Positions 1 through 64,000 of a stretch of DNA of 64,000 nucleotides are shown here, one piece after another (positions within the stretch are counted from its first letter, which is position 1; the number at the start of each line of letters is the position of its first letter). The notes under the pieces are model-generated. The model saw only the letters and a list, made by a program, of their open reading frames with translations, was not told the DNA's origin and ran no database searches. The translations under genes were made by a program, and so were the position numbers. This stretch comes from Thermoanaerobacterium sp. RBIITD (GTDB taxonomy: Bacteria > Bacillota > Thermoanaerobacteria > Thermoanaerobacterales > Thermoanaerobacteraceae), in the NCBI RefSeq assembly GCF_900205865.1, contig NZ_LT906662.1, positions 558,001 through 622,000 of the forward strand, given 5' to 3'.

Positions 1-91
1 TTTATATCAGCCAATTAAAACACCTCATTCCCTGATAAAAGTAACCTTAAATCATTATATTCAATTCAGGAAATGTGTGTGAGAATATACT

Positions 92-883
92 TTATGCCAG
101 CATTGCCCTGTCATCTACAAATTCACTACCGTTCACTTCATTAAACATTCTCAGAAGTTTTTGCACAGTCATATTTTTCTTTTCTTCCTTTAAATCAAGT
201 ACAATTTTCCCTTGATGCATCATTATTAGCCTATTTCCGAATTCTAAAGCATGTTCTAAGTTATGTGTAACCATTAATGTTGTAAGCTTATTTTCCTCAA
301 TAATTTTATTTGTAAGGTCATTTATTATATTAGCTGTTCTTGGGTCGAGGGCCGCCGTATGTTCATCGAGAAGTAAAAGTTTCGGTTTTGCTAATGTCGC
401 CATCAAAAGTGTAAGTGCTTGTCTTTGACCACCTGATAAAAGCCCAACTTTTGTTTTAAGCCTATTTTCAAGTCCTAATCCAAGTTGTGCTAATTTATCT
501 CTAAATAAATCCCTGTTTCTCTTATTAAGTCCCATTTTTAGACTCAAGCCGTAACATTTTGAATATGCAATAGATAAATTTTCCTCAATTGTCATAGATG
601 GTGCAGTTCCTAGCAATGGGTTTTGAAAGACACGTCCAATAAAATTTGATCTTTTAAATTCCGGATATGATGTCACATCTAAATTATCTAATGTTATAGT
701 TCCACTATCAACTGGAAATACTCCGGCAATCAAATTTAGAAGCGTAGACTTTCCTGCTCCATTGCTGCCCACTATTGTTATAAAGTCCCCATTATTAACC
801 TCTAAATTGAGATTTTTGAATATTTGATTTTCATTTGGAGTATTTTTATAAAATGCCTTACATACATTATTAAGCTTCAACAT
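92..883 (-). CDS. ABC transporter ATP-binding protein (TrpX-type system)
   Basis: This 263-residue cytoplasmic ATPase should power uptake by the membrane protein and lipoprotein encoded just upstream. A Walker A motif (GSNGAGKS) lies near residue 40, the ABC signature (LLSGGQRQ) near 150, Walker B (LLLLDEHTAALD) near 170 and the switch histidine in MVTHN near 205. Size and motifs fit the LivF/LivG-like ATPases that accompany PF04392 binding proteins. It is the last gene of a three-gene minus-strand operon, 15 bases after the permease gene. The ligand cannot be read from the sequence. Related systems have been linked to tryptophan/tyrosine or other small aromatic ligands, so substrate is left open. 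Confidence 0.85.
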   Translation of the reverse strand: MLKLNNVCKAFYKNTPNENQIFKNLNLEVNNGDFITIVGSNGAGKSTLLNLIAGVFPVDSGTITLDNLDVTSYPEFKRSNFIGRVFQNPLLGTAPSMTIEENLSIAYSKCYGLSLKMGLNKRNRDLFRDKLAQLGLGLENRLKTKVGLLSGGQRQALTLLMATLAKPKLLLLDEHTAALDPRTANIINDLTNKIIEENKLTTLMVTHNLEHALEFGNRLIMMHQGKIVLDLKEEKKNMTVQKLLRMFNEVNGSEFVDDRAMLA

Positions 884-898
884 GTTATCAACTCCTTA

Positions 899-1759
899 TT
901 AATTTGAGCTTAATACGGTTTTTTTAAGCCCTGGTAGTGATAGAGCTATAACAACAAGTATAGCAGTTAATAATTTTAAGTCAGTTGGATCAAATCCAAT
1001 TGAAAGCGCTACAGCAATAGCACCTCTATAAATTATTGAACCTACTACTGCAGAGATTATAGCCCACAATATATTTCTTTCTCTGAATAACGCATCACCA
1101 ATTATAACTGATGCAAGCCCTGCTACAATGGTTCCGATACCCATACCTGCATCTGCAAATCCTTGGCTTTGTGAAACAAGTGAGCCCGATAATGCAACAA
1201 ATGCATTTGATATTATAAGTCCTAAGGTAATTGTCGTATTAGTATTTATTCCCATACTCCTTATCATCTGCTGATTGTTTCCAGTAGCTCTAAGTGCAAA
1301 GCCTACACCTGTTTGTAGAAAATAATTTGTTAATATTATTAATAAAATTATAAGAAGACCAAAAAATATTATATACTTATAATTATTTGCAAATCCTACA
1401 TAATCAAAAACTGTTTTATCACTAAGAAGTGAAATATTTGACTTACCCATTATTCTTAAATTTATAGAATAAAGGGCAGTCATTGTTAGAATACCTGCCA
1501 AAAGCTCTGTTATTTTTAACTTAGTATTTAAAAAACCTGTAATAAAACCAGCAATACCACCAGCAATTAAAGCAACAAAAATAGCTATAATCGGATTTAC
1601 ACCACTTGTAATGAGTTTTGCTGTGACAGCAGCTCCTAATGGAAAACTACCTTCAACTGTTAAATCTGCAAAATTAATTACTTTAAATGATATATAGACA
1701 CCAAGTGCCATTATTCCGTAGACAAGCCCTTGTTCTAATGTTGAAATGGCAAAAGACAT
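899..1759 (-). CDS. ABC transporter permease (LivH-like, TrpX-type system)
   Basis: A 286-residue integral membrane protein with about eight or nine hydrophobic segments. It resembles the branched-chain amino-acid permease family (BPD_transp_2), as shown by the early FADLTVEGSFPLGAA block and the late AGLASVIIGDAL block, which match LivH-type permeases of PF04392-associated systems. It sits between the binding lipoprotein and the ATPase with gaps of about 15 to 20 bases, so it is clearly co-transcribed. It would form a homodimeric channel with the ATPase. The ligand is unknown. Confidence 0.85.
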   Translation of the reverse strand: MSFAISTLEQGLVYGIMALGVYISFKVINFADLTVEGSFPLGAAVTAKLITSGVNPIIAIFVALIAGGIAGFITGFLNTKLKITELLAGILTMTALYSINLRIMGKSNISLLSDKTVFDYVGFANNYKYIIFFGLLIILLIILTNYFLQTGVGFALRATGNNQQMIRSMGINTNTTITLGLIISNAFVALSGSLVSQSQGFADAGMGIGTIVAGLASVIIGDALFRERNILWAIISAVVGSIIYRGAIAVALSIGFDPTDLKLLTAILVVIALSLPGLKKTVLSSN

Positions 1760-1780
1760 ATAATAACCTCCATTTAATTT

Positions 1781-2770
1781 CTATTTAATGACATCCTGTG
1801 CTTTCTTCATTACAGAATCAGGAATCTTAAGTCCAATAGCATCTGCTTCTTTCTGATTTATTATAAGCTGTAAATTTTGAGCCGTTTCTACCTTGATGTT
1901 TTCAGGCTTCTCACCTTTTAATATCTTAATAGCCATTTTACCAGCTTGATAACCAAGATCACTATAGCTTATTCCAATTGTTGCAAGGGAACCGCCTTCA
2001 ACCATTCCTCTTTCAGCAGCTATTACCGGAATCTTTTCGTTATTTGCCACTTTAATTATTGCAGCGACAGATGATGCTACTGTATTATCTGTTGGTAACC
2101 ACATTGCATCTACTTTTCCTACAAGCGATTGTGCCGCTTGATTTACTTCATTGCTGTTTGAAACAGTAGCTTCTATAATGCTAAACCCAAGTGATGAAGC
2201 AGCCTCTTTTGCAATTTTGACTTGCACTGTTGAATTAACTTCACCAGCATTATATATTATTCCAATCTTTTTAGCTTGTGGTACTAGATCTTTTATAAGT
2301 TTAAGTTGATCTTTTATTGGTTCCATATCAGACGTTCCTGTTACATTTGTACCTGGCTTATCTAAGGATTTCACAAGTCCAGCTGCAACAGGATCCGTAA
2401 CGGCTGTAAAAACGATAGGTATAGTAGATGTTGCTTTTTTAACCGCTTGTGTAGTAGGTGTTGCTATAGAAAATATCAAATTTACATTTTTATCTACAAA
2501 TTTCTTTGCTATTGTCTGTGCGGTAGCCATATCACCTTGTGCATTTTCTTTAAGGAATGTCACATTCTTCCCATCTTCATAACCGCCATCTTTAAGCGCT
2601 TTGATAAACCCTTCTCTCGCACTATCAAGTGCAGGATGTTCCACAATTTGTGTTATACCAATAGTTATCATTTTTTCCGTACTACCGTTGGACGCTGCCC
2701 TGTTTACACAACCAGTAAGGGTAGTTGAAAAAATAAAAAAAGCTGCCATCACACATAAAACTTTTTTCAT
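1781..2770 (-). CDS. ABC transporter substrate-binding lipoprotein (TrpX family, PF04392)
   Basis: A 329-residue exported binding protein. The N-terminus has a lysine pair, a hydrophobic core and a lipobox ending LTGC, so it should be lipid-anchored at Cys21. The mature part shows family landmarks: ITQIVEHPALD near residue 40, PTTQAVKKATSTIPIVFTAVTDPVAAG near 105-130, and the DNTVASS block near 228. It begins the three-gene operon with ATPase and permease and has a good sigma-A promoter about 80 bases upstream. The family often binds tryptophan, tyrosine or related small molecules, but specificity cannot be assigned by reading alone. Confidence 0.85.
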   Translation of the reverse strand: MKKVLCVMAAFFIFSTTLTGCVNRAASNGSTEKMITIGITQIVEHPALDSAREGFIKALKDGGYEDGKNVTFLKENAQGDMATAQTIAKKFVDKNVNLIFSIATPTTQAVKKATSTIPIVFTAVTDPVAAGLVKSLDKPGTNVTGTSDMEPIKDQLKLIKDLVPQAKKIGIIYNAGEVNSTVQVKIAKEAASSLGFSIIEATVSNSNEVNQAAQSLVGKVDAMWLPTDNTVASSVAAIIKVANNEKIPVIAAERGMVEGGSLATIGISYSDLGYQAGKMAIKILKGEKPENIKVETAQNLQLIINQKEADAIGLKIPDSVMKKAQDVIK

Positions 2771-2851
2771 AAAATAATTCCTCCTGTTTTACATGGCAAC
2801 AAAACAAAATCTACCGTGCTACCATGCTATATTTTTTTCTTTTATTTATTA

Positions 2852-2880
2852 ATAGTATGACAAAAATTTTAACAAGTCAA
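2852..2880 (-). promoter_or_regulatory. sigma-A promoter of the TrpX-type operon
   Basis: On the minus strand a TTGACT -35 (2875-2880) is followed by exactly 17 bases and a TACTAT -10 (2852-2857). The leader down to the lipoprotein gene holds two imperfect TACC(G/A)TGC tandem units (plus-strand 2812-2828) of unknown meaning. Confidence 0.6.
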
Positions 2881-2937
2881 TAAAATTTTTTTGCAATATT
2901 TATTAGAAAATTTGAATATAGTTTAAAATAATTAATC

Positions 2938-2966
2938 TTGAATGAAAGTTTGTCTTAAAATATAAT
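2938..2966 (+). promoter_or_regulatory. sigma-A promoter of first Liv binding-protein gene
   Basis: TTGAAT (2938-2943), a 17-base spacer and TATAAT (2961-2966) point toward the gene starting at 3068. The leader contains a ten-base palindrome CTACCGGTAG at 3013-3022 followed by a run of A, which could be an operator or mRNA hairpin. The promoter is back-to-back with that of the TrpX-type operon. Confidence 0.6.
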
Positions 2967-3067
2967 TATAGTAAATTTAGAAAACGCGTTTATACTATTA
3001 TTTATGACTTACCTACCGGTAGAAAAAAAAAGTAATATTAAATATTTTATTCAATTGGAGGATTTTT

Positions 3068-4252
3068 ATGAAAAAATCATTTAAATTATTTTCTTTAGCA
3101 TTGAGTGGTATTATGCTCGTTTCATTATTTTCAGGTTGTACTAAAAATACTACGGCATCATCAAGTAATAGTAAACAAATAAATATAGGAGCTATATTTG
3201 AATTGACCGGACAAGTCGCCTCATATGGCACATCTGAGTACAATGCCATAAAACTTTATATTGATGATGTTAATAAAAGTGGTGGTGTTCTTGGAAAACA
3301 AATAAATTTAATAAGGGCGGATAACAAATCTGCATCAGATGAATCAATAAATCAAGCTACAAAGCTTACCGTGCAGGACAAAGTAGTGGCAATTTTAGGA
3401 CCTGCCACAACGGGTAATACAAAAGCGGCATCATCTATAGCCTTAGATAAAAAAATTCCTCTTATAACACCATCTGGGACATCCTTTGACGTTACTGTCG
3501 ATTCTAATACAAACAAAGTAAAAGGTGAGATTTTTAGAACGTGCTATACAGACCCATATCAAGGAAAAGTTATGGGAGAATTCGCAGCAAAAGATTTAAA
3601 TGCAAAAACTGCTGTAATATATATTGATGATAAAAGTGATTATAGCAAAGGTCTTGCAAAGAGCTTTAAAGAGCAATTTGAAAAACTTGGTGGTAAAGTA
3701 ATTGACCAAGAAGCTTATGTAGCAAATGACCAAGACTTCAAATCGACCCTAACAAAAATCAAAGGTCTGAATGCAGATGTAATATTCGTTCCTGGATACT
3801 ATCAAGATACAGCCAAAATTGCAAGGCAAGCAAGGGAAATGAATATAAATACACCACTACTTGGCGGAGATGGTTGGGATTCGCCAGATCTTCTAAAAAT
3901 AGCTGGTCCAGCTGCATTAAACAATGTTTATTATAGCAACCATTTTATATCATCAGATCCAGATAGCACTGTACAAAATTTTATTAAGAGATATAAAGAT
4001 GCCTATGGAACAGAACCAGATGCTTTTGCTGCACTTGCATATGATTCTGCGGGAATGCTCATCCAAGCAATAAAAAATGCAAATTCAGAAGATCCTGCAA
4101 AAATAACAGATGCATTATCAAAACTTAAAAACTTTAAGGGCGTAACAGGAACAATCTCAATAGATGATCAGCATAATCCAATAAAGCAAACTGTAATTGT
4201 AGAGCTTAAAGACGGAAAACAAACGCTCAAAAAGAAGATAAGTGCAGAATAG
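3068..4252 (+). CDS. livK: branched-chain amino-acid ABC transporter binding lipoprotein 1
   Basis: A 394-residue periplasmic-binding-type lipoprotein of the Leu/Ile/Val family (Peripla_BP_6). The signal sequence ends in a lipobox LFSGC with Cys24 as lipid anchor. The mature protein starts with the typical IGAIFELTGQVASYG strand-loop and carries the LLGGDGWDSPDL block near residue 265 found in LivJ/LivK proteins. A clear Shine-Dalgarno (TTGGAGG) precedes the ATG. It stands first in a transport cluster with a second, closely similar binding protein, two permeases and two ATPases. The next gene has its own promoter, so this copy may be expressed separately. Substrate is most likely leucine, isoleucine or valine. 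Confidence 0.88.
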   Translation: MKKSFKLFSLALSGIMLVSLFSGCTKNTTASSSNSKQINIGAIFELTGQVASYGTSEYNAIKLYIDDVNKSGGVLGKQINLIRADNKSASDESINQATKLTVQDKVVAILGPATTGNTKAASSIALDKKIPLITPSGTSFDVTVDSNTNKVKGEIFRTCYTDPYQGKVMGEFAAKDLNAKTAVIYIDDKSDYSKGLAKSFKEQFEKLGGKVIDQEAYVANDQDFKSTLTKIKGLNADVIFVPGYYQDTAKIARQAREMNINTPLLGGDGWDSPDLLKIAGPAALNNVYYSNHFISSDPDSTVQNFIKRYKDAYGTEPDAFAALAYDSAGMLIQAIKNANSEDPAKITDALSKLKNFKGVTGTISIDDQHNPIKQTVIVELKDGKQTLKKKISAE

Positions 4253-4298
4253 GAGTCATAAAGTTGCAATTTAGAAATAATTAATTCAAATTTTATTC

Positions 4299-4327
4299 TT
4301 GACTCTATTGAAAATTTTTAATATAAT
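4299..4327 (+). promoter_or_regulatory. sigma-A promoter of second Liv binding-protein gene
   Basis: TTGACT (4299-4304), 17 bases, TATAAT (4322-4327). It lies between the two tandem binding-protein genes, so copy 2 and the downstream transporter genes have an independent start. Confidence 0.65.
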
Positions 4328-4387
4328 GTTTATAAATATTTTTGAATAAATCTTTTGAATGAATATAATCAATAGAGGGGGAAATTC

Positions 4388-5545
4388 ATGAAAAAAATCT
4401 ATATTGCAACTTTAGTTGGGCTTCTTTCACTTTCATTAATTTTCACTGGTTGTAACAAATCATCTAGCAATACAATAAATATTGGGGTAAATTTTGAACT
4501 TACAGGCAATCAAGCAGCATATGGAACATCATCAATGAATGGAGTAAATCTTGCGGTTGAAGAGGCAAATAACAATGGAGGTATCCTCGGCAAGAAAATA
4601 CAAATTATAAAAGCCGACAATAAATCTGATGCAGGTGAAGCAACAAATGCAACAACAAAACTTGTTAATCAGAATAAAGTTGTTGGAATCATAGGTACAT
4701 CAGCAAGTACAACGAGCCTAGGCATGGTCCCAGTCGTAACAGATGCAAAAATACCGATGATTGCTACCACCGCCACAAATCCTAGTGTAACTGTGGACCC
4801 AAAGACAAATAAGGTAAGAAAATATGTCTTTAGAGCTTGTTTTATAGATCCTTTCCAAGGAAAAGCTAATGCTGATTTTGCTTACAATACATTAAAAGCG
4901 AAGAACGCTGTGATTTATATTGATGACAAGAGTGATTTCTCAAAGGGATTGGCAAAAGTTTTTGAAGAGAATTTTGTAAAACTCGGTGGAAAAGTTCTTG
5001 ATAAAGAAGCGTATGTCCAAGGTGATAATGATTTTAAAGCAACACTCACAAGATTAAAAGGATTTAATCCAGATGTCATATTTCTACCAGGACATTATGC
5101 TGAAGTCGGCAAGATAATAAAGCAAGCAAGAGAAATGGGTATCAATACTCCAATACTAGGTGGTGATGGTTGGGATTCACCTGACCTAGTAAAAATTGCG
5201 GGCCCATCTAATATGAATAATGCATATATGTCAAATCATTTTATACCAAGTGACAACGACCCAAATGTACAAAACTTTGTAAAGAAATATAAAGATAAAT
5301 ATGGTTCGTTGCCAGATGCTAAAGCGGTACTTGCATATGATGCCACAAATATTTTGTTTGCTGCCATAAAGCAGGCTAATTCAACAAAGTCAGATGATAT
5401 CGTAAAAGCTCTCGAAAATTTAAAGAATTTTACTGGCGTAACTGGAGCCATAAAATTTGATAATAACCACAATCCAATTAAGAGTGCTGTTATTGTTGAA
5501 TTTAAAGATGGTAATCAAGTATTTAAAGCAAAAGTTAATCCTTAA
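4388..5545 (+). CDS. livK: branched-chain amino-acid ABC transporter binding lipoprotein 2
   Basis: A 385-residue lipoprotein (lipobox IFTGC, Cys22) clearly paralogous to the preceding gene: the same blocks appear in the same order, including FELTGNQAAYG at the start of the mature domain, VIYIDDKSDFSKGLAK near 175, GGDGWDSPDLVKIAGP near 260 and a matching C-terminus LKNFTGVTGAI. The two arose by tandem duplication and then diverged. A Shine-Dalgarno AGAGGGGG precedes the ATG. It is followed after 80 bases, including a GC-rich hairpin, by the permease gene. It probably delivers a Leu/Ile/Val-type amino acid with a specificity different from copy 1. Confidence 0.88.
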   Translation: MKKIYIATLVGLLSLSLIFTGCNKSSSNTINIGVNFELTGNQAAYGTSSMNGVNLAVEEANNNGGILGKKIQIIKADNKSDAGEATNATTKLVNQNKVVGIIGTSASTTSLGMVPVVTDAKIPMIATTATNPSVTVDPKTNKVRKYVFRACFIDPFQGKANADFAYNTLKAKNAVIYIDDKSDFSKGLAKVFEENFVKLGGKVLDKEAYVQGDNDFKATLTRLKGFNPDVIFLPGHYAEVGKIIKQAREMGINTPILGGDGWDSPDLVKIAGPSNMNNAYMSNHFIPSDNDPNVQNFVKKYKDKYGSLPDAKAVLAYDATNILFAAIKQANSTKSDDIVKALENLKNFTGVTGAIKFDNNHNPIKSAVIVEFKDGNQVFKAKVNP

Positions 5546-5558
5546 TTATGATGGCAAC

Positions 5559-5580
5559 GCGGTCACCTTTTAGTGGCCGC
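5559..5580 (+). promoter_or_regulatory. GC-rich intercistronic hairpin between livK copy 2 and livH
   Basis: GCGGTCAC and GTGGCCGC form an eight-pair stem (one G-U) around a six-base loop. No long U-tract follows, so it is more likely a stabilising or partial attenuating structure than a full terminator, keeping binding-protein mRNA above permease mRNA. This role is inference. Confidence 0.45.
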
Positions 5581-5625
5581 TTATATTCTATATAGAAATA
5601 TTAAAAATTTATAAGAGGTGGTTAT

Positions 5626-6510
5626 ATGAAGACATTTATCGAACAGTTAATAAACGGATTATCCCTAGGAAGCATTTATGCACTTATTGCACTTGGATAT
5701 ACTATGGTATATGGAATTATGAAGCTAATTAATTTCGCTCATGGTGATATTTATATGGTAGGTGCTTTTACAGGATTTTTTGCTTCAACATATTTACACT
5801 TAGATTTTATACCATCACTAATATTAGCTATGTTGGTAAGCATTATTCTTGGTGTTACTGTTGAACGTGTGGCATATAGGCCATTAAGAGATAAATCAAA
5901 AATTTCAATTCTAATTACCGCAATAGGTGTCTCATTGCTACTCGAAAATGGAGGAATAATTCTTTTATCACCGAGGACTAGGACATATCCGCAGATATTT
6001 CAGCAGCATATGTACTCATTTTTTAATGGTATCGTCACAATATCAAACCAGCAAATTATCATCTTTGTAGTTTCTATTATCATGATGTTAGGCCTACAAC
6101 TTATAATATATAAAACAAAGATTGGAAAAGCTATGAGAGCTGTGTCCACTGACGCTGATGCAGCAAAACTTATGGGTGTAAATGTTGATATGACTGTATC
6201 ATTTACTTTTGCTGTAGGCTCTGCACTTGCGGCTGTTGCAGGTGTTCTTGTCGGCATCTACTATAATTCAATAGATCCGTTAATGGGTATTATGCCTGGC
6301 CTTAAAGCATTCATTGCTGCTGTTCTTGGCGGTATTGGAATAATACCAGGTGCTATGGTAGGCGGACTTATGATGGGTGTAATAGAGGCAATGGTATCAG
6401 GATATGGTAGTTCATTATATAGAGATGGTGTTTCATTTGCAATATTGATTTTAATCCTATTAATAAAGCCAACAGGTCTTTTCGGTAAAAATATTAGAGA
6501 GAAAGTGTAG
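5626..6510 (+). CDS. livH: branched-chain amino-acid ABC transporter permease LivH
   Basis: A 294-residue membrane protein of the LivH family with eight or so hydrophobic segments. The start MKTFIEQLINGLSLGSIYAL and GYTMVYGIMKLINFAHGDIYM are hallmark LivH sequences, and the cytoplasmic EAA-like loop GKAMRAVSTDADAAKLMGVN is near residue 170. It pairs with LivM encoded nine bases downstream. The Shine-Dalgarno AAGAGGTGG precedes the ATG. Confidence 0.93.
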   Translation: MKTFIEQLINGLSLGSIYALIALGYTMVYGIMKLINFAHGDIYMVGAFTGFFASTYLHLDFIPSLILAMLVSIILGVTVERVAYRPLRDKSKISILITAIGVSLLLENGGIILLSPRTRTYPQIFQQHMYSFFNGIVTISNQQIIIFVVSIIMMLGLQLIIYKTKIGKAMRAVSTDADAAKLMGVNVDMTVSFTFAVGSALAAVAGVLVGIYYNSIDPLMGIMPGLKAFIAAVLGGIGIIPGAMVGGLMMGVIEAMVSGYGSSLYRDGVSFAILILILLIKPTGLFGKNIREKV

Positions 6511-6519
6511 GTGATTTAA

Positions 6520-7476
6520 TTGAAACAAGTATTGAAAAATAGACTCATCATTCTTGTTGGATTATTTGTATTTTATGCCTTGATACAAGCATTAATATCA
6601 TTTAATTTTCTAAATGATTATTATGTTATAAATATAATTCTTATGGGTATAAATATTATTCTCGTTGTAAGCCTTAATCTTATAAATGGTTTCACAGGAC
6701 AATTTTCGATAGGCCATGCAGGTTTTATGTCAATTGGCGCTTATACATCAGCCATCATCACTTATAAATTAGGGCTTCCCTTTCCACTTGCTATATTAGT
6801 CGGCGGTATTTCAGCAGGCATTATCGGCATTTTGATCGGTATACCATCATTAAGGTTAAAAGGTGATTATCTTGCAATAACAACACTTGGTTTTGGTGAA
6901 ATAATAAGGGTAATATTTTTAAACACAGAATATGTAGGTGGTGCCAGTGGAATGTCTGGTATACCAAAATACACGAATTGGACATGGACATTTTGGATAG
7001 CTGTTATTACCGTAATTTTAATAAGAAATTTTATAAACTCAAGTTATGGTAGATGTTGTATAGCTATAAGAGAAGATGAAACAGCAGCGGAGTCAATGGG
7101 AATAAACACCACATTTTATAAGACATTAGCATTTACCATAGGTGCATTCTTTGCAGGAGTAGGTGGTGCGCTATATGCACATAACTTTTACATTATTCAG
7201 CCAGAAACCTTCGGCTTTATGAAATCTTTTGATATTCTTACTATGGTCGTTCTTGGCGGTCTTGGCAGTATAACAGGTTCTATATTATCATCTATTTTCC
7301 TAACTTTTGTGTACGCCGCATTGCAAGACTACGCAGCATTGAGGATGGTCATCTATTCATTGCTTTTGATCATAGTAATGTTATTTAGGCCAGAGGGCTT
7401 AATGGGTACGAAAGAGTTCTCTTTTAAGAAATTATTTAAGAAAGGAGCGACAAAGAGTGAGCTTACTGTCGATTAA
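6520..7476 (+). CDS. livM: branched-chain amino-acid ABC transporter permease LivM
   Basis: A 318-residue membrane protein, second permease of the Liv system. The FTGQFSIGHAGFMSIGAYTSA block near residue 60 and the coupling loop GRCCIAIREDETAAESMGIN near 180 are characteristic of LivM. It begins with TTG at 6520; no ATG lies near the conserved N-terminus. Its 3' end overlaps the start of the LivG gene by 20 bases, indicating tight translational coupling. It forms the heterodimeric channel with LivH. Confidence 0.92.
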   Translation: MKQVLKNRLIILVGLFVFYALIQALISFNFLNDYYVINIILMGINIILVVSLNLINGFTGQFSIGHAGFMSIGAYTSAIITYKLGLPFPLAILVGGISAGIIGILIGIPSLRLKGDYLAITTLGFGEIIRVIFLNTEYVGGASGMSGIPKYTNWTWTFWIAVITVILIRNFINSSYGRCCIAIREDETAAESMGINTTFYKTLAFTIGAFFAGVGGALYAHNFYIIQPETFGFMKSFDILTMVVLGGLGSITGSILSSIFLTFVYAALQDYAALRMVIYSLLLIIVMLFRPEGLMGTKEFSFKKLFKKGATKSELTVD

Positions 7477-8260
7477 AAACCTTTCAATCAATTTTGGTGG
7501 TATTAAAGCACTTACAGATGTAAATATGGAGCTTGAAAAGCGATCACTGACAGGTCTCATAGGTCCTAATGGTGCAGGTAAATCAACAGTATTCAATATT
7601 ATTACTGGTATATACCCACCAACAACAGGAACAGTTATATTTAATGGAACTAATATATCCACAAAGCCGTATAATAATACAAAACTTGGAATAGCAAGGA
7701 CATTTCAAAATATAAGGCTTTTTAAAAATCTAACTGTTCTTGATAATGTTAAGATAGCTGAACACATTCACGTACAATATAGCCTTTTGAGTTCTTTCTT
7801 GCAATTTAAAAAATATCTAAAAGGCGAAAAATCTCAAGATTCCGAGGCATTAGAATTGCTAAAGATATTCAATCTTGATAAACATGCAAATAATCTTGCT
7901 AAGAATTTACCATATGGCGAACAAAGAAGGCTTGAGATAGCAAGAGCTTTAGCAACAGAGCCAAAGCTTTTACTCCTTGATGAACCTGCAGCAGGAATGA
8001 ATCCACAAGAGACAAAAGAGCTAACAGACACTATAAGATTTATAAGGAAAAAATTCGATATAACAATACTCCTGATTGAGCATGACATGTCATTGGTAAT
8101 GGATTTATGTGAAGATATATATGTCATGAATTACGGCAAAATAATCGCCCATGGTACACCAGATGAAATTAAGAGAGATCCTGAGGTAATTTCAGCATAT
8201 CTCGGTGAAGAAAATGTAAATGAAAATGAAATTATATCCATTGAAGGAGGTGCCGTATAA
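7457..8260 (+). CDS. livG: branched-chain amino-acid ABC transporter ATPase LivG
   Basis: A 267-residue ABC ATPase. Walker A (GPNGAGKS) is near residue 38, the LivG-type signature LPYGEQRRLEIARAL near 155, and Walker B LLLLDEPAAGMNP near 175. The GTG start at 7457 lies inside the end of livM and is preceded by AAAGGAG at 7441-7447, which fixes the start. It terminates one base into livF. LivG and LivF hydrolyse ATP as a heterodimer for import. Confidence 0.93.
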   Translation: MSLLSIKNLSINFGGIKALTDVNMELEKRSLTGLIGPNGAGKSTVFNIITGIYPPTTGTVIFNGTNISTKPYNNTKLGIARTFQNIRLFKNLTVLDNVKIAEHIHVQYSLLSSFLQFKKYLKGEKSQDSEALELLKIFNLDKHANNLAKNLPYGEQRRLEIARALATEPKLLLLDEPAAGMNPQETKELTDTIRFIRKKFDITILLIEHDMSLVMDLCEDIYVMNYGKIIAHGTPDEIKRDPEVISAYLGEENVNENEIISIEGGAV

Positions 8261-8961
8261 TGCTGGAAATAAAGGGTCTTAGTGTGTCATACGGAATGGT
8301 CAATGCAGTAAAAGGCATTGACTTAAAAGTAAATGATGGTGAGATTGTAACAATTATAGGTGCAAATGGCGCCGGTAAAAGTACAACTTTAATGACTATT
8401 TCAGGAATATTAAAACCAAAAAAAGGTACCATAATGTTTAACGATGTGGATCTCACTAAGAAACGTGCTCAAAATATAGTTGATATGGGTATCTGTCAGG
8501 TGCCGGAAGGAAGACGTGTTTTTTCAAATATGACAGTACAAGAAAACCTCGAAATGGGTGCATATCTTAGAAAAGACAAAATGATTAAAAGCGATATGGA
8601 AAAGGTATTTCATCTCTTTCCGAGACTTAAAGAACGCCGTAAACAGATTGCGGGAACTCTAAGCGGCGGTGAACAGCAAATGCTGGCCATTGGAAGAGCA
8701 TTGATGGCAAAACCAAAAGTACTTCTGTTGGATGAACCGTCAATGGGACTCGCACCAATCGTAGTACAAGACATATTTAAAACTATAAAAAACATTAATG
8801 AAGACGGTACAACAGTTCTCTTAGTTGAACAAAATGCAAAAATGGCATTATCTATTGCCGATAGGGCTTATGTGTTAGAAACTGGAAATATATCACTTGA
8901 AGGAAAAGCATCTGTTTTAAAAAATGATGAAAGAGTTAAAAAATCATATCTTGGCGGTTGA
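8260..8961 (+). CDS. livF: branched-chain amino-acid ABC transporter ATPase LivF
   Basis: A 233-residue ABC ATPase. It has Walker A GANGAGKST near residue 37, the signature TLSGGEQQMLAIGRALM near 135 and Walker B LLLDEPSMGLAP, a LivF hallmark. A GAAGGAGGTG ribosome site overlaps the end of livG, and stop and start codons share one base. It is the last gene of the Liv operon and is followed by a strong hairpin. Confidence 0.94.
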   Translation: MLEIKGLSVSYGMVNAVKGIDLKVNDGEIVTIIGANGAGKSTTLMTISGILKPKKGTIMFNDVDLTKKRAQNIVDMGICQVPEGRRVFSNMTVQENLEMGAYLRKDKMIKSDMEKVFHLFPRLKERRKQIAGTLSGGEQQMLAIGRALMAKPKVLLLDEPSMGLAPIVVQDIFKTIKNINEDGTTVLLVEQNAKMALSIADRAYVLETGNISLEGKASVLKNDERVKKSYLGG

Positions 8962-8983
8962 TCTATATAAGCTTAATTTTTAT

Positions 8984-9010
8984 AAGGGCTTGACTTATCA
9001 AGCCCTTTCA
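8984..9010 (+). terminator. terminator of the liv operon
   Basis: AAGGGCTTGA and TCAAGCCCTT form a perfect ten-pair stem with a CTTA loop, ending in a short T-run. It lies in the convergent gap with the HutP-family gene and might work for both strands. Confidence 0.75.
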
Positions 9011-9063
9011 TATTCTTTGATTTCAAAAAATTAAGCTCTTACAGTTAAATCAGAAATAATGTT

Positions 9064-9480
9064 TTAATATTTAAGAGATCTGTGTCCTAATCCCATTGCA
9101 ACTTCATTTAAATTTAACATACCAACAGCAAAAAACACACAGACGCAAAGGTGCTCACCATAAAATGCTATACCAATCTTACCACCTATATTTAATCCCA
9201 TCGCTTTATCTTTAATCTGCATTATCGCTTCATGTGTAGCACCAGCAACGGCACCTTCACCTACATGGTTATCTTCTATTACTCCTTCTCTTTTAGCAGC
9301 GACAACCGCTCTTTCTATTATCTTTGAAATAGAATTAATATATTCGCCGCCATAATCGACGGCAGCAACCTTTATGCCTTCTTTAGCAAATCTTTCTTTT
9401 AATATTACTTCATCTTCTCTCCTCGACATAGCCATTCTAACGGCCACTCTTGCAACATCAATGCTTTTTATTTCCTTCAT
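9064..9480 (-). CDS. hutP: HutP-family RNA-binding antiterminator-like protein
   Basis: A 138-residue protein matching the HutP family, which in Bacillus binds L-histidine and Mg2+ and then mRNA to allow read-through of a terminator. The family's divalent-metal and ligand region is visible: His in EDNHVGEGAVAGATHEA near residues 70-85 and the C-terminal GLGHRSLKY. Length is close to Bacillus HutP (about 148). No histidine-use genes are nearby, so the RNA target is unknown. The start is unusual: the only strong Shine-Dalgarno (AAGGAGG) is about 37 bases upstream and separated from the ATG by a GC-rich hairpin, suggesting regulated translation. Confidence 0.8.
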   Translation of the reverse strand: MKEIKSIDVARVAVRMAMSRREDEVILKERFAKEGIKVAAVDYGGEYINSISKIIERAVVAAKREGVIEDNHVGEGAVAGATHEAIMQIKDKAMGLNIGGKIGIAFYGEHLCVCVFFAVGMLNLNEVAMGLGHRSLKY

Positions 9481-9493
9481 AAAACTTCACAAA

Positions 9494-9524
9494 CCCGGAC
9501 ATTCTGTCCGGGCCATTCCTCCTT
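9494..9524 (-). promoter_or_regulatory. leader hairpin between Shine-Dalgarno and start of the HutP-family gene
   Basis: On the minus strand AAGGAGG (9518-9524) is followed by an eight-pair GC-rich stem CCCGGACA/TGTCCGGG (9494-9512, loop of three) and then the ATG at 9480. The stem may alternatively end transcription of the upstream DUF554 gene, although the following T-tract is poor. Placing a Shine-Dalgarno in front of a hairpin would fit autoregulation; that is inference. Confidence 0.5.
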
Positions 9525-9535
9525 TTTGATTAGTA

Positions 9536-10222
9536 TTAAATCATCTTTAATATAAGTTGATATATTACAGGGATAAAAATTGCGGGAAGTAAATTTCCTA
9601 CCTTAATTTTTGTGATATTAAGCATATTAATCGATATCCCTACTATTAATATGCCACCTATCGCTGACATATCTGCTATTACATTATTAGTTAATAAATT
9701 CTGTAGCAATGATGCACCAAGCGTTATTAGTCCTTGGTAAACTAAGACGCTCATCGATGACAATAATACACCAATCCCCAGCGTAGAAGCAAATATTATA
9801 GATGAGATACCATCGAGCATTGACTTCGCAAAAAGTATGCTGTGGTCACCTTGAAGCCCATCTTTTAATGCACCTACGATAGCCATTGCGCCTACACAAA
9901 ATATAAGGCTTGTTGTCACAAATCCCTCACTAATTCTATTATTGCCTGATTTTGCAAATTTTCTTTCTATCATATTCCCAAAATCGTTGAGAATATTTTC
10001 AATATCTATAGCTTCCCCAATAATACCGCCAATAACAAGGCTTATTATTACAAGCATTAAATTTTTAAATTTAAGTGCACTATCAAATCCGATTATAAGT
10101 ACACTTAATGATATAGCCTGCATAACAGTTGCTTTAAATCTTTCAGGAATTCCTATTCTTAAAAATGTACCAGTAATACCGCCTACAAAGATTGATGCCG
10201 AGTTTACAAGTGTTCCTAGCAT
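9536..10222 (-). CDS. DUF554 family membrane protein
   Basis: A 228-residue, highly hydrophobic protein with six or seven membrane segments. The N-terminal MLGTLVNSASIFVGGITGTFL, the GFDSAL and GGIIGEAIDIE segments and the C-terminal IGGILIVGISINMLNITKIKV are typical of the DUF554 (YdfK/YqgA) family, whose function is not established. It starts immediately after the glycosylase gene, with the ribosome site AGAAAGGG inside the end of that gene, so the two are co-transcribed. Confidence 0.85.
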   Translation of the reverse strand: MLGTLVNSASIFVGGITGTFLRIGIPERFKATVMQAISLSVLIIGFDSALKFKNLMLVIISLVIGGIIGEAIDIENILNDFGNMIERKFAKSGNNRISEGFVTTSLIFCVGAMAIVGALKDGLQGDHSILFAKSMLDGISSIIFASTLGIGVLLSSMSVLVYQGLITLGASLLQNLLTNNVIADMSAIGGILIVGISINMLNITKIKVGNLLPAIFIPVIYQLILKMI

Positions 10223-11134
10223 TTAATTTTCCCTTTCTCTAAACATTTCTTTCGATACGTGGTCTTTAGCATAATTAAAAAGGTATTGCTGTGCAAAGCC
10301 AGATAAATCACCAAATTTCTCCTTTGCAAAATGCTGTACATCATAATTATTAATCTTTCTTTTAAGATACAAAAATTCCACAACACGCTTTATCCAAATA
10401 TCTGCCGGAAATGCTTCATACCTTCCCATAGAATAAAGTATAACACAGTCAGCAACTTTCGGCCCTACACCCTTTATATTCATTAATAAATTCCTTACAT
10501 CATCTGTATCATATAACTGTATCTCAAAAAGATTTATTTCATCATTAAATATCTTTGATGCAGCATCAATGATATACTTTGCCCTAAAGCCACATTTGCT
10601 CTTATTCAATGTTTCCATATCTGCCATAATTATATCTTGTATTTTTGGAAATGTGTAGTATGTCTTATTTTTATATTTTATCGGATGCCCTAACGATTTA
10701 CTTAAATTTTCTATAACTTTTTTTATCTGCGGTATCCTATTGTTTTGAGATATTATAAATGAAATAAGTGTCTCCCATGTATCCTGCCTTAATATGCGTA
10801 TTCCCTCACCGTATTTAATTGCTTCCTTTAAAACCTCGTCTTGTGAGAGAACATCTTTTATTCTTCCATAGTCCCTACCTAAATCAAAATAATCGTACCA
10901 TATATCATTAAAATCAGACAATGTCGTATTATCTATTGTCAATATGTCACCATTTAATTTTACATTTATTACTCTATCAAATGCAACACCTGTATAGCTT
11001 CCATCATCTTCCTCGTTCCACCTAAAACATTGTCCACATTCAAGTGTCTCTTTGAGATTAAAATCCTTAATTCCATGTACTATAACTTTAGTGCCAAACA
11101 TCTCAACTAAATATCTCATTCTCCTCACCCACAT
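10223..11134 (-). CDS. ogg: 8-oxoguanine DNA glycosylase/AP lyase (OGG1-type)
   Basis: A 303-residue base-excision repair enzyme. The N-terminal OGG domain carries LKETLECGQCFRW (near residue 30), and the helix-hairpin-helix-GPD core carries SFIISQNNRIPQIKK near 130 and GVGPKVADCVILYSM near 225. In OGG1 the lysine of this motif is the Schiff-base nucleophile and the aspartate 19 residues later (here FPADIW) is catalytic; both are present. The start is uncertain: a GAGGAG sits inside the first codons just before the second ATG (11119), so the true protein may be 5 to 11 residues shorter. It overlaps the DUF554 transcription unit. Confidence 0.88.
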   Translation of the reverse strand: MWVRRMRYLVEMFGTKVIVHGIKDFNLKETLECGQCFRWNEEDDGSYTGVAFDRVINVKLNGDILTIDNTTLSDFNDIWYDYFDLGRDYGRIKDVLSQDEVLKEAIKYGEGIRILRQDTWETLISFIISQNNRIPQIKKVIENLSKSLGHPIKYKNKTYYTFPKIQDIIMADMETLNKSKCGFRAKYIIDAASKIFNDEINLFEIQLYDTDDVRNLLMNIKGVGPKVADCVILYSMGRYEAFPADIWIKRVVEFLYLKRKINNYDVQHFAKEKFGDLSGFAQQYLFNYAKDHVSKEMFREREN

Positions 11135-11206
11135 TAATAGGTTTATATTGTGTTTAATACATCATATTTATCTTCCTTTATAATTATTATATAATTTTTT
11201 AGAGAT

Positions 11207-11229
11207 AAAAAAAAGGCTTTACGCCTTTA
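11207..11229 (-). terminator. terminator of the nfnAB operon
   Basis: On the minus strand AAAGGC/GCCTTT form a six-pair stem with a five-base loop followed by eight T residues, just after the nfnB stop. Confidence 0.75.
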
Positions 11230-11252
11230 AAAATAATATAATTATTACAATT

Positions 11253-13468
<2,216 letters not shown>

Positions 13469-13476
<8 letters not shown>

Positions 13477-14296
13477 TTAGAACACCCTTTTCATAAATAT
13501 TTACATAAAGCGACCTGACATATATTTTTATATTTAAGACATTGAGTGATGTCATATATTCTACAACATCTTTTATTGATTTTATTACTTCGGCAAGTAC
13601 ATGATTAATCGAAACACCATAATTCATTGTAAGATCAATTTTAATCAAAATTCCTTCATCATAATTTTCAGTTATAACCTTATTAATTTTGTGAATGCTT
13701 ACAAATTTTTTAGCTTCATTTAGCACAATGCAATTTATAACATTCTCCGATATAGTGTATTTACCAAGATAGCTAAAATATGGCCTTACGACAGTTTTCT
13801 CAAACTCAATTTCTTTACGTCTAAATAATCTTAGTGGATCAATAAAATAACCCGAAAATTGTTTTTTTACTTCAAATGTCGGGACAGGTATAACATGTTT
13901 TCCTTCCTCATACCTCTTTTTTCTAGCTGTTTCGATTTCTTCAGGTGATACTATATCACTTATATATAGTCTCTCAGACACAGGCGGTAAAGAGAGCCTC
14001 TCAGCTATCTTATCTGTCATTTTATCTGATGTTCCAATAATCATTATCTTATCAGGCTTAAGCTCTTCAATGGATTTTCTTACTTCTTTAACGTGTTCTG
14101 GGTCCATAAAAATAGCTCTTCTTATAGCAGATAATTTAGTCCTTTCCCTTTTTGCAGAAAAGCCAGAAACAATCCTGTTTTCACATATTAAAAGTCCATC
14201 ATCGATGATGTACTTTATACCATATTTACCCGCCACATATGACGCATGATAACTTTTGCCACTGCCGCTTTCACCTACAAAAGAATATACCTTCAA
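13469..14296 (-). CDS. P-loop ATPase fused to an Asp23/Gls24-like domain
   Basis: 275 residues with two visible parts. Residues 1-150 form a P-loop domain with Walker A GESGSGKS at 8-15 and hydrophobic strand KIMIIGTSDK near 105. Residues 180-270 resemble an Asp23/Gls24 (DUF322) domain: GKYTISENVI, then a strand-rich stretch and MNYGVSINHVLAEVIKSI followed by DVVEYMT. In free-standing Asp23 proteins this domain is associated with the cell envelope and stress; the function of the fusion is not known to me. It leads the operon with nfnA and nfnB and has a good promoter. The domain assignment comes from reading and the link to redox metabolism is only by context. Confidence 0.6.
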
Positions 14297-14341
14297 TTAG
14301 TACCCTCCAAGAGATTTAATAAATAAATACCTATATTATTA

Positions 14342-14369
14342 ATTATACGGTATTTTTGAGAAGTTTCAA
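14342..14369 (-). promoter_or_regulatory. sigma-A promoter of the P-loop/Asp23-nfnAB operon
   Basis: Minus strand TTGAAA (14364-14369), 16-base spacer, TATAAT (14342-14347), about 46 bases upstream of the ATG. Confidence 0.6.
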
Positions 14370-14420
14370 TAAAGAATTCAACAGAAAATATATTATAATA
14401 AATCATTTAAATATTGTAAC

Positions 14421-14793
14421 TTAGATAAAATCATTATAGTTTAAAGGAATTCTAAACAGCATATTTAATGCTATTGCTGTACCAAGTAATTCGGCTGTAG
14501 CAGTCGAAATTGCAGTAAGGACTGCAGATATCAATATGGACTTCGCTAGCAAATGGTTTTATATATATCGCTGTTGCTTCAGACAAACAGTATCCTGTTG
14601 CAATGCCAAGGCGTGCCGCATTTTGCTGCAGGATAATTAACATTATAGTAGACAGCGTTATAACCCATAAAAGTTTATATCCGTATAGTGAACCCGCTGA
14701 TACATTTGTTGCCAAATTTCCTGGAACAATAAATCCAACACTAACTAAAATACCTGGTCCAACATATTTCATAAAATTTATGACTGGTGCCAC
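14421..14793 (-). pseudogene. mntH: remnant of an Nramp-family (MntH) metal transporter
   Basis: The first 90 codons match the start of Mn2+/H+ Nramp transporters (YVGPGILVSVGFI, NLATNVSAGSLYGYKLLWVI, NAARLGIATGYCLSEA). Near 14541-14552 the reading frame breaks: the homologous continuation (AKSILISAVLTAISTATAEL then LGTAIALNMLF) is in another frame and stops at 14421. Only about 130 of some 420 residues survive. In addition the first-helix motif DPGN, whose Asp binds the metal, reads VPGN. Truncation, frameshift and loss of the ligand together make a functional transporter very unlikely. Confidence 0.8.
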
Positions 14794-14911
14794 ATTACAG
14801 TCTTCTTCTAAAAATTTTTAATATTTTTAATAATTTTCCCAATTTTAGCCTACTGTTGCGCTAACAATACATAGATATTCACTAATATTAAATATTTTTA
14901 ATGAATTAAAA

Positions 14912-14954
14912 TAAAAACCTAACATCAAAAAAAATATTTCCTTGATGTAAGGTT
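14912..14954 (-). terminator. orphan terminator after an unidentified gene fragment
   Basis: Minus strand: AACCTTACATCAA pairs with TTGATGTTAGGTT (one mismatch) around a 13-base loop, followed by five T. It sits 18 bases after the stop of the fragment at 14973. Confidence 0.55.
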
Positions 14955-14972
14955 CATTCTAAATTGTACTCT

Positions 14973-15110
14973 TTACGTAAATGAGCCACCGTTATCACCT
15001 ATACCATTTTTTATACTTTCTGCCATGGACATCGGAACTACCAGATCTTTATCAACTATTGGTGCTATTATTTTATCAACATCCCCGGTGCCAATGAAGG
15101 ATTTTGTGGC
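14973..15110 (-). pseudogene. 3' fragment of an unidentified gene
   Basis: An open stretch without a proper start reads ATKSFIGTGDVDKIIAPIVD then KDLVVPMSMAESIKNGIGDN, ending at TAA in 14973-14975. It reads like real protein sequence and has a terminator behind it, but the 5' part has been replaced by the terminator of the thl operon. I do not recognise the family. It neighbours the Nramp remnant, so this 0.9 kb looks like an eroding region. Confidence 0.35.
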
Positions 15111-15111
15111 A

Positions 15112-15151
15112 TAAAAAAAGCCACATATGTATCATTATGTTACATATGTGG
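15112..15151 (-). terminator. terminator of the butyryl-CoA operon
   Basis: CCACATATGTA (15121-15131) and TACATATGTGG (15141-15151) form a perfect 11-pair stem with nine-base loop. On the minus strand it is followed by seven T residues. It lies about 90 bases after the thl stop. Confidence 0.8.
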
Positions 15152-15241
15152 TTCATATTGTTACACACATCAATTATAAACTTAATAATGAAGGTATTTT
15201 TTATAGGTGCTTTGTGTCTTTTTGTTACAGAGTAGAAAGAT

Positions 15242-16420
15242 TTACCTCTCAACAACCATAGCTATACCCATACCGCCGCCTATGCATAATGTTGCAAGTC
15301 CTATGTGGGAGTTTCTCTTTTGCATTTCATAAAGGAGTGTTACTAAAATCCTGCATCCGCTGGCGCCAATTGGATGTCCAAGTGCAATAGCTCCGCCATT
15401 TACATTTACTTTATCCATATTGAATTTTAGCTCTTTGCAAACCGCTACAGCTTGTGCAGCAAAAGCCTCATTTGCTTCAATTAGATCTAAGTCATCAACC
15501 GTTAAATCAACCTTCTCCAAGGCTTTTCTTGTGGCGTATATAGGACCTAACCCCATAACACTTGGATCAACACCTGCATAACCATATGATTTAATAGTCG
15601 CAAGAGGTTTTATTCCTAGTTCTAAAGCCTTCTCTTTCGACATCACAACAACTGCTGCCGCAGCATCATTGATACCAGACGCATTACCTGCTGTTACTGT
15701 GCCATCTTTTTTAAACGCTGGTTTTAATTTTGCAAGTGCTTCCATTGTTGTATTGGGCCTTACATGCTCATCAACCTTAAATTCTATTGGATCTCCCTTT
15801 TTCTGAGGTATCATAACAGGTACAATTTCATCTTCAAATCTTCCTGAAGATATAGCTTCTGCTGCAAGTTTCTGACTTCTTAAGGCTAATTCATCCTGCT
15901 CTTCCCTTGTAATGCCAAACTTCTCAGCGACATTTTCAGCTGTAATACCCATATGATATTGATTAAATACATCTGTTAATCCATCATACACCATTTCATC
16001 GACAAGCTGCCCATTATTCATCCTGTAACCAAAGCGTGCATCATTTAATACATATGGTGCTCTTGACATACTTTCCATACCACCTGCAACAACTATATCT
16101 GCGTCACCTGTCATGATAGATTGCGCTGCTAATGTTACAGCCCTAAGTCCTGATCCACATACCATATTTATAGTCATTGCCGGTACATCTACTGGAATAC
16201 CTGCTTTTAATTCAGCTTGTCTTGCAGGATTTTGCCCAAGACCTGCTTGCAAAACATTTCCCATTATTACTTCATTTACTTCTTCAGGCTTTATGTTCGC
16301 TCTTTTTAATGCTTCTTTTATAACAATGGCGCCTAAATCTACAGCTGGCACGGTTAAAAGAGTACCACCAAATTTTCCTATAGCTGTTCTTACTGCACTT
16401 GCAATAACTACTTCTTTCAT
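15242..16420 (-). CDS. thl: acetyl-CoA acetyltransferase (thiolase)
   Basis: A 392-residue thiolase that condenses two acetyl-CoA to acetoacetyl-CoA, the first step toward butyryl-CoA. The acylated Cys88 sits in [11 protein letters not shown], the active-site histidine in [14 protein letters not shown] near 350, and the second catalytic Cys in CIGGGMGIA near the C-terminus. Length fits the biosynthetic thiolase family. It is the last gene of the crt-bcd-etfB-etfA-hbd-thl operon and lies 22 bases after hbd with its own AGGAGG site. Confidence 0.96.
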
Positions 16421-16442
16421 ATATATCCTCCTTTATATTGGT

Positions 16443-17288
16443 TTATTTATATTCAAAGAATCCTTTCCCAGATTTTCTACCAAGCAAACCGCCTCTTACC
16501 ATCTTTTTTAGAAGTGGATGTGGTCTGTATTTTGAATCACCATATTCTGTATAGAGCACATTCATTATAGCAAGTACTACATCATTTCCTATAAGGTCTG
16601 ATAATGCAAGTGGTCCGATTGGATGATTTGCACCGAGTTTCATGGCTTCATCTATATCTTCAGCAGTTGCAACACCATCTGCAAGTACACCTATGGCCTC
16701 ATTAATCATTGGTATTAATATCCTATTTACAACAAATCCAGGAGCTTCATTTACTTGTACGGGTGTTTTCCCAACTTTTAATGCTAATTCTCTTACAATA
16801 TTAAAAGTCTGGTCTGATGTTTTTAGTCCTCTTATAACTTCAACAAGTTTCATTACTGGGACAGGATTAAAGAAATGCATACCGATAACTTTTTCAGGTC
16901 TTCCAGTTACACTTGCTATTTCCGTTATAGAAAGCGATGATGTATTAGAAGCGAGAATAGTTTCTGCCTTGCAAAGTCCATCAAGTTCCTTAAATACCTG
17001 TTTTTTTATTTCCATATCTTCAATTGCTGCTTCAACAACTAAGTCTGCATCTTTTGCATCCTCTAAGTTGACAGTTCCATGAATTTTGCTCAAAACTTCA
17101 TTTTTCGTGTCTTCAGTCATTTTTCCTTTTTCGACACTTCTTTGAAGATTTTTGTTAATTATTCCAAGGCCTCTTTCAACAAATTTCATGTCGATGTCTC
17201 TTAATATAACCTCAAAACCGTTTTGTGCAAAAGTCTGAGCGATACCCGAGCCCATTGTACCAGCACCTATTACACAGATTTTTTGCAT
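16443..17288 (-). CDS. hbd: 3-hydroxybutyryl-CoA dehydrogenase
   Basis: 281 residues; reduces acetoacetyl-CoA to 3-hydroxybutyryl-CoA with NAD(P)H. The N-terminal Rossmann motif is [13 protein letters not shown] at about residues 5-17. The catalytic histidine lies in [17 protein letters not shown] and the C-terminal dimerisation domain has [10 protein letters not shown] and [13 protein letters not shown]. The start at 17288 was chosen because AAAGGAG lies seven bases upstream and the Rossmann strand begins at once; the open frame runs 36 bases further. It lies between etfA and thl. Confidence 0.95.
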
Positions 17289-17343
17289 AATAACACTCCT
17301 TTTTAAATAAAATTTTATGGTCACCTGTCAAATGATCAAGTGC

Positions 17344-18339
17344 CTACGCAGATACTTTTTTAAGTTCTTCAATCAAAGCTGGTATTACCTTAAATAAATC
17401 TCCAACTATACCGTAATCAGCAACTTTGAAAATCGGCGCGTCGGGATTTTTATTTATTGCAACAATAGTACCTGAATTGCTCATACCTGCTAGATGCTGT
17501 ATTGCACCGCTGATACCACAGGCAATGTATAATTTTGGTCTTACTGTTTTTCCTGTCTGTCCAACCTGGTGGTCTGATGAAATCCATCCGGCATCGACCG
17601 TTGCACGAGATGCCCCAACAACACCTCCAAGTACATCTGCAAGCTCTTTTATAAGTTTAAAACCTTCAGCATTTCCAACACCACGTCCTCCAGAAACTAT
17701 AATGTCCGCTTCCTCAAGATTTACTTTGCTCTTAGCTTCTTTTACGATATTTAGTATTTTAGTCCTTATATCAGTTTCTTTAATGTCCGTCTCATAATTT
17801 ATGACTTGACCTTTTCTTGATTCATCTTTTACAGATTTCTTCATGACTCCAGGCCTTACTGTTGACATCTGTGGCCTTCTATCAGGACATTTAATTGTTG
17901 CCATTAGGTTGCCACCAAACGCCGGCCTTGTCTGTAGTAATAATCCATTTTCATCAATGTCAAGTCCAGTACAATCTGCCGTAAGTCCTGTCATAAGTTT
18001 TGACGCAATTCTAGGTGCAAGGTCACGACCTATATATGTTGCACCGTAGAGTATTACTTCAGGTTTATATTCATTTGCAAGGTCAGCGATAACTTTAGCA
18101 TATCCTTCTGTCGTATAATTCAAAAGAAGTGGATTGTCTACAACATATACTAAGTCTGCACCGTAGCTGATAAGCTCTTTTGCAAGGCTTCCTATATTGT
18201 ATCCTAAGAGAACAGCTCCAACATTCACACCTTTCTTATCTGCGAGCTTTCTCGCTTCACCGAGAATCTCGAGAGCAACATTCATAATCATGCCGTCTCT
18301 TTGTTCGGCGAAAACCCATATATCTTTATAATCACTCAT
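17344..18339 (-). CDS. etfA: electron transfer flavoprotein alpha subunit
   Basis: 331 residues. The C-terminal FAD domain is clear: [20 protein letters not shown] near 210, then [20 protein letters not shown] and [18 protein letters not shown] near 265-300. With EtfB and the acyl-CoA dehydrogenase encoded upstream it forms the Bcd-Etf complex, which in clostridia reduces crotonyl-CoA and ferredoxin together at the expense of NADH. It is 12 bases downstream of etfB in the same operon. Confidence 0.95.
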
Positions 18340-18351
18340 TTGCCGCGCCTC

Positions 18352-19134
18352 CTATATTACATGTCTCTTATTTAATCTATCAACAAGGTTTTGAACTGCT
18401 TCTTTAACATTTCCAGTAAATATTTCTCCAGTCCTCTCAGTGTTTGGCGTTGATGTAGCTACAACCTTTGTTGGTGAGCCCTTTAGACCAAGCTCATTTT
18501 TATCAACATCGAGGTCATCTGCCGTTATCGTCTTAACTTCTTTTTTTCCGTATGCATTGAATATACCTTTAATAGATGGATATCTTGGTACATTAAGTTC
18601 TTTTATAGCAGTTAGAAGAACAGGTGTATTTACTTTTATTTCTTCATATCCATCTTCAAGAGCTCTTTCAACTTTAAGTCCATCATCCTCGACTTCTACT
18701 TTCCTAACATATGTCACCTGTGGTATATTTAACTGTTCTGCTATTTGCGGTCCAACTTGTGCCGTATCCCCATCTATTGCCTGTCTTCCACAAAAAACAA
18801 TGTCATATTCAAACTTTTCTATAGCCTTTGAAAGTGCTTTAGCTGTTGCATAAGTATCTGCACCGGCAAAAGCTCTATCTGTTAAAAGATATGCTTCATC
18901 AGCACCCATTGCAAGTGCCTCTCTTAAAGCAACTTCGGCCTGCGGTGGTCCCATAGATATTACAGTAACCTTTCCACCATTTTTTTCTCTCAATCTAATG
19001 GCTTCTTCTAAAGCATTTTTATCATCAGGATTTATTATGCTTGGAACACCTTCACGTACAAGTGTTTTTGTAACAGGATCAATTCTTACTTCGTTTGTAT
19101 CCGGAACCTGCTTAACAAGTACAAGTATATTCAT
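18352..19134 (-). CDS. etfB: electron transfer flavoprotein beta subunit
   Basis: 260 residues. The N-terminus MNILVLVKQVPDTNEVRID, the DKNALEEAIRLREKNGG block and GRQAIDGDTAQVGPQIAEQL near 125 are standard EtfB sequences. In bifurcating Etf the beta subunit carries the NADH-reactive flavin. It lies between bcd and etfA, the usual order for butyryl-CoA operons. Confidence 0.95.
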   Translation of the reverse strand: MNILVLVKQVPDTNEVRIDPVTKTLVREGVPSIINPDDKNALEEAIRLREKNGGKVTVISMGPPQAEVALREALAMGADEAYLLTDRAFAGADTYATAKALSKAIEKFEYDIVFCGRQAIDGDTAQVGPQIAEQLNIPQVTYVRKVEVEDDGLKVERALEDGYEEIKVNTPVLLTAIKELNVPRYPSIKGIFNAYGKKEVKTITADDLDVDKNELGLKGSPTKVVATSTPNTERTGEIFTGNVKEAVQNLVDRLNKRHVI

Positions 19135-19147
19135 AAGTATGACCTCC

Positions 19148-20290
19148 TTACATTTTCAATAGGTTACCGGAAATAACCATTTTTTGAACTTCCGATGTAC
19201 CTTCGTAAATTTCTGTAATCTTTGCATCTCTCATAAATCTTTCTACTGGATAGTCCTTAGTAAATCCGTAACCACCAAATATCTGCACTGTCTTTGTCGC
19301 AACAAACATTGCCGTCTCCGATGCATAAAGTTTTGCCATAGCTGCTTCCATTGTATATGGGAGACCTGTCTGTTTTCTCCATGCTGCATTGTACACAAGC
19401 CATCTTGCAGCATTTATACGAGTAGCCATGTCTGCTATATACCATTGTATACCTTGGAATTTCCCTATTGGTCTTCCAAACTGCTGTCTTTCTTTTGCAT
19501 ATTTTATTTCTTCATCAAGTGAAGCCTGTGCTATGCCAAGTGCCTGTGCAGCTATTCCTATTCTTCCTCCATCAAGTGTAGCCATTGCGATTTTAAAACC
19601 TTGTCCTTCTTTGCCAAGGAGGTTTTCCTTTGGAACTATGCAGTCTTCAAAAACAAGTTCTGCTGTTGATGATGCTCTAATACCCATCTTTTCTTCAATT
19701 TTGCCAATGCTAAAGCCAAGGAAATCTTTCTCAACTATAAATGCACTTATGCCTCTTGTTCCTTTAGATTTATCTGTCATGGCAAAAATTATATATATAT
19801 CAGCTTTTCCTCCATTTGTTATAAATATCTTTGATCCGTTAAGTACATAATGGTCACCATCAAGAACCGCTGTTGTTTGTTGTCCCGATGCATCTGTACC
19901 TGCATTAGGTTCTGTAAGACCGAAGGCACCAAGTTTTTCACCCTTTGCAAGTGGAACTAAATATTTTCTCTTCTGTTCTTCAGTACCCCATTGATATATA
20001 GGGAAACTTCCAAGTGAAGTATGTGCTGAAAGAATTACGCCGGTTGTTGCACATGCCCTTGATAATTCTTCAACTGCAATAATATAGCTCAAGTAATCTC
20101 CGCCTGCACCACCGTATTCCTCAGGATATGGGATACCCATCATATCATTTTGAGCCATCTTTTTTACTGTATCCCATGGAAATTCTTCTGTAATATCTAT
20201 TTCTTTAGCTTTTGGAGCAACTTCTTTTTCAGCAAATTCGCGTACTACTTTTCTGACCATCTCTTGCTCCTTTGTCAATGAAAAATCCAT
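19148..20290 (-). CDS. bcd: butyryl-CoA dehydrogenase
   Basis: 380 residues, FAD-dependent short-chain acyl-CoA dehydrogenase that converts crotonyl-CoA to butyryl-CoA with the Etf complex. The FAD-contact segment [17 protein letters not shown] is near 125, [19 protein letters not shown] near 155, and the catalytic glutamate is in [15 protein letters not shown] near residue 365. It lies second in the operon, 44 bases after crt, and leads directly into etfB and etfA. Confidence 0.95.
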
Positions 20291-20334
20291 AAAATTGCCT
20301 CCTTATTGATATTTTAATAGCAAACAATTATGCT

Positions 20335-21117
20335 TTATTTGCCTTCAAATTTTGGTGTTCTCTTCTCAAGAAATGCACCCATTCCTTCTTTTTGGTCATT
20401 TGTCGAGAAACATAATGCAAAAGCATCTGCTTCAATTGTGTTTCCTGTATCAATATCTGTTTCAATACCTTTGTTTATAGCTTCTTTTGCAAGTTTTATT
20501 GCTAATTGTCCTTTAGACATAATTTTTTGTGCAATCTTCTTTGCTTCATTAATAAGCTCTGATTGTTCAACCACTTTTGATACAAGCCCTATATTATAAG
20601 CTTCTTCTGCGTTAATCATATCACCGGTAAAAATAAGTTCCTTTGCTTTTGATGTGCCTACAAGACGTGGAAGCCTTTGAGTACCTGAAAAACCAGGTAT
20701 TATTCCAAGACCAACCTCAGGTTGACCAAATTTGGCATTCTTACTTGCAATTCGTATATCACATGCCATAGATAGCTCGCACCCACCACCGAGAGCAAAT
20801 CCATTAACAGCCGCAATAACTGGCTTACTAAGTAATTCTATTTCTCTAAACACATGTTGTCCAAATTCAGAGAATTTTTTAGCTTCAACTGGCGTCATTT
20901 TACTCATTTCAGCGATATCAGCACCAGCTACAAAAGCCTTTTCACCACCGCCTGTTATTATGACAGCCTTTATTTCTTCATCATTTCTTGCTGAATTCAA
21001 TAGACATTCAAGCTCTTTTAATGTCTCATAGTTCAAGGCATTTAAAGCCTTTGGGCGCTCTATCGTAATTAAAGCAATGCCATCTTCTTTTTTTAATGAA
21101 ACATTCTTATAATCCAT
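20335..21117 (-). CDS. crt: 3-hydroxybutyryl-CoA dehydratase (crotonase)
   Basis: 260 residues; dehydrates 3-hydroxybutyryl-CoA to crotonyl-CoA. The oxyanion-hole regions AFVAGADIAEM near 62 and GFALGGGCELSMACDIRIA near 105, and the catalytic glutamates in GCELS and PEVGLGIIPGFSGTQRL near 135, are intact. It is the first gene of the butyryl-CoA operon. Upstream lie a promoter with a perfect -10 and a Rex operator just downstream of it, so expression should rise when NADH is high. Confidence 0.95.
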   Translation of the reverse strand: MDYKNVSLKKEDGIALITIERPKALNALNYETLKELECLLNSARNDEEIKAVIITGGGEKAFVAGADIAEMSKMTPVEAKKFSEFGQHVFREIELLSKPVIAAVNGFALGGGCELSMACDIRIASKNAKFGQPEVGLGIIPGFSGTQRLPRLVGTSKAKELIFTGDMINAEEAYNIGLVSKVVEQSELINEAKKIAQKIMSKGQLAIKLAKEAINKGIETDIDTGNTIEADAFALCFSTNDQKEGMGAFLEKRTPKFEGK

Positions 21118-21216
21118 AAATATCCTCCTTTACATCTTTTTATTTAAATCTGCTCATAAGAATAATATGCAAAAAACGTGCCAGCTTGAAATGATGAATT
21201 GAAGTAAACGCTATAT

Positions 21217-21234
21217 TTGTTATACATTTAACAA
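21217..21234. promoter_or_regulatory. Rex operator upstream of crt
   Basis: TTGTTA-TACATT-TAACAA is an exact 18-bp inverted repeat of the clostridial Rex consensus (TTGTTA N6 TAACAA). It starts 11 bases past the -10 of the crt promoter, over the transcribed start region, so bound Rex would block initiation or promoter clearance. Confidence 0.85.
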
Positions 21235-21245
21235 CTACAGTTAAT

Positions 21246-21274
21246 ATTATATAACAATAAAATTTAAAAAGCAA
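21246..21274 (-). promoter_or_regulatory. sigma-A promoter of the butyryl-CoA operon
   Basis: Minus strand TTGCTT (21269-21274), 17 bases, perfect TATAAT (21246-21251). The Rex operator lies immediately downstream. Confidence 0.65.
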
Positions 21275-21278
21275 TTAT

Positions 21279-21314
21279 AAAAAAAATAAATGGATAAAAA
21301 ATATCCATTTATTT
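21279..21314 (-). terminator. terminator of rex
   Basis: AAATAAATGGATA/TATCCATTTATTT stem overlaps the rex stop codon and is followed on the minus strand by a T-rich tract. It isolates rex from the crt operon even though they are adjacent and co-directional. Confidence 0.7.
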
Positions 21315-21968
21315 TTCTTCATTGTTCTTTTTTAGCAATTCGTCTTCGTTTAATCGATATGATAAAGTCAAGAGACTATCACTTAAGTGGACATTTTCAA
21401 GTATTACGTCATTAGGAACATCTAAATCAATAGGAGAAAAGTTCCAAATAGCTCTAACTCCTGCTTTTACAAGCCTATTAGCCATTATTTGTGAATTGTC
21501 TTTCGGTATACAAAGGATAGCAATATCAATTCTATTGTTTGATAAAAAACTTTCTAAGTTGTCAACATCCATAATTTCAATATCTCTTATTTTCAGTCCA
21601 AAGAGCTTAGGGTTAATATCAAATATACCCTTTAAGTTAAATCCGGTTCTTTCAAAATTCGTATAATTGGCAATAGCCTGTCCAAGATTCCCAGCTCCTA
21701 TTATAATTGTGCTGTACGACTTATCAAGTCCTAATATTCTTGTTAGAGTATTATACAATTCTTCCACATTGTACCCATATCCTTGCTGTCCAAAGCCACC
21801 ATAATTATTTAGATCCTGTCTTATTTGAGATGCGGTAACACCCATCTTTTCGCTTAATTCCTTTGATGATATCCTTTTTATATCATTTTTCAAAAGTTCT
21901 TCTAAGTATCTATGATAACGCGGAAGTCTTCTAACGACAGCCATGGATACGATTGTCTTTTTCGTCAT
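21309..21968 (-). CDS. rex: redox-sensing transcriptional repressor Rex
   Basis: 219 residues. An N-terminal winged helix includes RLPRYHRYLEELLKND and SSKELSEKMGVTASQIRQDL, and the C-terminal NAD(H)-binding Rossmann domain has IIGAGNLGQAIANY near residue 90. Rex leaves its operator when NADH rises. It is immediately upstream of the crt operon, whose promoter carries an exact Rex site. rex has its own consensus promoter (TTGACA-17-TATAAT) and terminator. A Shine-Dalgarno GAGGTG precedes the ATG. Confidence 0.96.
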   Translation of the reverse strand: MTKKTIVSMAVVRRLPRYHRYLEELLKNDIKRISSKELSEKMGVTASQIRQDLNNYGGFGQQGYGYNVEELYNTLTRILGLDKSYSTIIIGAGNLGQAIANYTNFERTGFNLKGIFDINPKLFGLKIRDIEIMDVDNLESFLSNNRIDIAILCIPKDNSQIMANRLVKAGVRAIWNFSPIDLDVPNDVILENVHLSDSLLTLSYRLNEDELLKKNNEEK

Positions 21969-22001
21969 AAAATCACCTCAGATATCGTATCATATAATAA
22001 A

Positions 22002-22030
22002 ATTATATGATTTTGTAAATAATTTGTCAA
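22002..22030 (-). promoter_or_regulatory. consensus sigma-A promoter of rex
   Basis: Perfect TTGACA (22025-22030), 17 bases, TATAAT (22002-22007) on the minus strand. An eight-base inverted repeat CATATAAT-AAA-ATTATATG (21991-22009) overlaps the -10 and could be an operator; it is not a Rex-type site. Confidence 0.75.
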
Positions 22031-22041
22031 GTTGGCAATAG

Positions 22042-22755
22042 TTATTTATTTGGCTCCCATTTATTATAGTCTGTATTCATAATAACAATATCTACTCTTC
22101 TATTAAGCTGTCTATTTTTGTCATTATCATTCGGAACAATGGGCCTATACTCACCATATCCGACAACAGAAATCTTTTTTGGATCCATGTTAACATCATC
22201 TACAAGTATTTTAACGACATTTGTAGCCCTTATAACAGATAATTCCCAATTTGAATGAAATTTATCATTGTTAATTGGTACATCATCTGTATATCCTTCG
22301 ACTCTTATATAATTTGGCATCGTTTTAAGCATGTTGCCAATCCTCATTAGGGTAGTTTTTTGTTCTGGTTTTATATCTGCAGAACCAGTATCAAATAATA
22401 ATGCATCATTGAGGCTTATTACAAGTCCCCTTTCATCTATCTTGTATGTTACCATATTTTGGAGATTATTCTGTTTTATAAATTCATTCAGTTTTATTTC
22501 GATGTTATTTTCGTTATTATTTGATTGTATGCTATTAATTATACTATTACCGCTATATTGTCCTATGACATAATTAGTCCCTTCGAAAGTTTTATTAAGT
22601 GATGTCGCAACTTGTAAAAATTTAGTTGAGTTGACACTGCTTATAGTATAAAGAAGTATAAAAAATATCATCAACAATGTAATCATGTCAGAATATGTAA
22701 GAAGCCATCTTTCTTTATTTGTCTTTTGGTCATTATCATCATCATACTTTCTCAT
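22042..22755 (-). CDS. motB: flagellar motor stator protein MotB
   Basis: About 237 residues. After a charged N-terminus comes a single membrane helix RWLLTYSDMITLLMIFFILL whose aspartate (YSDM) is the conserved proton/sodium-binding residue. The C-terminal OmpA-like peptidoglycan-binding domain contains RVEGYTDDVPINNDKFHSNW near 165 and NRRVDIVI. The ATG at 22755 is preferred to a GTG 12 bases upstream because that GTG overlaps the Shine-Dalgarno AAAGG. It overlaps motA by 14 bases. Confidence 0.93.
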   Translation of the reverse strand: MRKYDDDNDQKTNKERWLLTYSDMITLLMIFFILLYTISSVNSTKFLQVATSLNKTFEGTNYVIGQYSGNSIINSIQSNNNENNIEIKLNEFIKQNNLQNMVTYKIDERGLVISLNDALLFDTGSADIKPEQKTTLMRIGNMLKTMPNYIRVEGYTDDVPINNDKFHSNWELSVIRATNVVKILVDDVNMDPKKISVVGYGEYRPIVPNDNDKNRQLNRRVDIVIMNTDYNKWEPNK

Positions 22756-23554
22756 CGGATATGTCACCTTTCAAATCTGAAGTATTTTCATTTATCACAT
22801 GTTCCACCATAAAGGTTTTTAGTTTCTTCTCAACTATCTTTGGATTTTCTCCAGCCTGTAATGAGAGACTACCTTCTAAAATAATTTCTTTTTCTGTCCT
22901 TTTTACTGAAGCTTTATTTCTAAGTTTCAGACCTATTGGAAGCCATACGAAATTTGCCATTCCAACGCCATACAATGTTGCAATAAAAGCAACAGCGATT
23001 GCCGGTCCAAGCTTATCCGGTTCGCTCAAACTTCCAAGAACATGTACAAGTCCCATAACAGTACCAATTATCCCCATTGTCGGAGAATAACCGCCAGCGG
23101 ATTCAAAGATTCCAGCTTCTTTTTTCATAGCTGTATCTTCTATGTATATCTTATTTTCCATTGTAGTTTTAATGAGTTCAATGTCCGCACCATCTACTAC
23201 CAGTTCAAGACATTCTTTTAAAATAGGATCAAAGTTTTTTATTTCATCAGATTGTATCTCTTGCTCGAGGCTTAAAAGTCCTTCACTCCTGGCCTTCTGT
23301 GAAAGATATACAAAGTATTTAATTATATCTAAATAATTATCGTTCTCTTCTTTAAATGCCTTGCCAATAAGCTTTGGTATCTTTAATATATCCTTCATAG
23401 AATATGATACCATTGTAGCACCAAGTGTGCCTCCTAAAACAATAATAGCCGCTGATAAGCCTACTAGCGAAGCAACTACACCGCCTTCTAATGTAAATGC
23501 AAGAATCAGTGAACCAATACCAATTATAATTCCTAATAATGTCGCAAAATCCAT
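22742..23554 (-). CDS. motA: flagellar motor stator protein MotA
   Basis: 270 residues with four membrane helices: two near the N-terminus and a pair near 150-205 (GGYSPTMGIIGTVMGLVHVL and AIAVAFIATLYGVGMANFVW), the latter holding the conserved prolines of the MotA/ExbB family. The cytoplasmic loop and C-terminus face the rotor. It is first in the motAB operon and has a sigma-D-type promoter, consistent with late flagellar expression. Confidence 0.94.
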   Translation of the reverse strand: MDFATLLGIIIGIGSLILAFTLEGGVVASLVGLSAAIIVLGGTLGATMVSYSMKDILKIPKLIGKAFKEENDNYLDIIKYFVYLSQKARSEGLLSLEQEIQSDEIKNFDPILKECLELVVDGADIELIKTTMENKIYIEDTAMKKEAGIFESAGGYSPTMGIIGTVMGLVHVLGSLSEPDKLGPAIAVAFIATLYGVGMANFVWLPIGLKLRNKASVKRTEKEIILEGSLSLQAGENPKIVEKKLKTFMVEHVINENTSDLKGDISDEKV

Positions 23555-23587
23555 AGTTATTCCCCTCTCTAATTCACCTTATGTATA

Positions 23588-23614
23588 ATATCGACATTAT
23601 CATGATAAAAATTA
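23588..23614 (-). promoter_or_regulatory. sigma-D (flagellar) promoter of motAB
   Basis: Minus strand TAAT (23611-23614), 15 bases, GTCGATAT (23588-23595), compared with the sigma-D/FliA consensus TAAA-N15-GCCGATAA. The architecture is nearly identical to the promoter found upstream of flaG. Confidence 0.7.
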
Positions 23615-23679
23615 AATACTACAAAACTTTAAATTATATATAATCTTTGATATATTTATTATAACAGGAGGAATAATAA

Positions 23680-25572
23680 ATGGCTATAATAACAGTAAAT
23701 AATATAAGTATTTCATATGGCATCGATACTATATTAGAAAATATATCATTCATAGTAAATGAAGGGGACAGAATAGGTATCGTTGGTGACAATGGTGCAG
23801 GCAAATCAACATTATTTAAAATATTAGTAGGTAATTTAGAGCCTGATACAGGAAGTATATCGATGCCACAGATTAAACCAGGATATCTTGAGCAAAATGC
23901 ATATATTTCAAGTTCTCAATCCATATACAACGAAGTCAAAACCGTATTTAATGATGTTTTTGAACTTGAAAGAAATATAAAAGATTTAGAAAATAAAATT
24001 GCAAACACTAAAGATGGAAACGAATTAAATAAACTTCTTGAAGAATATTCTAATTTAATAGACGAATACAATAAAAATGAAGGGTATTCTGTCGACAGTA
24101 AAGTAAGAGGTGTTTTAATCGGCTTAGGGTTTCTGCCATCTCAGTTTGATACATCTGTTTCAGTATTAAGTGGTGGACAGAAGACAAGGCTAATGTTGGC
24201 TAAGACATTATTAAAAAATCCAGATGTACTTCTTTTAGACGAGCCGACAAACCACCTTGATATACCATCTATTGAATGGCTTGAACAATATTTAAGGTTT
24301 TATAAAGGTACAGTAATGGTAATATCCCATGATAGGTTTTTCCTCGACAAGGTTGCTAACCGCATCTTTGAAATTGAGAATAAAACTTTAAAAGCTTATG
24401 ACGGCAATTATTCAGAATACCTAAGAAAAAAGAATGAAGAATTAAATATAATGATGAAGGCTTATGAAGAACAGCAAAAAGAAATCAAAAGAATTCAAGA
24501 AATGATAATGATACAAAAAAACCGTCGCCGCGAAAAGTCAGTTAAAATGGCTGAAAGTAAACAAAAAATGTTGAATAGAATGGAAAAGATTGAAAAGCCT
24601 ATAATAAACAATAATTCTATTAAATTATCATTTGATTTTGACGAAAAAAGCGGCAATGATGTCCTTAAAGTTGCTAATTTATCATTGAGTTTTGAAAAGC
24701 CAATATTTCATGATGTAAGCTTTGAAGTCCTAAAGGGAGACAGAATCGCAATACTCGGGCCAAATGGCGTAGGAAAGACATCTTTGCTAAAGATTATATT
24801 GGGAATTTTAGATAAATACGATGGAACTGTAAGCTTTGGTACAAATGTTGTGACAGGATATTATGAACAAGAACTAACAAATCTAAATAATGATAAAACA
24901 GTAATTGATGAGATATGGGATGAAAATCCATATCTTACTCAAACTGAAATAAGAACATTATTAGGATCATTCCTTTTTAGTGGCGATGATGTGTTTAAAA
25001 CAATTGACAAATTAAGCGGTGGTGAAAAAGCCCGCATATCTTTATTAAAACTTATTTTGTCAAAAGCAAATTTTCTTCTAATGGATGAACCAACAAACCA
25101 CCTCGATTTAAAATCTAAGGAAGTCCTTGAAAAAGCCTTACTTGATTATGACGGTACACTGTTATTTGTATCCCATGACAGATACTTTATCGATAAAATA
25201 GCTACAAAAGTTTTAGAACTTTCAAGTGATGGTATTACAGAATACTATGGAAATTATTCATACTATCTTGAAAAGAAAAGCGAAAATAATAGTTATCAAG
25301 AAGAGGCTGAGAAAAAGACGAAGACGCAAATAAAAAATGAAAAAGTTCGTGAAAAGTTAAAACAAAAAGTAGCTAAAAAGCAAAAGGAGTATATTAATAG
25401 CATAGAAAATAAGATTATTGAAATTGAAGATAGGATAAAAGAGTTAGAAGAAAAAATGTGCGATCCAGAAATATATAAAAATGGCGAGATTGTGAAAACA
25501 CAAAAAGAATACAATAATTTAAAGGAAAAGCTAAATAATTTATATGATGAATGGGAAAATTTAAGCGGGTAA
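23680..25572 (+). CDS. ABC-F family ATPase (YdiF/Uup-like)
   Basis: 630 residues with two ABC domains in tandem and no membrane segments. Domain 1 has Walker A GDNGAGKS near residue 36 and signature VLSGGQKTRLMLAKTLL near 165; domain 2 has GPNGVGKTS near 365 and KLSGGEKARISLLKL near 450. A charged linker (residues 250-320) and a C-terminal coiled coil (about 540-630) are typical of ABC-F proteins, which act on ribosomes as translation factors. The gene faces the other way from motAB and converges with a 2-hydroxyacid dehydrogenase gene over a shared terminator. Confidence 0.92.
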   Translation: MAIITVNNISISYGIDTILENISFIVNEGDRIGIVGDNGAGKSTLFKILVGNLEPDTGSISMPQIKPGYLEQNAYISSSQSIYNEVKTVFNDVFELERNIKDLENKIANTKDGNELNKLLEEYSNLIDEYNKNEGYSVDSKVRGVLIGLGFLPSQFDTSVSVLSGGQKTRLMLAKTLLKNPDVLLLDEPTNHLDIPSIEWLEQYLRFYKGTVMVISHDRFFLDKVANRIFEIENKTLKAYDGNYSEYLRKKNEELNIMMKAYEEQQKEIKRIQEMIMIQKNRRREKSVKMAESKQKMLNRMEKIEKPIINNNSIKLSFDFDEKSGNDVLKVANLSLSFEKPIFHDVSFEVLKGDRIAILGPNGVGKTSLLKIILGILDKYDGTVSFGTNVVTGYYEQELTNLNNDKTVIDEIWDENPYLTQTEIRTLLGSFLFSGDDVFKTIDKLSGGEKARISLLKLILSKANFLLMDEPTNHLDLKSKEVLEKALLDYDGTLLFVSHDRYFIDKIATKVLELSSDGITEYYGNYSYYLEKKSENNSYQEEAEKKTKTQIKNEKVREKLKQKVAKKQKEYINSIENKIIEIEDRIKELEEKMCDPEIYKNGEIVKTQKEYNNLKEKLNNLYDEWENLSG

Positions 25573-25583
25573 GATACCCGCTT
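25563..25583. terminator. shared convergent terminator
   Basis: AAGCGGGTA-AGA-TACCCGCTT forms a perfect nine-pair stem between the converging ABC-F and 2-hydroxyacid dehydrogenase genes, overlapping both stop codons. The flanking T-tracts are short on both sides. Confidence 0.65.
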
Positions 25584-26533
25584 TAATACTGTCTACTTAG
25601 ATCTATAAGATTGATAAATTCACCTTCAGACAAATATGCCTTTAAATTGCTTTTTATAATTTCAAGTGCTCTTTTCATATAATATGGCGAAATTCCCGCC
25701 ATATGAGGCGTTATTATCACATTTTCCATGTCCCATAGAGGACTATTCTTAGGCAATGGCTCTTCTTCAAATACATCTAAGGCAGCACCTTCTATCTTTT
25801 TATTTTTTAGTGCGTCTATTAAAGCCTTTTCATCTACTACTCTGCCTCTTCCAATATTTATAAAATACGAGCCTTCCCTCATATTTTCAAAAAATTCCTT
25901 ATTTAGCATGTGATATGTGTCATCAGTAAGTGGAAGAGCACATATGACATAATCTGATTTTGATACAGCTTTAAGCAAATCTTCATCATTATACATTTCA
26001 TCAATAAATTTAGATGGTTTACCTGATCTTCTAACACCTATTGTTTTCATTCCAAATTCTTTTGAAAGTCTTGCGATTTCTTCTCCTATACTTCCAATAC
26101 CTATAATACAAATTGTTTTCCCAAAAAGCTCTGAAACTCTAATTGAGCGATCCCACTCTTTATTTAACTGCTTTCTCAAAAAGGTATTTAAGCCTCTTTC
26201 AAACATAAGCATATATCCTAAAACTTGTTCTGATATTTGGTATTTATGGACGCCCCTAGAATTTGTTAATATTATCCCACGTTCTTTTAATGTCTTAAAT
26301 GGCATATTATCGGCACCGGCGCTCAATAGGTGAATCCATTTTAACTTATCTGCTTTTTTGATAAGTTCAATGTCTACATCGCCATCGTAGCATATCAATA
26401 TCTCTGTATTATTAATATATTTTTCAGCATCTTCCCGTCCATCTACACTGACCACATAAAATTGATTAACATAATTTTTAATCTCCTCTAAGTACTTTTT
26501 ATTGACTTTTGATAAAAAAAGTATATTGTTCAT
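25583..26533 (-). CDS. D-isomer-specific 2-hydroxyacid dehydrogenase
   Basis: About 316 residues, NAD(P)-dependent oxidoreductase. The cofactor motif IIGIGSIGEEIARLSKEFG lies near residue 135. The catalytic set is visible: Arg in NIGRGRVVDE, Glu in EEEPLPKNSPLW and His in ITPHMAGISP. The substrate cannot be read. The start at 26533 is chosen for GGTGG six bases upstream; the open frame extends 57 bases further without a ribosome site. The region upstream of this gene holds a group of DnaA boxes. Confidence 0.88.
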   Translation of the reverse strand: MNNILFLSKVNKKYLEEIKNYVNQFYVVSVDGREDAEKYINNTEILICYDGDVDIELIKKADKLKWIHLLSAGADNMPFKTLKERGIILTNSRGVHKYQISEQVLGYMLMFERGLNTFLRKQLNKEWDRSIRVSELFGKTICIIGIGSIGEEIARLSKEFGMKTIGVRRSGKPSKFIDEMYNDEDLLKAVSKSDYVICALPLTDDTYHMLNKEFFENMREGSYFINIGRGRVVDEKALIDALKNKKIEGAALDVFEEEPLPKNSPLWDMENVIITPHMAGISPYYMKRALEIIKSNLKAYLSEGEFINLIDLSRQY

Positions 26534-26659
26534 AATGCACCACCTATATAATAAATATTCTCTATAGAAAGCGATATTCCTCCATATCAATAAAATAACG
26601 TACTTTTATTATATTAAATTTTTATTCCATTTCATTACATATAATCCAAAGTATTAAAG

Positions 26660-26733
26660 TTAATCACAATATCCACAAAGTTATCCACAGCTATAACAAC
26701 ATACTGTCAAAGCTCTATAGACATTTTTCCACA
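26660..26733 (+). other. cluster of DnaA boxes
   Basis: Four same-orientation sites lie within 74 bases: TTAATCACA (26660-26668, two mismatches), ATATCCACA (26669-26677, one), TTATCCACA (26681-26689, exact consensus) and TTTTCCACA (26725-26733, one). The gap lies between tsaD and the 2-hydroxyacid dehydrogenase. No dnaA or dnaN is near, so this is not the usual origin but may be a DnaA-titrating or regulatory cluster. Confidence 0.65.
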
Positions 26734-26751
26734 AAGTTCACATCTTTTTCG

Positions 26752-27771
26752 TCAACAATTAAAAAGTTTTAAATAAGGAATGGCATTTAAGTCTAGCCCT
26801 GACGTTTTTCCGCGAACAAAGTCAAAATATCCAGCACTTGCTATCATTGCACCATTATCAGTACAAAAAATTTGCTTAGGATAATGCAGTAGGAATCCTT
26901 CCTCCTTAGCTATTTCATCAAGCCTTGCCCTTAAGAGGCTATTTGATGCAACACCACCGGCAATGGAAATCTTTTTTAAGTTTTTATATTTAGCGGCTTT
27001 AACAAGCTTATATGTTAAGACATCAACTACATTTTTTTGAAAGCTTGCAGCATAATCGGCAATATTTATTGAATACCCTTTTTGCTTTTCATGATTGAGC
27101 TGATTTATTACAGCTGTCTTTAATCCACTAAAACTGAAGTCGAAGTTATCTTTTTCCATGAAAGATTTGGGAAACTTATACTTTTCAGGATCTCCTTCTT
27201 TCGCTATTTTGTCGATTTTAGGGCCTCCTGGATAGCCAAGCCCTAAGGCTCTTGCAACTTTGTCAAAGGCTTCACCAGCAGCATCATCAACGGTCCTTCC
27301 TAAAACTTCATAAACTCCATAGTCTTTTACATGAACAATGTGACTATGTCCGCCAGATGCTATTAAGCAAATAAATGGTGGTTCAAAGTCACCACCAAGA
27401 TAATTAGCTGAAATATGTCCTTCGATATGATTTACACCAACAAAAGGCAATCCTTTTCCATATGCCAGCGCTTTTCCATATGAAAGTCCTACTAGTAATG
27501 CACCGACGAGTCCAGGTCCATATGTTGCGGCAACAACATTTACATCGTCAAGCGTAATATATGCATCATCAAGCGCTTTTGTCACAACTTCTCCTATTAC
27601 TTCTATATGATTCCTCGATGCTATCTCAGGTACTACACCACCGTATTTTTTATGTATTTCTATCTGAGAATATATTACATTCGACATTACATACTTGCCA
27701 TTTTCGACGATGCTCGCCGATGTTTCATCACAAGATGTTTCAATTCCTAATACAAGTAAATCCTGATGCAT
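26752..27771 (-). CDS. tsaD: tRNA N6-adenosine threonylcarbamoyltransferase TsaD
   Basis: About 339 residues. It transfers the threonylcarbamoyl group to A37 of ANN-decoding tRNAs, with TsaB and TsaE encoded upstream. The ASKHA-type ATPase start [14 protein letters not shown] and the metal-binding [10 protein letters not shown] near residue 112 are present, as are [11 protein letters not shown] and a late [13 protein letters not shown]. The ATG at 27771 has AAGGAGG six bases upstream; an open frame of ten more codons has no ribosome site. Confidence 0.95.
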
Positions 27772-27782
27772 AAAATACCTCC

Positions 27783-28229
27783 TTACATATCGTATTTCCA
27801 CATTATTATTGCATCCTCATTATTGTCCTGATAATAACCTCTTCTCTTTCCTACAGGTCTAAATCCATATTTTTTATACAATGATTGTGCTATAAAGTTT
27901 GTTGCCCTAACTTCCAGCGTCATGGAGGTGATTCCCTTTTTCTTTGCCAAATTAATGAGTCCTTCGACAATCGCAGAACCGATTCCCAATCCTCTAAAAT
28001 CAGGATGTACCGCAATATTTGTTATATGGCCTTCATCAATAACAACCCAAAAACCGCCATATCCGACCGTTTTGCCATCAACTTCGGCTACAATATAGTG
28101 TGCACATTTATTTTTTGTTATCTCCATTAAAAAAGATTCTCTTGTCCACGGTACTGAAAAGCATAAATTTTCTATCTCTAAAACCTTATCAATATCGCAT
28201 TTTTTCATGCAACGAATATTAATCAACAT
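27783..28229 (-). CDS. rimI: ribosomal protein S18 alanine N-acetyltransferase RimI
   Basis: About 148 residues, GNAT-fold acetyltransferase. The start [21 protein letters not shown] and the acetyl-CoA pyrophosphate loop [18 protein letters not shown] near residue 85 are typical of RimI, as is the late [19 protein letters not shown]. RimI is regularly located with tsaB and tsaD. The ATG at 28229 is about 12 bases from GAGGGG; a TTG 12 bases further upstream is too close to that site. Confidence 0.9.
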
Positions 28230-28268
28230 ATATAAATTCAACCCCTCATTACTTTTAAAGAATATTTA

Positions 28269-28955
28269 TTATTTAGTGTTTTCTAAAACTGCCGGTTTTC
28301 TTATATAATATGGTTTAAAATCTATATATGTGTTTAATTCGTCACATTTGATTTTCTCTATAGCTTGAATACCTATCGACGATGCCCTAGCTATATTATC
28401 AACAGATGATGCAAAAAATGTATTAAAATCATATTTTTTATTTAAAAATTCTTTATATGATGTAACACCATCACCAATATACATAACATCTGAGTTATAA
28501 TTTTTAATTATATCAGGTAAGTCTTTAGCCTTCATGAGGATCGTATCAGATAGCTTTTTAAGTTCATTGCCACCTCTATAAAAAGATGTATACACATAGC
28601 CTCTTAACGCATCAATAACAGGGCATATTATGCCTTTAAATTCACTAACATTAAATGCAAGACCGTCAAGGGAAGACACACCAACAATAGGTACACTCAA
28701 TGCCTGTGCAAGCCCCTTTGCTGTAGCAGCTCCAATTCTAAGCCCTGTAAACGAACCGGGTCCTTCGCATACTGCAATATGCGTTATTTCTTCTTTTTTT
28801 GTTTCAGCCATTTTAAGTATTTCATCGATCATAGGCATTAATATTACCGAATGCCTTAAATGATTTATTGAAAATTCACCTATTACACCTTCTTCATCAA
28901 CAATAGCGACGGTGGCTGTCTTTGAGGAAGAATCTATAGCAAGTATCTTCATCAT
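28269..28955 (-). CDS. tsaB: tRNA threonylcarbamoyladenosine biosynthesis protein TsaB
   Basis: 228 residues. The ASKHA-fold start ILAIDSSSKTATVAI and the family block VCEGPGSFTGLRIGAATAKG near residue 63 identify TsaB, a non-catalytic partner that holds TsaD and TsaE. Its start overlaps the tsaE stop by four bases (ATGATG/TGA). Order tsaE-tsaB-rimI-tsaD is the standard firmicute arrangement. Confidence 0.93.
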   Translation of the reverse strand: MMKILAIDSSSKTATVAIVDEEGVIGEFSINHLRHSVILMPMIDEILKMAETKKEEITHIAVCEGPGSFTGLRIGAATAKGLAQALSVPIVGVSSLDGLAFNVSEFKGIICPVIDALRGYVYTSFYRGGNELKKLSDTILMKAKDLPDIIKNYNSDVMYIGDGVTSYKEFLNKKYDFNTFFASSVDNIARASSIGIQAIEKIKCDELNTYIDFKPYYIRKPAVLENTK

Positions 28956-29410
28956 TTCATCTCCTTAAGTATATCTTCATACTTTTTCCCGCAAGGCGCA
29001 ATTTCTATAACTCTTTCATCATCGGTAGAACCTGAATCTATATGTACGTAAAGATATTCTTTGGGAATAAGCGGTTTTATTTTTTCAGGCCACTCTATAA
29101 CACAAACACCATTGCCGTAAAAATACTCCTCATAACCTATATCGTATAATTCCGTATAATCCTCTATCCTGTAAACATCAAAATGGTATAATGGTGTATT
29201 GCCCATATGTTCATTCACAATCATAAATGTCGGGCTTGTCACATAATCTAAAATCCCCATACCTTTTGCAATACCTTTTGTTAAAACAGTTTTACCGGTA
29301 CCGAGATTTCCTGAAAGTAATACTATATCACCTTTTTTTAATAATTTTCCTAGTTTAACACCCAAATTTTCGGTTTCTTTAGCATTTTTTGTTGCAATTT
29401 TTATTTTCAT
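28952..29410 (-). CDS. tsaE: tRNA threonylcarbamoyladenosine biosynthesis ATPase TsaE
   Basis: 152 residues, small P-loop ATPase required to reset the TsaBD complex. Walker A is LSGNLGTGKTVLTKG near residue 35, followed by VTSPTFMIVNEHMG and the HFDVYRIEDYTELYDIGYEE motif near 95. A promoter with a perfect -10 lies 31 bases upstream. It is first in the tsaE-tsaB-rimI-tsaD operon. Confidence 0.94.
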   Translation of the reverse strand: MKIKIATKNAKETENLGVKLGKLLKKGDIVLLSGNLGTGKTVLTKGIAKGMGILDYVTSPTFMIVNEHMGNTPLYHFDVYRIEDYTELYDIGYEEYFYGNGVCVIEWPEKIKPLIPKEYLYVHIDSGSTDDERVIEIAPCGKKYEDILKEMK

Positions 29411-29440
29411 ATTTTACACCACCATAAATTTTATACAATT

Positions 29441-29468
29441 ATTATATACCAAGTATAACACAAATCAA
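29441..29468 (-). promoter_or_regulatory. sigma-A promoter of the tsa operon
   Basis: Minus strand TTGATT (29463-29468), 16 bases, TATAAT (29441-29446). Confidence 0.6.
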
Positions 29469-29484
29469 ACGCATAGTATGCCAA

Positions 29485-29507
29485 TAAAAAAAGCGGATAA
29501 AATCCGC
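29485..29507 (-). terminator. terminator of ribU
   Basis: GCGGAT/ATCCGC six-pair stem with three-base loop, followed on the minus strand by seven T. It lies just after the ribU stop. Confidence 0.75.
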
Positions 29508-29527
29508 CATTTTAAATAATTCTTAAT

Positions 29528-30112
29528 TTACATATGCAACATTGGTGAAAGCTTTTTGTATATAAGGAATGTAATAAGCGATAGTACAAGTCCTTTTAGT
29601 ATATTAAATGGAAATATGCCATATGATATGAGTGTCTTCAAATCAACAATATGACTATTGGCAGTTTTTCCCATCCCGATAATGGCACTTAGCGGCCATC
29701 CCATAATTTTTTGATATAACGGCAAAAATACATAATAATTGAGTATTGAACCTGCAAAAGCCATGGCAATTGTTCCAACCAGCATTGCAATTAATGCAAC
29801 TTTTTTCGATTTATTTTTCTTGTAGATAGTTCCTACAGTATAAACAAATATTGAGCCTACAATAAAATTTGCGATCTCTCCGATACCACCTGTCTGGCTT
29901 ACAGGTAAATGTATTACGTTTTTAACAATCTCTACAAAAATACCATATATGGGTCCTAATGCAAAGGATGCTAAAAGCGGTGGTATATCGCTGAAATCGA
30001 ATTTTAGAAAACTGGGAAATAATGGTACCTGGAACTCAAGGTACATAAGTACAAATGCAATTGCCGACAATAACCCCACAGTTACTATTACTCTTGTTTT
30101 ACTATACTCCAT
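29528..30112 (-). CDS. ribU: riboflavin ECF transporter S component RibU
   Basis: 194 residues with about six membrane helices. The N-terminal RVIVTVGLLSAIAFVLMYLE, FLKFDFSDIPPLLASFALGP and the downstream region fit the RibU S component, which binds riboflavin and delivers it through a shared ECF energy module encoded elsewhere. The identification is strengthened by an FMN riboswitch in the leader. The ATG follows GGAGGGG by six bases, right after the riboswitch terminator. Confidence 0.93.
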   Translation of the reverse strand: MEYSKTRVIVTVGLLSAIAFVLMYLEFQVPLFPSFLKFDFSDIPPLLASFALGPIYGIFVEIVKNVIHLPVSQTGGIGEIANFIVGSIFVYTVGTIYKKNKSKKVALIAMLVGTIAMAFAGSILNYYVFLPLYQKIMGWPLSAIIGMGKTANSHIVDLKTLISYGIFPFNILKGLVLSLITFLIYKKLSPMLHM

Positions 30113-30128
30113 AATAACCCCTCCATAT

Positions 30129-30159
30129 CAAAAATCCTGAAGAATATATCTTCAGGATT
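30129..30159 (-). terminator. riboswitch-controlled terminator in the ribU leader
   Basis: AATCCTGAAGA (30133-30143) and its complement (30149-30159) form a perfect 11-pair stem followed on the minus strand by five T and then the ribU ribosome site. Its 5' arm can instead pair with the 5' end of the FMN aptamer. Confidence 0.85.
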
Positions 30160-30179
30160 TTGTATCACAATAAAAATAA

Positions 30180-30302
30180 AATCTTCTTTCCTCCAGACTT
30201 TACTGTCGGCCTTGGAATCACACCAAGTCCACCGCTTCCGCGGGTCGCGGGCTTGCTTTTGCTTACCGCCGGTCGGGAATTTCACCCTGCCCTGAAGATA
30301 TT
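30180..30302 (-). ncRNA. FMN riboswitch (RFN element)
   Basis: Read on the minus strand, the aptamer has all the conserved RFN blocks: ATCTTCAGGGCAGGGTGAAA, TTCCCGACCGGCGGTAA, AGCCCGCGA, CCGCGGAAGCGGT, GATTCCAAGGCCGACAGT and GTCTGGAGGAAAGAAGAT closing the P1 stem. It is followed by a terminator before ribU. When FMN is bound the P1 stem forms and transcription should stop. Confidence 0.96.
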
Positions 30303-30395
30303 CTTTATTATTTATTTATTTCAACATATATTTTTTCACAAAAATATCATTTTGTCAAGATAATTTTTATCCTTCCTTTAAGAATTCTAATTCAA

Positions 30396-31337
30396 TCAAC
30401 TTTTTATAACAGTCCCTGCTCTTCCAGAAAGTGCATCAGAAGCCTTTTCCAATGATGTTATTATCGCTTTTCTTCCAGGTTTTGATTTTGCAAATCTTAT
30501 GGAAGCCTTTACTTTCGGCAACATGCTACCCGGTACAAATTGGCCTTCATCTAAATATTTTTGTGCTTCTTCTACAGAAATCTCACCGAGTGCTTTTTCA
30601 TTAGGTTTTTTATAATTGATATAGACTTTTTCAACAGCGGTAAGTATCAAAAGAATATCTGCATTTATATCCTCCGCAAGTTTTTCAGATGCAAGGTCTT
30701 TATCAATAACAGCGGCAACTCCCCTCAAGCTTCCATTTTCTCTAATAACAGGTATACCACCGCCACCTGCTGTTATTACTATAACACCATTATTCTCAAG
30801 AAGTTTTATCGTTTTAAGTTCTACGATCTCTTTAGGGTCAGGTGATGCAACTACTCTTCTATAACCTCTTCCACTGTCTTCTACCATTTCATAGCCCTTG
30901 CACTTTTTAAGTATTTCGGCTTCTTCTTTTGAATAAAATGGTCCTATTGGTTTTGTTGGTTTCAAAAAAGCCGGATCATTTTTATCAACTACAACCTGTG
31001 TAACAATTGTTGCAACATCTCTATCTATATTTCTCTCCTTAAAAACTTCTCCAAGGCATTGCTGTATCATATATCCTATCATACCTTGACTTTCAGCACC
31101 ACATACATCAAATGGCATGGCAGGTATTACATTTGAAGCTGTTTCATTTTGTATTACAATATTACCAACCTGCGGGCCATTTCCATGTGTTATTATGATA
31201 GAATAGCCTTTTTCTATTATATCTACAATATATCCTGCTGTCCTTTTAACGACATCAAGCTGAGCTTCCGCAGTAGGCGGAGTATTTTTATCCTGCAAAG
31301 CATTTCCCCCAAGTGCTATAACTACTTTTTCCTCCAT
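30396..31337 (-). CDS. arcC: carbamate kinase
   Basis: 313 residues, amino-acid-kinase fold. It starts VVIALGGNALQDKNTPPTAE, has IITHGNGPQVGNIVIQNE near residue 47 and GGGGIPVIRENGSLRGVAAV near 210, all typical of carbamate kinase. It makes ATP from carbamoyl phosphate in fermentative degradation of arginine, citrulline or purine-type compounds. An ornithine carbamoyltransferase gene lies upstream but has its own terminator, so the two are separate transcription units. No arginine deiminase gene is in the window. Confidence 0.93.
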   Translation of the reverse strand: MEEKVVIALGGNALQDKNTPPTAEAQLDVVKRTAGYIVDIIEKGYSIIITHGNGPQVGNIVIQNETASNVIPAMPFDVCGAESQGMIGYMIQQCLGEVFKERNIDRDVATIVTQVVVDKNDPAFLKPTKPIGPFYSKEEAEILKKCKGYEMVEDSGRGYRRVVASPDPKEIVELKTIKLLENNGVIVITAGGGGIPVIRENGSLRGVAAVIDKDLASEKLAEDINADILLILTAVEKVYINYKKPNEKALGEISVEEAQKYLDEGQFVPGSMLPKVKASIRFAKSKPGRKAIITSLEKASDALSGRAGTVIKS

Positions 31338-31405
31338 GTTATCCTCCTACATAAGCAATTAATAACATTCTACATTATATCATTTTATTCATGTTTTGAA
31401 TAGTA

Positions 31406-31441
31406 GAAAAATAAATATCCGAACACATATTGCTCGGATAT
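31406..31441 (-). terminator. terminator after ornithine carbamoyltransferase gene
   Basis: ATATCCGA/TCGGATAT eight-pair stem with 11-base loop followed by a T-rich stretch on the minus strand. Confidence 0.65.
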
Positions 31442-31453
31442 CTTCTTATAAAT

Positions 31454-32395
31454 TTATAGCATTGTAGCAAGCATTACAGCCTTTATCGTATGTTTTCGAT
31501 TTTCAGCTTCATCCCATACCCTCGATTGTTTTCCTTCTATTACATCAAGTGTCACTTCCTGACCCTTTATCGCCGGTAAACAATGAAGGAATATAGTATC
31601 ATCTCTTCCCGTCTTTCTCATTAAATCTTCATTAACCTGAAATGGCCTTAGCAATGCTTCTCTTTCCTTCTGTTTGGCTTCTTCCCCCATCGATGCCCAT
31701 ACATCAGTATATATAGCATGTGCACCATCTACACCTTCACCAGGTACATCTGTTATTGTAAAAGTAGCTCCATTCTCCTTTGCCATTTCTTTTACTTCAT
31801 TTATGTATGCATCAGATGGCCATAGCTCCTTTGGAGAATTTATGACGTAGTCCATACCCATCTTTGCACACCCAATCGCTAATGTATTTGCCATATTATT
31901 TCTTCCATCGCCGACAAACACTAACTTAGTGCCCTTAAGAAATCCAAACTCCTCTTCGACAGTCATGAGGTCTGCTAAAACCTGTGTTGGATGATATTCA
32001 TCAGTTAGTCCATTGAATACTGGTATACCAGAATATTTTGCAAGTGCTTCAACAGTGCTTTGCTTAAAACCCCTAAATTCTATTGCATCAAACATCCTTC
32101 CAAGGACTCTTGCAGTGTCTTCTATTGATTCTTTCGCACCAAGCTGAATATCATCTGTCGACAAAAATACTGGATATCCACCTTCCTCACCAAAAGCCGT
32201 CTCAAATGCACATCTCGTCCTTGTTGAACGCTTTTCAAATATCAGCGCAATTGTTTTACCAAGAAATCTCTGATGAACAATCCCTGCTCTTCTTTCAGCT
32301 TTTACTTCTTTCGCAATGTCAAGAAGGTATCTTATCTCTTGCGGCGTATAGTCTTTTAATGTTAATAAGCATCTGCCTTTTAAATTAAATGCCAT
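31454..32395 (-). CDS. argF: ornithine carbamoyltransferase
   Basis: 313 residues. The carbamoyl-phosphate site EKRSTRTRCAFE is near residue 54, the HPTQVLADLMT motif near 135, the ornithine-binding region near DVWASMG at 230 and FLHCLPAIKG near 270. It could be anabolic (ArgF) or catabolic (ArcB); the catalytic residues are shared. An ArgR-like box lies upstream, favouring arginine control, whereas carbamate kinase next door favours catabolism. Symbol is therefore tentative. Confidence 0.9.
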   Translation of the reverse strand: MAFNLKGRCLLTLKDYTPQEIRYLLDIAKEVKAERRAGIVHQRFLGKTIALIFEKRSTRTRCAFETAFGEEGGYPVFLSTDDIQLGAKESIEDTARVLGRMFDAIEFRGFKQSTVEALAKYSGIPVFNGLTDEYHPTQVLADLMTVEEEFGFLKGTKLVFVGDGRNNMANTLAIGCAKMGMDYVINSPKELWPSDAYINEVKEMAKENGATFTITDVPGEGVDGAHAIYTDVWASMGEEAKQKEREALLRPFQVNEDLMRKTGRDDTIFLHCLPAIKGQEVTLDVIEGKQSRVWDEAENRKHTIKAVMLATML

Positions 32396-32432
32396 TTATT
32401 TTCCTCCTTATGTATTCATCTACTTAATTTTA

Positions 32433-32450
32433 TATTATTAATAATTCATA
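32433..32450. promoter_or_regulatory. possible ArgR operator (ARG box)
   Basis: TATTATTAATAATTCATA matches 12 of the 14 fixed positions of the ARG-box consensus (TNTGNATWWWWATNCANA) and lies about 40 bases upstream of the carbamoyltransferase start. AT-rich DNA raises the chance of accidental matches. Confidence 0.35.
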
Positions 32451-32459
32451 GTAAAGACT

Positions 32460-33617
32460 TTATGCTTTATATACTATTTCACCATTTATAAATACATATT
32501 TAGTCTTTGTTTTTATTTCAATCGGGCTTCCATCAAAAACCGCAATATCGGCGTCTTTGCCCTTTTCAATGCTTCCAACTCTATCAGATATACCTACAAT
32601 CTTTGCGGGATTTATCGTTATTGCCTTCAAAGCCTCCATCTCATCCATTCCTTCTTTTACTGCAAGTCCAGCACATATTGGTAGATAATTTAGTGGTATC
32701 ACCGGATGATCTGTCATAATTGCCACATCTAGGCCTGCTTTTGATAAGATTCCCGGTGTCTTAAATGTAAGATTTATAAGTTCTATCTTTGACCTCTCAG
32801 AAAGAGATGGCCCAACAATTACTTTTGCATTTTCCTTTACGAGATAATCTGCGATTAGGTGTCCTTCTGTACAATGGTCAAGTGTTATATCAACATTAAA
32901 TTCCTTCGCAATCCTTAGTGCCGTAAATATATCATCAGCTCTATGGGCATGAGCCTTTAGAGGTATTTCATGCTTTAATACTTTTACTAAAGCCTCAAGT
33001 CCCAAATCCCTACTAGGTCTTTTCTCATCATCATCAGCATACTTCTCCATATTTTCCATATATTCCTGTGCTTTTATAAGTTCTTGTCTTAATAATGCTG
33101 CAACAGCCATTCTTGTAGTCGGCATTTTATGTTGTTCATTGTATACCGTCTTTGGATTTTCGCCAAAGGCAACTTTAACTGCTACAGGTGCCTTTATTAT
33201 CATATCATCTATTCTTTTACCATATGTTTTTATCGCCGCAAATTGTCCTCCTATTACATTGGCACTACCAGGCCCTGTAACTGCAGTCGTTACACCAGCT
33301 TCGTATGCTTCTTCAAAGTATTTATCCATTGGATTTATCCCGTCGATAGCCCTCATCTGTGGTGTTATAGGATCCGTTGCCTCGTTTCCATCAGCGCCCT
33401 CAAATCCCATGGCATTTTCCCACATTCCGAGATGGCAATGAGCATCAATCATACCAGGCATAACAGTAAGACCAGTAACATCAATCACATCAGCATCTAG
33501 TGGTGCAATAATATCTTCACCTACATCAAGAATTTTACCATCATCTATAAGTACATCTGCTTTATCATAATTTTTACCTGCCATTGTCAGGACTTTTCCA
33601 CCTTTTAAAAGATACAT
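32460..33617 (-). CDS. amidohydrolase family protein (imidazolonepropionase-like)
   Basis: About 385 residues, metal-dependent hydrolase of the amidohydrolase superfamily. Landmarks are the metal-binding GMIDAHCHLGMWE near residue 60, PLKAHAHRADD near 220, TLDHCTEGH near 245 and the aspartate in VAIMTDHPVIP near 300. Ends with the composite domain GSIEKGKDADIAVFDGSP. The natural substrate is unknown. The ATG at 33617 follows GAGGGGG by eight bases; the open frame continues 58 codons upstream without plausible protein or ribosome site. It neighbours the carbamoyltransferase on the same strand. Confidence 0.85.
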   Translation of the reverse strand: MYLLKGGKVLTMAGKNYDKADVLIDDGKILDVGEDIIAPLDADVIDVTGLTVMPGMIDAHCHLGMWENAMGFEGADGNEATDPITPQMRAIDGINPMDKYFEEAYEAGVTTAVTGPGSANVIGGQFAAIKTYGKRIDDMIIKAPVAVKVAFGENPKTVYNEQHKMPTTRMAVAALLRQELIKAQEYMENMEKYADDDEKRPSRDLGLEALVKVLKHEIPLKAHAHRADDIFTALRIAKEFNVDITLDHCTEGHLIADYLVKENAKVIVGPSLSERSKIELINLTFKTPGILSKAGLDVAIMTDHPVIPLNYLPICAGLAVKEGMDEMEALKAITINPAKIVGISDRVGSIEKGKDADIAVFDGSPIEIKTKTKYVFINGEIVYKA

Positions 33618-33641
33618 TATGTATACCCCCTCAGTGTTTAA

Positions 33642-33661
33642 GCGCAATGTTATTTTTGCGC
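33642..33661 (-). promoter_or_regulatory. small hairpin in amidohydrolase leader
   Basis: GCGCAA/TTGCGC six-pair stem, eight-base loop, ending 24 bases before the ATG. No T-tract follows. The 230-base gap up to the VTT gene otherwise shows only AT-rich sequence with repeated ATGAAATG words at 33713-33735. Confidence 0.3.
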
Positions 33662-33850
33662 CATTAAATGATTTTTCTTGATAAAAGAATCTTAAAAATA
33701 TTATATCATACAATGAAATGAAATCCATGAAATGATTATCAACATGTGATATAATTTTATTAGCCTTCTTGTGAGAAGAGGTGCATGCCATAAATAATAT
33801 TATTTTCCATCTACCTAACTATAATATTAAAATTCGTGATATTGTAAACA

Positions 33851-34540
33851 TCATTTATTATAATCTCTTAATTTTTTCATTACCTTATCCTTATTATATA
33901 ATCCTATAGTAAATAATAATATCGCTATTATTGAGATTATTATAGCTATAGTATAGTTTTTAATTTCCAAGTTTGCACCGATATATGCCGAAATTACAAT
34001 CCCAGGCAATCTAGCTATAAGTGTTATTATAAAGAAATTAATGAATTTAACAGGTGTTAAACCGGCTATATATGATAGAGCATCCTTAGGAAGTCCTGGT
34101 AAAAAAAACAAAAGAAATAATACAAATTCGCCTTTTTCATTGTTTATAATATAATCAAATTTATTTAGCTTTTCCTCTGATAATAAGTTTCTTACAAAGT
34201 CAAACCCTAGCAATCGTGCAACAATAAAACATATTAAAGAACCAATGGTAATACCAACTATCGAATATATAGATCCAAAAAATGTGCCGTAGAGATACCC
34301 GCCTGCAATCTGGACTACTTCGCCTGGTATCACAAATATCACGACCTGAATTATTTGTATCGCAATAAAAATTAATATACCAACAGTGCCGAAATTTTTT
34401 ATCCATCTTTCAAATTTTACTGGATTTTTTAAAAGATATGTCAAGTCTTTACCATATGTCAGCAAAATCCACACAAATAAGAAGATAAATGCAATTATCA
34501 ATATCCCATTTAATATCAATTTTCTTTTGTCTTTTTTCAC
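33851..34540 (-). CDS. TVP38/TMEM64 (VTT domain) membrane protein
   Basis: About 229 residues with five or six membrane segments. The VTT/DedA-like core is shown by IPGEVVQIAGGYLYGTFFGSIYS near residue 70, GSLICFIVARLLG, and FLPGLPKDALSYIAGLTP near 150. Relatives act as lipid scramblases or envelope proteins; the precise role here is unknown. The start is GTG at 34540, seven bases after GGAGGG; an in-frame TTG overlaps that site and is not favoured. It lies 24 bases after the PrpE-type phosphatase gene on the same strand. Confidence 0.85.
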   Translation of the reverse strand: MKKDKRKLILNGILIIAFIFLFVWILLTYGKDLTYLLKNPVKFERWIKNFGTVGILIFIAIQIIQVVIFVIPGEVVQIAGGYLYGTFFGSIYSIVGITIGSLICFIVARLLGFDFVRNLLSEEKLNKFDYIINNEKGEFVLFLLFFLPGLPKDALSYIAGLTPVKFINFFIITLIARLPGIVISAYIGANLEIKNYTIAIIISIIAILLFTIGLYNKDKVMKKLRDYNK

Positions 34541-34564
34541 GGGATTACCCTCCAATTTTTATTA

Positions 34565-35323
34565 TTATATAAACATTGTATTATTATCAATGTCTTTAAA
34601 TCTACTTTCATCGTATGGCATAGCTGATTTTACATTTACTATTTTTATTTCAGGATATCTTAAAGCAGTCAAGTATCCACCAAATACACAACCTGTATCA
34701 ATATTTACGGTTTTATTTGTAAATCGCGGCTCTTTAACTGGTGTATGCCCATAAACAACAAAAGAACTTCCCTTATACCTTTTTGCCCAATCAAGCCTTA
34801 CTGGTGTTCCATCAAGATTTTTCTCACCAGTTATATCACCATATAAGACAAACTGTTTAACCTTATTCCCATAGTATCCGATATAATCTTCACGTATTCC
34901 AGCATGTGCAACGACAAGTTTTCTATTGTCAAGTATGAGGTATAGTGGTGCACTTTCGTATAGTTCAGTAAAATGAGCTATAATTATTTGCCTTGTTGTC
35001 TCATTTAATTCATTAATTTCGGCAACGGTTGTCTCAAGTCCATGTATTATCTTAACTTTATGGTTTAAAAAATACCTATAAAGTTTATTGCAATGATTTC
35101 CAGGTATATACAAAGCATTGCCACTCTTTACATTTTTATAAACTAATTCTATGACACCGACGGAATCCGGCCCTCTGTCTGTTATATCACCAAGAAAAAC
35201 AAGTTTTCTGCCACTAGGGTGCGTATATACATCATCTTTTAATTTATACCCTAACATATCAATCAGTTTTATTAATTCATCATAACATCCATGAACATCG
35301 CCAATAATATCATACGCCGTCAA
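34565..35323 (-). CDS. prpE: PrpE-type bis(5'-nucleosyl)-tetraphosphatase / metallophosphoesterase
   Basis: 252 residues, calcineurin-like phosphoesterase. Metal-ligand motifs occur in order: [10 protein letters not shown] at residues 4-13, [12 protein letters not shown] near 45, and YIPGNHCNK near 74, followed by LVVAHAGI near 130 and VYGHTPV near 193. This is the arrangement of PrpE, ApaH-like enzymes that cleave diadenosine tetraphosphate, but protein phosphatase activity cannot be excluded. The start is TTG at 35323 with GGAGG seven bases upstream. A strong promoter lies about 80 bases upstream. Confidence 0.83.
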
Positions 35324-35401
35324 ATTAATACCTCCATAAAGAAATAATATTCTTTATTATTATTCCTCTTTTTAAAAAAGTAATATATAAGTTATATGAA
35401 C

Positions 35402-35430
35402 ATTATATTTTTTACAAAATATAACATCAA
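35402..35430 (-). promoter_or_regulatory. sigma-A promoter of the prpE gene
   Basis: Minus strand TTGATG (35425-35430), 17 bases, TATAAT (35402-35407). Confidence 0.65.
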
Positions 35431-35469
35431 TTATATTATAATATAGATTACTTAATAGTTGCAATAAAA

Positions 35470-35502
35470 CTTAAAATAGCAGGTTGTTTTACTCACCTGC
35501 TA
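35470..35502 (-). terminator. terminator of tex
   Basis: TAGCAGGT (35477-35484) and ACCTGCTA (35495-35502) pair perfectly around a ten-base loop and are followed by TTTTAAGTTTT on the minus strand, 70 bases after the tex stop. Confidence 0.65.
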
Positions 35503-35571
35503 ATCAATGGTCAATTTTTTATGCTATAATTAATGTCAAAATTTTGTAATAATAAAACACACATGCACCTT

Positions 35572-37710
35572 TTATTTCATTGAAAGGGATATTCTATTTC
35601 TATCAATATCTACATCAAGAACTTTCACTTTTACAATATCACCTACAGATACTACATCTAATGGATGTTTAATATAATTTTGTGACATCTCCGATATATG
35701 AACGAGCCCATCAGTGTGCACACCTATATCAACAAAGCATCCGAAATCAACAACATTTCTGACTGTACCCATAAGCTCCATACCAGGTTTTAGCTGTTCT
35801 ATTGTCATTACATCTGACATAAGTATAGGTTTTGGAAGCTCTTCTCTAGGGTCTCTTCCGGGTTTTTTCAGCTCATTTACGATATCTTTTAAAGTTGGTA
35901 AGCCTATTTCATATTCTTCTGAGATTTTATTTAACCCATAATCTTCAAGTCTATGAGCAAATTCCCTCAAATTATTAGAATTTAATTCATCTTTTTTATA
36001 TTTAAACTTTTCAAGTAGTGTATCTAATACTTCATATCTTTCGGGGTGAACTCCTGTCGAATCAAAGATATTATCGCCATTAATTATCCTTAAAAAGCCA
36101 GCACATTGAGTAAACGCAGCTTCCCCAAGCCTTTTTACTTTTTTCAGCTGTTTTCGGTCTTTAAATACGCCAATTTCGTTGCGATATTCAACTATATTCT
36201 TAGCAATAGATGAATTTATTCCAGATACATATTTTAAAAGTGATACAGATGCCGTATTTAAATCCACACCAACGCTATTAACACAATCCTCGACAACTCC
36301 ATTTAGTGCCTCACCGAGCATTTTTTGATTTACATCATGCTGATACTGTCCAACACCTATCGATTTTGGATCAATCTTCACAAGTTCTGCAAGCGGATCC
36401 TGTAGCCTCCTCGCCATTGATATTGCTCCTCTTAAGCTTACATTGATATCAGGAAATTCCTCCGTTCCAAGTTCTGATGCAGAATAAACCGATGCACCTG
36501 CTTCATTTACGATGACATGTTTCAATGACATATCTAACTCTTTAATAAGATCTGCTATGAATTGCTCACTTTCTCGTGATGCTGTACCATTTCCAAGAGA
36601 TATTAGACCTACATTGTACTTCTCAATTAAATCTTTTAATACCTTTTTAGCACCTTCAATGTCATTTTGCGGTGGTGTGGGATATACCGTTGCAGTATCG
36701 AGAAGCTTGCCTGTCACATCAACTACTGCTATTTTACATCCCGTCCTATACGCAGGGTCAAATCCCATTACAACATACCCTTTTACAGGAGGTTGTAGGA
36801 GAAGGCTTTTTAGGTTTTGCTTAAATACGCTGATGGCCTTTTCTTCTGCCTTTTCTGTTAGTGTATTTCTAATGTCTCTTTCTATAGATGGTGATATAAG
36901 CCTTTTGTATGAATCATTTATAGCATTTATATGATATTCCTTAAAAATTGAATCATTTTTGACATTAGAAGTTATTATGTCATTTATTATCTTGTTAGTA
37001 TCTACATCAATTTTCACTGAAATAAATTTTTCTCTCTCAGCCCTATTAATAGCCAAAATTCTATGTGATGGTATTTTTTTAACAGCCTCTTTATAGTCAT
37101 AGTACATCTCATACGGTGATTTTTCTTCTTTCAAAGCTTCTGTTATTATTAATCCATTATTCCACGTGTAATCCCTTATGTATTTTCTTATTTCCGCATT
37201 ATCTGAAATATCTTCAGCTATTATATCCTGTGCTCCCTGATAGACTTCTTCAATAGTTTGCACATTTTCATTTAAATATTTCAATGCATAATCTTCTGGA
37301 TTGCCTTCTTTTATGTTTCCATCGGCAATCAATTTAGCTAATCCTTCTAGACCTTTTTCTTTCGCAATAGTTGCCCTTGTTCGTCTTTTGGGTCTGAATG
37401 GTCTATATATATCATCAATTTCTTGTAGTGTTTTGCTATTTTCGATTTTTGTTTTTATGTCATCAGTAAGTTTTCCTTGCTCATCGATTAATCTTATTGT
37501 ATCCTGCTTTTTCTCTTCAAGATTTCTCAAATATGTAAGCCTATCATAAAAATTTCTTAGAACTTCGTCAGAAAGGCTTCCTGTCACTTCTTTTCTGTAT
37601 CTTGCAATAAATGGTATCGTATTACCTTCATCAATAAGCTTTATAGTATTTAGAACCTGAAAATCCTTTAAATTAAACTCCTGTTTTAAAGTCAAGGTTA
37701 TCCTATCCAT
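35572..37710 (-). CDS. tex: Tex-family RNA-binding protein
   Basis: 712 residues. Domains in order: the N-terminal Tex helical region (VLNTIKLIDEGNTIPFIARY), a YqgF/RNase H-like domain near 320-450 (GFDPAYRTGCKIAVVD), helix-hairpin-helix segments near 480-560 (LLKYVSGINSSIAKNIVEYR), and a C-terminal S1 RNA-binding domain near 635-710 (GTVRNVVDFGCFVDIGVHTD). Tex binds RNA at the transcription complex and ribosome and influences expression of some genes. Length is normal for the family. Confidence 0.93.
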   Translation of the reverse strand: MDRITLTLKQEFNLKDFQVLNTIKLIDEGNTIPFIARYRKEVTGSLSDEVLRNFYDRLTYLRNLEEKKQDTIRLIDEQGKLTDDIKTKIENSKTLQEIDDIYRPFRPKRRTRATIAKEKGLEGLAKLIADGNIKEGNPEDYALKYLNENVQTIEEVYQGAQDIIAEDISDNAEIRKYIRDYTWNNGLIITEALKEEKSPYEMYYDYKEAVKKIPSHRILAINRAEREKFISVKIDVDTNKIINDIITSNVKNDSIFKEYHINAINDSYKRLISPSIERDIRNTLTEKAEEKAISVFKQNLKSLLLQPPVKGYVVMGFDPAYRTGCKIAVVDVTGKLLDTATVYPTPPQNDIEGAKKVLKDLIEKYNVGLISLGNGTASRESEQFIADLIKELDMSLKHVIVNEAGASVYSASELGTEEFPDINVSLRGAISMARRLQDPLAELVKIDPKSIGVGQYQHDVNQKMLGEALNGVVEDCVNSVGVDLNTASVSLLKYVSGINSSIAKNIVEYRNEIGVFKDRKQLKKVKRLGEAAFTQCAGFLRIINGDNIFDSTGVHPERYEVLDTLLEKFKYKKDELNSNNLREFAHRLEDYGLNKISEEYEIGLPTLKDIVNELKKPGRDPREELPKPILMSDVMTIEQLKPGMELMGTVRNVVDFGCFVDIGVHTDGLVHISEMSQNYIKHPLDVVSVGDIVKVKVLDVDIDRNRISLSMK

Positions 37711-37732
37711 ATAATTCTCCTTTATTCTTATA

Positions 37733-37760
37733 TTAAAAGGGATATCAAATGATATCCCTT
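37733..37760 (-). terminator. terminator of prfB
   Basis: AAGGGATATC-AAAT-GATATCCCTT is a perfect ten-pair stem overlapping the prfB stop codon, followed by four T on the minus strand. Confidence 0.7.
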
Positions 37761-38860
37761 ATGATACTTGCTGCTTCAAATACGCATTGATAAATTCGTC
37801 AATATCCCCATCCATTACGGCATTGACATTCCCTACTTCATAATTCGTCCTATGGTCTTTTACAAGTGTATACGGTTGAAATACATAGGACCTTATTTGG
37901 TTTCCCCATCCTGCTTCTTTGTGTTCACCTTTTAGGTCATCTATCTTTTCTTTCTGCTCCTTTATCATAAGGTCCATCAATTTTGCCTTAAGCATCTTCA
38001 TTGCTGTCTCCTTGTTGGATATCTGGGAACGCTCTGATTGACATTGAACGATAATTCCCGTTGGTAAATGCGTTATCCTTATGGCTGATTCAGTCTTATT
38101 GACATGCTGGCCACCGGCACCTGATGACCTGTAGGTATCTACTTTTAAATCTTCTGGTCTAATATCTACATGGATGTCGTCATCTATCTCAGGTAAAACT
38201 TCAACAAGTGCAAAAGATGTATGCCTTCTACCAGCTGCATCGAATGGAGATATCCTGACTAATCTGTGGACACCAGCTTCACATTTAAGGTATCCGTATG
38301 CAAAAGCACCTTTTACCATTATAGTGACATTTTTAACACCTGCATCATCACCGGGCAGATAATCTACTGTTTCAACTTCATAATTTTTTTGAGTAGCCCA
38401 CCTCATATACATGCGTAAGAGCATCTCTGTCCAATCCTGTGCTTCTGTACCACCTGCACCAGCATGTATAGAAAGTATAGCATTGCTTCTGTCATAAGGT
38501 CCACTTAAAAGTGTCTTTATCTTCATCTCTTTTATCCTTTTATCAAGCTCTTTATACTCATGTTCAACCTCATGTGTAAGTGATTCATCATCTTCTTCAA
38601 GCCCTAATTCTATCAATGCATTTAAATCTTCCCAAGCTTTTACAAGTGAATTATATTCTGATATAAGCTCTTTTAAGTCTTTAGATTTTTTAGATAGCTC
38701 CTGAGATTTCTTAAGGTCATTCCAGAAATCTGGATCTGCCATCTTTTTATCTATTTCTGCAACTTCTCTTTTGGCACCTTCTATGTCAAAGAGAAGCCCC
38801 CATTTCGTTTATAGTGTTTATCATATTTGCAACTTCTGCTTTATAATCCTCTAACACCAC
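37759..38860 (-). CDS. prfB: peptide chain release factor 2, with programmed +1 frameshift
   Basis: RF2 recognises UGA and UAA stops. Here it is made from two frames. A 24-codon first part begins at GTG (38860, or the next GTG at 38857) after AAAGGAG and ends CTT-TGA. A +1 shift over CTT-TGA-C continues with DIEGAKREVAEIDKKMADPD and the body of RF2. Stop-codon motif SPF (RISPFDAAGRRH) and the catalytic GGQ (SSGAGGQHVNKTESAI) are intact. Total length about 366 residues fits RF2. It follows secA on the same strand with a short gap. Confidence 0.95.
38785..38803 (-). promoter_or_regulatory. RF2 programmed frameshift site
   Basis: Minus strand ATGGGGGCTTCTCTTTGAC: an internal G-rich Shine-Dalgarno-like run precedes CTT-TGA-C, the same slippery CUU and in-frame UGA followed by C as in classical prfB autoregulation. 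Confidence 0.93.
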
Positions 38861-38924
38861 GTCATCTCCTTTATCTATTTGATAATAATACAGGACACGA
38901 AACCATCTCCTGCCTAGATTTTTA

Positions 38925-41612
38925 CTATAGATTTGCACCACAGCATTTTTTATATTTTTTGCCACTGCCACATGGACATGGATCATTTCTGCCGACTTTT
39001 TTCTTCTTCACAATAGGCTTTCTAGGTTCATTATTGCCGCCTTGGCTCGTTGCTACAGGCTTTGCAACCTGTTCCCTATGTGGCATATTGTCATTCTTTA
39101 TCTCTATATGGTAGAGGAATTTTACAGTATCTTCCTGTATAGAGTTTACTAAATCTTCAAACATATCAAATCCGATTTTTTTATACTCTATAACAGGATC
39201 AATCTGTCCATATGCTCTTAAGCCAATTCCTTGGCGCAGTTGGTCCATCTCATCAATGTGATCCATCCATTTTGTATCAACGACTTTCAAGAGTACAACT
39301 CTTTCTATTTCTCTCATCTGTGGACCAATCTGTTGTTCTTTTCTTTCATACTGCCTTACAGCTTCTTCATAAATTATATCTGTAAGCATTTCCTTATCGA
39401 GTCTTCCAAAATCTACATCTATTACTACACTATCTTTTTCTAAGAATAAATCATAAAGGTGGTTTAAAAGTCCATCAATATCCCATTCCTCGGGATATTT
39501 GCTACCAGCAGTATATATCTCAACATTTCTCTTTATTATTTCTTTTACCATGTCAAGGATGTACTGCCTTAAATCTTCACCTTCCAAGACTTTTCTTCTC
39601 TCTTTATATATTATTTCCCTTTGTTTATTCATTACATCATCATATTCAAGGACATTTTTCCTGACATCAAAGTTTATTCCTTCAACTTTTTTCTGTGCCT
39701 GTTCAATCTGTTTAGTCAAAATCTTATGCTCAATAGGCTGGTCATCTTCTATCCCAAGAGTATTCATCATGTTTTTAATTCTTTCTGAGCCAAAGAGTCT
39801 CATAAGGTCATCCTCTAGGGATATATAAAACTTTGATTCGCCAGGGTCCCCTTGACGTCCTGAACGCCCTCTTAACTGATTATCAATTCTTCTTGATTCA
39901 TGTCTTTCGGTTCCTATTATATAAAGACCGCCGAGCTTAACGACTTCTTCGTGTTCTTTCTCGGTTTCTTTCCTCATCTCGCTTAACAGTTCCTGGTATC
40001 TTTGTCTTGCCTTTATTAGTTCCTCACTTTTTAATGGGCCATAACCAGATGCTTCTGAAATGTCCTCAGGGGAGTACCCTTCTTCGATCATTTTCTTCTT
40101 TGCAAGAAATTCAGGATTGCCACCAAGGATGATATCTGTACCACGTCCAGCCATATTTGTCGCGATTGTGACAGCACCTTTTCTACCTGCCTGTGCTATG
40201 ATTTCTGCTTCTTTTTCGTGGTATTTAGCATTTAAAACCTGGTGCTTAACACCAAGCTTTTTAAGCATATTACTTAATTTCTCAGATTTTTCTATTGTAA
40301 TGGTGCCAACAAGTACAGGCTGTCCTTTTTTATGGTGCTCTAATATATCCTCTACAACCGCTTTAAATTTTGCATCCTCTGTCTTATAAATTACATCAGA
40401 ATCATCTACTCTTATCATTTCTTTGTTTGTTGGTATCACAACAACATCAAGTCCATATATTGCTCTAAATTCCTGCTCTTCTGTCTGTGCTGTACCAGTC
40501 ATACCTGCAAGCTTATCGTACATCCTGAAATAATTCTGGAATGTTATAGTTGCAAGAGTTTTGCTCTCTCTTTCAACTTTAACACCTTCTTTTGCTTCTA
40601 TCGCCTGGTGAAGTCCTTCACTGTATCTTCTTCCAAACATAAGCCTCCCGGTAAATTCGTCGACAATTATAACCTCACCATCTTTTACAACATAATCTTT
40701 ATCTCTTTTCATTATTGCATGTGCTTTTAATGCCTGGTTGATATGATGAGAAATCTCAATATTCTCAAGGTCAGCTAAGTTTTTTAGATTGAAAAATTTC
40801 TCTGCCTTTGAGACACCCTTTTCCGTTAAACTTACAGCATGTGCCTTCTCATCTATTGTATAGTCTTCTTCATTTTTAAGTGTCCTTACAAAAGTATCTG
40901 CTTGTTTGTATAAATCAGTTGATTTTTCTCCAACACCTGAAATGATAAGAGGTGTTCTTGCCTCATCAATCAATATGCTGTCGACTTCATCGACGATAGC
41001 ATAGTTAAGATGTCTTTGTACCATTTCCTCCTTGTAAATAACCATGTTGTCTCTCAAATAATCAAAGCCGAATTCGTTATTTGTTCCATAAGTTATATCT
41101 GCAGCATATGCTCTTTTTCTCTCATCTGAATCCATATCATGAAGAATAACACCAACGCTCATGCCAAGGAACTCATAGATTTTTCCCATCCAGTCACGGT
41201 CCCTTTTTGCTAGGTAATCATTGACTGTTACGATGTGAACACCTTTCCCTTCGAGGGCATTTAAATAAGCCGGAAGTGTTGCAACAAGCGTTTTGCCTTC
41301 GCCTGTCTTCATCTCGGCTATCCTACCTTGATGTAGTACTATACCGCCTATTACCTGGACTCTGAAGTGCTTCATCTTCAAAGTTCTCCATGCAGCTTCT
41401 CTAACTACTGCAAAAGCTTCTGGTAATAAGTCATCAAGTGTTTCACCATTTTTTAGTCTATCTTTAAATTCCTGTGTTTTTGCTCTTAATTCATCATCAG
41501 AAAGCTTTGACATTTCTTCATCATATGACAAAACCTTATCGGCTATCGGTTCGATCCTCTTAACTTCCTTCTCACTATAGTTGCCAAATAATTTTTCTAA
41601 AACTCCTAACAT
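38925..41612 (-). CDS. secA: preprotein translocase ATPase SecA
   Basis: 895 residues. The motor has Walker [18 protein letters not shown] near residue 100, [19 protein letters not shown] near 208, the preprotein cross-linking domain and the second nucleotide domain with [11 protein letters not shown] near 490 and [13 protein letters not shown] near 575. A C-terminal zinc motif [13 protein letters not shown] is present, as in SecA proteins that bind SecB or ribosomes. It is followed by prfB, as in many firmicutes. A promoter with perfect -10 is 38 bases upstream. Confidence 0.97.
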
Positions 41613-41650
41613 TTAATCACCTTCTCAAGGTTAGTATCAATCAAATATAT

Positions 41651-41679
41651 ATTATAACATTTTATTATATTTATATCAA
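41651..41679 (-). promoter_or_regulatory. sigma-A promoter of secA
   Basis: Minus strand TTGATA (41674-41679), 17 bases, TATAAT (41651-41656). Confidence 0.65.
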
Positions 41680-41681
41680 TA

Positions 41682-41712
41682 AAAGAAAAATCTGCTGACT
41701 TCAATCAGCAGA
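41682..41712 (-). terminator. terminator of the bacteriohemerythrin gene
   Basis: TCTGCTGA/TCAGCAGA perfect eight-pair stem with six-base loop, then TTTTTCTTTT on the minus strand. It overlaps the hemerythrin stop codon. Confidence 0.75.
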
Positions 41713-42108
41713 ATGTGCTTTTATGTACTCTCCATATCTTTTATCAGCTTTACTTATGTGATTTATAAGCCAATCAACTAATTTACGGTTTAATGTAGTT
41801 ATAATTGAGACATTGACACCATTTTCTTTTATATCTTTCTCTATTTCTTTTATATCATCTACAAATTTCTCATGTAGTTTTTTATGTATAGGTAGTTCAG
41901 GGTACTTATACTTTTCAAGAAGTCTTTCTTCATCTCCAAAATGTTTTACGGTATATTGCTTCAAAAAGCCAATTATTTCGTAAACTTTCTCCTGTCCCTG
42001 CTGTCTCATACAGGCATCAAAAACATCATTTACCCTTTTAAACAGTTCCTTATGCTCTTCATCTATCATCTCTATGCCAACAGATAAAGTATCCTGCCAT
42101 TTAATCAT
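41701..42108 (-). CDS. bacteriohemerythrin
   Basis: About 135 residues, four-helix bundle binding a di-iron centre and O2. All seven expected ligands can be placed: His in DEEHKELF, His and Glu in HFGDEERLL, two His in PIHKKLHEKF, His in WLINHIS and Asp in ADKRYGEY. In anaerobes such proteins may sense or scavenge oxygen. The ATG at 42108 has GAGGAGGAG five bases upstream; the longer open frame is not needed. It stands alone between secA and the NiaR gene. Confidence 0.92.
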   Translation of the reverse strand: MIKWQDTLSVGIEMIDEEHKELFKRVNDVFDACMRQQGQEKVYEIIGFLKQYTVKHFGDEERLLEKYKYPELPIHKKLHEKFVDDIKEIEKDIKENGVNVSIITTLNRKLVDWLINHISKADKRYGEYIKAHSAD

Positions 42109-42201
42109 AACAACTCCTCCTCTCATACTTATACATTATACTTAGGAAATATACTTGACAATGGCATGATTAATATTATTATGATAACCATCATATGCAC
42201 C

Positions 42202-42714
42202 TTATTCTATCAAAAATCCCTTTGCTTTAAGCTCTTTTTCTATCCTGTCCAAAGTTTCCTTAGAATCCGCTTCTATCGTATGCAAGTGAATACCTTCTGT
42301 TAGTGATGATAGAAGTGATGCCTTACCATCCTTCAAACATTCCATAAATTTTTCTACATCATACCTTGATGAAAGCATCAAAAGTCCTTTTAATTCACCA
42401 TAATAAGGATGTTCTACAATTACATCTAAGACCTTCCCACCGTTATCTACAATAATATTTAATTCTTCTTCTGTCCTATCATAGTAATGTTTGCTGGCTA
42501 TCACTCGCTTTAGCTTGCTTTTTTCTAATACATCAAGAACATATCCCTGTGGTGTCGATAAAACCTTTAAACCTTCTGCCCTTAATATTGCTATATCTTG
42601 AACGATAACCTGTCTTGTAACATCCATCATTGATGCTAAAGACGTGCCTTTAATAGGCCCTTTGGTATTTTTTAGGATTTCTTTAATTTTATTTCTTCTT
42701 TCAAAAGTATTCAT
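42202..42714 (-). CDS. niaR: NiaR-type transcriptional repressor of NAD biosynthesis
   Basis: About 170 residues. The N-terminal helix-turn-helix (RRNKIKEILKN, GTSLASMMDVTRQVIVQDIA) is followed by a 3H domain, named for three conserved histidines, here in ASKHYYDRT, VEHPYYGEL and EGIHLHTIE. NiaR binds nicotinic acid and represses NAD synthesis or niacin uptake genes. No such gene is adjacent. Start is ambiguous: the ATG at 42714 lies 12 bases after AAGGAG, while an ATG at 42726 directly abuts it. Confidence 0.87.
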   Translation of the reverse strand: MNTFERRNKIKEILKNTKGPIKGTSLASMMDVTRQVIVQDIAILRAEGLKVLSTPQGYVLDVLEKSKLKRVIASKHYYDRTEEELNIIVDNGGKVLDVIVEHPYYGELKGLLMLSSRYDVEKFMECLKDGKASLLSSLTEGIHLHTIEADSKETLDRIEKELKAKGFLIE

Positions 42715-42759
42715 AAAAAGATGCATCTCCTTCTAATGAATGATGCAGTTATTACTAAA

Positions 42760-43320
42760 TCAAGAATGTACTCTTTTAACACCTTTAACCATAGCATTTG
42801 TGACCATCAAAAAAATACCCGATGCGATAAAAAGATCGCCAATGCTAAAAGTCTTTGGAAGCGGATATGGCTTAGGCAGCACAAGTACATCTGCCAAAAA
42901 TTTAAGTCTTGTTGCTGATGTCATGGCTTGATGCGTAGGAACGATGTTTTTTTGCAATGTCGGTATTAAATTATTCAGCCCCGCCTCTTTCAGTGCATTT
43001 AAAGAAACAGGCATCCTTCCTCCATTTGCAAATATAACTATAAAATTTAAAATGATCCCAACTGTAATTATCATCATATACTTATTATGTCTATTATACC
43101 ATAATCCGAAAAACAACATAAGATAGTCAAGGAAATGTATATATGCCCTATATGTCATAATAATTGGAAATCTATCGGTTAAATTTAATACTCCAAATTC
43201 CAATGCAAATCCAAGTATAAAAAAAATAGGCTTCTTTATGTCTATTTCTGCGATACCGCTGATTTTACCTCTTCTTATTAATCCATATATCAATGATGCA
43301 CCAAGAGAATCAAAAATCAT
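42760..43320 (-). CDS. DUF5317 family membrane protein
   Basis: About 186 residues with four or five hydrophobic segments, of which FILGFALEFGVLNLTDRFPI, YIHFLDYLMLFFGLWYNRH and MMIITVGIILNFIVIFANGG are the clearest. The ANGGRMPVS loop and the late GDLFIASGIFLMVTNAM are typical of DUF5317 proteins, whose function is unknown. The ATG at 43320 follows AAGGAGG by nine bases and overlaps the end of the HD-GYP gene by 11 bases, indicating co-expression. Confidence 0.75.
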   Translation of the reverse strand: MIFDSLGASLIYGLIRRGKISGIAEIDIKKPIFFILGFALEFGVLNLTDRFPIIMTYRAYIHFLDYLMLFFGLWYNRHNKYMMIITVGIILNFIVIFANGGRMPVSLNALKEAGLNNLIPTLQKNIVPTHQAMTSATRLKFLADVLVLPKPYPLPKTFSIGDLFIASGIFLMVTNAMVKGVKRVHS

Positions 43321-44578
43321 GCTTAAAATCCTCCTTATTCTTTTCATATGCTTTCTTAAAAAGATTTATTATCCTTGGGCTAAACTGTGTGCCTTCACTA
43401 TCAACTATTATCTTATATGCTTCATCTCTTGTATATGCGTCACGATATGGCCTGTCCGAAACAAGTGCATCAAAAACATCTGCGATAGAAAGTATCTCTG
43501 CTTCAAGCGGTATCTGCTTTCCGCTTATACCGTCGGGATAACCCTTTCCATTGTACCACTCATGATGATACCTTACCCAATATCGGACATTTTTCAGAAA
43601 TGGTACATCCTTTAATATTTCATATCCACTCATAGGATGCATCTTAATATAATCATACTCTTCTTTTGAAAGTTTGCCAGGTTTATTTAAAATATTTTCT
43701 ATTATGCCTATTTTACCTACATCATGTAAAAGAGCTGCAATGCGTACCATCTCTGTATGTGCCTCACTGAATCCTGCTTCTCTGCACAAATAAACAGATA
43801 ATTTTTCAACACTTTTTGAGTGTCCTAAAGTGTATTTATCTTTTGCTTCCAATGCTTTTGTGAGGGCATTTATTGTATCATAATATGAACGCTTTAAATC
43901 CATGTAAAGTTTAAACATATACCTTACCATTAAAAGCGGTACAAAAAATATAACGAGTGTAATATATCCATATGCTATAAAAGCCGATGCCATTAATATA
44001 CCTATAAAAGCTAGAAATAAGAAATTGATCAAGGTCCAACTGAAATCAGATGTCCATATTGACAAAATTGGTTTTTTAAGCAAAAAAGAGAGAAGAACAG
44101 CTACAATACCAGAATTTGAAAAATAATATACCGCGGAAGCTATAATCGCTGGAATTAAATATTTTGGATATACGTACCTTCCAGGGACACCACCCAAATA
44201 TTTATAAACGAATCCGCCCAAAAACACACTTATAGTTATTTGTGAAATATTAAATAAAGTTTTATAGTATGGAGTATTTAACGCACATTTCATTTTCCTA
44301 TTAACATGTCTAATCAGAAGCAAGTTACCAATTGAAGCTATTATTGCGCCTTCTAGAGGACCATATAATAATATAGCCATTAAATCTACTGCATAGGCAA
44401 CAGAAACCGAAACATTATTATTTATGTATATTGGTAAAGATTCACAAATAGCTGAAAAGATAATTAAAATCAGAATATCACTGATATAATGTATATTAAT
44501 ATTAACTATTGAATATATTATAACCGAAATACCAATAATTATAATAAATGTTATATAAAAAATCAACTTTTTACTCAA
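43310..44578 (-). CDS. membrane HD-GYP domain protein, probable c-di-GMP phosphodiesterase
   Basis: About 422 residues. The first 220 form several membrane helices without a recognised sensor motif. The remainder is an HD-GYP domain: AKDKYTLGHSKSVEKLSVYL, LLHDVGKIGI near residue 295, MHPMSGYEIL, YHHEWYNGKGYPDGISGKQI and ILSIADVFDALVSDRPYR, with the GYP triad intact. Such proteins hydrolyse cyclic di-GMP or related dinucleotides. The preferred start is TTG at 44578, eight bases after GGAGG; the open frame reaches 44644 but has no ribosome site there. A 27-residue peptide gene lies 34 bases upstream in the same transcript. Confidence 0.88.
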   Translation of the reverse strand: MSKKLIFYITFIIIIGISVIIYSIVNINIHYISDILILIIFSAICESLPIYINNNVSVSVAYAVDLMAILLYGPLEGAIIASIGNLLLIRHVNRKMKCALNTPYYKTLFNISQITISVFLGGFVYKYLGGVPGRYVYPKYLIPAIIASAVYYFSNSGIVAVLLSFLLKKPILSIWTSDFSWTLINFLFLAFIGILMASAFIAYGYITLVIFFVPLLMVRYMFKLYMDLKRSYYDTINALTKALEAKDKYTLGHSKSVEKLSVYLCREAGFSEAHTEMVRIAALLHDVGKIGIIENILNKPGKLSKEEYDYIKMHPMSGYEILKDVPFLKNVRYWVRYHHEWYNGKGYPDGISGKQIPLEAEILSIADVFDALVSDRPYRDAYTRDEAYKIIVDSEGTQFSPRIINLFKKAYEKNKEDFKHDF

Positions 44579-44601
44579 AATATCATCCTCCATAAAAATA
44601 T

Positions 44602-44775
44602 ACCCAAACCGTTTATCCCCAAGTGAAATTTGCACCACCAGCAAGTGCTAATGCTAATAAAGCAAACAATACTTTTATTAATGTTGCCTTTTTCATCCTG
44701 AAACCCTCCTTTAACCAAGTTGCTCCTCTGCTCTTTAGCTTCAGGCGAAACGCTACGCTAAATAAAGGTTTGGGT
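44602..44775 (-). other. structured leader with inverted repeat enclosing a peptide gene
   Basis: ACCCAAACC (44602-44610) and GGTTTGGGT (44767-44775) are perfect inverted repeats that could close a 174-base RNA domain around the peptide gene. Inside, minus-strand TTTAGC/GCTAAA (44735-44763) encloses GCG/CGC, CCTGAA can pair with TTCAGG just before the peptide ATG, and CCTTTA (44765-44770 region) can pair with the UAAAGG of the Shine-Dalgarno. I recognise no known riboswitch class. Confidence 0.45.
44613..44696 (-). CDS. 27-residue hydrophobic peptide upstream of the HD-GYP gene
   Basis: A short gene begins ATG at 44696 with a strong Shine-Dalgarno AAAGGAGGG ending seven bases upstream, and stops with TAA at 44613. 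The product begins MKKATLIKVLFALLALALAG and ends GANFTWG: a lysine-rich start, a hydrophobic helix long enough to span the membrane and a short polar tail with Trp. It resembles a signal peptide or a small secreted or membrane peptide. It has no cysteine and no double-glycine bacteriocin leader. Its position 34 bases before a membrane HD-GYP protein suggests a functional pair, for example peptide ligand and receptor or a regulatory leader. Function unknown. Confidence 0.6.
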   Translation of the reverse strand: MKKATLIKVLFALLALALAGGANFTWG

Positions 44776-44789
44776 TAAAAATAAACTAT

Positions 44790-45440
44790 TTAATTGTTAA
44801 GGATTGTTATAAGACGCCTATTTAAAGCGTCCAATGTCGCCTTTACAGCTGCTTCACCCTCATCTTTTTTAATAAGGCAGGATCCAACAAGCATTTCTTC
44901 ATACTGATGTGTCGCATGTGTAAGGGCAACAACTACAACATGATTTTTTGCAATTGGAAATATATCAACATCTTCTAAAATGAGATTGTGTTCATCAGAA
45001 ATTATCTTGGATAAGCAGTCAATTGTTGCATTTACGATTATCCTGTTTTTATTCCTTGAAGTATTGAGACCACGAGCTACCCCTTCATATATTTCAGTAC
45101 CACGTGTCAATGTAACAGTCGCTTCCATATTTATTCCCGTGTTCACACATGTAAGGCTGACAAAAGCAAGTCTATTATCGTTATATGCTCTACCACCTGT
45201 CTCAATCTGTGCAACACTAATTATCTTATAATTAATATCTATGTTAAACTCAGCCATTAATACAGACTGTACGTCTCTTGCTATCTGCTTAGCACTTCTA
45301 GAGTTATCTGAGAGGACATGAATTTCTACTATCTCATTTCCATTTGCAACAACTTTGCTTGAAATCACACTTTGCACTTTATTTATCAATTCTTCCATGG
45401 AACTGATGACATCATTAGTTAATTCAGCCACAATATTCAC
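44790..45440 (-). CDS. conserved hypothetical protein
   Basis: 216 residues, soluble, no signal peptide. The first half carries a regular alpha/beta stretch with EIVEIHVLSDNSRSAKQIAR near residue 37 and FNIDINYKIISVAQIE near 68. The second half is rich in strands (RLAFVSLTCVNTGINMEATV near 95, then NRIIVNATIDCLSKII and VVVVALTHATHQYEEMLVGS) and ends in an acidic helix. The second half looks like a repeated strand-helix unit. I recognise the pattern as conserved in unrelated bacteria but know no function. The gene has a Shine-Dalgarno-poor start and ends 93 bases before the peptide gene, with no terminator seen between, so it may share their transcript. Confidence 0.65.
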   Translation of the reverse strand: MNIVAELTNDVISSMEELINKVQSVISSKVVANGNEIVEIHVLSDNSRSAKQIARDVQSVLMAEFNIDINYKIISVAQIETGGRAYNDNRLAFVSLTCVNTGINMEATVTLTRGTEIYEGVARGLNTSRNKNRIIVNATIDCLSKIISDEHNLILEDVDIFPIAKNHVVVVALTHATHQYEEMLVGSCLIKKDEGEAAVKATLDALNRRLITILNN

Positions 45441-45514
45441 ACCCTATCTATAAATATCCATACTCACATATAAAAATATATTCTACAAAAACTGCTATAT
45501 TCCTTCTTTTTAAA

Positions 45515-45546
45515 TAAAAAAAATTTGAGGTTTTACCCTCAAATTT
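45515..45546 (-). terminator. terminator of hpf
   Basis: AAATTTGAGG/CCTCAAATTT perfect ten-pair stem with six-base loop just after the hpf stop; A/T-runs on both sides allow bidirectional use. Confidence 0.75.
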
Positions 45547-45553
45547 TTTTGCC

Positions 45554-46093
45554 CTACATTGTCGGTTCTATTAAACCATATCGCCCATCTTTTCTCTTAT
45601 ATACGACTGTAAAATCGTCTGTCTCAGAATTAGTGAAAACAAAGAAATTATGTCCAAGTAAATTCATTTGAAGTATAGCTTCTTCAATTGACATAGGTTT
45701 AATTGAGAATCTCTTTGTCTTAACTACCTCAAATTCGTTTTCCTCTGATGATCCATTCTTTATGTAATCCTGTGGAATATCAAATCTTATAGATTCAGTT
45801 GCAAAATTATTTTTTATCTTTGTCTTGTATTTCAATATCTGCTTTTCGAGTTTGTCAACTACATTATCAATAGAAGCATACATATCATCGCTTACTTCTT
45901 CAGCTCTAAAAATCATTCCCTTAAATGGTATCGTAACCTCAGCAATCTGATTATTTTTTTGAACGCTTAGTACAACCCTTGCTTCAGTATCTTCGGTAAA
46001 AAGCTTTTCAATCTTGCTAAGACTTTTATTAGCTGAATTTCTAAGCCCATCCGTTATTATCATTCCGTTTTTCCCGCTTACTGTTATTTTCAT
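45554..46093 (-). CDS. hpf: long-form ribosome hibernation promoting factor
   Basis: About 179 residues. The N-terminal S30AE domain (MKITVSGKNGMIITDGLRNS, then VQKNNQIAEVTIPFKGMIFR and DDMYASIDNVVDKLEKQILK) binds the 30S decoding site. The C-terminal dimerisation domain (KRFSIKPMSIEEAILQMNLL, DDFTVVYKRKDGRYGLIEP) joins two 70S particles into inactive 100S. The ATG at 46093 follows AAAGGAG by nine bases. Its promoter resembles both sigma-A and, with one mismatch, sigma-H. Confidence 0.95.
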   Translation of the reverse strand: MKITVSGKNGMIITDGLRNSANKSLSKIEKLFTEDTEARVVLSVQKNNQIAEVTIPFKGMIFRAEEVSDDMYASIDNVVDKLEKQILKYKTKIKNNFATESIRFDIPQDYIKNGSSEENEFEVVKTKRFSIKPMSIEEAILQMNLLGHNFFVFTNSETDDFTVVYKRKDGRYGLIEPTM

Positions 46094-46127
46094 TTTATAC
46101 AACTCCTTTCTCTCTGTGTTTATAATA

Positions 46128-46156
46128 ATTCTACACAAAAAATAATATCCCTGCAA
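46128..46156 (-). promoter_or_regulatory. promoter of hpf (sigma-A and sigma-H-like)
   Basis: Minus strand TTGCAG (46151-46156), 17 bases, TAGAAT (46128-46133). The overlapping GCAGGGATA-N11-GTAGAATTA is one mismatch from the sigma-H pattern (RNAGGAWWW, RNNGAATWW). In Bacillus the homologous gene uses sigma-H, so the double resemblance is plausible. Confidence 0.45.
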
Positions 46157-46283
46157 GTTCTAAAAGAAGTATTGTTAGCTAATTATATTTAATTTCTGAA
46201 GTTTATTTAGATAAATCATCATTATTCAAATATTTAAGGGCGTGATAACTCAAACCTCTATTGTAAAATAAAATCCATATAAT

Positions 46284-46309
46284 TAAAAAAATACCGATTA
46301 ATTCGGTAT
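46284..46309 (-). terminator. surviving terminator of a decayed ABC transporter operon
   Basis: ATACCGA/TCGGTAT seven-pair stem, five-base loop, then seven T on the minus strand; directly behind the remnant of the ATPase gene. Confidence 0.65.
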
Positions 46310-46604
46310 CATAAAATTTTACTTAAAAATTCTCTTGTCTTTGTTTTGAACATTTTTAAAAACTTCTGATAGTACCCCTTAATCTAATATTTTCCCATCA
46401 TTAACAAAAACCACTTTATCTGCTACTTCCCTTGCAAACCTCATTTTATGTGGAAGTCGTTCCTAAAAAACTTACAATCTTTATGTTTGACATTTTTAAA
46501 AGTGCCACAAGTAGACCCAATATTGCACCAAATGCGACTGATATATGTGTCAGTTCAATTGTCATTATTATACCATTTATAAAAAGCTGTTTATATTGAG
46601 TCAT
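46309..46604 (-). pseudogene. collapsed polar amino-acid ABC transporter (permease 5' end joined to ATPase 3' end)
   Basis: Reading the minus strand, MTQYKQLFINGIIMTIELTH then ISVAFGAILGLLVALLKMSN is the N-terminus of a HisM/GlnP-type permease. After about 50 codons it runs into the C-terminus of a GlnQ-type ATPase: HKMRFAREVADKVVFVNDGK ILD. The ATPase part is then broken by a stop (GAT-TAA, probably from CAA) and a frameshift before the family ending TREFLSKIL. An internal deletion has therefore removed most of two genes, and further mutations have accumulated. The intact terminator still follows. Confidence 0.78.
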
Positions 46605-46648
46605 ACTCGAAGGATTAATGTAAAAGATACGTGATTTGAAATGTTCAT

Positions 46649-46686
46649 TAAAAAAAGATTAAAGGGCATCCATTCTATAGATGCCC
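46649..46686 (-). terminator. terminator of the zinc-ribbon gene
   Basis: GGGCATC (46664-46670) pairs with GATGCCC (46680-46686); the minus strand then reads TTTAATCTTTTTTT. Confidence 0.7.
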
Positions 46687-46729
46687 CTAATAATCCTCTT
46701 TACTTTATTTGTGGTAAAAGTGAAGGGGA

Positions 46730-46927
46730 TTACTTATTTACTCCAGCAACTCTTCTGTCTCTTCTGGAGTTAAACTGATTGTTTCTTTGTTTTTTTGCAT
46801 CTCTGCAAGCTTTACATCTTACTGGTGCATTTTGAAAACCTTTTTGCGCGTAAAATTCTTGTTCGCCGGCAGTCCAAACGAATTCTGCCCCACAGTCTTT
46901 GCAGACCAATGTCTTGTCTTGATACAT
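46730..46927 (-). CDS. small zinc-ribbon protein
   Basis: About 65 residues. Two CxxC pairs (VCKDCGAEF and VRCKACRDAKK, about 30 residues apart) form a zinc ribbon, and the tail NNQFNSRRDRRVAG is strongly basic, suggesting nucleic-acid or ribosome binding. It fits the zf-trcl-type domain common in clostridia; no function is established. The ATG at 46927 follows GAGGGG by ten bases. A strong promoter and a 13-base perfect inverted repeat at the presumed mRNA 5' end precede it. Confidence 0.82.
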   Translation of the reverse strand: MYQDKTLVCKDCGAEFVWTAGEQEFYAQKGFQNAPVRCKACRDAKKQRNNQFNSRRDRRVAGVNK

Positions 46928-46960
46928 AATAAATAATCCCCTCACTTTGATTTAATTAAT

Positions 46961-46991
46961 TTACCGTATAATCACTTAGATTATACGGTAA
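46961..46991 (-). repeat. perfect 13-bp inverted repeat at the 5' end of the zinc-ribbon mRNA
   Basis: TTACCGTATAATC-ACTTA-GATTATACGGTAA: thirteen pairs, five-base loop. It starts two bases past the -10, so it may be an operator or a 5' stabilising stem-loop. Confidence 0.75.
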
Positions 46992-46992
46992 T

Positions 46993-47021
46993 ATTATACC
47001 ACCACAACAAAATTTTATCAA
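46993..47021 (-). promoter_or_regulatory. sigma-A promoter of the zinc-ribbon gene
   Basis: Minus strand TTGATA (47016-47021), 17 bases, TATAAT (46993-46998), with TGG directly before the -10 giving an extended -10. Confidence 0.7.
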
Positions 47022-47077
47022 CAAAATTTAAAAAACTTTTTAATTGTATAAATTTTTTTATCAAACTTTATTAGAAG

Positions 47078-47545
47078 TTATCGCTTTTTATCAACGAAAT
47101 AGCTATCTGGAGAATAATATTTCACATATTCAATGTAACCATTTTTACCTTTTGATAATTCATTTAGCTTGCTTTCAACCTTTTTAAAGGTTTTATTTAT
47201 GTCTTCCATATTTTTGTCGTCCTTTTCCTTAATCTTTGATAATGTTGACTTTATATCTATTAATATGCCTTTTAATTTGCTTTTATCAGTATTATTATTA
47301 GATGTATTAAATATGCTGTCTATCTTATTAACCTTTTTATATAAATTATACATTGGTATAAAATCTGTATCAATCTTATCTATATTGTCTATAATACCTT
47401 GCTTTTTTATTAACAGATTTTTGATATCGTCGAGATTTTGTGAATTTATGGCTGTGTTTAGATCATCATTAAGGATTAGTAAAGTTTCTAAAAATTTTAA
47501 CTTATCTTCTGCTAATTCTATGAGCCTTTTTACATCGCTAATCAT
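47078..47545 (-). CDS. FlgN-like flagellar chaperone (putative)
   Basis: 155 residues, almost entirely helical and rich in Lys, Asp and Asn. The N-terminal helices (RLIELAEDKLKFLETLLILN, then LDDIKNLLIKKQGIIDNIDK) resemble the heptad pattern of FlgN/FliT-type export chaperones, which hold hook-associated or cap proteins before export. Sequence identity alone is weak. Its place four bases after fliS at the end of the flaG-fliD-fliS operon supports a flagellar role. Confidence 0.55.
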   Translation of the reverse strand: MISDVKRLIELAEDKLKFLETLLILNDDLNTAINSQNLDDIKNLLIKKQGIIDNIDKIDTDFIPMYNLYKKVNKIDSIFNTSNNNTDKSKLKGILIDIKSTLSKIKEKDDKNMEDINKTFKKVESKLNELSKGKNGYIEYVKYYSPDSYFVDKKR

Positions 47546-47549
47546 TATA

Positions 47550-47936
47550 TCAACCCTTTGAATATACTTTTGAACGAACTTTATTTACACCCTTTGTCCA
47601 CGTATCCTTTAAATCACTTACTAATGTTTTTACCTCATCAAGAGCTTCTGTATCTTTTTTTAGATTTGCTTCTACAAGCCTTCTTGAAATATATTCATAT
47701 ATATTATAAAGATTTTTTGATATATCATACTGCATGTCAAGCGTCGCCATTAGTTCTAAAACTATATCCTGTGCTCTCATAATACTATTATGAGCCTTCT
47801 CGATATTTTTATCTTTTATGGCTAACTTTGCTTCTTCTATGAAACGAATAACGCCATTATATAGCATCAAAACTAATTCTTCTGGGCTCGCTGTCATTAT
47901 AGAATTTTGTTTGTACTCCATGTATGGATCAAACAT
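47550..47936 (-). CDS. fliS: flagellar export chaperone FliS
   Basis: 128 residues. The N-terminus YMEYKQNSIMTASPEELVLM followed by LYNGVIRFIEEAKLAI and the LMATLDMQYDISKNLYNIYEY segment near 80 are diagnostic. FliS binds the C-terminus of flagellin and prevents early polymerisation. It lies 31 bases after fliD. Confidence 0.95.
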   Translation of the reverse strand: MFDPYMEYKQNSIMTASPEELVLMLYNGVIRFIEEAKLAIKDKNIEKAHNSIMRAQDIVLELMATLDMQYDISKNLYNIYEYISRRLVEANLKKDTEALDEVKTLVSDLKDTWTKGVNKVRSKVYSKG

Positions 47937-47967
47937 TTATAAATTCCCCTTTCTTTTTTTATATAAG

Positions 47968-49482
47968 TTAACCAGAAGTACCGCCAAGCTGACGACTCAA
48001 CCATTGACTCTGCGAATTCATCTGTCCTATATATGTCTCGAGCTGTGTAAACTGGGCATAATACTGCTGTTCAAGTGTATTTAAATGGTCTTGCATGTCT
48101 GCCATTCTTTGGTCCAATTCTCTTATTTGCTGACCTATGAAACTATTATCGTATAATTGATATTGCCCGCCTCCTGCCTCATTAGTAATCAAATCTATGC
48201 CTTTATTAACTGCATAATAAAGTCGTGATGCTATTCCGTCAGTACTATTTGCACCTGGTTTTGTAGAATCTGTTACTTTCGTAAACAGGTCAATTACCTC
48301 TTGTGGGTTATTTTGTATAGCATCTTTTAGCTTAGTTTCATCTATATATAGTTTTCCTCCTTCATACCACTGTCCCGTCGTAATTCCAATTGAGCTCAAC
48401 GTCACACTTTTTCCGTCAGAAGCCGTTACAGTACCTGATATAACATTTCTCAATGAATAATATATTGATGTAAGGCTGTCATTGCCGTTTAAATCACCAC
48501 TTCTCGCCTTTTGTTCCCACAATGTTATATCGTTATCCTTCATTGCCTGTTTCTGGGCATCTGTAAGTGGCGGATAATCATAATATCTTTTTTCAGATAA
48601 TTTTGTATTTATCTTTGTTATTATATTATTATAGCTGTCAACAAAGCTCTTTATGGTATTGTATATCGTATCTGTGTCGTTTTGGACTGAAAGAGTTGTT
48701 GTTCCAGTTCCTATTAGATTAACGTTGATGCCAAGTAATTGAAAATTATTTGTATTTTCTGAATAAACTATTGCATTAGTAGAAGTATCGTTCAACGTAA
48801 ACTGTGCATCTTTACCTTGTATTATCGACAATTTTAAAGTATTAGTAATAAATGAAGAAGTATCATTACTAAAATTAATCTGCGATTTTAAACCCGTAGT
48901 ATTTGAAATTAAAAATAGCCTGCCCAAATTACTATCATATGTAGCACTTATATGGGTTGTACTAGTTGCATCATTTATTGCTGTAACAACATCATTTATT
49001 GTAGCACCAGGTTTTATTCTTATAGTTGCTGATGTATTAATTTCTCCATTTGATAATGTAAATGTTATATCTTGAGTCGTTGTATTTAAATTATCGGTAG
49101 AAGAAATTACACTACTTGTTGCAGTTGCCGCTGATGCCAGTTGTTTTACTGTCAAAGTGTATGTTCCATTTACTGCGCCACTACCTGCCGTTGCAGTTGC
49201 AACTGCAGTATTTGATGATGTAACACTTTTTGCAAGATATGTTCCCTGCAGTTTCATCTTAAATAAATTATTGTCTCTTAAAGCTAAAAGCTGTGTATTA
49301 ATGTCTTTTAGATCTTCCTGCTGCCACTGTAGCCACTGTTTCTGCTGGCTCAGCTTGTCAAGTGGTATACTCGCAGCTTGCATAAGCTGTTTCACCATTG
49401 ATTCTGTATCGAGCCCAGATGCAAGTCCGCTTACTCTTAACAAATTGCTAGTGTTATAGCTTTGCATACTAATTGGATCCAT
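47968..49482 (-). CDS. fliD: flagellar hook-associated protein 2 (filament cap) FliD
   Basis: 504 residues. The N-terminal domain has RVSGLASGLDTESMVKQLMQ near 17 and DLKDINTQLLALRDN; a Thr/Ser/Asn-rich middle follows; the C-terminal domain has GIASRLYYAVNKGID near 415 and FIGQQIRELDQRMADMQ then LEQQYYAQFTQLETYIGQMN near 450-490, typical of the cap's coiled-coil ends. FliD caps the growing filament. A GGAGGG site lies six bases before the ATG and the flaG gene is 12 bases upstream. Confidence 0.95.
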   Translation of the reverse strand: MDPISMQSYNTSNLLRVSGLASGLDTESMVKQLMQAASIPLDKLSQQKQWLQWQQEDLKDINTQLLALRDNNLFKMKLQGTYLAKSVTSSNTAVATATAGSGAVNGTYTLTVKQLASAATATSSVISSTDNLNTTTQDITFTLSNGEINTSATIRIKPGATINDVVTAINDATSTTHISATYDSNLGRLFLISNTTGLKSQINFSNDTSSFITNTLKLSIIQGKDAQFTLNDTSTNAIVYSENTNNFQLLGINVNLIGTGTTTLSVQNDTDTIYNTIKSFVDSYNNIITKINTKLSEKRYYDYPPLTDAQKQAMKDNDITLWEQKARSGDLNGNDSLTSIYYSLRNVISGTVTASDGKSVTLSSIGITTGQWYEGGKLYIDETKLKDAIQNNPQEVIDLFTKVTDSTKPGANSTDGIASRLYYAVNKGIDLITNEAGGGQYQLYDNSFIGQQIRELDQRMADMQDHLNTLEQQYYAQFTQLETYIGQMNSQSQWLSRQLGGTSG

Positions 49483-49493
49483 AATTTTCCCTC

Positions 49494-49823
49494 CTATATT
49501 TTTCTATCAACAAATATTCCGGCAATCTTCCATAGCCCTGCGACCAAATCCAATATTTTTTCTGGTGGTATCTCGTCAATTACCTCATTCGTAGCACTAT
49601 CAACAATTTTTACAACTATCGTATTTGTTGGTTTATGTACAGAAAATTCAAAATATGTTCCATTGCTGTTTTTTATCCTATTATTTTCATTATTTATCTC
49701 GTCTTTTAAAGAATTATCATTAATTGGTCTTTTTAATATGTCCTTTACTTTATTTATCTCGTCAGACAATACATTGTCTACGAAATTGTTCTTTCCTCCT
49801 TCTAAAGAAACTCCCTTAATCAC
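49494..49823 (-). CDS. flaG: flagellar protein FlaG
   Basis: 109 residues. The C-terminal FlaG domain is clear: YFEFSVHKPTNTIVVKIVDS followed by EVIDEIPPEKILDLVAGL. FlaG affects filament length in several bacteria. The start is GTG with AGGAGG eight bases upstream. It is the first gene of the flaG-fliD-fliS-flgN-like operon and has a sigma-D promoter about 55 bases upstream. Confidence 0.92.
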   Translation of the reverse strand: MIKGVSLEGGKNNFVDNVLSDEINKVKDILKRPINDNSLKDEINNENNRIKNSNGTYFEFSVHKPTNTIVVKIVDSATNEVIDEIPPEKILDLVAGLWKIAGIFVDRKI

Positions 49824-49875
49824 TTAAATTACCTCCTAAAAACTTTTTATCCTTTGTTATAATGTACTATTTTTT

Positions 49876-49902
49876 ATATCGGCAAAGCAATTAAAAAAAT
49901 TA
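49876..49902 (-). promoter_or_regulatory. sigma-D (flagellar) promoter of the flaG operon
   Basis: Minus strand TAAT (49899-49902), 15 bases, GCCGATAT (49876-49883): one mismatch in each element from the sigma-D consensus. The -35 overlaps the T-run and stem of the terminator of the upstream Spo0E-like gene. Confidence 0.75.
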
Positions 49903-49921
49903 GCGGATTCATTCTCCGCTA
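49892..49921 (-). terminator. terminator of the Spo0E-like gene
   Basis: TAGCGGA/TCCGCTA seven-pair stem, seven-base loop, then seven T on the minus strand; overlaps the gene's stop codon and the flaG promoter. Confidence 0.75.
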
Positions 49922-50088
49922 CTTTTTTTTCGTTCCATATATTCTACAATAAGCTTATCAAGTTCCTGACTTATTTCAAGCGCTTTTGGCTTATCAATAT
50001 TGCACTTATTTAACTCCCCCTTTAGGCATTTTATCTTCCTTTCAACATCATCTTTTTTAAAATAGTGTTCTTTTATAACCTTTGCCAT
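49909..50088 (-). CDS. Spo0E-like aspartyl-phosphate phosphatase
   Basis: About 59 residues. It has the family pattern of two helices: VERKIKCLKGELNKC and then LEISQELDKLIVEYMERK, containing the SQELD motif that characterises Spo0E-like proteins. These remove phosphate from Spo0A~P and delay sporulation. The ATG at 50088 follows GGAGG by five bases; the open frame starts four codons earlier on a codon overlapping that site. It sits between the flagellar operon and asnB. Confidence 0.82.
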   Translation of the reverse strand: MAKVIKEHYFKKDDVERKIKCLKGELNKCNIDKPKALEISQELDKLIVEYMERKKSSGE

Positions 50089-50195
50089 ATTTTCCTCCAT
50101 AATATTATGATATCCACATTATATCATATATTATATATCGGATAAATTAAAATTTTATTAAGATTTTATAACAAAATTTCTCACCCTTTACATAA

Positions 50196-50226
50196 GACTT
50201 TCATATATTATTTACAGATGAAAGTC
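50196..50226 (+). repeat. inverted repeat in the asnB upstream region
   Basis: GACTTTCAT (50196-50204) and ATGAAAGTC (50218-50226) are perfect nine-base inverted repeats 13 bases apart. It could be an operator or a leader hairpin; there is no T-tract for termination. Confidence 0.4.
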
Positions 50227-50284
50227 AATTTCATTTGATTTTATTCTCACTATCTTAACAATTTATTTTTGAGGGGGCATTAGA

Positions 50285-52126
50285 ATGTGTGGCATTGCAG
50301 GATGGGTAAATTTTGAAATAGACTTATCACATAAAGATAAAATACTTGCAGCAATGGGAGAAAAACTTATTAATAGAGGACCTGATAGCTCTGGAATGTG
50401 GTTATCACCCCATTGTGCCATTGCACAAAGAAGGCTCATCGTAATAGATCCTGAAGGTGGAATCCAGCCTATGATCAAAAAATTTGGCAGTAGGACATAT
50501 GTTATTGTATATAATGGTGAACTTTATAATACAGATGAATTGCGAGATGAACTAAAATCATTTGGACATACTTTTAGCGGACACTCTGATACAGATGTCC
50601 TTTTGACATCATATATTGAGTGGGGTCCTGAATGTGTAAATAAGCTAAACGGCATTTATGCTTTCGCAGTCTGGGATGATCATGAAAATAGGCTGTTTCT
50701 CGCAAGAGACCACTTGGGCATAAAACCTCTTTTTTATACATTAAAAAATGGTTCTCTCCTTTTTGGCTCTGAAATAAAAGCTATTTTAGCGCATCCCGAT
50801 ATTAAAGCAGAAATAGGTCCGGAAGGCCTTGCAGAAATATTTGTCATGGGACCGACAAGAACACCAGGCAATGGAATATTCCGAGGCATATATGAACTTA
50901 AGCCAGGTCATTATCTAATATACAACCGCAATGGGATACAAACAAATCAATATTGGTCACTTGAAAGCCATCCACATGAAGATGACCTTAATACAACTTT
51001 AGAAAAAGTCCGCTTTTTTCTGGATGATGCTTCTAAACGTCAGCTTGTATCAGATGTACCATTGTGTTCACTATTATCAGGTGGCCTTGACTCTACTGCA
51101 GTATCTACATTTGCAAATGAAAAACTAAAAAAACTTGGAAGTAGGCTTATAACATATTCTGTCGACTATGCAGGAAATGATAAATACTTTAAGCCGAATC
51201 AATTCCAGCCAAATACAGATGCAGATTTTGTAGGTAAGGTTTCAAAAGAGATAGATACGAAGCACAATTACGTCTTTATTGACAATGAAAAATTAGCAGA
51301 CGCATTAAAACCTGCATTATATGCAAGAGACTTGCCTGGGATGGCTGATGTAGACTCATCATTATATCTCTTTTTAAGGGAAGTCAAAAGAGATGTAACA
51401 GTAGCACTTTCAGGTGAAGGTGCCGATGAAGTATTCGGCGGGTATCCATGGTTTAGGAATAAAAGTGCAATAGAATCAAATACTTTTCCATGGATCAGAA
51501 TGGTAAATGAGCGGATGAAACTGCTCTCACCCTATGTTGTAGAATCAATCCGTCCAATTGAATACCTAAATGACCGATATACAGAGGCACTCAATGAAGT
51601 ACCACACCTTCCTGGCGAAGATAAACATGCCGCACGCATGAGAGAAATATTTTACCTTAATCTTACAAGATTTCTATCCATGCTTCTTGATCGTATGGAC
51701 AGGATGAGTATGGCATCTGGCTTAGAGGTTCGTGTTCCATTCTTGGACCCCAGGCTTGTCAAATACGTATGGAACATTCCCTGGGAAATGAAAAATCTAA
51801 ATAACAGAGAAAAGGGATTGTTAAGGCATGCTTTAAAAGGTTATATACCTGATTTAGTAGTTGAAAGAAAAAAGAGCCCGTATCCAAAAACACACAATCC
51901 GATATTTAGAAATGTAGTAAGAAGATGGGTACAAGAGATAATAGATGATCCTACCTCACCCCTTTTACAACTGATAAATAAAGAAGAAGTACAAAAGCTA
52001 ATCGATGCAGACGCAAAAGCATTTGATCCGGCATGGTTCTCACAACTTATGGGAGGACCGCAGCTTTTCGCATATCTTGTTCAGATTAATTTCTGGCTAA
52101 AAGATTATAATATTACTTTAGTATAA
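50285..52126 (+). CDS. asnB: asparagine synthase (glutamine-hydrolysing)
   Basis: 613 residues. The mature N-terminus begins MCGIAGW, with Cys2 as the glutaminase nucleophile, and the class II glutamine amidotransferase domain includes RGPDSSG and YNGELYN. The synthetase domain has the ATP pyrophosphatase loop SLLSGGLDSTAV near 255 and VALSGEGADEVFGGYPW near 370. It makes asparagine from aspartate, ATP and glutamine. The ribosome site GAGGGGG lies just upstream. It is monocistronic, ending in a 14-pair terminator. Confidence 0.94.
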   Translation: MCGIAGWVNFEIDLSHKDKILAAMGEKLINRGPDSSGMWLSPHCAIAQRRLIVIDPEGGIQPMIKKFGSRTYVIVYNGELYNTDELRDELKSFGHTFSGHSDTDVLLTSYIEWGPECVNKLNGIYAFAVWDDHENRLFLARDHLGIKPLFYTLKNGSLLFGSEIKAILAHPDIKAEIGPEGLAEIFVMGPTRTPGNGIFRGIYELKPGHYLIYNRNGIQTNQYWSLESHPHEDDLNTTLEKVRFFLDDASKRQLVSDVPLCSLLSGGLDSTAVSTFANEKLKKLGSRLITYSVDYAGNDKYFKPNQFQPNTDADFVGKVSKEIDTKHNYVFIDNEKLADALKPALYARDLPGMADVDSSLYLFLREVKRDVTVALSGEGADEVFGGYPWFRNKSAIESNTFPWIRMVNERMKLLSPYVVESIRPIEYLNDRYTEALNEVPHLPGEDKHAARMREIFYLNLTRFLSMLLDRMDRMSMASGLEVRVPFLDPRLVKYVWNIPWEMKNLNNREKGLLRHALKGYIPDLVVERKKSPYPKTHNPIFRNVVRRWVQEIIDDPTSPLLQLINKEEVQKLIDADAKAFDPAWFSQLMGGPQLFAYLVQINFWLKDYNITLV

Positions 52127-52257
52127 GTAAATCAATTTAAACTCATAGGAAAAGATAATACAGTATAGCATACATTAATACAATATATAATATATGAGCA
52201 GCAATTTACGAATGACCTTTTTATAAAGCGGCTTTACTATCTATGCGATTATTTTTT

Positions 52258-52297
52258 ATTATAAAAGAGCTATCCAAAAAGCTCTTTTATAATTTTT
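52258..52297 (+). terminator. terminator of asnB
   Basis: ATTATAAAAGAGCT/AGCTCTTTTATAAT, 14 perfect pairs with an eight-base loop, followed by five T. Located about 130 bases after the asnB stop. Confidence 0.75.
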
Positions 52298-52322
52298 AAT
52301 GAACAAATGTTTGTGCTATAAT
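52294..52322 (+). promoter_or_regulatory. promoter with LexA-like box for the radical-SAM pair
   Basis: TTTTAA (52294-52299), 17 bases, TATAAT (52317-52322). Between them GAACAAATGTTT (52301-52312) fits the core of the firmicute LexA/DinR box (CGAACRNRYGTTYC) apart from the two outermost bases. A repressor bound there would cover the promoter spacer. Confidence 0.6.
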
Positions 52323-52353
52323 ATGTATATAAAAATGATAGAGGTGTAGCTGT

Positions 52354-53634
52354 ATGGATCTTTTTGATAAAATAAGAATCCTGTCTGATGCAGCAAAATA
52401 TGATGTATCATGTTCGTCGAGCGGTAGCAATAGAAAAAATAATAATGGTGGTATTGGCAATGCCGCATATTATGGCATTTGCCATAGCTGGTCAGATGAT
52501 GGAAAATGCATATCACTTCTAAAAATATTATTTACAAATATCTGCATATATAACTGTTCCTATTGCGTAAACAGATGTACAAATGATGTTGAAAGAGCAG
52601 CATTTACACCAGATGAGCTTGCAGATCTCACGATTAATTTCTACCGTCGCAATTACATAGAAGGATTATTTTTAAGCTCAGCAGTGTACAAAAGTCCTGA
52701 TTATACTATGGAGCTTTTAATAAAAACAGTCAAAAAACTGCGGGAAGAATACAATTTTAATGGATACATACACCTTAAAGCGATACCAGGCGCTGATATA
52801 AACTTAATAAGGTTAGCAGGTCTTTATGCAGATCGTATGAGCGTCAATATAGAACTTCCATCTGAAAAATCGTTGAAGCTATTAGCACCGCAAAAGAAAA
52901 AAGAGGCAATTTTAAAGCCCATGAGATATATACATAATCAGTTAGTAGAAAATAAGGAGTCAAAAAAGCTCATTCGTCATATAGATAAATTTGTACCAGC
53001 GGGTCAGACAACACAGCTTATAATCGGTGCAACACCTGAAAGCGATAGAACAATACTAAAACTTTCTGAAAATCTATATATGAAGTACAATCTAAAAAGA
53101 GTCTATTACTCTGCATATATCCCTGTTGCATCGGGTGCTAATCTTCCGGCTATATCATCACCGCCATTATTGAGGGAACACCGCCTATATCAGGCTGACT
53201 GGCTTTTAAGGTATTATGGCTTTAACGCAGATGAATTGCTAGATGAATCAAATCCAAACTTTGATTCATCTCTGGATCCAAAATGCGATTGGGCACTTAA
53301 AAATCTTCATCTCTTTCCTGTTGAAGTAAATATTGCTGATTACAATATGCTTCTAAGAGTCCCAGGAATCGGCGTGAAAACAGCAAAGCGTATAATTGCC
53401 GCAAGGCGTGTTTGTTCCTTAAATTATGATGCACTTAAAAATATAGGTGTCGTCTTAAAAAGGGCAAAATATTTTATAACTTGCAATGGCAAATATTATG
53501 GTGGATGCGAGTTAGATGATAATATGATAAGAAATAAATTATCAACAAAGAACAATGTAATAGATGAACAGCTTTCTATATTTAGCTTATTTCAAAATTC
53601 TGCAGAAACAAATTTGCCCGTATTAAGAACATAA
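52354..53634 (+). CDS. putative DNA modification/repair radical SAM protein (TIGR03916)
   Basis: 426 residues. The radical-SAM cluster site is CIYNCSYC (Cys64, Cys68, Cys71, C-x3-C-x2-C), preceded by other cysteines at 43 and 52 in GICHSWSDDGKC. A helix-hairpin-helix DNA-binding motif LLRVPGIGVKTAKRIIAARR lies near 335. This organisation matches TIGR03916, proteins found beside a uracil-DNA-glycosylase-linked partner and supposed to act in DNA repair; the chemistry is not known. It is followed by its TIGR03915 partner. A LexA-like box overlies its promoter. Confidence 0.87.
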   Translation: MDLFDKIRILSDAAKYDVSCSSSGSNRKNNNGGIGNAAYYGICHSWSDDGKCISLLKILFTNICIYNCSYCVNRCTNDVERAAFTPDELADLTINFYRRNYIEGLFLSSAVYKSPDYTMELLIKTVKKLREEYNFNGYIHLKAIPGADINLIRLAGLYADRMSVNIELPSEKSLKLLAPQKKKEAILKPMRYIHNQLVENKESKKLIRHIDKFVPAGQTTQLIIGATPESDRTILKLSENLYMKYNLKRVYYSAYIPVASGANLPAISSPPLLREHRLYQADWLLRYYGFNADELLDESNPNFDSSLDPKCDWALKNLHLFPVEVNIADYNMLLRVPGIGVKTAKRIIAARRVCSLNYDALKNIGVVLKRAKYFITCNGKYYGGCELDDNMIRNKLSTKNNVIDEQLSIFSLFQNSAETNLPVLRT

Positions 53635-53661
53635 ATAATCATGGATTTCATAATATGTACA

Positions 53662-53712
53662 GCAAAGAGCTCCTTTGCCTGTCATTCAGATCGTAGCGAA
53701 GAACCTCTGACC
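53662..53712 (+). repeat. intergenic repeat-like element
   Basis: A GCAAAG-AGCTC-CTTTGC hairpin (53662-53678) is followed by GTCATTCAGATCGTAGCGAA and GAACCTCTGACC. The second part closely resembles the widespread intergenic sequence of the form GTCATTCTGAGCGNAGCGAA GAATCT seen in many bacterial genomes. It occupies the gap between the two radical-SAM locus genes. Confidence 0.5.
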
Positions 53713-53755
53713 CATTAGGAATACGCAAGATTTATATGGAAAGGAATGAATACAT

Positions 53756-54490
53756 ATGCTTAATTATCTTTTTGATGGATCATTTGATGGTCTAATGACA
53801 GTTATCTATGAATCATATTATAAGCATCAAGTACCTGATAATATTATTATAAAAGGAGAATTGCAGCAAAATATGCTAAGTCAAAATATTTACATAGAAA
53901 CAGATATAGAAAAATCAGAAAAAGTCCAAAATGCCATTAAGAACAAAATATCCCGTGAATCATTAAAAAATATTTTCTATGCCTATTTATCGGAACTCGA
54001 CAGTTCATACATTTTAATATACAAATATATAAGGATGGGATTTAAATTAGGTAAAAAAATCGATAACTACCTCTCAAATGAAACTGTATTTAATGTACAT
54101 AAAATTAGGCAAAAAGTATCGCATGAGTCACATAAGATGATAGAACTTATTAGGTTTAAAGAAATAAAAAAAGGTTTGTATTATGCAAAGATACATCCGG
54201 ACTACAATGTTTTATGTCTTATAGTGCCACATTTCGCATCGAGATTTCAAAACCAGTATTTCATGATAAATGACATCAGAAGAAATATAACCGCGATATA
54301 TGATAAAAATGATTGGATAATAACAGATATGTTACCCGAAAATATTATGTTAACCAATGATGAAGAAAATTACGAAAATCTCTGGAAGGTTTATTATGAA
54401 AATATTGCCATAAAAGAAAGAAAAAACCCCCGACTTCAAAGACAAAACATGCCAAAGAAGTACTGGGATCTACTAGTAGAAAAGTCTTAA
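53756..54490 (+). CDS. TIGR03915 family DNA-metabolism protein (DUF4130)
   Basis: 244 residues, no membrane segments. The start YLFDGSFDGLMTVIYESYY, the RMGFKLGKKIDNYLSNETV segment near 98, and HPDYNVLCLIVPHFASRFQN near 158 are typical of the family that always accompanies the TIGR03916 radical-SAM protein. In other bacteria the domain is fused to a uracil-DNA glycosylase-like domain; that domain is missing here, so only the DUF4130 part is present. GGAAAGGAATG precedes the start. Probably acts with its upstream partner in repair. Confidence 0.85.
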   Translation: MLNYLFDGSFDGLMTVIYESYYKHQVPDNIIIKGELQQNMLSQNIYIETDIEKSEKVQNAIKNKISRESLKNIFYAYLSELDSSYILIYKYIRMGFKLGKKIDNYLSNETVFNVHKIRQKVSHESHKMIELIRFKEIKKGLYYAKIHPDYNVLCLIVPHFASRFQNQYFMINDIRRNITAIYDKNDWIITDMLPENIMLTNDEENYENLWKVYYENIAIKERKNPRLQRQNMPKKYWDLLVEKS

Positions 54491-54534
54491 TATGCCTGCT
54501 CTAATGGATATATTTTATACCGTATCGGTTCAAT

Positions 54535-55890
54535 TTATCGAATCTTATCTTCAAATTGAAGAATTGATGTAAATTTCTCAATAAAAGGCGTTCCTGATGA
54601 AGTCAGTAAAAGCGTCGATGTCACTCCAACTTCATTTACCGGAACAAATTTATATTCATTACCCTTTTTTACACCATATCCGCTAAAGTCATGTATAATA
54701 TATGGAATCCCATTTTCAGTTCCTATATACATCATAGCATGACCAGGCATATATATAGCGGCACCTGGTTTTACTTCATTAAAAAGCTTTATTCTATCCT
54801 GTGCTTTTGTATCTTCTCCAAATTTATATGATAGACCTACACCGCCTTCTTGTTCATCGGCGTTCCTTGGAAGTCTAAATCCAAATGTCTTATATACATA
54901 CATTATAAAGCTTGAGCAATCCCTTCCATTAAAGCTGTCACCCCAGCCATACCTATCACCAAGAAGTTTAAATGCCTGTCTTAAAATATTTGCTCTCGTA
55001 TATGGAAGGTAACCTATATTTACATCTTGCAACATTGATACCAATGCATCCTTAAATACAAGATTTCCATTAACATCTCTTGTAGGCAACTTAACAACAT
55101 GATTTCCAAATGTATTTTGATTACCTATACTTACAAGCTTATTATTTTCTAGGGGTATCCTTGTACCCATATCAAATTCTAGTTCTGAAATATCTTTATC
55201 AAATGGGTTAAACTGTGTCCTTATGTGATTACCCGTTACAACTATAAAGTCCTTTGTATCTAAATAATCAAATATTTCCTTTTTGTCTTTAGCAATGGCT
55301 ATATCATCTTTTTTAACCCATCCCCTGTAATTGTACATCTGCACAAAAAACCATTTACCATCATAACTTGTATGAAGTATAATAACAGGTTCTATTGCTT
55401 GACATCCCGTTTCTTGAAATCTATCAAATTCAATATCCCCTTTTATGCTGTATATACCGATATCTGTCGGAAATGTCCGTATGGAAGTATTTCTTACAGT
55501 TATACCATATTTTACAGGGTTTATTTTTTTGATACCAACTAAATTTGTATTTTCTATTAAAGAATCATAAAAATCTTTTGCCACAGCATTTCCATTAGCA
55601 AAATATCTTTCTTTTGTAGGGACTTTGTATTCACTAATATACTCCATCAATTCATCTTTTGTAAGACTTTCTTTGTATTTTTCAAGATTATATACTTTAT
55701 TAATTCTTTCTATTATCTTTTGATTAAATTCGCTTATCTCATTTTTCGTCATTATTACTTTATCGGCATCATGAATTTTTCTGATCCAATAATCCGCATG
55801 AAGCATTTCATCTGTGGTTCCAGGTATATTATTGATAATACCACTCCTCTCATAAGCATAGCTGGCTGCTAAACCAAAGCACATAATCAA
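54535..55890 (-). CDS. SH3/NlpC-P60 murein-peptide endopeptidase (YkfC-like)
   Basis: 451 residues, secreted. Two SH3-type wall-binding domains occupy about residues 135-280, followed by an NlpC/P60 cysteine peptidase: RYGWGDSFNGRDCSSFIMYV with the catalytic Cys near 318, and the His in MPGHAMMYIG near 370. YkfC cleaves between D-Glu and diaminopimelate in cell-wall peptides. Its neighbour is an L-Ala-D/L-Glu epimerase, matching the ykfABC recycling route. The start is odd: the TTG used at 55890 gives a signal peptide lacking basic residues, but ATG at 55910 would give MVRKK plus the rest if a six-A run (55896-55901) had one more A. Confidence 0.85.
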   Translation of the reverse strand: MIMCFGLAASYAYERSGIINNIPGTTDEMLHADYWIRKIHDADKVIMTKNEISEFNQKIIERINKVYNLEKYKESLTKDELMEYISEYKVPTKERYFANGNAVAKDFYDSLIENTNLVGIKKINPVKYGITVRNTSIRTFPTDIGIYSIKGDIEFDRFQETGCQAIEPVIILHTSYDGKWFFVQMYNYRGWVKKDDIAIAKDKKEIFDYLDTKDFIVVTGNHIRTQFNPFDKDISELEFDMGTRIPLENNKLVSIGNQNTFGNHVVKLPTRDVNGNLVFKDALVSMLQDVNIGYLPYTRANILRQAFKLLGDRYGWGDSFNGRDCSSFIMYVYKTFGFRLPRNADEQEGGVGLSYKFGEDTKAQDRIKLFNEVKPGAAIYMPGHAMMYIGTENGIPYIIHDFSGYGVKKGNEYKFVPVNEVGVTSTLLLTSSGTPFIEKFTSILQFEDKIR

Positions 55891-56059
55891 TATTATTTTT
55901 TCCTTACCATTGTTATAACTTTTTTAAGTAATATCATAAAATCTACATTATTTGTTCAGTAAAAAGCTAAAAAAGATTTTGCATATAAACAAGTAAAACT
56001 GAAAATACGCCTTTAATAAATTCATGATGTTATCTTTAAAAAATCAATAAGTATACATA

Positions 56060-57130
56060 TTAGCTTTTTATTCCTTTTATGCATAGTCCCGTACCATCAG
56101 AAAAAGATATCTCTGGTCCATTATAAATAACACCACCTATAACAGGGTCATCTTTTAAGAGATATGCGGCATCAAGGTCATATTTTGTAATGTTGTGGCA
56201 TGCAGCAGCAAAATGTGCAGCCGCTGTAACAGATACCTTGCACTCCATCATACTTCCTATCATACACTCTATCCCTGCAGCTTCAGCCATCGCATTTATC
56301 TTTAGTGCATTGTGTATTCCGCCGCATTTCATAAGCTTTATATTAAGGATATCCGCGGCTCTTTTGCTTATTATCATTAAAGCGTCTTGCGGTGAGAATA
56401 AACTCTCATCTGCCATAACCGGAATAGGAACATTATCTGTAACCATTTTTAACCCATCAATATCATGTGCTATTACAGGCTGCTCTACAAGCTCAATATC
56501 ATAGTCAGAAAGCTTATTTATAACATATATTGCCTCTTTCGCATTCCAGCCTTGATTAGCATCAAGGCGTATTTTGGCATCCTTTCCCGCCGCATCTCTT
56601 ATTGCTTTAACTCTTTCTATATCCTTTTTGTAATTACCTCCAACTTTAATTTTAAACGTATCAAAGCCTTCCTGAATCGCATCAAGTGTATCATTTACCA
56701 TTGTTTCAACGTCATTGAGGCTTATAGTTATGTCTGTCTTAATGCTATTTCTATAGCCTCCGAGATATCTATATAATGGTGTTTTATAGTATTGTCCAAG
56801 TATATCATATATAGCTATATCACATGCCGCTTTTGCACTTGAATTGTGCAAAATACACTTATCAAGTTTTAGCATTAGATTATCAAAATCAAGGATGTCC
56901 ATACCCATAATGGTTGGCTTTATGTATCTTTCAATTGCATCAATTACAGATCCCTTAATATCACCTGTAATAACAGCTGTTTCAGCTGCTTCGCCATAAC
57001 CTATATAGCCATCATCAGTGGTCATCTTTACAACTACATCTTCTACTTCAAATACAGTCCTTAATGAAGTTTTAAATGGCTTTTTAACAGGTGCTTTTAT
57101 TAGTAATGTTTCAATATTGTTAATTTTCAT
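56060..57130 (-). CDS. L-Ala-D/L-Glu epimerase (enolase superfamily)
   Basis: 356 residues. The barrel active site can be placed: KIKVGGNYKKDIERV (the K-x-K base) near 160, metal ligands in IRLDANQGW near 188, ELVEQPV near 215 and VMADESLFSP near 240, and the second base lysine in LNIKLMKCGG near 265. This set is the dipeptide epimerase signature. It epimerises L-Ala-D-Glu from murein so it can be degraded, which fits the YkfC-like peptidase downstream. Confidence 0.9.
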   Translation of the reverse strand: MKINNIETLLIKAPVKKPFKTSLRTVFEVEDVVVKMTTDDGYIGYGEAAETAVITGDIKGSVIDAIERYIKPTIMGMDILDFDNLMLKLDKCILHNSSAKAACDIAIYDILGQYYKTPLYRYLGGYRNSIKTDITISLNDVETMVNDTLDAIQEGFDTFKIKVGGNYKKDIERVKAIRDAAGKDAKIRLDANQGWNAKEAIYVINKLSDYDIELVEQPVIAHDIDGLKMVTDNVPIPVMADESLFSPQDALMIISKRAADILNIKLMKCGGIHNALKINAMAEAAGIECMIGSMMECKVSVTAAAHFAAACHNITKYDLDAAYLLKDDPVIGGVIYNGPEISFSDGTGLCIKGIKS

Positions 57131-57206
57131 GTCTATGCCTCCATTTATAGCCCTATATTTAAGGATATCACTTCAAATCCCTTTATTATATTATTACTTA
57201 TTCGAT

Positions 57207-60200
57207 TTATTGAACAGAAGCTGCATCTTCAAGCTTCACCTCGGGATATATCTCTTCTAACATAGTTTCTATTTCTTTTGCATTATCATTTTGTCCCATA
57301 GCCTTATAAATCTTATATATCAATTTATAAGTATCTACATCCGTCCTATCAATATTAAACGCGTTGCTTACAATTGATAATGCTTCATTGTACAAATTTT
57401 GTTTAAGTGCTTTATCAGCAAGATATCTATAAACTTCTGGATTTTGACAGTTTAAATCAGCAGCCTTTATATATGCTTCAACAGCTAAATCCTCTAGACC
57501 GTAATTTATCATCATCTGCCCATATCTCTCATATTCTTCCCTTGCAAACCTACCAACATATAAGCTTAATACTTCATTATATAAATCAAATTCTTTAAGC
57601 TTTAAAAGCAAGTCGAGCAGATTAAAATAGCTGTCTTTAACTTCATCAAATTTTGCCTTCATCTCCCCAACTATCGTCATATATAGCTTTTTATCAGATG
57701 AATCAGATATCTTCCAGAGCAAACCCTTAGCCTTATTAATATCCTTTAATATAATGTAGCACAAGGCTTCACGATAATTGGCCTCTTCCTTGGCTTTGCC
57801 ATATTCCAACTCAAAATGCTTTATTGCATTTTCATAGTCTTTTAAGCCCATATAAATTATTCCTCTCAGATTATTAAGCCCTTCAACCTCAATATTTATA
57901 TTGTCAGTATATTGTTTTGCAATATCAAATCTTCCAATATTAATATAAAGTCTTGCCATTATTGCAAAATTTACAGGTGACTTTGTATCAACATGTTTAT
58001 TAAAAAAATCATAGACTGCTTCAGCTTCTTCATTTCTTACAAACATGTCAAAAAGTCTTATAAATACTTCCTGATAATTCGGATTTTCTTTTAATATTTC
58101 CATATATTCTTTTACCGCATCATTTAATCTTCCAAGCTTCTCATAGCAAAGAGCTATCATGTATCTTGCCCTGTAGCTGCCTGTACCACCCATTGTTATA
58201 AATATACCTTTATAATCCCCCATTGCAACACATTCTTTAAACATCTCAATCGCTTTTTCATAGCGCCTCTGATCAATGTATATCATGCCTTCAAGAAATT
58301 TGAAATCAGGTATATTGGTATAATACGCCTTTGCATCATTTATGATTCTCAATGCAGTGTCATAATCTTTCAATGCTGAATATGTAGCTATCAAATATCT
58401 TATTAGCCTCGTTGCGGCATATGAATTTACATCCATGCCTTTTGTCGCTATCAAAAGATGCTTCAATGCCTTGTGATAATCACCGGCATTAAAATATTCT
58501 ACCGCAAGATTGCCTTGCTGGAATTTATCATCTGGATGCTCCTGAAGATATTTTGAAATAAGATTAATATATCTCTCTGTTTTATTCTTCTCAATTCTTA
58601 TTTCGGACAAATATCCGTAATGCAGTATAGTTACATCTGCATTTTTAGATACTGGTACTCTATTTTCTTCAATATTTCTCAAATTCTCATGTACAGGATA
58701 AATATATTTAAGCTTGCCGTTATTTCTGAACAACCTTAAATTGTAATGAATTTCAGTCAAGCCGTTACTTGAATTTGTACCGGCATAATTTACAAACTTT
58801 AATATATACGCCTCGACCGTATCATCATTCAAGAGCAGTCTTATCTTACCGACATCCTCTTTTTTAATCTCCTCATCAGCATCAAGGAATAATATCCAGT
58901 CAGATGTAGCATTTTCTATAGCAATGTTTCTGGCTTTACTGAAATCATCCTCCCATTTCGCATTTATAACTTTGGCACCAAAGCTTTCGGCGATCTCCAC
59001 CGTCTTGTCTTTTGAGCCTGTATCCACCACAACTATCTCATCCACAATATCTTTAACGCTGTTTATGCATCTGGCAATGTTTTTCTCTTCATCCTTGGTA
59101 ATAAGGCAGAGGGAGAGAGTGGATGGAACTTTTTCACATGCTACAACTACGTATTGAAATGCATCACCTTCATTTTTATAATTGTAGGAATAACCTAATA
59201 TTCTTGAAATATTGTCTAGATAATATAATAATGTATTATCTCTTGATGACTCGATTCCTGAAACTAATTTTGTAACATCTTTTATATAAAATCCAGCATC
59301 ATCAAACATCTTTTTGATCGATTCATATGTAAAAAATCTCAAATGTGTCCTATCTAATAATCCCGCATCTGCATATTCCCATTTTCCGGATAAAAGACCT
59401 TTTATAATACTGATATTGTTTATATTCGAAATGCTTGTAACAATAATACCATTCTTACTTAATAACCTTTTTATCTTTTTTATAAACTCCCATGGAATAT
59501 GCATATGCTCTAATACATTGCCTAAGATCACTACATCATAATAATTTTCTTCAAGTTCATTGACTATTTGTTCAGCATCTCCTATATATACCTTATCTAA
59601 TAGCATTGATGCTATTTTGGCTACACTTTCATTTATTTCTATACCATGTACCTCAATATCTTTATTATGATTTTTTAATTCGAGTCCTAATGCACCTAAT
59701 CCACATCCAATATCTAATAAGTGTTTTGTTTTTACAGGAATCTTTGAAACAATAACAGAATTAGAGTTTCCAAAATAACCAAAGTTGAACTTCCATTTAT
59801 TTTTAAAATATTTGAAATTATCTTCCATTATTTTTTTATAATCTAACTCATTATTTCTAAATGTCACACTGCCATAATGAAAAATAAACGTAGATTCTAA
59901 CATATAAAGAGATTTACCATTTAAAATAATCCTTAGGCAAAGATCATCATCTTCAAAATTTCCAATGCCAAAATTTTCATCCAATAAGCCAATTTGATCT
60001 AATAATTGTCTTCTAATCAACATGCAAAAACCAACTAACCTTAGTACCTTTTTATATTTTAAATCACTGTTATTATATTTTTCTGCAAACTTATGAATAT
60101 CTTCAATTGTCTTTAAATCTACATTGATTTTTTGCATACCCGATATATTATTTGTAACAGGACCTACAATACCTGCATCTTCATGATTATTCATAAAGTC

Positions 60201-60506
60201 CACCAAATTACGGAGCCAATTTTTTGTGACTATCGTATCATTATTTAGTAATACAATAAATTCTCCTTTGGAAACATCGATGCCCTGGTTGCACCCCTTA
60301 GCAAATCCTAAGTTTTCGCCATTCTTAATTAGTGTGATATCATTTTGCTTTTCAAGATAATCTACAGTTCCATCGGTAGAACCATTATCAACAACAATAA
60401 TTTCATAAGGTACATCTGTATATTTGCGTATACTGTCAAGACATTGTTTTGTGTAATCCAGTTGATTATAAGTCAATATAATAATACTACAAAGCCCTTT
60501 AATCAT
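57207..60506 (-). CDS. multidomain GT2 - methyltransferase - GT2 - TPR protein
   Basis: 1099 residues with four parts: a GT2 glycosyltransferase at 1-230 (SIIILTYNQLDYTKQCLDSI, VVDNGSTDGTVDYL, LLNNDTIVT), a SAM-dependent methyltransferase at 250-420 (HLLDIGCGLGALGLEL), a second GT2 domain at 465-690 (LCLITKDEEKNIARCINSVK, VVDTGSKDKTVE, LFLDADEEI), and a string of TPR-type repeats at 690-1090. It should assemble and methylate a glycan, with TPRs recruiting the protein or enzyme partners. It ends a minus-strand run of at least four glycan genes. Likely targets are flagellin or surface proteins, inferred from neighbouring flagellar genes. Confidence 0.85.
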   Translation of the reverse strand: MIKGLCSIIILTYNQLDYTKQCLDSIRKYTDVPYEIIVVDNGSTDGTVDYLEKQNDITLIKNGENLGFAKGCNQGIDVSKGEFIVLLNNDTIVTKNWLRNLVDFMNNHEDAGIVGPVTNNISGMQKINVDLKTIEDIHKFAEKYNNSDLKYKKVLRLVGFCMLIRRQLLDQIGLLDENFGIGNFEDDDLCLRIILNGKSLYMLESTFIFHYGSVTFRNNELDYKKIMEDNFKYFKNKWKFNFGYFGNSNSVIVSKIPVKTKHLLDIGCGLGALGLELKNHNKDIEVHGIEINESVAKIASMLLDKVYIGDAEQIVNELEENYYDVVILGNVLEHMHIPWEFIKKIKRLLSKNGIIVTSISNINNISIIKGLLSGKWEYADAGLLDRTHLRFFTYESIKKMFDDAGFYIKDVTKLVSGIESSRDNTLLYYLDNISRILGYSYNYKNEGDAFQYVVVACEKVPSTLSLCLITKDEEKNIARCINSVKDIVDEIVVVDTGSKDKTVEIAESFGAKVINAKWEDDFSKARNIAIENATSDWILFLDADEEIKKEDVGKIRLLLNDDTVEAYILKFVNYAGTNSSNGLTEIHYNLRLFRNNGKLKYIYPVHENLRNIEENRVPVSKNADVTILHYGYLSEIRIEKNKTERYINLISKYLQEHPDDKFQQGNLAVEYFNAGDYHKALKHLLIATKGMDVNSYAATRLIRYLIATYSALKDYDTALRIINDAKAYYTNIPDFKFLEGMIYIDQRRYEKAIEMFKECVAMGDYKGIFITMGGTGSYRARYMIALCYEKLGRLNDAVKEYMEILKENPNYQEVFIRLFDMFVRNEEAEAVYDFFNKHVDTKSPVNFAIMARLYINIGRFDIAKQYTDNINIEVEGLNNLRGIIYMGLKDYENAIKHFELEYGKAKEEANYREALCYIILKDINKAKGLLWKISDSSDKKLYMTIVGEMKAKFDEVKDSYFNLLDLLLKLKEFDLYNEVLSLYVGRFAREEYERYGQMMINYGLEDLAVEAYIKAADLNCQNPEVYRYLADKALKQNLYNEALSIVSNAFNIDRTDVDTYKLIYKIYKAMGQNDNAKEIETMLEEIYPEVKLEDAASVQ

Positions 60507-60533
60507 AGTTTTCTCCTTCCATCAAGTCTAATT

Positions 60534-62873
60534 TTAATCACTGCTCAATATATTTAAATATATATTTTCCAGTTGCTTTGCTTCATCTTCAGGTGTAGGT
60601 ATACTTGTATTTATTGCCCCTTCCTTTAATTTATCAATTAAAGATTTGTCCTTTAATACCATCATTACCTTTTGCTTCAAACCTTGAAAATCTCCAGTTT
60701 TAAAAACTAAACCGTTGTACCCGTCTTTAACTATATCTGCAATTCCATATATATCTGAAACTATTGAAGGAATACCCACATACAACAGCTCTCTTGTTGT
60801 AATTGAATAAGTTTCACTATAAGAAGGCATGATTCCCATATCTTTTTTATCTAATAATAGTGATAAATTTTCCTTCTTATACGGACCCATATATCTTATT
60901 TTGCCTTTAGATATAACTTCAACATCTCTAATTTTGCTTTGTAAATCGTCCTCGGCAACACCAAAAATATTTAATGTAAAGTTTTTTTCTAATATTTCTT
61001 TATCACTAAATACATCTAAAAGTAAATTGGCTCCTTTAACTTTCGCCATAGTTCCTATATACACAAAATTTATAACATCATTAGTTTTCTTTATCTGTTC
61101 TTCTCTCTTTACAGATAAATTAATACCTAGCGGCACTATAAAACTCTTCGTTTTGTCATACTTAATAAATTTACTTATGTATTCCTTCCATTTATCTGTC
61201 ATAAATAAAATTGCATCATATTTGCTATAGAGATAGTTTATATACTCAAATCTAGCATTTATTTTACATAAATAATTGGATTCATTTCTCAAACGAAAAA
61301 CATTATTTCTATTATAATTATCCTTTAAAATACATTTAGCGCATTTTATAGGTGTTTCAGGACCATTACAAAGTTCATCTTTGTAAAATGGATGTGTTCT
61401 AAAGCATAATTCCTCCATAGCATGTACAAACCTGACCATGGGTAAGCCTATAGCTTCAAAGAGTTCTATAATTTTTGCAGACATAAAAACATAGTCATTT
61501 ATATGTACAATGTCAGGGCTAAAATCCTTAATAACATCTTCGACTATACTTAAATAATTTCTTATGTTGTATCCAAAATAAGCATCCTCTAAAAAAGTTT
61601 GACCCCAACTTAATGAAGGTACTTTATATATAGTAATATTGTTTACGAATTCTTTTATTGGACCAACCGATGTACCTTTGTTAGGTATTAATACAGCCGT
61701 TTCATGACCTAATTTTTGCAGTGATCTCATTTCCATATATGTAGCTATAGGAGTACCTGTATATTCATAAGGTGGTATTGAATGGTTGACAAACAATATT
61801 CTTAACTTTTGTTTTCTACTTATAGATACTACTTGATTATCGATTTTAATGTCCCTTTTATTACATATAAAAAACATATGTTCAACTTTTTTATAATTGC
61901 ATTCATTAACTTCCTTAAAATCAAATGTTGAATTTAGCACATCTTTTAAATCAACTACTTCTGTTACAAAAAATTTGTATCTAGTAAACAACTTACTAAA
62001 AAACTTTTTGCCTTTTTCTATACTCCAGTTGGCTACATGATCGGAATTTAAATCAGTGCCATGGTATCTCCAATGAGGAATTGAAACAATTAAAAGACCA
62101 TCATTATTTAACAGTTTTAAAGCATCTTTCACAAATTTCTCCGGTGCTTCCACGTGCTCCAAAGTCTCAAGACTCACAATACAATCAAATTTATATCCTT
62201 TATCTCTCAAGCCCTCAAAAGAAGATTTTACATAGCTTACATTTTTCCTTTCAATATTTATTAGATTCGCCAGGGTTACCGCTTCATTGTCAATATCTGC
62301 CCCAATAACTTGAGAATTGGGTAGCCCTCCTAAAATAATAGAACCATATCCGCATCCACATCCACAATCTAATATCTTGTATTTTTTGTTATAATTTCCT
62401 TTCTCAAAGTCCTCTATTATTTGTCTTATATGAGTATAGTTACAAATAAATTTTATTGTATTCATATAATCATTAAGTCCTACTATTGGTCTTCTTTGTG
62501 GATTAATATTGGCCCTTAATACATCTACCTTACTCAATAAGTCGGTAAAAAAAATATCATTAGGTTGACGTATAGACTTCTTACTACTTATAATATTTAC
62601 TGCTTCTAAATATACTTTATTTAGCGTATTGTTATCTATAGAAATAAGCATTGAGGGTATCTCTATTTCATCATAATCATTCAATGTATTGAGAAATATA
62701 GGTACTAATTTATTACTTTTTTCGCTAAATAATAATAAATCAAAGAACATCTGGTTATTCAGTATATGAACATTTACAGAAAAAAGCTCCCAATCGATAT
62801 TCGGTATTGTGTCGTACAGCTGATATTTATCAAAATTGTTTGACAACTTAAATTTCAAATTCAATATTTTCAC
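60534..62873 (-). CDS. methyltransferase - GT4 glycosyltransferase fusion
   Basis: 779 residues. An N-terminal part of about 120 residues is unassigned; a SAM methyltransferase follows at 125-330 (KILDCGCGCGYGSIILGG, VSLETLEHVEAPEKFV). The C-terminal 370-770 region is a GT4 glycosyltransferase: ILFVNHSIPPYEYTGTPIAT, HINDYVFMSAKIIELFEA, YIGTMAKVKGANLLLDVF and the retaining site SYSETYSITTRELLYVGIPS. A cysteine group CIL near CNGPETPIKCAKCILKD may bind metal. It lies between the CgeB-like and GT2-TPR genes. Confidence 0.85.
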   Translation of the reverse strand: MKILNLKFKLSNNFDKYQLYDTIPNIDWELFSVNVHILNNQMFFDLLLFSEKSNKLVPIFLNTLNDYDEIEIPSMLISIDNNTLNKVYLEAVNIISSKKSIRQPNDIFFTDLLSKVDVLRANINPQRRPIVGLNDYMNTIKFICNYTHIRQIIEDFEKGNYNKKYKILDCGCGCGYGSIILGGLPNSQVIGADIDNEAVTLANLINIERKNVSYVKSSFEGLRDKGYKFDCIVSLETLEHVEAPEKFVKDALKLLNNDGLLIVSIPHWRYHGTDLNSDHVANWSIEKGKKFFSKLFTRYKFFVTEVVDLKDVLNSTFDFKEVNECNYKKVEHMFFICNKRDIKIDNQVVSISRKQKLRILFVNHSIPPYEYTGTPIATYMEMRSLQKLGHETAVLIPNKGTSVGPIKEFVNNITIYKVPSLSWGQTFLEDAYFGYNIRNYLSIVEDVIKDFSPDIVHINDYVFMSAKIIELFEAIGLPMVRFVHAMEELCFRTHPFYKDELCNGPETPIKCAKCILKDNYNRNNVFRLRNESNYLCKINARFEYINYLYSKYDAILFMTDKWKEYISKFIKYDKTKSFIVPLGINLSVKREEQIKKTNDVINFVYIGTMAKVKGANLLLDVFSDKEILEKNFTLNIFGVAEDDLQSKIRDVEVISKGKIRYMGPYKKENLSLLLDKKDMGIMPSYSETYSITTRELLYVGIPSIVSDIYGIADIVKDGYNGLVFKTGDFQGLKQKVMMVLKDKSLIDKLKEGAINTSIPTPEDEAKQLENIYLNILSSD

Positions 62874-62887
62874 CTCATCAATTAATG

Positions 62888-63859
62888 TTATTTGCTTATT
62901 ATCTCAAGTATTTTACTTAATCTATTTGTAAATAAATGTTCTTTTATTGTTCTTTGATATGCATTTTCAGCAATTTTATTACGTTCCTCATCATGTCCTA
63001 GATAATAATCTATTTTATCAATTAAATCTTTAATATCATCATATACCACTATCTCTTCGCCAATTTTATAAAATCTATCTAAATCTTCTCTATAATCGGT
63101 TATCTGAAATCCACCTGCTGCTGATATATCAAAGGTCCTGTTATTAGGAGAGACAGCTTTTATGTTTTGCCTATTTAAACCTAATGTTTTATCATCAAAA
63201 CTTCTATGAATATTCAAATTAATTTTTGCATTTGAATAATATTTTGCTGCTTCTTCATCAGTAATGACATGTGAAAAAACTTTATCTTTTATATAATCAA
63301 AGCATCTTAATTTTTCCCACCATTGACCAATAATCTTTATATTATAATTGCATTTTTTTAAATAATCATATATATTATCAATTACATCCAATCTATTTTT
63401 AAATGCTGATCCTATTATACAAATATCAGAACTATATCTATTATCGATAACCTTTTTAAAAGCATTATCGTTACTTCCAAGTGGAAGATAAAATGCATTT
63501 TGCGTGTGCCTTTTATATATATCTATAACATAATTTTCTGTATTAAAGATATAATCATAATTTAAAGCATATTTTAAACTACTGTCAATTTCATAAGGAT
63601 CATCTACCAACCATACTCCTGTTTTATAACCTAATTTTCTAATTTCAATAACTTTATTTACATCCAAATTTAAACCATGTAGTGTAAATATAAAATCTGG
63701 ATTAAATTGTTCTAATGTCTCATAAAATAGATTATTCTTTATTTCTCTTACTTCAATAGAAATAATTTGTTGACCTAACTTTAAAAAACCATTTATTATA
63801 CCATAATCTAAATTATTATGAGGCCATGGAAATCCTGAACTAATATATAATATCTTCAT
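62888..63859 (-). CDS. CgeB-like glycosyltransferase
   Basis: 323 residues. It fits the CgeB family: KILYISSGFPWPHNNLDYGI at the start, GVWLVDDPYEIDSSLKYALN near 82, DICIIGSAFKNRLDVIDNIY near 145, and a C-terminal glycosyltransferase-like domain with TFDISAAGGFQITDYREDLD near 240. CgeB relatives modify spore or cell-surface glycans. It belongs to the same minus-strand unit as the two larger glycosyltransferases. Confidence 0.85.
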   Translation of the reverse strand: MKILYISSGFPWPHNNLDYGIINGFLKLGQQIISIEVREIKNNLFYETLEQFNPDFIFTLHGLNLDVNKVIEIRKLGYKTGVWLVDDPYEIDSSLKYALNYDYIFNTENYVIDIYKRHTQNAFYLPLGSNDNAFKKVIDNRYSSDICIIGSAFKNRLDVIDNIYDYLKKCNYNIKIIGQWWEKLRCFDYIKDKVFSHVITDEEAAKYYSNAKINLNIHRSFDDKTLGLNRQNIKAVSPNNRTFDISAAGGFQITDYREDLDRFYKIGEEIVVYDDIKDLIDKIDYYLGHDEERNKIAENAYQRTIKEHLFTNRLSKILEIISK

Positions 63860-63873
63860 CTAATCACCCGGTC

Positions 63874-64000
63874 TTATATTATTTTATCATTGCACAAATC
63901 GCTGGCACTTTCACCAAGAATAAGTCTAACTATATTGTTATAACCTATATCATTATTTCTTACTAACTCTTGGAACTCCAAAAACTCGGAGTAATATTTT
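63874..64000 (-). CDS. 3' end of a gene cut by the window edge
   Basis: An open frame enters from the right edge and ends at TAA 63874-63876. The last 42 residues include KYYSEFLEFQELVRNNDIGY and NNIVRLILGESASDLCNDKII. I do not recognise a family. It precedes the CgeB-like gene by 14 bases on the same strand and is probably part of the glycan gene cluster. Confidence 0.6.
   Translation of the reverse strand, partial: KYYSEFLEFQELVRNNDIGYNNIVRLILGESASDLCNDKII

Follow-up and report, generated by a model that had tools for sequence, protein, structure and literature searches.

To our knowledge, the ligand sensed by most c-di-GMP enzymes is not known. The locus described here raises the question of whether such a ligand might be encoded directly beside its enzyme. 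In the window that was analyzed, a stretch of 64,000 nucleotides from Thermoanaerobacterium sp. RBIITD, a short open reading frame (ORF) precedes a gene for a membrane HD-GYP protein, and the initial annotation had offered three functions for it: a peptide-sensing c-di-GMP pathway, a leader peptide controlling the HD-GYP gene, or a small membrane regulator.

A 27-residue peptide gene before a membrane HD-GYP gene

The ribosome site, the 34-nt gap, the TTG start and the nine-base repeat that had been described for this locus were all found, and they lie on the minus strand, which the initial annotation had omitted (Table 1). The distance from the peptide stop codon to the TTG at 44578 is exactly 34 nt, and the HD-GYP gene carries its own GGAGG before this start. 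The window peptide consists of a basic N-terminus, a hydrophobic core, the segment LAGGA and a W-containing tail. Scans of the peptide against Pfam, NCBIfam and PHROGs returned nothing above threshold. Judged by its sequence and that of its relatives, the ORF is a genuine gene of a previously undescribed, widespread peptide family.

Table 1. Features of the peptide-receptor locus (positions in the window)
Feature	Position	Strand	Evidence
Upstream gene, weak similarity to the LeuA allosteric domain	44790..45440	-	Pfam, neighbour count
Long-range stem enclosing the peptide gene	44602..44775	-	Sequence; same layout in many relatives
Leader RNA element	44697..44775	-	Covariance model in relatives; P2 degenerate in the window
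Leader motif AGCGTAGCG (family consensus AGCGNAGC)	44751..44759	-	Motif count in leaders
Shine-Dalgarno sequence AAAGGAGGG of the peptide gene	44704..44712	-	Sequence
Peptide gene, 27 aa, MKKATLIKVLFALLALALAGGANFTWG	44613..44696	-	ATG...TAA ORF, family profile, blind search, selection
Variable, putative specificity tail, codons 23-27 (NFTWG)	44616..44630	-	Identity split within genus, tracking of MASE9
Membrane HD-GYP gene (TTG start), MASE9 and HD_5	43310..44578	-	Pfam, conserved motifs, AlphaFold, Foldseek
MASE9 sensor, predicted ECF S-component-like fold	43895..44578 (boundary approximate)	-	Foldseek, within-genus divergence
DUF5317 membrane protein gene, overlapping the 3' end of the receptor gene	42760..43347	-	Pfam, neighbour count

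Spread of the family and linkage to the putative receptor gene

Relatives were gathered from whole genomes and GTDB contigs, and small ORFs with a ribosome site 5' of 163 distinct MASE9-HD-GYP genes were scored by a peptide profile. Those that come first in their operon and have at least 300 nt of upstream sequence formed the first-in-operon set (n = 143). The profile found the peptide 5' of 124 of these 143 genes versus none of the 14 second tandem copies, so that conservation of the ORF in relatives, on which the initial annotation had staked its proposal, is borne out. Several of the 19 first-in-operon genes without a scored peptide have a similar-looking short ORF of low score. Scores of the relatives' peptides ranged from 58 down to about 8 bits, and the best antisense control ORF reached 3.4-4.8. 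The loci span many families of the phylum and occur also in contigs named Atribacteria, Caldatribacterium, Actinobacteria and Coriobacteriia.

Strict linkage of the peptide to the receptor gene also emerged from a blind search of 300 genomes with the peptide profile, which gave 71 matches at E<=1e-5. Sixty-six of them are found 56-288 nt 5' of a MASE9-HD-GYP gene with which they share the strand; of the other five, one (G215) has a displaced receptor and four sit at the end of a contig or close to it. At the G215 locus (L243, G215:C1:1046300-1051000), the peptide lies 2.2 kb from the receptor match, and the matching of the MASE9 and HD-GYP parts at separate places suggests that the receptor gene is interrupted. 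Across all loci the peptide-to-receptor spacing varies, from about 40 to 290 nt.

The family consensus opens with basic residues, continues with a hydrophobic core, present in 117 of 119 peptides, and LAGGA, and usually closes with 4-6 residues that end near a W. This W near the end is missing in 30 of the 119 peptides, and six of the 119 contain a Cys. Some members, e.g. MKKVMRIVARLLSGGSNYIW, lack a typical signal-peptide core. Members of a divergent class (L213, L215, L216 and L218) end in ALA|DSTRWG or VLA|ESTHWN, an arrangement that looks like a cleavage site for signal peptidase I and, after it, a W-containing 6-mer. Residues 1-22 are under purifying selection, i.e. selection at the protein level, with pN/pS values of 0.13 and 0.19 in two genera.

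A conserved leader RNA

The structured leader that had been proposed before the HD-GYP gene proved to be real and conserved. On the minus strand it folds at -60.1 kcal/mol versus -48.5 kcal/mol for dinucleotide shuffles (z -3.06; 1 of 200 as good). Of the 124 leaders, 96 contain the motif AGCGNAGC, against an expectation of 1.4, and in most relatives a hairpin with a UAGCGGA loop, P2, lies 3' of it. A covariance model (R1) built from 16 leaders recovers 76 of 100 loci. The P2 hairpin shows compensatory changes at 7 of 7 pairs, with 92% of cells paired, in an R1 alignment that was fitted to the structure, so that its pairing counts lean towards that structure. Slid controls gave 35-58% pairing versus 80% overall, and an independent fold also yields the P2 hairpin. 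Pairing in the outer helix is weak (58% of cells). The window has a degenerate P2, which R1 fails to detect, and G000 yields no R1 match. Searched over 300 genomes, R1 gave 38 matches at E<=0.006, and 37 of these fall at such leaders, either 5' of a receptor gene or at a contig end; the sole off-leader match, in G053, apparently sits within an ORF. An Rfam scan of 10 loci at E<=2 returned no relevant match and one weak irrelevant match. By sequence comparison, the leader is a conserved RNA absent from Rfam, a novelty independent of the peptide, and it may regulate expression of the peptide-receptor unit. Of the 121 peptide loci that extend far enough, 113 have the LeuA-like gene as upstream neighbour, and the leader motif stands at 93 of these 113 versus none of the eight without the gene, in raw counts that ignore phylogeny.

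The stem that encloses the peptide gene has the arms ACCCAAACC (5', 44767-44775) and GGTTTGGGT (3', 44602-44610), next to a T-run at 44594-44598. The stem recurs with changed sequence (mean z -1.6 versus other-locus partners; 36% below -2), often followed by T-runs, and in this layout, kept in many relatives, the suggested covariation of the repeat was found. The stem and T-runs around the ORF, the hairpin and the structure adjacent to the Shine-Dalgarno sequence, and the closeness of the downstream gene are all consistent with attenuation, in which translation of the ORF or ribosome stalling would set read-through into the HD-GYP gene and the peptide product would be functionless. However, this explanation conflicts with the selection acting on the amino-acid sequence, with the variable distance between the two genes, with the absence of the W near the end from many peptides, and with a peptide tail whose divergence follows that of a domain in a different protein (see below). 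It conflicts as well with L019 (1150-1520) and L020 (2735-3120), where the peptide-receptor unit is found in another context without the AGCGNAGC leader and an intrinsic-terminator-like hairpin parts the peptide and receptor genes. Attenuation with a functionless product is in our view highly improbable, and the leader-peptide option of the initial annotation is thus disfavoured, such control being unlikely to be the main role of the ORF. Pure Trp-codon attenuation is ruled out because of the 30 peptides without W near the end. A sigma-70-like promoter for the HD-GYP gene, spotted by eye in L019, was dropped after a scan gave no confirmation.

The MASE9-HD-GYP protein, a putative receptor

The product of the downstream gene is a putative peptide receptor and a putative c-di-GMP phosphodiesterase. 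In its HD-GYP domain (Pfam HD_5, E 1.7e-38), HDVGK and HHEWYNGKGYPDG are conserved, and the HD and HHExxxGxGYP motifs are present. Among the MASE domains on c-di-GMP enzymes, Pfam MASE9 covers the sensor domain, with E 6e-5 and, in the protein scan, 23.5 bits against a cut-off of 24.3 (25.1 bits in the genome scan); the receptors of close relatives score clearly above the cut-off. The AlphaFold model of the receptor (pLDDT 93, pTM 0.80) was matched by Foldseek to the HD-GYP structures 4mcw and 9rbz and, in its membrane part, to a consistent run of ECF S-components (RibU, FolT, ThiT, BioY), with a probability mostly of 0.90-1.00, a TM score of about 0.5-0.6 on the target and an identity of 12-19%, the E-values of 0.1-2 being weak taken singly. 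As modelled, MASE9 has the ECF S-component fold; unlike the ECF S-components, it is fused to HD-GYP, and no transport function is implied. Known S-components bind ligands from the extracellular side, in agreement with a peptide tail that would be displayed there. In a model of the peptide, linker and receptor as a read-through fusion, the peptide was placed at only moderate confidence (pLDDT 81/61/64 by block).

Relatives also encode MASE9-GAF-GGDEF proteins and one MASE9-GGDEF protein (L271-L276, L278), and no peptide gene of the family was found next to these genes. In the four sampled genomes that both searches covered (G047, G093, G194 and G264), the peptide profile matched the HD-GYP locus only, save one weak match within a long frame in G047. 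By their domains, these proteins are possibly opposing cyclases with the same type of sensor; that they read the same peptide as the MASE9-HD-GYP proteins is conjecture.

The S-component fold, together with MASE9-GAF-GGDEF proteins that exist without an adjoining peptide, would also suit a MASE9 that senses a vitamin-like small molecule, the peptide being a processing or folding aid whose tail is matched to local sensor variants. We give this explanation only a slim chance, as it leaves unexplained why tail and sensor diverge in one joint block while the rest is conserved.

Peptide tail and sensor diverge together

Co-diversification of tail and sensor was examined in 18 species of two genera, g1 (8 species) and g3 (10 species). 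Identity in g1 is 97% for peptide residues 1-22, 64% for the five-residue tail, 66% for MASE9 and 96% for HD-GYP. Tail distance in this genus follows MASE9 distance (Mantel r 0.88, P 0.0005), with the same value of 0.88 when four flanking genes are partialled out, and its correlation with HD-GYP (r 0.10, not significant), DUF5317 (0.10) and the LeuA-like gene (0.08) is close to nil. In g3 the tail-MASE9 correlation is 0.69 (partial 0.57, P<0.0005, the 2000 permutations used for all P values giving no resolution below 0.0005); the correlations of the tail with HD-GYP and the flanks (r 0.43-0.51) are expected because of species relatedness, and the HD-GYP partial is -0.07. With relatedness taken out, tail distance follows neither HD-GYP nor the flanking genes.

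The same picture is seen in nucleotide identity. Between L003 and L006, it is 99-100% as far as the peptide tail, falls to 54-73% across MASE9 and is about 90-99% in HD-GYP. Such a sharp divergence block, from the peptide tail through MASE9, occurs in species pairs with near-identical flanks and is absent in same-tail pairs. In different-tail pairs of the L003/L006-L008 group, MASE9 has pS 0.64 and pN 0.25, versus background values of pS 0.30 and pN 0.02 in same-tail pairs of g1. The last five residues and the MASE9 sensor are one divergent cassette between conserved flanks (about 90-100% nucleotide identity). The co-diversification typical of the peptide pheromone-receptor class was thereby found, and the block resembles, by analogy, the signature of 'pherotype' cassettes. 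Within a genus, MASE9 divergence is spread over the domain without focus on one face (segment variability), so no binding site could be mapped on it, and mutual information between tail and MASE9 columns mostly mirrors site variability.

Co-diversification of tail and sensor would fit any kind of contact between the two. The main rival of a peptide signal is a co-evolving membrane subunit: an uncleaved peptide would pack on MASE9 as a single-pass helix, with its tail in the outer pocket, and act as a cis regulator or stabilising subunit, tail and sensor co-evolving through their contact. The strictly one-to-one linkage, the conserved small-residue segment LAGGA and the hydrophobic core agree with it, and to that extent the small membrane regulator of the initial annotation may still apply; but an obligate subunit does not readily account for a cassette-like divergence among species with near-identical flanking genes, and neither second tandem receptors nor MASE9-GGDEF proteins come with a peptide. 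We consider such a subunit rather unlikely.

Proposed signalling mechanism

The peptide-sensing c-di-GMP pathway is the best supported of the three options, by strict linkage and by tail-sensor co-diversification, and the C-terminal tail of the peptide is probably a signal that is recognised by MASE9 and controls c-di-GMP breakdown. The ORF would encode the precursor of a short peptide signal, in which residues 1-22 would serve as a signal-peptide-like or membrane-targeting segment and the stretch of 4-6 residues that follows LAGGA (NFTWG in the window, or GGANFTWG) would be exposed outside the cell. The product of the adjacent gene, a membrane receptor resembling S-components, would recognise the tail through its MASE9 domain, and binding would change how active its HD-GYP phosphodiesterase is and hence the level of c-di-GMP. 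Joint exchange of tail and sensor as a specificity cassette would give rise to species 'pherotypes'. Export, cleavage and binding of the peptide, the direction of its effect, its activity and cell-to-cell signalling are steps that we infer.

The DUF5317 gene comes next after the receptor gene in 107 of the 149 loci that have room for it, and its product has near-invariant N, MP, D and SxGD residues. It is a possible candidate for a processing or transport partner; no dedicated exporter or protease for the peptide was identified, and DUF5317 is only usually present.

Likeness to known systems

In Agr and ComX/ComP, the tail of the peptide and the sensor domain vary jointly as a specificity cassette, and the output domain is conserved. 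The window system resembles Agr (AgrD/AgrC) and ComX/ComP in that a short peptide adjoins a membrane receptor and in the same tail-sensor cassette with a conserved output domain. It differs in having no AgrB- or ComQ-type gene in the flanks read, no Cys in the window peptide and no histidine kinase, in a putative HD-GYP phosphodiesterase as output, and in the predicted S-component-like fold of its sensor. The marks of AgrD, a Cys or Ser ring residue and an adjacent AgrB-like gene, are found neither in the window tail, which holds no Cys or Ser, nor in the flanks read, and the earlier exclusion of an Agr-type precursor for want of cysteine stands. Streptococcal CSP/ComD pherotypes are allelic peptide variants matched to receptor variants; peptide variants would likewise pair with receptor variants here, whereas only 4-6 residues follow GGA and there is no kinase. 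MgrB-type regulators are likewise very short hydrophobic peptides that act on a partner membrane sensor, and we know of none that is a polymorphic specificity cassette. TM0504 is a Thermotoga peptide.

Novelty and significance

In the literature searched, which left most subscription journals outside, we found no paper on MASE9 or DUF5317, no ligand or peptide partner of MASE9 and nothing pertinent to peptide signals that act on HD-GYP; the peptide family, the leader RNA and the peptide-receptor pairing were undescribed there as well as in family libraries and Rfam. The locus would represent a polymorphic peptide-receptor cassette in which the peptide family, the class of receptor and the leader RNA are all new. 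There is about an even chance that Bacillota and several other phyla share a new, widespread peptide quorum sensing, in which an S-component-like receptor would detect a tail of 4-8 residues and thereby set c-di-GMP directly, opposing MASE9-GGDEF cyclases in some genomes might detect the same peptide, and a new structured leader RNA would enclose the peptide gene. If so, one large HD-GYP family, and perhaps the MASE9-GGDEF cyclases too, would gain a defined peptide ligand, and cell-cell signalling would act on c-di-GMP directly, with neither a kinase nor a transcription factor in between. The species-matched peptide-receptor pairs would make this question directly testable, and confirmation would reveal a new peptide language by which bacteria set c-di-GMP directly.
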